Of a stretch of 33,018 nt of DNA, positions 1-33,018 are shown piece after piece; position 1 is the first letter of the stretch; every line of letters begins with the position of its first letter. The notes beneath the pieces were generated by a model. It saw only the letters and a list, made by a program, of their open reading frames with translations. It had not been told where the DNA came from and ran no database searches. Made by a program: the position numbers and the translations under genes. The stretch comes from Chloroflexales bacterium (GTDB lineage: Bacteria > Chloroflexota > Chloroflexia > Chloroflexales > Chloroflexaceae), in contig JAAXUL010000002.1 in the NCBI GenBank assembly GCA_013336035.1, forward strand, positions 1-33,018, in the 5' to 3' direction.

Positions 1-210
1 TGCTTTGCGACCGAAAGCGGGTGCTTTGCGACCGAAAGCGGGTGCTTTGCGACCGAAAGCGGGTGCTTTGCGACCGAAAGCGGGTGCTTTGCGACCGAAG
101 GCGGGTGCTTTGAGGCCGAAGGCGGGTGCTTTGCGACCGAAGGCGGGTGCTTTGCGACCGAAGGCGGGTGCTTTGCGACCGAAGGCGGGTGCTTTGAGGC
201 CGAAGGCGGG
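1..210. repeat. 21-bp tandem repeat, 10 contiguous copies (consensus TGCTTTGCGACCGAARGCGGG); may continue left of the window
   Basis: Direct reading: ten 21-nt units tile exactly 1-210. Copies 1-4 end GAAAGCGGG, copies 5-10 end GAAGGCGGG, and copies 6 and 10 carry GAGGCC instead of GCGACC. Confidence 0.97.
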
Positions 211-282
211 GAGCGCACGGCTTCTATCCCGCGACCGCGGGCGGTTGCAGGTAGCAGGCGTGATCGGCCGGCGCCAATGTGA

Positions 283-1458
283 CTACAGACGCTGCCCCTG
301 GGGCTGGGCATCCCGAGCGATGGGCGCCAGCTCGGCGAACATAGCGAGGTAGCGCTCAGCAGCCGTCTCCCACGAGAAGCCGTGGGCGCGGGCGCGAGCC
401 TGCTCGCCCATACGCCGCGCCAGCGCCCGGTCGTGGGCGAAGGGGCGCAGATGATCGGCCAGCGCTTGTGCATCACCCCAGGGGATGATATTGCCCGTCA
501 CGCCCTCGGCCACCAGATCCCCGGCGCCGCCGGTGCGCGTGACGACAGAGGGCAGGCCGGCGGCCATGGCCTCGAGCGTGGCGACGCTCATACCTTCGTT
601 GTACGAGGGCAGCACAAAGACGTGGGCGGCGGCGTAATGGGCGGCGATCTGCTCGCGCGGCACATAGCCCACGAAGACGACCCGCTCGGCGACACCCAGG
701 CGGCGGGCCAGATCCTCGTTCGCCTGGCGCGCATCCCCCTCGCCGACAAGCTCCAGCTGTACGTCGAGGCCCTCGGTGGCCAGCCGGCGCACCGCCTCGA
801 TCAGGTGGTGCTGGCCCTTGCGCTCGATCAGGCGGGCGACGCAGATCAGGCGCAGCGGCCCGCCGTCGGCGATCGGCGCCGCCGGGAAGGCCTCGAGCTC
901 GACCCCGTTGGGCACAAGGTCGATGCGCAGCCCCGGCTTGACCGCGAGCATCATATCGGCCTCGCCCTGACATTTGGCCACCAGCCGGCTGGCGCCGCGC
1001 CAGATCGCCTTGATCGTCGGGGTCAGCAGCGGATAGAGCGCCCCATAGCGCCGCTCGAAGCCCGGGATGTCGGGGCCGCAGACGCGCAGGATATAGGGCA
1101 GGCCAGCCAGGCGGCGCAGCGCCAGGGCCACCCCGCCCGCCGGCACCGCGCTCCACGCGAAGACCAGGTCGTAGGGCGCCGCCCTGTGCAGCCGCAGGGC
1201 CGCGGGCAGCGCGCGGGCGGCGTAGGTCAGCAGCTCACGGTTGCTCGAGTGGTGGATATTCTGGTTATTGACCGGGACCTTATAGACGCACACACGCCCG
1301 GCGAAATGCTCGCGCTCGGCGCGGCGCCCGAGGGCCGCGGTCACAAGGTCGATCTCTAGCCCCGGCACAGCGGCGAGGCGAGCCAGAATGGCGCGGTTGA
1401 CCGTCCCGGTGCCGCCGCCCAGGGGCGGGAACTCGTTGTTGAGCATCAGGATGCGCAC
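283..1458 (-). CDS. Glycosyltransferase family 4 (GT-B) protein
   Basis: 391 aa; N-terminal MRILMLNNEFPPLGGGTGTVNR, C-terminal PSYNEGMSVATLEAMAAGLPSVVTRTGGAGDLV, typical of the GT4 donor-binding region. Confidence 0.9.
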   Translation of the reverse strand: MRILMLNNEFPPLGGGTGTVNRAILARLAAVPGLEIDLVTAALGRRAEREHFAGRVCVYKVPVNNQNIHHSSNRELLTYAARALPAALRLHRAAPYDLVFAWSAVPAGGVALALRRLAGLPYILRVCGPDIPGFERRYGALYPLLTPTIKAIWRGASRLVAKCQGEADMMLAVKPGLRIDLVPNGVELEAFPAAPIADGGPLRLICVARLIERKGQHHLIEAVRRLATEGLDVQLELVGEGDARQANEDLARRLGVAERVVFVGYVPREQIAAHYAAAHVFVLPSYNEGMSVATLEAMAAGLPSVVTRTGGAGDLVAEGVTGNIIPWGDAQALADHLRPFAHDRALARRMGEQARARAHGFSWETAAERYLAMFAELAPIARDAQPQGQRL

Positions 1459-2634
1459 TTAGTCTCGCCCCCACACCCGCCGCACCACATAGAGCGGGCG
1501 GGCCTTGACCTCCTCGAAGATGCGGCCGACGTACTCGCCGATCACGCCGATCGTGATCAGCTGGATGCCCGAGAGGAAGAAGATCGCGACGACCAGGGTG
1601 GCGAAGCCGGGCGGCGAGAGGCCGACGGTCAGCTTCTGGATAGTGTAGAAGATCGCGATCAGGATCGACATCAGCGAGACGGTGACCCCGGCAAGCGAGA
1701 TCAGCCGCAGCGGCACATAGCTGAACGAGATCAGCCCGTCGAGAGCCAGGTAGATCAGCCGGGTGAGCGTGTACTTGGGCTTGCCGGCGTGGCGGGCGTG
1801 GCGCTCGTAGGCCAGGCCGGTCTGGCTGAGGCCGACCCAGCTGCGGATGCCGCGCACAAAGCGGTTGCGCTCGGGCATACCGTTCAGCAGATCGACGACG
1901 CGGCGGTCCATAATGCAGAAGTCGCCGGCGTCGAGGGGGATGTCGATGTTGGCGACGCGCTTGAGCATTCGATAGAAGAGGTTGTAGGCGGCCCGCTTGA
2001 GCGGCCCCTCTTTGCGCTGCTCGCGGATGGCGTAGACCACATCGTAGCCCTCGCGCCACTTCGCGATAAACTGCGGCAGCACCTCGGGCGGGTCCTGGAG
2101 GTCGCCGTCCATGATGATCACGGCCTGGCCGCGGGTGTGGTCGAGCCCGGCGCTGATCGCGACCTGGTGGCCGAAGTTGCGGGCCAGGTCGACCACGATC
2201 ACCCGCGGGTCATCGGCGGCGATCTGCCGCAGCATGGGCAGGGTGTGGTCACGGCTCCCGTCGTTGACAAAGAGGATCTCGAAGCGCAGGCCCAGGGGGC
2301 TCAGCGCCGCCACCAGCCGCGTGTAGAGGGCGGGGAGGTTCTCCTCCTCGTTGTAGGCCGGGATGACGACTGACAGATCAAGCGCGTCGCCCCGCCTGGC
2401 CCGGTCCGCCGACCTGTCGGCAGGCGCGTGCTGCGCGAGGCCCAGGCCGAGGGCGCCAGCGTCGGCAAGCTGGGCCAGAGCCCGACAGAAGCGCAGGGCG
2501 GCCTGCGGGTCATCGGTGGGGATACCGGTGAAGGCCGTGGGGGGCGTCGCCTGGCCGGCATGCTCGCCTGGCTCCCAGGCCACATCACGCTCGCGCTGTT
2601 CCTGTTCAGCAACCGCCTGTGGCATTGCGATCAT
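1459..2634 (-). CDS. Glycosyltransferase family 2 with C-terminal TM helices (DPM1/GtrB-like polyprenyl-phosphate glycosyltransferase)
   Basis: LSVVIPAYNEEENLPALYTRL, FVNDGSRDHT, MDGDLQDPPEV, followed by two hydrophobic helices. The N-terminal ~90 aa are low-complexity, so the start is uncertain. Abuts the GT4 gene. Confidence 0.88.
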   Translation of the reverse strand: MIAMPQAVAEQEQRERDVAWEPGEHAGQATPPTAFTGIPTDDPQAALRFCRALAQLADAGALGLGLAQHAPADRSADRARRGDALDLSVVIPAYNEEENLPALYTRLVAALSPLGLRFEILFVNDGSRDHTLPMLRQIAADDPRVIVVDLARNFGHQVAISAGLDHTRGQAVIIMDGDLQDPPEVLPQFIAKWREGYDVVYAIREQRKEGPLKRAAYNLFYRMLKRVANIDIPLDAGDFCIMDRRVVDLLNGMPERNRFVRGIRSWVGLSQTGLAYERHARHAGKPKYTLTRLIYLALDGLISFSYVPLRLISLAGVTVSLMSILIAIFYTIQKLTVGLSPPGFATLVVAIFFLSGIQLITIGVIGEYVGRIFEEVKARPLYVVRRVWGRD

Positions 2635-2807
2635 CTTTCGCTCGAAAGAAGAACTGGAGCCTCGCGCCCATTATTCGTTCGCAAGCTCTATGGTGCAATA
2701 GCCTGATCGTCCTGAGCAAGAGCAGAGCTAGTGGCGGGTCCTATCTGGGCAGGGCGGATGGCGGCCTCAGCATACCATGTGCCCATTACACGCTAAACAG
2801 GCCCGGC

Positions 2808-2816
2808 TGGTATAAT
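2808..2816 (+). promoter_or_regulatory. Extended -10 promoter element TGGTATAAT
   Basis: Exact TGnTATAAT about 70 nt upstream of the 2885 CDS. Confidence 0.6.
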
Positions 2817-2884
2817 CCGGCCTGAGCCGACAAAGGCCGGCCGGTAGCGGATCAGCCGGCTGAGACCATCTTTCGAGGCGCCCT

Positions 2885-3097
2885 ATGAACTGCTGGCACT
2901 GCGAGCGCCCGGCCCACGGGGTCTGCGCCTTCTGCGGGCGGGCCGTCTGTCGCGACCATGCCCAAGAACTGCCCCACATCGTCGCCCTCTACAAGGACCA
3001 GAAGGGCGCCCAGAAGGCCGTCGTCACCGCCCGCGCACTCTTCTGCGGCGTCTGCGAGCCGCGCGAGGACCCGGTTGATATGCCTGAGCTGAAGTGA
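2885..3097 (+). CDS. Small Cys/His-rich zinc-binding protein (B-box-like)
   Basis: 70 aa; MNCWHCERPAHGVCAFCGRAVCRDH...FCGVCEP, multiple CxxC/H pairs; promoter-like TATAAT upstream. Confidence 0.7.
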   Translation: MNCWHCERPAHGVCAFCGRAVCRDHAQELPHIVALYKDQKGAQKAVVTARALFCGVCEPREDPVDMPELK

Positions 3098-3118
3098 GCC
3101 AGAGGTGGGCCTTCAGCT

Positions 3119-5512
3119 CTATCGTGTTACCGGCGTGGCGCGGCGCGTGTAGGCCGCGCGGATGGCCCGCAGCATCTCCTCGAGCTCGAAGGGCTTACGC
3201 AGCACCTCGGCGGCCCCCAGGTGCAGGGCCTCGGCCTGCTGCGAGCTCGTCGTCTGGCCGGTGAGGATGAGGACGCGGGCCTCGGGGTCGTAGGCGCGCA
3301 GCTCGCGCAGCAGCTCGAGCCCGCCCATCCCGGGCATGGCCATGTCGCTCAGCACAATATCGAACTCGCCCGCCTTGAAGGCGTCGAGGGCGCTCTGGCC
3401 GTCGCCGTAGACACTGACGCTGTGGCCGATCTGCTCGAGCAGCCGCTTGAGCGAGCGCTGGATGGTAAGGTCATCATCGACCAGCAGGATGCGCAGGTTG
3501 GGCAGCTCGGCGGGCTCGCGCTCGGCCTCGGCCAGGGCCGCCGCCGCCTCGGGCGTCTCGATCACCGGCAACCTGATCACCATAGTCGTGCCCTTACCGG
3601 GCTCGCTGTCCACATCGAACGAGCCGCCGTGGCTCTTCACGATGCCGTAGGAGACCGAGAGCCCCAGGCCGGTGCCGGGTGTCGCGCTGCCGCCCAGGGC
3701 GCCCTTAGTGGTGAAGAAGGGCTCGAAGATCTTATCGCGGATGTGGTCAGGGATGCCTGAGCCGGTGTCGCGCACGCTGAGCGTGATCCCCGAGCGCTCG
3801 TCGCCATCGAGGGTCACGTGCAGGGTGCCGCCCTTCGGCTTCATGGCGTCGCGGGCGTTGGTCAGCAGATTCAGGAAGACCTGCGAGATCTGGCCGGCGT
3901 CGCAGATCGTCAGGGGCACCGGGTTGATGTCGCGAACGATCTGGATGTTGTGCTTGCGCAGCTCGATCTCCATCAGGATCAGCGTGCCCTGGATAGCATC
4001 GTAGAGGTCAGCCAGCTCGCGCCGCGGCTCCTGGCGGCGGGCGAAGGTGAGCAGGCTGCCGGTAATGCTCTTGCCGCGCTTGCAGGTATCAACCACAACC
4101 TTGAGCGACTCGTTCTTGGTCTCGTCCTCGGGGCTGGCCAGGCCCAGCTGGGCGTAGCCGAGCATGCCGCCGAGCAGATTATTGAACTCGTGGGCGATGC
4201 CCGCGGCGAAGGTGCCCACGGCGGCCAGCTTCGAGGACTGGATCAGCTCGGCCTGCGACTCCTGGAGCCTGCGGAACAGGCGGGCGTTGGCGATCACCGT
4301 GGCGGCCTGGCGGGCGAAGGCCATCAGGACGCGCTGCTCGTCCTCGTTCAGACCGCGGATCTCGGCGAAGGTGAGGCAGATCGCGCCCATGACGCGCTTC
4401 TCGTCGACCAGGGGGATGCAGACCAGGGCATTCCAGAAGATCCCCTGGGTCAGCTCGGGCAGGGGCGCGAGGGTCTGGGTATGCTGGTCGGTGAACATCA
4501 CCACGCGCTGGCGTCCGAGGACAGCCTCGTAGCTTTTAGGGAGGGGCACCGGATAGGGCCCGGGGCCATCGGCGGCCACGGGCAGATTATGGGCGGCGAC
4601 CATAGTGGGCAGCTGCTGGTCATCGAGCAGCACCACCCAGCCGTTCGCGGCGCTCATCAGCTCGGCCAGGCGGTCAACGAGCATCTGGAGCATCGTGGAC
4701 ATATCGCGGATGGTGATCAGGGCGATCATCAGGCTCTGGAGCCGCTCGAGCTTGCTGGAGAGGGCGGTCGAGTCGGCCACCAGGCTGCGGACCTCGTTGC
4801 TGACCCGGATCACCTCGCTCTGGCTGCGCAGAGCGTTCTGGAAGAGGATCATCGGCACGATGCCGAGGAGCACAGCGATGCCGTTGACCTGCCAGAGCAG
4901 GGCGAGCAGGCCGCCGAGCGGAGAGAGAAGCAGGACGAACCAGCGCATCTCGCCCTCGCGCATACGCATGCCCTCACGCAGAGGCTGGCCCTCGGTCAAG
5001 AAAGCCAGGCCGGCGACCGCGGCCCGCTCGATCAGGTAGAAGAGGGCGCCGGTGAGGAACAGCACGGCCAGGGCAAGGATAGTGGTGTAGGGCAGGGCGC
5101 CCACCCCCGCCTCGACAGCCCAGCCCTCGAGGCTCAGGACAGCCAACGCCTTGCCGACGGCGGCGGCCAGCCAGCGCACCGCCACGGTCGAGGCGATCTG
5201 CCACCACTCCTGATCACGAGCGAGGGCGGCGCAGCAGGTGCCGATCAAGATAGCGGCCAGCAGCATCGGCCAGGAGAGCGCGGTCAGAGCGGCGATGAGG
5301 ACGGCCACAGCGATAGTGACAAGACGCCCGTTCTCCATCTCGAAGGCCGTCAGATCGGCCACGGTGAGCATCACCGTGAAGATCAGGGCCGCGAGCAGCT
5401 CGGTCAAGGTAGGGACGCGCCAGACGAGGACAAGAATGCCGAGGCCGACCGTAATGGCTATGCACCACAGTCCTATGAGATAGTATCGTGCTGGCGAGGG
5501 GAGAGCGCGCAT
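3119..5512 (-). CDS. Hybrid sensor histidine kinase (N-terminal TM region, GAF, HisKA, HATPase, receiver)
   Basis: 797 aa; multiple N-terminal hydrophobic helices, H-box GIAHEFNNLLGGMLGY, N-box NLLTNARDAM, DTGSGIP, GTGLGLSVSYGIV, receiver ILLVDDD...LSDMAMPGMGG...ILTGQ. Confidence 0.93.
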   Translation of the reverse strand: MRALPSPARYYLIGLWCIAITVGLGILVLVWRVPTLTELLAALIFTVMLTVADLTAFEMENGRLVTIAVAVLIAALTALSWPMLLAAILIGTCCAALARDQEWWQIASTVAVRWLAAAVGKALAVLSLEGWAVEAGVGALPYTTILALAVLFLTGALFYLIERAAVAGLAFLTEGQPLREGMRMREGEMRWFVLLLSPLGGLLALLWQVNGIAVLLGIVPMILFQNALRSQSEVIRVSNEVRSLVADSTALSSKLERLQSLMIALITIRDMSTMLQMLVDRLAELMSAANGWVVLLDDQQLPTMVAAHNLPVAADGPGPYPVPLPKSYEAVLGRQRVVMFTDQHTQTLAPLPELTQGIFWNALVCIPLVDEKRVMGAICLTFAEIRGLNEDEQRVLMAFARQAATVIANARLFRRLQESQAELIQSSKLAAVGTFAAGIAHEFNNLLGGMLGYAQLGLASPEDETKNESLKVVVDTCKRGKSITGSLLTFARRQEPRRELADLYDAIQGTLILMEIELRKHNIQIVRDINPVPLTICDAGQISQVFLNLLTNARDAMKPKGGTLHVTLDGDERSGITLSVRDTGSGIPDHIRDKIFEPFFTTKGALGGSATPGTGLGLSVSYGIVKSHGGSFDVDSEPGKGTTMVIRLPVIETPEAAAALAEAEREPAELPNLRILLVDDDLTIQRSLKRLLEQIGHSVSVYGDGQSALDAFKAGEFDIVLSDMAMPGMGGLELLRELRAYDPEARVLILTGQTTSSQQAEALHLGAAEVLRKPFELEEMLRAIRAAYTRRATPVTR

Positions 5513-5799
5513 ACAAGGAGTGCTCCTAAGTCAGCTCGCTGCAAACGACTGCGCCTGTTCTGTACGATTGCCAGTGGTAGGTCGATTCATGGCGTTATCA
5601 TGCTAAACGGCGGCCCGCCGCCTTTTCTCACTGACGTTGCGCCGCGACGATACTAGCAGCTCTAATACAAGCTACCAGAAGTCCATATCTGGCTCGTACG
5701 AGCACTCCCTCGTGGGCGCCCAAAAGGAGCGCCCGTACATCCTCTGTCGCCCCGGACCTTCGACGGCTTCACTAGAGGCTATAGCATGCTACAGGGCAG

Positions 5800-6660
5800 C
5801 TACAGCGCTAGCAGATAGTCGCGCACCAGAGCGTTAAACTCGGCGGGCCGCTCGTCCTGGACCAACATCGAAGCGCCCTCGATCACCTCGAGGCGGGCGC
5901 GCGGATTCGCCGCGAGAAAGGCGTCGGCAGAGCGCAGGGGCGTCGTGGTGGCCTGGCGCCCCCAGACGATCAGCACCGGCTGGCGCAGCCTGGGAAAGCT
6001 GTCCCTGATATCGCAGTTGAGCAGGCCCGTCAGAAAGCAGATCGGCGCGTAGTAGGCCCCGGGGCGGCGGGCGGTCAGGTGAAAGCCCTCCACAGCCTCA
6101 TCGGTCATCGAGCGCGGGTCGTGGTAGGCCTGTCTGCCGAGGAAGAGGCGCGTGCTGCGGCGGCTGGTGAGCAGCCTGAAGATAGCACGGCCCACGGGCC
6201 CACGCAGAACCCTGTACACGGCCCACCCCACCGGTCCGGTCGGCTCGGTGAGCAGGCCCATGCCCGTGGGACAGACCAGAACGAGGGAGCTCACGCGCTC
6301 GGGCCAGCGCGCGGCGGCGGCGACAGCGTAGGCCGCCCCGAGCGAGCTGGCGACCAGGGCCGAGGGCTGACCAATGTGAGCCAGAGCGGCGCCGATCTGG
6401 TCGATATAGTCGCCCGCGCAGTAGCGGCGCGCCGGGCGGTCGCTATTACCATAGCCAAGCAGGTCGAGGGCGTGCATAGCGAAGCCGTCGCCGAGCCCGC
6501 TGAAAGGGGCCCGCATCTCGAAGGCTGATGCCGCGGCGTTGATACTATGAATAAGGAGGACGGGGCTGCCCGCCCCGGAGCTGTAGAGGGCCAGGCGATG
6601 CCCGCGCCAGTCGAGGTAGGCTGGGGCGACGGGGAGGAGGGTGAGGGCTTGCTCTTGCAT
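5800..6660 (-). CDS. Alpha/beta hydrolase
   Basis: 286 aa; VLLIHSINAAASAFEMR, DLLGYGNSDRP, ALVASSLGAAYAV (nucleophile-elbow-like), LVCPTG. Confidence 0.85.
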   Translation of the reverse strand: MQEQALTLLPVAPAYLDWRGHRLALYSSGAGSPVLLIHSINAAASAFEMRAPFSGLGDGFAMHALDLLGYGNSDRPARRYCAGDYIDQIGAALAHIGQPSALVASSLGAAYAVAAAARWPERVSSLVLVCPTGMGLLTEPTGPVGWAVYRVLRGPVGRAIFRLLTSRRSTRLFLGRQAYHDPRSMTDEAVEGFHLTARRPGAYYAPICFLTGLLNCDIRDSFPRLRQPVLIVWGRQATTTPLRSADAFLAANPRARLEVIEGASMLVQDERPAEFNALVRDYLLAL

Positions 6661-6683
6661 CGGCGTATCCCTCGGCTAAGGTG

Positions 6684-6698
6684 TAATGTGGCACATTA
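6684..6698. promoter_or_regulatory. Perfect 7-1-7 inverted repeat TAATGTG-G-CACATTA between divergent genes (operator candidate)
   Basis: Direct reading; lies between the divergent starts of the hydrolase (6660 -) and the PH-like protein (+). Confidence 0.6.
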
Positions 6699-6715
6699 TC
6701 CACCCTCAGCCAGTA

Positions 6716-6721
6716 TATAAT
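6716..6721 (+). promoter_or_regulatory. Consensus -10 TATAAT for the PH-like membrane protein
   Basis: Exact TATAAT, downstream of the ORF-track start codon at 6686. Confidence 0.5.
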
Positions 6722-6727
6722 GCGTAC

Positions 6728-7357
6728 GTGGAACGTCAAACTACAAAATCGTCAGCGCCGGCGCCACAAAGCTTCGCCGTGGCGCCTCTCGACGCCTACG
6801 CCCGGCGGCTAACCATAGGGCTGGCCTATCTGGGCGGCCTGCTGATGCTGCCGCTGCTCTTCGCGTACCTGGCCAACATGCGCTGGGACGGACTGCTGAT
6901 CCCGGTGGCCCTGGCCCTGGCCGTGGCGTTCTTCCTGCTGCTCACCTACGCGGCCCAGCCCCGCCTCTACGAGCTGACCGCCGAGCATCTGGTGGTGCGG
7001 CGGCGGCTGTGGCGCGCCCTGCGCATACCGCTCGACATCGTCACCGGGGCCTCGCTTGCCACGCCGCTGAGCGATGTGCCGGTGCGCCAGGTGCGCTTCG
7101 CCTTCAACGCTGGGATCTTTGGCTACCAGGGCCCGTTTCGCCTGGCTCCTTACGGCGAGGTCTTCTTCCTCGCCACCAACCGCGCCCGCCTTGTCGCGGT
7201 GGCTCGCTATAGCCGCACACCTCTGATCCTTAGCCCCGACAGCCCGCGAGCCTTCGTCGAGGCGATCAACGATCTGCGGACCCAGCGGGCCCTCGGGCAG
7301 CTGGCGAACGACAAAGGGCCGACAATCGATGCGCTTCCCCCTTCTCGACAAGCTTGA
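6728..7357 (+). CDS. Membrane protein with bacterial PH-like domain
   Basis: Two TM helices followed by LYELTAEHLVVRRRLWRALRIPLDIVTGASL...FLATNRARLVAVARYSRTPLILSPDSPRAFVEAI, a bPH-type pattern. ORF extends to 6686, but the TATAAT at 6716 suggests a later start (GTG 6728 or 6779). Confidence 0.65.
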   Translation: MERQTTKSSAPAPQSFAVAPLDAYARRLTIGLAYLGGLLMLPLLFAYLANMRWDGLLIPVALALAVAFFLLLTYAAQPRLYELTAEHLVVRRRLWRALRIPLDIVTGASLATPLSDVPVRQVRFAFNAGIFGYQGPFRLAPYGEVFFLATNRARLVAVARYSRTPLILSPDSPRAFVEAINDLRTQRALGQLANDKGPTIDALPPSRQA

Positions 7358-7883
7358 TCTGCCGTGTGTCTTCGAGCAGCTTGTGCCCGGCGAGCCGCAC
7401 CTCGACGGGCGGCGCTACCTGCCCCTGCTTCTGCTGCGCCCCACCAGGCCCGCGGGAATACTGCCCCCGGGCATGCTGCTAGCCGTGGTGGATCGCCACC
7501 ATCGGGTTGACGAGGGCGACGTGGGACGGAGCGGCGTGGCCCGCCTCGTCTTCGCCCTGAGCGCCCTGCGGGTCCAGTCAGCGCCGCTACGGCAAGGGCT
7601 CGCGCCAGAGCCGGGGTGGCGCGGTGGGGCGAGCGCGAACCCCGTGGTCCTCGGGCAGGTGGTCGAGGTGGGAGCCTGGGAAGTGACGCGCGGTCAGCTG
7701 CCCTACGAGGCCCTCTACGCCGAGCTGAGCCTCGACATCGGGCTGGGCATCGTGGGGACGCGCACAAGCCTGACGGCGAGCGACCTGGAGGCCGAGCTCG
7801 GCAAGGCCCGGGTCGAGCCGGGGGACTATATCGAGCTAACGCGCTCACGGATCGATATCCTGGGGTTTGAGCCCGCGGCGTAG
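7329..7883 (+). CDS. Hypothetical protein
   Basis: 184 aa ORF on the same strand, overlapping the PH-like gene by 29 nt; no recognisable motif. Confidence 0.6.
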   Translation: MRFPLLDKLDLPCVFEQLVPGEPHLDGRRYLPLLLLRPTRPAGILPPGMLLAVVDRHHRVDEGDVGRSGVARLVFALSALRVQSAPLRQGLAPEPGWRGGASANPVVLGQVVEVGAWEVTRGQLPYEALYAELSLDIGLGIVGTRTSLTASDLEAELGKARVEPGDYIELTRSRIDILGFEPAA

Positions 7884-7907
7884 AGGCGCCAGCGGGGCCG
7901 GCCCGCA

Positions 7908-9239
7908 CTACTCGCCCCCGAGGGCCAGGATCAGCTCGATCAGCAGCTGCCCGTGGCGGGCCAGGTCTTCGAGGGGGATATGCTCATCGGGGCCGTAGGG
8001 CGAGCTATCGGGCAGGGCCATCCCGACAGAGGCCACGGGGCAGGCGAGCTGCTCGACGAAGAGCTGCAGAGGCAGAGCGAAGGGGCCGGCGGGCACCGCG
8101 GGCAGCAGCGAGCCGAAGACCTCGGCGCCGGCCGCGGCCACCTGGCGCACAAAGAGGCTGTCGGAGACAGTGCGGGCCGGCGGGTAGCCGCCGGGCAGCC
8201 GCTCGAGAGCCACATCGGTGAAGCCCCGGTCGTCGAGGTGGGCCCGCAGCAGCGTCGCGACAGTCTCGGGGTCCTGGCGGGGGACGAGCTGGAAGTCGAG
8301 GACGGCGGTGGCAAGCGAGGGGAGCTGGGCGAGCTCGTGCTCGGGCTCGCAGTGGATGCTGCTGAGGTTGCAGGTTGGGAGGGTGACCTCGGCGCGGACC
8401 AGGGCGACGCCGCTCATGCCGAAGAGGAAGCCATCGGCGCCCCAGGCGGCAAGGCGGCCCGCCTCGTCGAGCCGGATGGCGCGCAGGGCGATATTCTCGT
8501 CGCGGGTCGGACCATCGACGCTGTCGTAGAAGCCGGGGATGCGGATATCCTCGTCCTCGCCCTTGATACTGGCGAGGGCCCAGGCGATGCGCCAGAGCGG
8601 GTTACGCAAGGCGGGGGCAGCGCCGGCGGGCAGGGGGTGGGCGGGGCCGCGGGCGCTCAGGCGCACCTGTAGCAAGCCCTTGCTGCCGCTATAGCAGATA
8701 GGGTTACCGATGGCGTCGCGCTCGCCGGCGCTGCCGAGGCAAACATCGGCGGCAATCAGGTCGCTGTGGGCGGCCAGAGCGGCGGGCAGGCTGGGCGAGC
8801 CGAGCAGCCCGCCGCCGTCGGCGACAAAGACGATGCTACAGGGGAGCTCGCCCTCGGCGTGGAGCAGCGCCTGGAGGGCCTGGATATGGGCGGCGAGCGG
8901 GCCCTTGCCCTCGGCGACGCCGCGCCCATAGAGCGCGCCCTCGCGCTCGGCAAGCTGGTAGGGCTCGTGGGACCAGGCGAGCCAGGGGCCGGGCGGAGGG
9001 GCGTCGAAGCGGTGGTAGAGCAGCAGAGAGCGGTCGTTGCGGCCAGCGCGGCGGGCGATAATGACCGGCGGGCCATCGCTAAAGATGCGCACCTGCATAC
9101 CGAGGCCGAGGAGCATGCGGGCGATCAGGTCGGCCGTGGCGCCGAGATCGTCAAGCTGGCCCACGCCCGAGGGTCGCGCGCAGAGAGTTCGGAGCGACTG
9201 GATGAGCTTCTCGGTCAGCAGAAGTGGTGGCGCTGACAC
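7908..9239 (-). CDS. M20 family metallopeptidase
   Basis: 443 aa; LLLYHRFDAPPPG, GRGVAEGKGPLAAHIQAL, SIVFVADGGG, GPDEHIPLEDLARHGQLLIELI. Confidence 0.85.
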   Translation of the reverse strand: MSAPPLLLTEKLIQSLRTLCARPSGVGQLDDLGATADLIARMLLGLGMQVRIFSDGPPVIIARRAGRNDRSLLLYHRFDAPPPGPWLAWSHEPYQLAEREGALYGRGVAEGKGPLAAHIQALQALLHAEGELPCSIVFVADGGGLLGSPSLPAALAAHSDLIAADVCLGSAGERDAIGNPICYSGSKGLLQVRLSARGPAHPLPAGAAPALRNPLWRIAWALASIKGEDEDIRIPGFYDSVDGPTRDENIALRAIRLDEAGRLAAWGADGFLFGMSGVALVRAEVTLPTCNLSSIHCEPEHELAQLPSLATAVLDFQLVPRQDPETVATLLRAHLDDRGFTDVALERLPGGYPPARTVSDSLFVRQVAAAGAEVFGSLLPAVPAGPFALPLQLFVEQLACPVASVGMALPDSSPYGPDEHIPLEDLARHGQLLIELILALGGE

Positions 9240-9303
9240 TAGGGGCTCCTCAGCTCGGCGCGAGCAGGAAAGTCATGGGTACAGCGTGTGCTTGATAGAG
9301 TTC

Positions 9304-9312
9304 ATTATAGCA
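9304..9312 (-). promoter_or_regulatory. Extended -10 TGCTATAAT upstream of M20 peptidase
   Basis: Reverse complement of ATTATAGCA at 9304-9312, 65 nt upstream of the start at 9239. Confidence 0.6.
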
Positions 9313-9377
9313 CGCGGCGCTACAGCGAGCCGACGGGCGATGCCATCCATAGCGCACCTGCCAACTTTGGCCTGGCT

Positions 9378-9396
9378 CTGGCTGTCTGACAGCCAG
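9378..9396. promoter_or_regulatory. 9-1-9 inverted repeat CTGGCTGTC-T-GACAGCCAG (operator candidate)
   Basis: Direct reading; 7 nt upstream of TTGACA at 9404-9409. Confidence 0.5.
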
Positions 9397-9544
9397 GGTC
9401 AAGTTGACAAGAATAGACAGGGCATATTAAAATTTGGGCGCACGAAAATTTCACATGGACACATCAGGTCGCCACCTAGAAAGCTTGTGCTTCTGGTGGC
9501 GCCGCCCCTATTTGGCACCATCTAAGCTAATCGGCATAGATCTG

Positions 9545-9553
9545 TGCTACAAT
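9545..9553 (+). promoter_or_regulatory. Extended -10 TGCTACAAT upstream of ABC transporter operon
   Basis: Exact match to the motif recurring elsewhere in the window; implies a leader of roughly 240 nt. Confidence 0.5.
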
Positions 9554-9796
9554 CGGGTCGTCTTTGGACAGCATGGGCGTTTCATCCACGATACTCAATG
9601 GTTGGCACTACCGATAATCGCGGAGAGCTGCTAGCCGTTCAGCAGCGCGGCATGCTTTCGCACATTCTAAATTCGCCGGCAGATAAGGAGGTGGCCTATA
9701 CGTAGCTATGATGCGTAATGTGGGACAGCAGGCGGCATTAGATGCGCCACCGAGCACAGATTCTCTACAGATGCCTGACGAAAGGATCTAGGTTCC

Positions 9797-11710
9797 ATGC
9801 AGCACACCAAGATACCGAGAAACCTCACACTTGCGCTTGTCCTCGCGCTAGCACTACCGATTCTTGCCGCCTGCGCCGGCGGCACCCCTCCGGCGGCCTC
9901 ATCGACCGCCACCCCTGCCACGGCGACAGAGGCCGCCGCGGCGACAGAGGCCCCCGCGGCGACAGAGGCCCCCGCGGCGACAGAGGCCCCCGCGGGCGGC
10001 CCGGCCCAATCCCCAATTAACGACAAGGTGCTTGTATACGGCATCAACCAGGCGCCCGACACGCTGTTCGGCTATGAGACCCAGTCGTCGGCGAGCTACA
10101 ATGTTCTGGTCGGCCTCGGCTACTGCATCAAGACGCTCAGCTACGACTACCAGCCGACCTACTGCTTCGACGAGTACCCGACCCTCGAGAACGGCGGCGC
10201 GGTCAGCGCGACCGTGACGATCGACCCGGCGGCTATCTCGGTTGACAAGCCGATCATCGTCGGCGGCAACGTGATCACCGACACCACGCTGGCCGAGACC
10301 AGCGGGATCACGATCCCGAGCGAGCTAAGCCAGCTGACGCTCACCTACAACCTGAACCCCGACCTCAAGTGGGAGGACGGCACGCCGGTCACATCGGCCG
10401 ACGTGATCGAGAGCTTCCGCATCCAGAAGGATCCCGCGCTCCAGATTACAACCCGCTACTACATCGACCGCACGTGGACGGTGGAGGGGCCCGACGCGCA
10501 GACGGTCGTCATCACCATGGCGCCCGGCTACCTCGAGTCCAACTACTACTGGGCCAGCTGGCCCGGCGTGTCCCCGGCGCACCTCTATAACGGCAAGTCG
10601 ATCGACGAGATCCGGGCGGCCGAGAGCGAGCACCCCTTCTCGTACGGGCCGTACATGGTGCAGGAGAACAAGCCCAACGAGTCGACGACGCTGGTCTCGA
10701 ACCCGTACTTCACGCCACAGCCGAAGATCGGCACGGTGATCTTCAAGTATGTGAGCGACACCAACCAGCTGCTGGCGCAGGCCGAGAGCGGCGACATCGA
10801 CGTCATCGGCACGATCGGCCTGGGCCTCTCGGATGTGCCGAAGCTCGACGATCTGGAGGCGGCCGGCAAGCTCACGGCGCAGTATGTGCCGGCGTCGGTG
10901 TGGGAGCATATCGACTTTGGCGTCCAGCGCGGCGACGGCGAGAAGCCGTTCTTCGACGATGTGAAGGTGCGCCAGGCGGTCGCCTACGGCACCAACCGCC
11001 AGGAGATCATCGAGAAGGTGCTGTACGGCAAGACGACGGTGATGAACTCCTATCTGCCGGGCGATCACCCGTCGTTTGCGAAGACCGGCCTGGACGACTA
11101 TGCGTTCGATCTCGCGAAGGCCAAGGCGCTGCTGGACGAGGCGGGCTGGGCGGCTGGCGCGGATGGCATCCGCGAGAAGGACGGCCGCAAGCTCGCGTTC
11201 ACGCTCTACACGACCGAGGGCAACGCGACGCGCAAGGCGGTGACCGAGGTGATCCAGCAGCAGTGGAAAGAGCTGGGCATCGACCTGAAGCTCGAGTACG
11301 TGCCCGGCCCGGCAGTGCTGTTCAAGAGCGGCGCGGAGGGCCTCCTGGCCGGCCGGCGCTTCGACACGGCGCTGTACGCCTGGCAGTCGAACCCCGAGCC
11401 ATCGCACAACCTGTACATCTGCAGCGAGATCCCGACCGAGGAGAACGGCTACGTCGGGCAGAATAACCCCGGCTACTGCAGCGCGGAGTTCGACGCGGCC
11501 GCCAAGGCCGCGCAGACGGAGCTGGACAAGGCCAAGCGGCTGGAGCTCGACGCGGTGCCGCAGCAGATCTGGAACAAAGACCTGCCGGCGCTGCCGCTCT
11601 ACCAGCGCCCGCAGATCGCCACGGTCAGCCCGAGGGTGACCGGCGTCGTCATCGACCCGACCAGCCTGTACGACCTCTACAACATCGAAGAGATCGACAT
11701 CAGCGAGTAG
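9797..11710 (+). CDS. ABC transporter substrate-binding lipoprotein, family 5 (peptide/oligopeptide)
   Basis: 637 aa; lipobox LPILAACAGG; Thr/Ala/Glu/Pro linker; SBP_bac_5 architecture (LTYNLNPDLKWEDGTPVTSADVIESF, VRQAVAYGTNRQEIIEKVLYG). Confidence 0.93.
   Translation: MQHTKIPRNLTLALVLALALPILAACAGGTPPAASSTATPATATEAAAATEAPAATEAPAATEAPAGGPAQSPINDKVLVYGINQAPDTLFGYETQSSASYNVLVGLGYCIKTLSYDYQPTYCFDEYPTLENGGAVSATVTIDPAAISVDKPIIVGGNVITDTTLAETSGITIPSELSQLTLTYNLNPDLKWEDGTPVTSADVIESFRIQKDPALQITTRYYIDRTWTVEGPDAQTVVITMAPGYLESNYYWASWPGVSPAHLYNGKSIDEIRAAESEHPFSYGPYMVQENKPNESTTLVSNPYFTPQPKIGTVIFKYVSDTNQLLAQAESGDIDVIGTIGLGLSDVPKLDDLEAAGKLTAQYVPASVWEHIDFGVQRGDGEKPFFDDVKVRQAVAYGTNRQEIIEKVLYGKTTVMNSYLPGDHPSFAKTGLDDYAFDLAKAKALLDEAGWAAGADGIREKDGRKLAFTLYTTEGNATRKAVTEVIQQQWKELGIDLKLEYVPGPAVLFKSGAEGLLAGRRFDTALYAWQSNPEPSHNLYICSEIPTEENGYVGQNNPGYCSAEFDAAAKAAQTELDKAKRLELDAVPQQIWNKDLPALPLYQRPQIATVSPRVTGVVIDPTSLYDLYNIEEIDISE
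9923..9994 (+). repeat. Four 18-bp tandem repeats encoding the (ATEAPA)n linker of the lipoprotein
   Basis: GCGACAGAGGCCSCCGCG x4, contiguous. Confidence 0.9.
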
Positions 11711-11728
11711 GGTCTCTGCAGGGCTAGC

Positions 11729-11756
11729 GCGAGGGGCGGGCGTGCGCGCCCCTCGC
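11729..11756 (+). terminator. Intercistronic hairpin between SBP and permease genes
   Basis: GCGAGGGGCG (11729-11738) pairs with CGCCCCTCGC (11747-11756); 8-nt loop. Confidence 0.55.
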
Positions 11757-11847
11757 AACAATTGCTCTAAAGCCGGAGAAGGGGGAGCCTGGAGATAATC
11801 TTCCGGCCCCCCTTACCAACTAATTCTGGGAAGAGGAGCACAAAGCG

Positions 11848-12915
11848 ATGGCGACATTCTTAGTTCGACGCCTGTTTCAAATGTCTCTTGTGCTCTTAAT
11901 ATCTACATTTGTAATCTTTATGATCCTGAGCCTGGTGCCGGGCGGGCCGCTCGACAGCCTGCGCCAGAATACCGACCCACGTAGGCGCCCGAGCGAGGCC
12001 GACATCAAGCGCATGGAAAAGGCCATGGGCATCGACAAGCCCTGGCAGCTCCAGTATGTCACCTGGATGCTGGGCGACACCTGGCTCGAGAAGGTCGGGC
12101 TGCCGCAGTACGAGGGCAAGCGACGTGGCATCATCCGTGGCGACCTGGGGGTGTCGTGGAAAGTCAACAGCAACAAGCCGGTGCTCGAGATCATCGGCGC
12201 GCGCCTGCCGGATACGCTGCGCCTGATGATCACCGCCACCCTGCTCTCGATCTTGCTGGCGATCCCGATCGGCATCTACTCGGCGGTGCACCAGTACTCG
12301 CCCGGCGACTATATCTTTACGACGATTAGCTTCATCGGGATCTCGCTACCCTCATTCTGGTTCGGCCTCATGCTCATCGCCGCGATGCTGGCGCTCAAGC
12401 GCAACGGATTGTTCTCGTTGCCGACCGGCGACGTGGTCGCCCTGCGCGACTACGTGGTGCTGGGCCTGGGCAAGATCCAGGCCGGCTCGTTCCTCGACCG
12501 GACGCTGCGCCTGGCGATGCCGGTGACGGTGCTGACGCTGATCAATATGGCGGGCTACAGCCGCTTCTTGCGCTCATCGATGCTCGAGGTGCTCAAGCAG
12601 GACTATGTGCGCACGGCGCGCGCCAAAGGGGTGCGCGAGCGGCTGGTGGTGCTCAAGCACGCGATGCGCAACGCGCTGATCCCGCTGATTACGATTATTG
12701 TCTATACGATCCCGGCCATCTGGGGCGGCGCGCTGATCACCGAGTCGATCTTCAACTACAAGGGCCTTGGCTGGCTCTACATCCAGGCCCTTGGCCAGCA
12801 GGACTGGCCGATCGTCACGGCATTCCTGCTGGTGCAGGCGATCCTGGTGGTGTTCGCCAATATGCTCGCCGATGTGCTCTATACGGTCGCCGATCCGCGG
12901 ATTCGTCTTTCGTGA
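11848..12915 (+). CDS. Peptide ABC transporter permease (DppB/OppB family)
   Basis: 355 aa; FLVRRLFQM..., SLVPGGPLDSL, YVRTARAKGVRERLVVLKHAMRNALIPLITI (EAA-type loop). Confidence 0.93.
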   Translation: MATFLVRRLFQMSLVLLISTFVIFMILSLVPGGPLDSLRQNTDPRRRPSEADIKRMEKAMGIDKPWQLQYVTWMLGDTWLEKVGLPQYEGKRRGIIRGDLGVSWKVNSNKPVLEIIGARLPDTLRLMITATLLSILLAIPIGIYSAVHQYSPGDYIFTTISFIGISLPSFWFGLMLIAAMLALKRNGLFSLPTGDVVALRDYVVLGLGKIQAGSFLDRTLRLAMPVTVLTLINMAGYSRFLRSSMLEVLKQDYVRTARAKGVRERLVVLKHAMRNALIPLITIIVYTIPAIWGGALITESIFNYKGLGWLYIQALGQQDWPIVTAFLLVQAILVVFANMLADVLYTVADPRIRLS

Positions 12916-12926
12916 GGGGGTAGATT

Positions 12927-13823
12927 ATGGCCCTTGTAGCGCCGCGAATCGAGGGTGCCGAGCTACTTGACAAAGAGATCGAAAGCCCATGGCGGCTGGT
13001 GGTTCGGCGCTTCCTGCGCCACCGTCTGGCCGTCTTCAGCCTGATCGTCCTACTCGTTATTATCGGTATGACGATCGCGGCGCCGATTGTCACCTGGCAT
13101 GACCCGAACTTCCAGGTGCTGGATCTTAAAGATCAGCCGCCGTCGGCCGACCATATCATGGGGACCGACTATATCGGCCGCGACATCTATGCCCGCGTGG
13201 TCTACGCCGGGCGAGTGTCGCTGGGTATCGCGTTCTCGGTCGTGCTGCTCTCCAGCGCCTTCGGGATTGTAGTGGGTGTGGTCAGCGGCTTCTTCGGCGG
13301 CTGGGTCGACGCGCTGCTGATGCGGATCGTCGACTTCATGCTAACCCTCCCGTTCCTGCCAATCTTGCTGGTGGTGATCACCATCTTCTCGCCAAGCATC
13401 CCGCTGCTGATCTTTGTGCTGGTGGTGACCGGCTGGACCGGTACGGCGCGCCTGCTCCGCGGCCAGATCTTGAGCCTGCGCGAGCAGACATTCGTCGAGG
13501 CGTCGCGGGCGCTCGGCGCGTCGCGCGGGCGGATCATGTTCCGCCACCTGGTGCCAAACGCGCTCGCCCCGATCATCGTGACGATTACGCTTGGCCTGAG
13601 CGATATTGTGATCACCGAGGCGGCCCTGAGCTTCCTGGGGTTCGGCGTGCAGCCGCCCAACGCCTCGTGGGGCAATATGCTCCAGGGCGTGACGCTGACA
13701 GTGCTCGACAAGTATCCGTGGCAAGCGTTCTACCCTGGCCTGGCGATCTTTATCACCTCGCTGACGGTCAACTTCCTAGGCGACGGCCTGCGCGACGCGC
13801 TTGACCCGCGGCAGAAGATGTAG
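12927..13823 (+). CDS. Peptide ABC transporter permease (DppC/OppC family)
   Basis: 298 aa; HIMGTDYIGRDIYARVVYAGRVSLGIAF, FVEASRALGASRGRIMFRHLVPNALAPIIV. Confidence 0.93.
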   Translation: MALVAPRIEGAELLDKEIESPWRLVVRRFLRHRLAVFSLIVLLVIIGMTIAAPIVTWHDPNFQVLDLKDQPPSADHIMGTDYIGRDIYARVVYAGRVSLGIAFSVVLLSSAFGIVVGVVSGFFGGWVDALLMRIVDFMLTLPFLPILLVVITIFSPSIPLLIFVLVVTGWTGTARLLRGQILSLREQTFVEASRALGASRGRIMFRHLVPNALAPIIVTITLGLSDIVITEAALSFLGFGVQPPNASWGNMLQGVTLTVLDKYPWQAFYPGLAIFITSLTVNFLGDGLRDALDPRQKM

Positions 13824-13899
13824 CGCAGAGGCCAGGGGCGCCTCGACCCCACCATGTGACCGAACCGAAATACCTATTCTCCAAGTTACAGGGGCTTAT

Positions 13900-14973
13900 G
13901 TGGCAGCATCGTCAAGTGTAGCCGTGTCGCTCGCGAAGCAGAGCCATACCACGGGCCAGGCGGATATCCTGCTCGAAGTGCGGGGGCTGAAAACCCATTT
14001 CTATACTGAAGATGGGGTCGTTCAGGCGGTAGATGGTGTTGACCTGACCCTGCGCCGCGGCGAGACGCTGGGGGTGGTCGGCGAGAGCGGCAGCGGAAAA
14101 AGTGTCACGGCGCTCTCGATCATGCGGCTGATCATCCCGCCGGGTAAGATCGTCGATGGCGAGATCCTCCTCGACGGCAACAACCTGCGCGACCTGGGCG
14201 ACGAAGAGATGCGCCAGATGCGCGGCAGCCGCATCTCGATGATCTTCCAGCAGCCGACAACCTGCCTCAACCCGGTCTTTAAGGTTGGCGACCAGGTGAA
14301 GGAGGCGCTGTATATCCACCAGGGGATGTCCAGCGAGGAGGCGCGCAATCGCGCGATCGAGCTGTTCCGTATGGTCGGCCTGCCCGACCCGGCACGCCGG
14401 CTTGACCAGTACCCCCACGAGCTGTCGGGCGGGCAGTGTCAGCGGGTGATGATCGCGATGGCGCTGGCGTGCAACCCCGAGCTGCTGATCGCCGATGAGC
14501 CGACAACTGCGCTCGATGTGACGATCCAGGCCCAGATCCTGGACCTGATGCGCGCCCTGCGCGAGAGCATCGCGACGGCCATCCTCCTGATCACGCACGA
14601 TATGGGCGTTGTGGCCGAAATGTGCGACAACGTGATAGTCATGTACGCCGGCCAGGTGATCGAGTACGCCGATGTGCGCAGCCTCTTCGCCAACCCGAAG
14701 CACCCTTACACCGAGGGGTTGCTGGCGTCGGTGCCGGTGCTAGGCAAGATCAGCGACGATCTAGCGACGATCCCCGGCACGGTGCCGAGCCTGATCAAAC
14801 CGCCCCAGGGTTGCCACTTCGCCGGACGCTGCGCCTACCGCTTTGAGCGGTGTGACGAGCCGCCACCGCTGTACGATCTGGCCGGCGGGCGCAAGTCGCG
14901 CTGCTGGATCCATCGCAACGGCGAGGTAGATCTGAAAGAGCAGAAACGCACCGAGGTGTCAGACATTACGTGA
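13900..14973 (+). CDS. Peptide ABC transporter ATP-binding protein (DppD/OppD family)
   Basis: Walker [17 protein letters not shown], Walker [14 protein letters not shown]-terminal oligopeptide domain. ORF extends to 13801; GTG at 13900 chosen as a plausible start. Confidence 0.9.
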
Positions 14974-14989
14974 TTATGAGGCACAAGCG

Positions 14990-16033
14990 ATGACGGCTTC
15001 AGCGCAACCCAAGCAGTCCAAAGATATGTTGATCGAGGTCGATAACCTCGTCAAATACTTTCCAATCAAAGGCGGCCTGCTGCGCCGTACAATCGCGCAG
15101 GTCAAGGCAGTGGACGGCGTCAGCTTCGCGGTTCGGCGCGGCGAGACGCTTGGGCTGGTTGGCGAGAGCGGCTGCGGCAAGACGACGACCGGGCGGACGA
15201 TCCTGCGCCTCGAGCAGCCGACCGGCGGCAAGGTGATCTTCGACGGCAAGGATGTCTTCGCGGCCCCATCCAGCCAGCTGAAGGCGCTGCGCCGCGATAT
15301 GCAGATCATCTTCCAGGATCCGTACTCCTCGCTCGACCCGCGCGTGACGATCGGCGAGAGCATCGCCGAGGGGCTGGTGATCCACAATCTCGGCAGCCCG
15401 AAGGAGCGGGTCGCGAAGGTGCGCCAGATGCTGGCCAAGGTCGGCCTGCACCCGAGCCATATGCAGCGCTTCCCGCACGAGTTCTCCGGCGGCCAGCGCC
15501 AGCGGATCGGCATCGCGCGCGCGCTGGTGATGGAGCCCAAGCTGATCGTCTGCGACGAGCCGGTGTCGGCGCTCGATGTGAGCATCCAGTCGCAGGTGCT
15601 GAACCTGCTGCGCCGCCTGCAAGGCGAGTTCGGCCTGACCTACCTGTTCATCGCCCACAACCTGAGCGTCGTCGAGCATATCAGCGACCGGGTGGGGGTG
15701 ATGTACCTGGGCAAGCTAGTCGAGCTGGCCGATCGCGAGGATCTGTTCCGCGACCCGAAGCACCCGTACACCAGGGCGCTGATCTCGGCGATCCCGATCC
15801 CGGACCCGACGATCCGGCGCGAGCGGATCATCTTGCAGGGTGACGTGCCGAGCCCGGTGAATCCGCCCTCGGGCTGCCGCTTCCATCCGCGCTGCTGGCT
15901 AGCGCGCGATATCTGTAGGCAGGTCGATCCGCCGTTCGAGGAGAAGGCGTCCGGCCACTGGGCGGCGTGCCACTTCTCAGATAAGGTCGAGGAGCCCCTG
16001 CCAAAGAGCGGCGCCGCGGCGACGCTAGCCTAG
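14990..16033 (+). CDS. Peptide ABC transporter ATP-binding protein (DppF/OppF family)
   Basis: 347 aa; [48 protein letters not shown]. Confidence 0.94.
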
Positions 16034-16055
16034 AGCCGATCGCCCATGGGAGGGT

Positions 16056-17003
<948 letters not shown>

Positions 17004-17018
17004 CTGGAGGGAGCATCG

Positions 17019-17798
17019 ATGTCTGATCTGCTGACCCTGGCCCGCGAGGGCCCCGTCACCACCCTGACCCTGAACCGGCCCGAGCTGCACAACGCCTTCA
17101 ACGCCGAGCTGATCACCGCCCTGCACGCGGCCTGCGAGGAGGTGGCCCGTGACGCCGCCATACGGGTGCTGGTGCTCCAGGGCGCGGGCCCCTCGTTTTG
17201 CGCCGGGGCCGACCTGAACTGGATGCGCGAGAGCCTGGGCTACACGCATGAGGAGAACCTGGCCGACGCGGGGCGGCTCGACGCCATGCTCGAGGCCCTA
17301 AATTCGCTGCCGGTGGCGGTGGTGGGTCGCGTCCACGGCGCGGCCCTGGGGGGCGGGGTGGGCCTGGCGGCCTGCTGCGACCTTGTGGTGGCCGCCGAAG
17401 GGGCGAGCTTCGGCTTCAGCGAGGCCCGCCTGGGGCTGCTGCCGGCGGTGATCGCCCGCCCCGTAGTGCGCAAGATCGGCCCGGGGCATGCCCGGGCCCT
17501 CTTCGTCAGCGCGCGGCGCTTCAGCGCCCACCACGCCCTCACGATCGGCCTCGCCCACGAGGTCGTGCCCGACGAGCAGCTCGACGCCGCCGTGGCCCGC
17601 CTGGTCGCCGACCTGCTGCGCTGCGGCCCCCAGGCCATCGCGGCCTCGAAGGCCCTGATCGAGGCCGTGACAGGCCTGCACCCCGCCGAGGCCCGCGACT
17701 ATGTGGTCGGCGCCATCGCCGCGGCCCGCACCGGCCCCGAGGGGCAAGAGGGCCTGCGGGCCTTCCTCGAGAAGCGCGCGCCGCGGTGGGCGGGGTAA
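17019..17798 (+). CDS. Enoyl-CoA hydratase/isomerase family protein
   Basis: 259 aa; TLTLNRPELHNAFNAELI, SFCAGADLNWMRE, VHGAALGGGVGLAACCDLVVAAEGASFGFSEARLGLLPAVI. Confidence 0.94.
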   Translation: MSDLLTLAREGPVTTLTLNRPELHNAFNAELITALHAACEEVARDAAIRVLVLQGAGPSFCAGADLNWMRESLGYTHEENLADAGRLDAMLEALNSLPVAVVGRVHGAALGGGVGLAACCDLVVAAEGASFGFSEARLGLLPAVIARPVVRKIGPGHARALFVSARRFSAHHALTIGLAHEVVPDEQLDAAVARLVADLLRCGPQAIAASKALIEAVTGLHPAEARDYVVGAIAAARTGPEGQEGLRAFLEKRAPRWAG

Positions 17799-17820
17799 AG
17801 GCTACCCCACGCTCACCGCG
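17782..17820. terminator. Bidirectional terminator-like hairpin at convergent gene ends
   Basis: CGCGGTG/CACCGCG outer stem and GGGGTA/TACCCC inner stem spanning both stop codons. Confidence 0.55.
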
Positions 17821-18446
17821 CCTAGCACCGTCTGCCAGGCCGCGTCAACCTGGGCGCGGGTCTCAGCCTGGGACCCGCCGTTATCGATCACCACCGTCGC
17901 GTAGGGCAGACGCGAGGCCTGGGGGGCCTGGGCGGCGATGCGCTGGCGCGCCTCGGCCTCGCTCATGCCGCGCGTGGTCCGCAGCCGCTCGACCTGCTGC
18001 TCCTCGGGGCAGGTCACCACCCAGACCTGCGCGCACTCGCTCACCCACCCTGACTCGATCAGCTTGATCGCGTCGATCACGACCACGGGCCGGCGCAGGG
18101 CGCCCAGCCGCGTGCCGTAGCCGCCGGCCCGGCCAACCTCCTCGATGAAGGCCCAGATCTCGGCCCGCACCGCCGGGTGGACCAGCAGCTCGAGCTGGCG
18201 CAGCTTCGCCGGGTCGCTGAAGACGATCGCGCCGAGCTTGCGCCGGTCGAGGGCGCCATTGGGGCTGAGCACCCCGGCGCCGAAGGCGGCCACGATCTGC
18301 TGGAAGGCGGGGGCGCCCGGCTGCTGGACCCTGTGGGTCACCCGGTCGGCGTCGATGATGCGGGCGCCCAGGGCCGCGAGCATCGCCAGCACAGTACTCT
18401 TGCCGCAGGCGATCCCGCCGGTCAGGCCGATCAGAAACGGTTTCAC
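17802..18446 (-). CDS. coaE: Dephospho-CoA kinase
   Basis: 214 aa; FLIGLTGGIACGKSTVLAML, IIDADRVTHRV, PNGALDRRKLGAIVF, VVIDNGGS. GTG start. Confidence 0.95.
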   Translation of the reverse strand: MKPFLIGLTGGIACGKSTVLAMLAALGARIIDADRVTHRVQQPGAPAFQQIVAAFGAGVLSPNGALDRRKLGAIVFSDPAKLRQLELLVHPAVRAEIWAFIEEVGRAGGYGTRLGALRRPVVVIDAIKLIESGWVSECAQVWVVTCPEEQQVERLRTTRGMSEAEARQRIAAQAPQASRLPYATVVIDNGGSQAETRAQVDAAWQTVLGAVSVG

Positions 18447-18479
18447 AGCATCTCCGAGGTGCCGCCCCCAGGGGCGGAG

Positions 18480-20453
18480 CTACTCCATCTCGACGTACTC
18501 CTGCTTCACCAGGGCGCTCTCGTCCAGGCCGGCCAGAGCGAGCAGCTCGCCGATCAGCTCAGCCCGCTCGGCGGCGTCACGGCTGCTCCATGTGCGGGTC
18601 TTGATCTCGAGGTACGGGCCGGGGTTGGCGCCACCGCCCACCATGGTATCAAGGTTGATCGCGAAGTCGTGGTCCTTGTACATGATCCGCCAGCGCTTGC
18701 GGCGTTTCTCGAGCTCGACCACCTTGTCGGGCTGGAAGTACTCGCGATAGAATCGCCCGGTGTGGTCGGCGGGGGCCGTGTAGCGGGCCCGCGAGAGCAC
18801 GATGGCGTGGGGGTACTCGCCGCGCACCGCCTCGGCCATCAGCGTGACCGTATACTTCGGCTCGGGGCGCGCCCCCGGGTCGGTGCGGTGGTCCTCGCGG
18901 ATGCGGATGCGCTCGCGGTTCTTGAAGAGGAAGTAGGTGTCGTACTGGGTGCGCACGCTGGCCTTGGTGATCTCGACCTGGGGGCTGGCCAGAATATGCT
19001 CGACCTGCGGCTCGCCGCCGGGGCCGAGGAGGGCCTTGACCTGGATCTCGAAGATCTCGGCTTGCCGCACGCCGCCCAGGGCGATGATCTTGGCCAGCAG
19101 GTCGCGCTCGCGGCTGGCCAGGAAGGCGTTGATGCGCTCGGCGATGGCCTGCGAGCGCCTCATTATCTCGCCCTCGTCGAGGGTCAGCAGGGCCTGGCCA
19201 CGCACCAGGAGGCGCCCGTCCACCAGCACATCGCGAACATCGGCCGCGTGGGCGCTGTAGACCAGGTACGAGTAGATGGCCTCGGGGCTGTAGGTGTAGC
19301 GCGGCGCGCTGTGGAGCCGGCCCAGCTCGATCACGGCGATATCGGCCCGCTTGCCGAGCTCGAGCGAGCCCACCAGATGGTCGAGGTGCACCGCCTTCGC
19401 GCCCCAGCAGGTGGCCAGGGCCAGGGCCTCGCGGGCCGGCACGGCCGTGGGGTCGCCGCTCACGCCCTTGGGCAGCAGGGCGGCCAGCTGGATCTCGGTG
19501 AACATGTCCTGGTCATCGTTCGAGGCCGGGCCGTCGGTGCCGAGGCCCGTGCGCACGCCCGAGTCGATCAGGCGGCGGTACGGGGCGATGCCGCTGGCCA
19601 GCTTCAGGTTGCTGGTGGGGCAGGGCACCGCGCCGGCCTTCGCCTCGCGCAGCAGGCGCATATCGTCCTCGGTGGCGTGCGTACAGTGCGCGGCGATGCA
19701 GGGCACGTCAAAGGCGCCGACCCGCTTCGCGTAGCGAATGGGCGTCACCTCGCGCTCCCTGATGCTCTCCTCTACCTCGCGAGCCGTCTCGGAGAGGTGG
19801 GTGACCAGGGGCACGCCGAAGCGGCGGCAGAGGGCCGAGGCCTCGCGGTAGATGCGGTCGGTGCAGGTGTAGGGGGCGTGAGGGGCGACGGTGGGCACGA
19901 TGCGCTCGTGGTCGCGCCAGGCCTCGATAAAGCGCCGGGCCCGCTCGAGGCCCTCGTCGAACGAGGCGGCGTCGGGGGTGGGCAGGCGCATAACGGTCTG
20001 GCCGCAGATGGCGCGCATGCCGGCCTCATCCGCGGCGCGGGCCACCTGCTCCTCGAAGTAGTACATATCGACGAAGGTCGTCGTGCCGCCGCGCAGCATC
20101 TCGGCGCACGAGAGCAGCGTGCCGACGTAGCAGAACTCGGCGTCGACAAACTGGCTCTCGACGGGAAACATATAGCCAAATAGCCAGACGTCGAGCTGCT
20201 GGTCGGCAACCATGCCGCGCAGCAGGCTCATCGGCACGTGGGCGTGGCCGTTGATCAGGCCGGGGATGACCGCGCACCCCGTACAGTCGATCGTCTCGCG
20301 GGGGGTGAAGCGGTCGGCAAGCTCGGCGGCGGGGCCGACGGCGACGATCTGGCGGCCCTGGACAGCGACGGCCCCATCGGGCACGATCGTCCAGCTCGCG
20401 TCCATCGTCACCACGGTGCCGCCGGTCAGCAGCAGGTCCACCGTCTGGGTCAT
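18480..20453 (-). CDS. Amidohydrolase (SAH/MTA/5'-deoxyadenosine deaminase-like) with C-terminal CYTH-like domain
   Basis: 657 aa continuous ORF. aa 1-455: GLINGHAHVPMSLLRG, LVTHLSE, IAAHCTHA, GTDGPASND. aa ~465-657: EIFEIQVKAL, QYDTYFLFKNRERIRIRED, VVELEKRRKRWRI, INLDTM, YLEIKTRTWS, LDESALVKQEYVEM, resembling CYTH. Confidence 0.85.
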   Translation of the reverse strand: MTQTVDLLLTGGTVVTMDASWTIVPDGAVAVQGRQIVAVGPAAELADRFTPRETIDCTGCAVIPGLINGHAHVPMSLLRGMVADQQLDVWLFGYMFPVESQFVDAEFCYVGTLLSCAEMLRGGTTTFVDMYYFEEQVARAADEAGMRAICGQTVMRLPTPDAASFDEGLERARRFIEAWRDHERIVPTVAPHAPYTCTDRIYREASALCRRFGVPLVTHLSETAREVEESIREREVTPIRYAKRVGAFDVPCIAAHCTHATEDDMRLLREAKAGAVPCPTSNLKLASGIAPYRRLIDSGVRTGLGTDGPASNDDQDMFTEIQLAALLPKGVSGDPTAVPAREALALATCWGAKAVHLDHLVGSLELGKRADIAVIELGRLHSAPRYTYSPEAIYSYLVYSAHAADVRDVLVDGRLLVRGQALLTLDEGEIMRRSQAIAERINAFLASRERDLLAKIIALGGVRQAEIFEIQVKALLGPGGEPQVEHILASPQVEITKASVRTQYDTYFLFKNRERIRIREDHRTDPGARPEPKYTVTLMAEAVRGEYPHAIVLSRARYTAPADHTGRFYREYFQPDKVVELEKRRKRWRIMYKDHDFAINLDTMVGGGANPGPYLEIKTRTWSSRDAAERAELIGELLALAGLDESALVKQEYVEME

Positions 20454-20488
20454 GGTACGCTCCTTCTCGCTCGGGTGGATCGCATAGT

Positions 20489-20497
20489 ATTGTAGCA
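20489..20497 (-). promoter_or_regulatory. Extended -10 TGCTACAAT upstream of amidohydrolase-CYTH gene
   Basis: ATTGTAGCA on the + strand; 36 nt upstream of the start codon. Confidence 0.6.
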
Positions 20498-20528
20498 GAG
20501 AGGCGCGACATAAGGCGTGGTTAGGCCA

Positions 20529-20537
20529 TGCTATACT
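20529..20537 (+). promoter_or_regulatory. Extended -10 TGCTATACT upstream of hisC
   Basis: 30 nt upstream of ATG 20567; shows that the ORF-track start at 20528 is probably too far upstream. Confidence 0.55.
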
Positions 20538-20566
20538 GGGGTCGCCTTAAGCACCAGGAGGGATCG

Positions 20567-21661
20567 ATGTTCACCGCCGCGAGCCTGATCCGCCCCGAGA
20601 TCACCGATCTCGAGCCGTACACGCCGATCCTGCCGCTGGATGTGCTGGCCGCCCGGCTGGGGCTGCCGATCGAGCGGCTGGTGAAGATGGACGCCAACGA
20701 GAACCCCTACGGCCCCTCGCCGAAGGCCCTGGCGGCCCTCGCCGGCGAGGCGTTCTACCATATCTACCCCGACCCGGGGCACACCCGGCTGCGCGCCGCC
20801 CTGGCCGAGTACACCGGCCAGCCCGCCGAGCGCATCCTGGTCGGCGCCGGCGCCGACGAGCTGATCGACCTTATCTTGCGCCTCTGCATCGCCCCCGGCG
20901 ATGCCGTGATCGACTGCCCGCCCACCTTCGGCATGTACAGCTTCGACGCCGGCGTCTGCGGCGGGCGCGTGATCCGCGCCCCGCGCCGCGCCGACTTCTC
21001 GCTCGACCTCCCGGCGATCGAGCAGGCCGCCGCGGCCAGCGGCGCCAAGGTGCTCTTCCTCACTTCGCCCAACAACCCCACCGGCAACCTGATGCCGCCC
21101 GAGGATCTAGAGCGCCTGCTGCGCCTGCCCCTGCTGGTGGTCGTCGACGAGGCCTACGTCGAGTTCGCGGGGGTCGGCCAGGGCTTCGCGCCCTGGGCGG
21201 GCCGGCACGAGAACCTGGCCGTCCTGCGCACCTTCAGCAAGTGGGCGGGGCTGGCCGGGCTGCGCGTCGGCTACGGCCTGCTGCCCCCCTGGCTGGCCGA
21301 GCAGCTCTGGAAGATCAAGCAGCCCTACAATGTGAGCGTGGCTGGCCAGGAGGCCGCCATCGCCTCGCTCGAGGACCGCGCCCACCTGCTCGGCAATGTG
21401 GCCCGCATCGTGGCCGAGCGCGAGCGCCTGCTGCCCCTCCTGGCCGAGCTGCCCTACCTGCGCCCCCACCCCAGCGCCGCCAACTTCATCCTCTGCCGCG
21501 TCGACGGCCGGAGCGCCGGCGAGCTGAAGCAGGCCCTCGAGCGCCAGGGCGTGCTGGTGCGCTACTACCACAGCGCCCTGCTGCGCGACTATATCCGCGT
21601 CAGCGCGGGCACCCCCGAGCAGAGCGAGGCGCTGCTTGGGGCGCTGCGCGAGCTTGCGTGA
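20567..21661 (+). CDS. hisC: Histidinol-phosphate aminotransferase
   Basis: KMDANENPYGPSPKAL, GAGADELIDLILRL, LTSPNNPTGNLMP, RTFSKWAGLAGLRVGY; SD AGGAGGG precedes ATG 20567. Confidence 0.94.
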   Translation: MFTAASLIRPEITDLEPYTPILPLDVLAARLGLPIERLVKMDANENPYGPSPKALAALAGEAFYHIYPDPGHTRLRAALAEYTGQPAERILVGAGADELIDLILRLCIAPGDAVIDCPPTFGMYSFDAGVCGGRVIRAPRRADFSLDLPAIEQAAAASGAKVLFLTSPNNPTGNLMPPEDLERLLRLPLLVVVDEAYVEFAGVGQGFAPWAGRHENLAVLRTFSKWAGLAGLRVGYGLLPPWLAEQLWKIKQPYNVSVAGQEAAIASLEDRAHLLGNVARIVAERERLLPLLAELPYLRPHPSAANFILCRVDGRSAGELKQALERQGVLVRYYHSALLRDYIRVSAGTPEQSEALLGALRELA

Positions 21662-21678
21662 GCCGCGGGGCGCCACCG

Positions 21679-21687
21679 TGGTACACT
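21679..21687 (+). promoter_or_regulatory. Extended -10-like TGGTACACT upstream of hisN-like gene
   Basis: 43 nt upstream of ATG 21730. Confidence 0.4.
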
Positions 21688-21729
21688 AGGCCCGACTGAC
21701 ATCGACCCTTTCTCCAGAGGACCCATATC

Positions 21730-22500
21730 ATGGCCGACGAGCTGCGCGAGCTGCTTGACTTTGCCCACCAGATCGCCTGGCAGGCCGGCAAGATCACCCT
21801 GCGCTACTTCCAGGGCGAGCTAGCCATCGACCGCAAGGCCGACGAGTCACCCGTTACTGTCGCCGACCGCGAGTCCGAGGCCTTCCTGCGGGCCGCGATC
21901 AGCGCCCGCTACCCCGACCACGCCATCCTCGGCGAGGAGGAGGGCCTCACCGGCGGCGAGGGCGCCACCTACCGCTGGATCCTCGACCCCATCGACGGCA
22001 CCAAGACCTTCGTGCGCGGCGTGCCCCTCTACGGCGTGATGGTGGGCCTGCTGCGCGAGGGCCAGCCGGTTGTCGGCGCGGTCAATGTGCCCGCCATGGG
22101 CGAGGTCGTCTACGCGGCCAAGGGCCACGGCTGCTGGTGGAACGGCCGCCCGTGCCGCGTCTCGCAGGTGCCCAGCCTGGGCGAGGGCCTGGTGGTGGCC
22201 ACGGTCGCCCACCGCTACGAGCGCTACGGCAAGGCCGAGCGCTTCCAGCGCATCCTCGAGGCCTGCGGCCTCTTCCGCACCTGGGGCGACTGCTACGGGT
22301 ACCTGCTGGTCGCCACCGGCCGCGCCGAGGTGGCCCTCGACCCGGCCATGAATATCTGGGACGCCGCCGCGCTCCTGCCCATCCTCGAGGAAGCCGGGGG
22401 CACCTTCACCGACTGGCAGGGCGTCGCTACGGTCGAGGGCAACGAGGCCATCAGCACCAACGGCGCCGTCTTCAAAGAGCTGATGGAGCTGATCAAGTGA
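21730..22500 (+). CDS. hisN: Inositol-monophosphatase-family phosphatase, probable histidinol-phosphatase (HisN type)
   Basis: [60 protein letters not shown]; positioned between hisC and hisB. Confidence 0.85.
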
Positions 22501-22826
22501 TGGATGCAAACGACTACCAGCGCCTCGCCCTGCGCACCGAGGCCCCCGGCCGCGAGCGCGACGACCGGCTGCTCAACGCCGCCCTTGGCCTCTGCGGCGA
22601 GGCGGGCGAGTTCGCGGATGCGCTGAAGAAATGGCGCTTCCACGCGCACCCCCTCGACGAGGTCGCGCTGCGCAAAGAGCTCGGCGACGTGCTCTGGTAC
22701 GCCGCCCTGGCCTGCGACGCCCTGGGCCTGCAGCTGGGCGACGTGATGGCCGAGAATATCGAGAAGCTTCGCCGCCGCTACCCCGAGGGGTTCTCCGCCG
22801 AGCGCAGCCTGAACAGGGCCGAGTGA
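22500..22826 (+). CDS. MazG-like nucleotide pyrophosphohydrolase
   Basis: [17 protein letters not shown]...[48 protein letters not shown]; overlaps neighbours as TGATG at both ends (visible in frame inside ORF 22137..22826). Confidence 0.85.
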
Positions 22827-23419
22827 TGAGCCAGCGCACCGCCACGATCAGCCGCACCACCGGCGAGACCGAGATCAGCCTCGCCCTCAACCTTGACGGC
22901 GGCGGCCAGGCCGCGATCAGCACCGGGGTCGGCTTCCTCGACCACATGCTGACCCTGTGGGCCAGGCACGGCCTCTTCGACCTGAGCGTCAGCGCCCGGG
23001 GCGACCTGCATGTCGACGAGCACCACACGGCCGAGGATACCTGCATCTGCCTGGGGCGCGCCATCGACCAGGCCCTCGGCGAGCGACGGGGCATCGTGCG
23101 CACCGCCCATAGCTTCGTGCCGATGGACGAGGCCCTGGCCCTGGTGGCCGTGGACCTCGGGGGGCGCCCGTACTGCGTGGTGCAGGCCGAGTTCGCCACG
23201 CCGCGCGTCGGCCAGCTCGGCACCGACCTGGTGTTCCACCTGCTCGAGAGCATCGCCACCCACGGCCGGCTCAACCTTCACGCCCAGGTGCTCTACGGGC
23301 GCAACGACCACCACAAGGTCGAGGCGATCTTCAAGGCCCTCGGCCGGGCCCTCGATGCCGCCACCCGCCCGGACCCGCGCCTCGCCGACGCCATCCCCAG
23401 CACGAAAGGGGTCCTCTGA
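22826..23419 (+). CDS. hisB: Imidazoleglycerol-phosphate dehydratase
   Basis: [55 protein letters not shown]. Confidence 0.96.
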
Positions 23420-24393
23420 TGGCGTTTCTCGTAGCAGTCCTGCTCAGCTTCATCCCCGCCCTCTGCTACGCCGCGATCGTCTACTGGCTCGACCGCTTCG
23501 AGAAAGAGCCGGCCAGGCTGCTCTTCGGGGCCTTCGCCTGGGGCGCCGTCGTGGCCACGATCGGCGCGATCATCTGGACCTCGGTGCTACAGCTCGGGGT
23601 CGGGGCCCTCGTCGGCAACGAGGCCTTCGCCGATCTTGCCGGCACCACCCTGCTCGCGCCGATCGTCGAGGAGACCCTCAAAGGCCTGGCCGTGGCGATC
23701 ATCTTCATCGCCTTCCCCTACGAGTTTGACTCGGTCCTCGACGGCATTGTCTATGGGGCGATCACCGCCCTGGGCTTCGCCGCCACCGAGAACGTGCTCT
23801 ACCTCTACTTTCTGGGCTACCAGGAGGGCGGCTACAGCTCGATGGTCGCCCTCTTTGTGCTGCGCGTGCTCCTGGGCGGGTGGGGTCACGCCGTCTACAC
23901 GGCCTTCACCGGGATCGGGCTAGCCGTGGGGCGCCTGCGCCGCGGGCCGGGCAACAGGCTCATCTTTCCCCTTCTCGGCCTCATGACGGCTATCTTCCTC
24001 CACGGGCTCCACAACACTATGGCGACCCTCCTCGGGGCCAGCCTGGGCCTGGCCGGGCTGGGGGCGACGCTTGTGGTCGACTGGCTGGGGTGGGGTGTGG
24101 CTCTCGGGGTGGTGGTCTGGGCGATCTTGCGCGAGCGCCGCTGGATGACGGCGTACCTGCGCGAAGAGGTGGCCCTTGGGACGATCAGCGCGGCTCAGTA
24201 CGCCACCGCCTGCTCGCTCGGCGGGCAGATGGGCGCACGGATACGCGGCCGCGCGGCGCGCCAGTTCTACGCGACATGCGCCGAGCTGGCGCAGAAGAAG
24301 CATCAGCTCGCGAAGCTCGGCGAGGAGAGCGGCAACTCGGCGCGGGTGGCGATGCTGCGCGAGCGGCTGGCCCAGCTGGCGCCCGCGGCATAA
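23419..24393 (+). CDS. PrsW-family intramembrane metalloprotease
   Basis: 324 aa; polytopic; LLAPIVEETLKGLAVAI, ENVLYLY, FLHGLHNTMATLLG; starts in TGATG overlap with hisB. Confidence 0.85.
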   Translation: MAFLVAVLLSFIPALCYAAIVYWLDRFEKEPARLLFGAFAWGAVVATIGAIIWTSVLQLGVGALVGNEAFADLAGTTLLAPIVEETLKGLAVAIIFIAFPYEFDSVLDGIVYGAITALGFAATENVLYLYFLGYQEGGYSSMVALFVLRVLLGGWGHAVYTAFTGIGLAVGRLRRGPGNRLIFPLLGLMTAIFLHGLHNTMATLLGASLGLAGLGATLVVDWLGWGVALGVVVWAILRERRWMTAYLREEVALGTISAAQYATACSLGGQMGARIRGRAARQFYATCAELAQKKHQLAKLGEESGNSARVAMLRERLAQLAPAA

Positions 24394-24397
24394 CAAA

Positions 24398-24418
24398 GCG
24401 GGAGGGCGACCCTCCCGC
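24398..24418. terminator. 9-bp perfect hairpin downstream of prsW
   Basis: GCGGGAGGG-CGA-CCCTCCCGC, 5 nt after the stop. Confidence 0.6.
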
Positions 24419-24578
24419 GATAGCGCATAGGGCTCGAGAGTGACTTCCGCCAGGCCGCGCGGGCGGCCTTCGCACACTTAGCCGGGGCCCTCAGGCCCCC
24501 GAAGAGCGCGCCCAGCGGCTAAGGCGGCGGGCTCGTCGGCGAAAGGGTTCTTTTACGAGCCCACAGCCTTGAGAGGGG

Positions 24579-25208
24579 CTAGGCCAGATCCGCATCCGGC
24601 ATGTGCTTGGCGAGGGCGCGGCGCGCGCGCGCGCAGGCCCGCTCGAGCAGGCTCGCGACGACGCGCTGCTCGGCCAGCGCGCTGCGGCGCAGAGCCTCGT
24701 AGCGGTCAGTCTGCTCGATCGCGGCGGCCAGATCATTGGCGGCGGCCCGCAGGCGGGCGCGTCCCTCGTCGGCGAACTGTGGGCGGGGGGCGAGCAGCTC
24801 GAGGGCGGCCTCGAGGCGGCGCACTTCGCGAAGCAGCGCGCCCGGGGTGCCCACAGCCGCGGGCTGAGCGGGGGCGATCAGCTGGCCGTAGGCCGGGTCA
24901 TCGCCATAACAGGCACCAAGCTGGCGCTGCACCGCGCTGTATACACGCTGGGCGGCGACCTCGCAGTCCCATCGCCGTGCCAGGGCCGTGCGCCACGCGC
25001 CAAGGGCATGCTCGCCGCGGCAGCGCTGATCGGCAAGCGTTGCTGAGAGCGTACGATAGCGGGCCAGGTCCTCTTCGAGGTAGGGGCAGCGGTCGCGGTG
25101 ACGCTCGAGCAGGTCGATCAGCTGGCTCGCGGCGTCAGTGGTGGTGGGGGTGAAACGGAGCGTCTGCGTCACGGCAGGTCCTTTCGATGGTGGGATGGTG
25201 CGTTGCAC
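24579..25208 (-). CDS. Hypothetical helical protein
   Basis: 209 aa, Ala/Leu/Arg-rich heptad-like sequence; the true start may be GTG at about aa 13 (VTQTLRFTP). Confidence 0.6.
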   Translation of the reverse strand: MQRTIPPSKGPAVTQTLRFTPTTTDAASQLIDLLERHRDRCPYLEEDLARYRTLSATLADQRCRGEHALGAWRTALARRWDCEVAAQRVYSAVQRQLGACYGDDPAYGQLIAPAQPAAVGTPGALLREVRRLEAALELLAPRPQFADEGRARLRAAANDLAAAIEQTDRYEALRRSALAEQRVVASLLERACARARRALAKHMPDADLA

Positions 25209-25311
25209 CTGCCATATGAATGGTACCCTCGCCCTCCCGGGACGTCCATAGTACTTGCGTCCAATCGCGAGACTACGATAAGTACTCGTAGCGGCTCACC
25301 GGTGAGCCCTG

Positions 25312-25320
25312 TGCTACAAT
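25312..25320 (+). promoter_or_regulatory. Extended -10 TGCTACAAT upstream of zinc-ribbon protein
   Basis: Exact copy of the recurring motif, 87 nt upstream of ATG 25407. Confidence 0.55.
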
Positions 25321-25406
25321 GGCCTTGCTGCATCCAGCGCGAGCGACGGCGCGTCATATCCTCGGACACACGACAGTCCTGTAACAACGTCCAGGGAGGC
25401 GTCCCG

Positions 25407-25868
25407 ATGGGATTCTTAGATCAGCTAAGCAAGCAAATTTCGCAGGGGGTCGACCGGGCCAAGTTCGAGGCCGAGAAGTTTCAGAAGACCACGCGCCTGC
25501 AGGGCGAGGTGAACGAGTTTCGTCGCCAGCTCGACGGGAAGCTCGGCGAGATGGGCCAGCGGGCCTACGAGCTTCAGCGGGCCGGCCAGATCAGCTCGGC
25601 GACGTTGGCCGAGCTGGCCCACGCCGTCGACCAGCTGCGGGCCTCGCTGCTGGCCAAAGAGGAAGAGCTGAAGGGCGCCCAGGCAGAAATCTTCGTAGAG
25701 CCCCCGCCCCCAGTGGGCGCAGCACCGGCCCAGCAGGTGCCGATCAGCTACGACCAGCCGGCGCCGCCCCCGCCCGAGGCGCCCAGCCAGAAGATCTGCG
25801 GCGTCTGCAACTTCCAGATGCCGGCCACAGCGATGTTCTGCCCCAACTGCGGCACACGCGTGGCGTAG
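25407..25868 (+). CDS. Coiled-coil protein with C-terminal zinc ribbon
   Basis: MGFLDQLSKQISQGVDRAKFEAEKF...ICGVCNFQMPATAMFCPNCGTRVA; SD-like GGGAGG upstream. Confidence 0.8.
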   Translation: MGFLDQLSKQISQGVDRAKFEAEKFQKTTRLQGEVNEFRRQLDGKLGEMGQRAYELQRAGQISSATLAELAHAVDQLRASLLAKEEELKGAQAEIFVEPPPPVGAAPAQQVPISYDQPAPPPPEAPSQKICGVCNFQMPATAMFCPNCGTRVA

Positions 25869-25887
25869 GAGCACTGTGCCAGAGCTG

Positions 25888-25909
25888 ATGGCGCGCCGAG
25901 GCGCGCCAT
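25888..25909. terminator. Bidirectional hairpin between convergent genes
   Basis: ATGGCGCGCC-GA-GGCGCGCCAT perfect 10-bp inverted repeat. Confidence 0.6.
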
Positions 25910-26889
25910 TAGTTCTGGCGCGCCTCGCTCGGCGACCCCGCGACAACAGCCTGCTGCAGGGCCTCCTGAGGGGTGCGGGCGGTGCGCACACCGGTCAGGC
26001 TGATGTCGAGCTGGGTCATTGTCGTGGCGATGCTGGCCGAGATGCCGGTGATTGTCACGTCGCAGCCAAGCAGGCGCACCGCCTGGACGGCCCGCAGCAG
26101 CGCGTGGGCCACGCCCTTGTCGACCGTTGACACGCCGGCAATATCAAGCACCACCAGACGGGCCCGGGCCTCGCCCACCTCTTGCAGCAGGCGTTCGGTC
26201 AGCATCTGGGCGCGTCGACTGTCGAGATGGCCGACCACAGGGGCCAGCAGCACCCCCTCGGCCAGGGCGACGGCAGGAGTCTCGAGGGTCGCCACCAGGT
26301 CGATCAGGCGGCGCTGCTCGTCATTCTGGCGCCCAAGCTCGGCGACCTTATGGGCCACCTCGGCGGCCCGGACCTCGCTCTGGGCCAGGGCCTCTTCGGC
26401 TCGCTGCATCTGGGCCTCGGCCTCGCGCTGGGCCGTCTCGGTGACCAGGCGAGCCAGGATGATCCCGCCGACGACCAGGGCATAGATCGCCAGAGCCATG
26501 GGGTCGGTGTAGATCCCCCGGCCGCCGGCCCGCACGGCAAGCATCACAACCAGGCTAGTAGCGCTGCCCAGCACCCAGAGTGGGCTGACCAGGATCAGCG
26601 CCAGCACCGGCGGGATAAACGCGGCCTGCGTGAACCGATCAGTCAGGTAGGGCTCCGGGGTGGCGATGCTGATCAGAAGCGTGATCAAGATCACTGTGGC
26701 GTGGCGCGCGTACTCCCACCCGCGCCAGTAGGCCGCAAGCAGCACAGAAAACATCAGGAGCCCAACAACGTTGGCCACCATTATGCTCCCCGTCGCCCCT
26801 GCGCCGATCTGTATGATCAGTACGATAAAAGTTATAGCGACAAGCAGCCCGAGCAATGCCAGCACAACCTGCCGCTGCGTGATTCTCAA
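25909..26889 (-). CDS. Membrane-anchored STAS-domain protein (RsbR-like)
   Basis: 326 aa: multiple TM helices, coiled coil (ETAQREAEAQMQRAEEAL), STAS VVLDIAGVSTVDKGVAHALLRAVQAVRLLGCDVTITGISASIATTMTQLDISL. Confidence 0.88.
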   Translation of the reverse strand: MRITQRQVVLALLGLLVAITFIVLIIQIGAGATGSIMVANVVGLLMFSVLLAAYWRGWEYARHATVILITLLISIATPEPYLTDRFTQAAFIPPVLALILVSPLWVLGSATSLVVMLAVRAGGRGIYTDPMALAIYALVVGGIILARLVTETAQREAEAQMQRAEEALAQSEVRAAEVAHKVAELGRQNDEQRRLIDLVATLETPAVALAEGVLLAPVVGHLDSRRAQMLTERLLQEVGEARARLVVLDIAGVSTVDKGVAHALLRAVQAVRLLGCDVTITGISASIATTMTQLDISLTGVRTARTPQEALQQAVVAGSPSEARQN

Positions 26890-27755
26890 GGCTCAACCTC
26901 CTGCCCGTGGTCTGGATACCAGAACCCCCCTACGCGGCGGCCGACCCCCAGCACAGCGCGACTCTCCCAGAGAGCCTGATGCTCAGAGATCTCGGCATAG
27001 CGAGACGATTTATCCTGCACCCAGGTCGAGCGCAGATAGATGCTGTCGTATATGATACGCCGGATCATCAGCTCATCAAGATCGTAGCCCGGGCGCTGAA
27101 CCCAGTAGCACTGTGTCTCCTCATAGAGTAGCAGCGGAACAATATCATTTGTTACCAGCGGCTTGCCAAAGCCGATCTGCAGCCGCGCCGGCGGCACATC
27201 CTCGCCATAGATGGCGCGGATAAGCTCAGCCTGGGTGCGGGCCTGGCCGGCAAGGGCGGTCGCGAGCATCATCTGCCAGAGGGCGCTCCGGGTAGCGGCG
27301 GCGTGGAACCAGAGGGTGGGCCCGCCAGTGTCCGGCGTCGCCTCCACCAGGGTGTGGGCCGCCTCCTCGAGCTCGGGCAGGCCGCCGGCGCCAATCAGGC
27401 GCACCCGCCAGCCGTGACGCCTGTAGTCGGCCAGGGCCTCGGGCCCGGTCAGCCCCCAGACGACCCAGCGCATGAGCTGCTCGCGGTAGGGCCCCACCTC
27501 GTCGATCTGCCCGGGCCGTAGCAGGCTGGTGTACAGATGGCGCACCCCAAGCCGGTAGAAGCGCGCGAAGCAGTCAACCATCCGCTCGCGCGAGAGTCGC
27601 ACGTAGTCGGTGCTGTCCGGTGCGACGCCGCTAAGGGCGGCGCTGCGGCGGGTGCCGCCGGCCGCGAAGATGACGCCCTGGGGCGCCACCGCGGCCACAG
27701 CCTCGGCTGGGCAGGCGAGAAATTGATCGAGGGTCGGCTGACTCATCTCACACAT
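26886..27755 (-). CDS. Rv3378c-like terpene synthase / tuberculosinyl-adenosine-transferase family protein
   Basis: 289 aa; GGTRRSAAL...STDYVRLSRERMVDCFARFYRLGVRHLYTSLL and IYGEDVPPARLQIGFGKPLVTNDIVPLLLYEETQCYWVQRPGYDLDELMIRRIIYDSIYLR match the remembered pattern of M. tuberculosis Rv3378c (GTRRWF, YYGEYVDKADMFIGFGR, TLRRILYDHIYLR). Confidence 0.82.
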   Translation of the reverse strand: MCEMSQPTLDQFLACPAEAVAAVAPQGVIFAAGGTRRSAALSGVAPDSTDYVRLSRERMVDCFARFYRLGVRHLYTSLLRPGQIDEVGPYREQLMRWVVWGLTGPEALADYRRHGWRVRLIGAGGLPELEEAAHTLVEATPDTGGPTLWFHAAATRSALWQMMLATALAGQARTQAELIRAIYGEDVPPARLQIGFGKPLVTNDIVPLLLYEETQCYWVQRPGYDLDELMIRRIIYDSIYLRSTWVQDKSSRYAEISEHQALWESRAVLGVGRRVGGFWYPDHGQEVEP

Positions 27756-29253
27756 GCTCCGGAAGCAGAGCTACGAGCTCGATCACCCGTGAGATACGGA
27801 TCGGCGAGTAGTTCTCTTTCGCCAGCCAGCAGCGGTTGGCGCGCGGGCTGAATGGGCGGTAATGGTCGTAGAGCCAGCGCATGGCCACGCTGAGCGTCGC
27901 GGCAACTCGCTCACCGCCAAGGCCGTGCCGCATGGCCAGCCGGCAGATCAGCACGCCGTAGGCTGTCTCCTCCAGCTCGGACGAGTCTATAGTACACCAC
28001 GATCCGTCGGGCTGCTGGTAGTCGAGCAGGATATCGAGCGCCCTGGCCAGCGATTCGTGGCTGAAGCTCGGGCCTAGAGCAAGCATCGCCTGGTAGGTTG
28101 TGTACAGCCACGAGCTGTTCCACTTATCGCGCTGCCAGCGCCCGTCGCAGCTCTGCCGCTCGATGAGATAGCTCTGGCTGGCGCTCATATCGTGACCGTA
28201 GATGGTGAGAGCCTGTACAGCCCGCGCGCTGGTGATCAGCGAGGGCTGGAGCTCGCCCAGGTACGAGTAGAAGCTCGCGCCGCAGGCGAAGCGGGTCAGG
28301 GCGGCCGCTGGCGCTGGGCGCCCACTGGCCCCGAGCACGGCGACCGCCGCGGCCGTATCGTCCCCATCGGGGACGAAGGCGTCGCTACAGCCTAGACCCT
28401 CGGGCCGCAGAGCCCGGGCAAGCTCATCGACCTTCGTTGCGATCACCGCCCGGAGCTCAGGCTGGTCAAAGTAGCCCCCGGCGAGGATGGTGTGCATAGC
28501 GTAGGCCAGCTCGAACCGGTCGATCGGCCAGGCTGTCGGCACAACTCCAGGGATGCCTACCTGGGTGGCGTGGGCGGCCTGCTCAAGGTAGGCGCGGGCG
28601 CCCTCGGCGTACACTGCCAGCTCTGCACGCCCAGAGGCCAGCCATAGCCAGGCCGCCGTCGCGGCCGGGCTATGGCCGACGCTCCCCGAGGCATCGAGCA
28701 AGTTTGGATCGGGCCTGGTCCCGTAGGCCTCCCACGAGTGGACAGCGGTGGTGCCAGGCGCGAGCGGCATGCGGGCGATCAGCTGTCGCCGCCTGGCGCC
28801 CAGGTCGAGCAGCGGACGATAGAGCTCGGTGGGCAGCGCGATCCCGGCCTCGCGGGCATCATCGAGGAGCCGCGGGAAGAGAAGCTCGACGCCCACCGGC
28901 AGATCGTCGGGGAGGTTGCCCACCCAGTGATTCGCCTCGCGCCGCAGGCAGGCGAGCCCCTCGTCGGCGGCCTCGCGAACGGACCTGCGCTGGCCGTACC
29001 GGTAGAGGGTGAGCACGGCGGCCAGGGTGGGCACCGCGCGAGCGAGAGGCACCGCCGGGCTCCCCCACCCTCCGTCGGCGCGCTGCTGAGCCAGCAGCCA
29101 CTCTATAGCGGGCCAGACCTCTTCGTCCGGGGGCGCAAGCCGCAGGACCTGGGCAGTGTCGTAGATCGAGGCCGAGATCAGGCCACCAGCCCGGCCCAGA
29201 TCGGCGATCTGGCAGCGCAGGTCTGTAAGCAGGACATCACTGAGAGAGTTCAT
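27748..29253 (-). CDS. Class II (protonation-initiated) diterpene cyclase-like terpene synthase
   Basis: 501 aa; QQRADGGWG and QQPDGSW QW-type repeats; DxDD motif FVPDGDDTAAAV at aa 296-299 (28357-28368). Confidence 0.88.
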   Translation of the reverse strand: MNSLSDVLLTDLRCQIADLGRAGGLISASIYDTAQVLRLAPPDEEVWPAIEWLLAQQRADGGWGSPAVPLARAVPTLAAVLTLYRYGQRRSVREAADEGLACLRREANHWVGNLPDDLPVGVELLFPRLLDDAREAGIALPTELYRPLLDLGARRRQLIARMPLAPGTTAVHSWEAYGTRPDPNLLDASGSVGHSPAATAAWLWLASGRAELAVYAEGARAYLEQAAHATQVGIPGVVPTAWPIDRFELAYAMHTILAGGYFDQPELRAVIATKVDELARALRPEGLGCSDAFVPDGDDTAAAVAVLGASGRPAPAAALTRFACGASFYSYLGELQPSLITSARAVQALTIYGHDMSASQSYLIERQSCDGRWQRDKWNSSWLYTTYQAMLALGPSFSHESLARALDILLDYQQPDGSWCTIDSSELEETAYGVLICRLAMRHGLGGERVAATLSVAMRWLYDHYRPFSPRANRCWLAKENYSPIRISRVIELVALLPEHV

Positions 29254-29279
29254 AGCGCTCCGACAAGGTGTGAAAAGCT

Positions 29280-29306
29280 GAGGGCGCCGGTGACACCGGC
29301 GCCCTC
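29280..29306 (-). terminator. Intrinsic-terminator-like hairpin downstream of nucleoside hydrolase
   Basis: GAGGGCGCCGGT-GAC-ACCGGCGCCCTC 12-bp perfect stem; on the minus strand it is followed by CAGCTTTTCA. Confidence 0.7.
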
Positions 29307-29311
29307 AGGGT

Positions 29312-30427
29312 CTAGCGTAGCAGGTCTCGTTCGAACAGTCGCAAGACAGCTCCTTCATCAAGGTCGAGGATCACCTGGGCGTTGTCGGGCTCTCGCAGAA
29401 GGATGGCGCCAAGGGCGGCGTTCATATCGGAGCCCGGGGTGAAGGCCTGGTCGGCCAGGGCCGAAAGCTCGGCGTCATCGGCGATCATGGGGATGCGATT
29501 GGCGAGGTCGGCCGCGATCACGGTCTGTCCGCGGGCCAGGCCATCATCGACGACAACCTTCACCAGGGCGCTCTGGGCGCCGCCCAGATCAGGGTAGAGG
29601 GCATAGACCGCGGCGGCCGCGTCGGGGATGGCGGCCCGCCCCGCCTCACCCTGCATCTGCTGCGCCCGCACATAGGCCCCGAAGGACTGGGCCAGCAGCG
29701 CGCCGACCGCATCGCCACGCCGGCCGAGCCGCCTGATCAGCTGCTCGGGGTTGACCGTCACCTGGCTGAAGGCGTCGAGGGTGACCAGCTCGACCTGCAT
29801 GTCGCTGGCGAGGACCGCCGCCAGGGCGTCGGGGTCGGCGTAGATATTGAACTCGGCCACGGGGGTGCGATTTCCGCCCCGCTGGGCGCCGCCGAGGGCC
29901 ACCAGGCGCACGCCAGCCATATCGGCCGGGTAGGCCGCGATAGCGCGGGCCACATTGGTCAGCGGTCCGAGGGCTACGATAGTCAGGCCGGGGTGCTCGC
30001 GGGCCGCCGCCGCCAGGGCCGCCGGCGCATCGGTGGGCAGCCCCGCGATATCGGCGGGCCGCTGGGCAAACCAGAGGCCGTCAGGGCCGTGGATGAGGGC
30101 CCCGGTGCGGGTGCGCGACAGCTCGAGCGGATCGGCGGCGCCCACGGTCACGGGGTACTGCTCGCCCGCCGCAGCGACGAGGGTCAGGAGGTTACGGGTA
30201 GCGTGGTCACCGCTGGTGTTCCCGACGACAGTGGTGAAGCCGACGATCTCGACGTTGGGCTGCCCGAGCAGCCAGGTGATGGCAAGGGCGTCATCGACAC
30301 CAATATCGGTGTCGACGATGATCGGGCCAGTGGGTTGCTTGCGACCGGCCTGGGTTGGCGCGGCAAAGGCGACAAGAGCGATCGCGACAAGGGCGATCGC
30401 AGCGATAAGATGGCCTGGGCGAAACAT
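29312..30427 (-). CDS. Secreted nucleoside hydrolase (inosine-uridine preferring family)
   Basis: IIVDTDIGVDDALAITWLL, TTVVGNTSGDHATRNLLTL, LTIVALGPLTNVARAI, VEFNIYADPDALAAVL; N-terminal signal peptide MFRPGHLIAAIALVAIALVAFAAPTQA. ORF extends to 30481; ATG 30427 preferred. Confidence 0.9.
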   Translation of the reverse strand: MFRPGHLIAAIALVAIALVAFAAPTQAGRKQPTGPIIVDTDIGVDDALAITWLLGQPNVEIVGFTTVVGNTSGDHATRNLLTLVAAAGEQYPVTVGAADPLELSRTRTGALIHGPDGLWFAQRPADIAGLPTDAPAALAAAAREHPGLTIVALGPLTNVARAIAAYPADMAGVRLVALGGAQRGGNRTPVAEFNIYADPDALAAVLASDMQVELVTLDAFSQVTVNPEQLIRRLGRRGDAVGALLAQSFGAYVRAQQMQGEAGRAAIPDAAAAVYALYPDLGGAQSALVKVVVDDGLARGQTVIAADLANRIPMIADDAELSALADQAFTPGSDMNAALGAILLREPDNAQVILDLDEGAVLRLFERDLLR

Positions 30428-30512
30428 AGCATACCTCTCAGAGCTGTGACGAACTGTGTGGGAATAGAGAGGGTCTTGCACACGCGCAGCACGCCTGCAC
30501 GCGCCTACTATG

Positions 30513-30541
30513 ATTATACGTTTTGCCGCCGGCCCAGTCTA
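30513..30541 (-). promoter_or_regulatory. Promoter candidate for nucleoside hydrolase (TAGACT-N17-TATAAT)
   Basis: Minus-strand TATAAT at 30513-30518; -35-like TAGACT at 30536-30541. Confidence 0.5.
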
Positions 30542-30591
30542 TATACCCGGGGGTCCTGTTCCTTGACAACCCCATAAGGGGCGACGCAAAG

Positions 30592-30627
30592 CGCGACGGG
30601 GGAGGCACATATGCCTCCCCCGTCGCG
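30592..30627 (-). terminator. Terminator-like hairpin downstream of fumC
   Basis: CGCGACGGGGGAGGCA-CATA-TGCCTCCCCCGTCGCG, 16-bp perfect stem. Confidence 0.7.
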
Positions 30628-30660
30628 TTGTCCAGGTCGGAAGACGATGGCCACCGCGCG

Positions 30661-32079
30661 CTACCCGGCGGCGGCGATGCCCTGGATGCCGCCCTCGGTG
30701 AGCGTGCGGGCGTCGATCAGCTTGTCGACCTCCTCGCCGGAGAGCAGGCCCTTCTCGACCACGACCTCCTTGATCGTCTTGCCGGTGGCCATGGCCTCTT
30801 TGGCGACGGCGGCGCCATTGAGATAGCCGATCACGGGGTTGAGGGCCGTGACCAGGATGGCATTCTTAGCCAGCCAGCCCTCGGCCTTCTCGCGGTTGGC
30901 GGTGACACCAACGACGCACTTGGTGGTGAAGGCGTTGACGGCGCCGATCAGCACGTGCATCATCTCGAACAGATTATGGGCGATGATCGGCATCATCACG
31001 TTCAGCTCGAGCTGGCCGGCCTGGGCGGCCAGGCTGACGGTCAGGTCGCAGCCCTGGACGTGGAAGCAGGCCATGTTGAGCATCTCGGCCAGCACAGGGT
31101 TGACCTTGCCGGGCATGATGCTCGAGCCGGGCTGCACGGCGGGCAGGCGGATCTCATCGAGGCCGGTGGCCGGGCCCGAGCTGAGCAGGCGGAAGTCGTT
31201 GGCGATGCGCACGAGGGTGATGCAGAGGCTGCGCATGCTGGCCGAGAAGTCGGCCGGGTCGGCCATGCTCTGCATCGACTCGAACAGGTTGCCCGAGCTG
31301 CGCAGGCCCTGGCCGGTCAGCTCCGAGAGCTTCTCGACCATACGCTGATGGTACTCGACGTGGGCGTTGAGGGCGGTGCCGGTGGCGGTGCCGCCGATAC
31401 CGAGACGGCGCAGGCGCTCGGCGGCGGCCTGGATGCGCTCCTGGTCATTGCGCACAGCCAGGGCGTAGGCCCCGAACTCCTGGCCGAGACGCACGGGCAC
31501 GGCGTCCTGCAGGTGGGTGCGGCCCGACTTGACCACATCGTCGAACTCCTGCGCCTTGGCCTCGAGGGCGTCAGCGAGGTCGTCGATGGCGGCAAGCAGA
31601 TCGGGCAGGCGCCAGAGGCAGCCGAGGCGGATAGCGGTGGGGATAGTGTCGTTGGTCGACTGGGCCATATTGACGTGGTCGTTGGGGCTGACCGGCTTCT
31701 TGGCGTCGTCGAGGGCAAAGCCGAGGATCTGACTGGCGCGGTTGGCGATCACCTCGTTCAGATTCATGTTGTGCGAGGTGCCGGCGCCGGCCTGGAAGGG
31801 GTCGACGACGAACTGGCTCTGCCACTTGCCGGCGAGAACCTCGTCGGCGGCCTGGATGATCGCATCGGCGAGGCTGGCGTCCAGCAGGCCCAGGTCGCGA
31901 TTGACCTCGGCGGCGGCCCGCTTAACGGCGGCCTGGGCCCACACAAAGGCGGGGTAGGGCTTCAGGCCGCTGACGGGGAAGTTGAGAACGGCCCGCTGGG
32001 TCTGAGCGCCATAAAGGGCGTCTGCCGGGACCTGCATCTCGCCGAGCGAATCCTTTTCGATGCGGAAGCTCTCACTCAT
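30661..32079 (-). CDS. fumC: Class II fumarate hydratase
   Basis: MSESFRIEKDSLGEMQVPADALYGAQTQRAV, SGRTHLQDAVPVRLGQEFGAYA, SSIMPGKVNPVLAEMLNMA. ORF extends to 32154; ATG 32079 is the natural start. Confidence 0.95.
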   Translation of the reverse strand: MSESFRIEKDSLGEMQVPADALYGAQTQRAVLNFPVSGLKPYPAFVWAQAAVKRAAAEVNRDLGLLDASLADAIIQAADEVLAGKWQSQFVVDPFQAGAGTSHNMNLNEVIANRASQILGFALDDAKKPVSPNDHVNMAQSTNDTIPTAIRLGCLWRLPDLLAAIDDLADALEAKAQEFDDVVKSGRTHLQDAVPVRLGQEFGAYALAVRNDQERIQAAAERLRRLGIGGTATGTALNAHVEYHQRMVEKLSELTGQGLRSSGNLFESMQSMADPADFSASMRSLCITLVRIANDFRLLSSGPATGLDEIRLPAVQPGSSIMPGKVNPVLAEMLNMACFHVQGCDLTVSLAAQAGQLELNVMMPIIAHNLFEMMHVLIGAVNAFTTKCVVGVTANREKAEGWLAKNAILVTALNPVIGYLNGAAVAKEAMATGKTIKEVVVEKGLLSGEEVDKLIDARTLTEGGIQGIAAAG

Positions 32080-32144
32080 TGGGGTGGACTCCTTTGTCGG
32101 GCGCCTGCGCAAGGCGTTAGTAGTAGCAGGGATGACCGGGAAAG

Positions 32145-32153
32145 ATTGTAGCA
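32145..32153 (-). promoter_or_regulatory. Extended -10 TGCTACAAT upstream of fumC
   Basis: ATTGTAGCA on the + strand, 66 nt upstream of ATG 32079. Confidence 0.6.
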
Positions 32154-32267
32154 TATAGCGGGCTATGCCTATTGCGGACCGATAGGCTATTTGCGCTAAC
32201 CGCGACCCCCTGTTAGGATAGCCGGGTCACACCGACACGAACTCTGGCACAACTCCCTGGACAGATC

Positions 32268-33018
32268 ATGACCACCACGACTAGTCCCGCCTTCACCGAC
32301 CTGCTGGAGACAGCCCGGGCCGCCGCGCTGGTTGGCGACACGCTGCGTGCGCGCCGCTACTTCCGCAACGCCACTGAGATCGACCCGATGAGCGTCGAGG
32401 CCTGGCTAGGCTTCGCCGCCACGGCGGCCGTGCTGCGAGAGCGTCGCGGCCTCTACGAGCGGGCTCTGGCTATTGACCCTGGCTGCGCGGACGCGCACGA
32501 GAGTATCGCCCAGATCGACGCGCTGCTCGCCACTGGCGCCCTCATCCGCCCCCGCGCGGCCCAGGCGGCGCCGGTCGTGGCCGAGGTCGAGTATGTGTCG
32601 ATGGCGCCGCCGCTGGCTTCGCTGATAATCCCGCTGCCGGCCGTCAGGGCGCCGTCGCGCGGCCGGCACCTGGGCCTGCTGGCTGTAGCGGTGATCGGTG
32701 TGGCGACCATGGGCCTGCTGACGGCGATGGGCATCTTCGTGCTGACCAGCTTCTGGGGCTTCCTTCTGGCATTTATGGCGGGCCCCAGCGTGAGCGAGCT
32801 AATGCTGTGGCTGACCGACCGCGTCCGCAAGGGGCTGGGCGGCCGGCCCCTGCAGATCGCCGCGGCTCTCGGCATGATCGTTGGCGGTCTAGGGGCCATG
32901 GCCCTGGGCGGCCTGCTGCTCCAGGCCACTGGCGTGCCGCTGCCCGCCGAGGCCGTGGCGATGGCCCGCACCCTCGGCGCCGGGCGCGAGCCAGTCGCGG
33001 TGCTCCTGAACAGCCCCG
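32268..33018 (+). CDS. TPR-like/hydrophobic protein, C-terminally truncated by the window edge
   Basis: Open frame from ATG 32268 to the window end without a stop (absent from the ORF track): MTTTTSPAFTDLLETARAAALVGDTLRARRYFRNATEIDPMSVEAWLGFAATAAV..., then TM helices. Upstream TGTTAGGAT at 32211-32219. Confidence 0.75.
   Translation, partial: MTTTTSPAFTDLLETARAAALVGDTLRARRYFRNATEIDPMSVEAWLGFAATAAVLRERRGLYERALAIDPGCADAHESIAQIDALLATGALIRPRAAQAAPVVAEVEYVSMAPPLASLIIPLPAVRAPSRGRHLGLLAVAVIGVATMGLLTAMGIFVLTSFWGFLLAFMAGPSVSELMLWLTDRVRKGLGGRPLQIAAALGMIVGGLGAMALGGLLLQATGVPLPAEAVAMARTLGAGREPVAVLLNSP

Follow-up and report, generated by a model that had tools for sequence, protein, structure and literature searches.

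A Chloroflexota protein family in which a nucleoside deaminase is fused to a triphosphate-tunnel domain with a replaced acidic patch

The window analysed here, a stretch of 33,018 nucleotides at the start of contig JAAXUL010000002.1 of a Chloroflexales bacterium (GCA_013336035.1), harbors on its minus strand one continuous open reading frame of 657 amino acids (18480..20453). ORF analysis, Pfam and a profile search across the phylum identify the product as a deaminase-TTM fusion protein composed of an MTA/SAH/adenosine-type deaminase domain of the amidohydrolase superfamily (aa 1-440, 19134..20453), a helical linker (aa 441-462, 19068..19133) and a CYTH/triphosphate-tunnel (TTM) domain (aa 463-657, 18483..19067), all encoded on the minus strand. 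Both domains are already known; what appears to be new is their obligate pairing, together with the fixed exchange of the tunnel's acidic patch for neutral to basic residues. The first-pass annotation had noted the same single 657-codon ORF and knew of no description of the domain pair; likewise, a literature search returned no paper on an amidohydrolase-CYTH fusion, and a database entry for the architecture may exist.

The possibility that a frameshift or an assembly error has joined two genes, named in the first-pass annotation as a finding that would overturn its reading, is favoured by the unusual architecture and nothing else; its probability is negligible and it has been ruled out. With the C-terminal 195 amino acids as query, 57 of 61 related genomes are matched, mostly in open frames of 660-760 aa, and open fused frames are also present in single-contig genomes. 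The phylum profile search, which admitted E-values up to 1e-6, places the fusion family in 89 of 399 Chloroflexota genomes, with all matches sharply separated from the rest at 221 bits or more (E <= 1.4e-65 for the weakest). The open frames holding these matches measure about 650-840 aa in all except two cases, both of which are frames running off contig edges; such contig-end exceptions aside, the fused state is constant across Chloroflexia and Anaerolineae-type genomes. In a sample of 19 genomes, the fusion-bearing ones match the N domain with an identity of 48% or more, always in fused form, whereas those devoid of the fusion contain solely more distant, unfused amidohydrolases of at most 36% identity. 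The score gap, the constant fusion and the distance of the unfused amidohydrolases thus mark one discrete protein family.

Among the 80 relatives kept out of 150, all but one carry Chloroflexota labels (Chloroflexales, Herpetosiphonaceae, Anaerolineae, Thermoflexales and others). The sole non-Chloroflexota match among the relatives listed, of about 50% identity, is located on a 2650-bp contig of a Thiohalocapsa MAG (L064), which is probably misbinned. Unfused amidohydrolase paralogues of the N domain are found in the source genome as well, at 2255-3511 (+) of contig C1086 (39% identity) and 874-2181 (-) of contig C704 (37% identity). In a Kouleothrix draft contig (L062, 688-2544) a PPDK_N (PEP-synthase-like) frame is continuous with the last two thirds of a tunnel domain; this is probably an assembly chimera and could alternatively be another fusion. 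Antisense to the fusion gene runs an open frame of 668 aa (window 18177-20183, plus strand) with a low-complexity translation, which has the appearance of a GC-rich gene's shadow frame and not of a gene in its own right.

The deaminase assignment is based on Pfam, NCBIfam, PDB profile and Foldseek comparisons. Pfam Amidohydro_1 covers aa 62-415 (E 1.4e-67), and in the PDB the family profile ranks the MTA/SAH deaminase 4f0r (E 3e-134) above TM0936 and other deaminases of adenosine type. The full-length model (pLDDT 91.9, pTM 0.85) superposes on 4dzh, 3lnp, 4gbd, 4dyk and 4f0r with Foldseek E-values of about 1e-47 and TM-scores of 0.94-0.97 over the target. The fusion protein stays under every NCBIfam cut-off among the families shown, with 433 of 540 bits for PRK09045, 331 of 522 for PRK07228 and 245 of 779 for PRK15493, and for this reason no single substrate is assigned. 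The metal ligands H70-x-H72 (20238..20246, minus strand), H219, H256 and D307 as well as the catalytic Glu E222 are invariant both in 57 aligned homologues and in an alignment of 81 sequences, bearing out the HxH, H, H, D ligand set of a nucleoside deaminase recognized earlier. The active-site residues W90, E99 and H192 are likewise invariant in both sets; the Trp and Glu nine residues apart and the His that precedes the third metal ligand by 27 residues are presumably equivalent to the substrate residues of TM0936 and provide a lead. Common fold and catalytic residues are shared with the MTA/SAH deaminases (PDB codes 4f0r, 4gbd and 4dyk; TM0936, 1p1m; 5'-deoxyadenosine deaminase PRK07228), of which 4f0r, along with 4dzh, shows about 36% identity to the fusion N domain in Foldseek. 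The solved MTA/SAH deaminases end near the position of fusion residues 440-445, whereas the Chloroflexota family continues with the C-terminal tunnel domain of 200 aa.

Judged from these residues, the deaminase site is intact and apparently belongs to a working enzyme, the substrate of which would be an adenosine-like nucleoside, namely 5'-deoxyadenosine, MTA, SAH or adenosine. SAH hydrolase and MTA phosphorylase exceed their cut-offs in 9/9 fusion-bearing genomes tested and MTA nucleosidase in 0/9. Fusion-negative genomes show a similar pattern, so that the salvage-gene set does not fix the substrate of the deaminase; it fits 5'-deoxyadenosine, an attractive candidate, without proving it. 5'-Deoxyadenosine is toxic and an inhibitor of radical SAM enzymes (PMC6079011), and its removal is therefore a plausible process to control.

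The CYTH/tunnel-like nature of the C-terminal domain, proposed in the first-pass annotation, is confirmed by Pfam and by the structural model. CYTH (PF01928) matches aa 469-632 of the whole protein with 27.9 bits and the isolated domain with 31.6 bits (cut-off 23.2), and is matched by 59 of 68 homologues at E <= 0.1. An AlphaFold2 model of the domain built from a 68-sequence alignment (pLDDT 92.4, pTM 0.87) finds SaTTM as its top PDB match in Foldseek (7ns9, E 7.4e-8, TM-score 0.61/0.69). Further matches are Pyrococcus CYTH proteins, AtTTM3, class IV adenylate cyclases, ygiF and thiamine triphosphatase, and the distantly related Mediator chains Med18/20 are found as well. Sequence searches of the PDB with the C domain or the family profile yielded no TTM match, and the fold assignment consequently rests on Pfam and on the model. 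Profile-profile comparison gives E 6e-4 at a probability of only 29% against canonical CYTH proteins (Chloroflexota copies) and E 2.8e-7 at 93% against a more diverse CYTH set. Taken as a confident model, the C domain is predicted to adopt the CYTH/triphosphate-tunnel fold.

Within this predicted tunnel the catalytic motifs are altered in a uniform manner, as counted over 81 non-redundant homologues. The hallmark ExExK, aligned from stand-alone CYTH proteins, is replaced by E469-x-Q471-x-K473 (19035..19049, minus strand) in 81/81. The earlier description of this motif as degenerate (EIFEIQVK) holds insofar as the hallmark is departed from; the departure itself is not random, as the same ExQxK is fixed throughout. 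R517-x-R519 (18897..18905, minus strand), aligned to the invariant triphosphate-clamping R-x-R of canonical CYTH proteins, is kept in 81/81. On the middle strand the canonical R-x-E is substituted by R555-x-R557 (18783..18791, minus strand; R555 in 79/81, R557 in 81/81), the position of R557 being Glu in 24/24 stand-alone CYTH proteins aligned. The second acidic pair E-x-E, which serves metals 1 and 2 in catalytic TTMs, corresponds to E616-x-K618 (18600..18608, minus strand), followed by R620 (81/81), in a register that is ambiguous by one pair: in the MAFFT and hhalign alignments the two functional glutamates of ygiF-type proteins face K618 and R620, and E616 would become the site-1 (substrate-metal) Glu if short-hairpin CYTH proteins, with their aromatic-hydrophobic-E-x-E pattern, are matched instead. 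Of the four acidic-patch glutamates by which characterised TTMs bind the catalytic metal, at least two and probably three are changed to Gln, Arg or Lys, with no exception in 81 homologues. In place of the Lys of the canonical T-L-K the fusion family mostly has M, T or I, while R517, R519, R567, K583, R585, R587, D602 and others are kept; among the retained residues K473, R517, R519 and R585 line the tunnel as basic residues in canonical relatives and are invariant in the fusion. In comparison to the phosphatases SaTTM, AtTTM3, ygiF and NeuTTM, the family thus shares the tunnel fold, the R-x-R clamp and many basic tunnel residues, and differs by ExQxK, E-x-K, the middle-strand Arg for Glu and the lost T-L-K lysine.

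The catalytic metal of ygiF (site 2) has as its ligands both ExExK glutamates and the second Glu of ExE, a further acidic-patch Glu contributes in AtTTM3, and mutants of several acidic-patch glutamates in AtTTM3 and ygiF are strongly reduced in activity (PMC4641920). Site 2 is therefore lost in the fusion family on any alignment considered. According to the published TTM mechanism, this makes it highly improbable that the protein is truly bifunctional, combining the deaminase with an ordinary CYTH triphosphatase, a thiamine triphosphatase or an adenylate cyclase, as the Pfam CYTH match and the TTM fold would allow: ExExK has become ExQxK and ExE has become ExK in 81/81. Moreover, class IV cyclases need an HF motif (HFxxxxExExK; PMC8233210), which is absent from aa 463-464, where R-Q is found and the residues vary among homologues. 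The bifunctional enzyme suggested in the first-pass annotation is accordingly disfavoured by replacements equivalent to the impairing AtTTM3/ygiF mutations, and we infer that its other suggestion, a CYTH domain serving as triphosphate sensor, is to be preferred. Ordinary TTM chemistry appears to be covered elsewhere, since most related fusion-bearing genomes contain a separate CYTH protein and ExExK and E-x-E are intact in 24/24 stand-alone copies aligned. Other long CYTH proteins are found in Chloroflexota in frames of 500-800 aa (L166, L167, L168, L171, L174, L178, L119, L138 and L144), of which those on L119, L138 and L144 resemble CYTH-CHAD types by eye.

Loss of site 2 does not necessarily entail loss of activity. 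Plant AtTTM1/2 (CYTH cluster 7), which are two-domain proteins with a TTM lacking ExExK and ExE like the fusion, still act and prefer pyrophosphate (PMC8233210), and yeast Vtc4, devoid of site 2, polymerises polyphosphate (PMC4641920; PMC9911596). The tunnel could therefore be active otherwise, as a Vtc4-like single-metal phosphotransferase or an AtTTM1/2-like pyrophosphatase, which we regard as unlikely. Vtc4p has basic residues in place of the acidic patch and needs R-x-R and one Glu (PMC4641920), these being R264/R266/E426 (PMC9911596). The fusion resembles it in its neutral to basic patch (Q471, R557, K618) and retained R-x-R, and at the plug-helix Lys position K or R is present in 66/81. 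This position, aligned to the catalytic K458 of Vtc4, is however not invariant, retention of the site-1 Glu (E616) hinges on the alignment register, and Pfam VTC is absent among the families matched at E <= 0.1 by 68 members. Unlike Vtc4, the fusion has a deaminase partner and neither an SPX nor a membrane domain; unlike AtTTM1/2, it has another partner domain and lacks their W/YxRxR motif, the residue two before R517 being R in 72/81. The ygiF-type TTM-CHAD fusions also join a TTM to a second domain, and ygiF shows higher activity at full length than as an isolated TTM domain (PMC6537752). In contrast to the family described here, they start with an active TTM which is followed by a polyphosphate-binding domain.

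Both halves of the protein are under similar purifying selection, with the tunnel constrained about as strictly as the deaminase. Over the 81 sequences, 14.1% of the N-domain columns, 18.2% of the linker columns and 15.4% of the C-domain columns are invariant, and the two halves agree closely in their pairwise distances (correlation r = 0.95). Five Nei-Gojobori comparisons, some of which are near saturation, put dN/dS at 0.08-0.14 in the N domain and at 0.05-0.25 in the C domain. In the linker, 4 of 22 columns are invariant (F444, R448, E449 and K455); the full-length model shows helices at 427-449 and 452-459, and PDB homologues of the N domain can be aligned only up to about aa 443. A linker as conserved as both domains would also suit a purely structural tunnel, that is, an oligomerisation or stability module no longer binding phosphate. 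Med18/Med20 of Mediator share the fold according to Foldseek, and we know of no catalytic role for them. The invariance of K473, R517, R519, R567, K583, R585 and R587 is more than a mere scaffold would need, so that this explanation is considered rather improbable.

Clustering of neighbours over about 80 fusion loci reveals none that recurs broadly, and no conserved neighbour pointing to phosphate metabolism. In the window, a gene judged from its sequence to be dephospho-CoA kinase-like (17802-18446, minus) starts about 34 bases downstream of the fusion gene, with which it shares the strand; the clustering gathered such a frame at just 8 of about 80 loci, and by eye one is also seen in L062. 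Divergent upstream genes of histidine type (20528-23419, plus) comprise a HisB dehydratase (Pfam IGPD) and, judging by their sequences, a hisC-like aminotransferase gene and an inositol-phosphatase-like one; the hisC-like gene was grouped in 6 of about 80 loci. At 9797-16033 (plus) Pfam identifies an oligopeptide-type ABC transporter row of one binding protein, two permeases and two ATPases.

TTM domains have mostly been known for their enzymatic activity. For the fusion family, we consider the chances about even that a deaminase is combined with a tunnel that binds a ligand without hydrolysing it and regulates or localises its partner; Vtc4, AtTTM1/2 and the Mediator subunits of the same fold may serve as precedents for altered TTMs. 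The metal-dependent amidohydrolase would deaminate an adenosine-like nucleoside while being permanently linked, via the conserved helical linker, to a tunnel which has lost its catalytic second-metal site and kept a basic phosphate-binding interior. This tunnel may bind polyphosphate, triphosphate or a nucleotide without hydrolysis and, once occupied, would allosterically tune or localise the deaminase, by which salvage of SAM-derived nucleosides would be coupled to the energy or phosphate state of the cell. The more specific proposal of an undescribed Chloroflexota regulatory family, in which a deaminase of SAM by-product nucleosides is gated by an inactivated TTM sensing a polyphosphate, triphosphate or nucleotide signal, is tentative, its probability lying somewhat below even. 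With its catalytic metal site exchanged in 81/81 homologues, this obligate fusion offers a clean and testable example of a TTM domain converted to ligand binding or regulation, and it may tie purine/SAM salvage to the phosphate or energy state in Chloroflexota.
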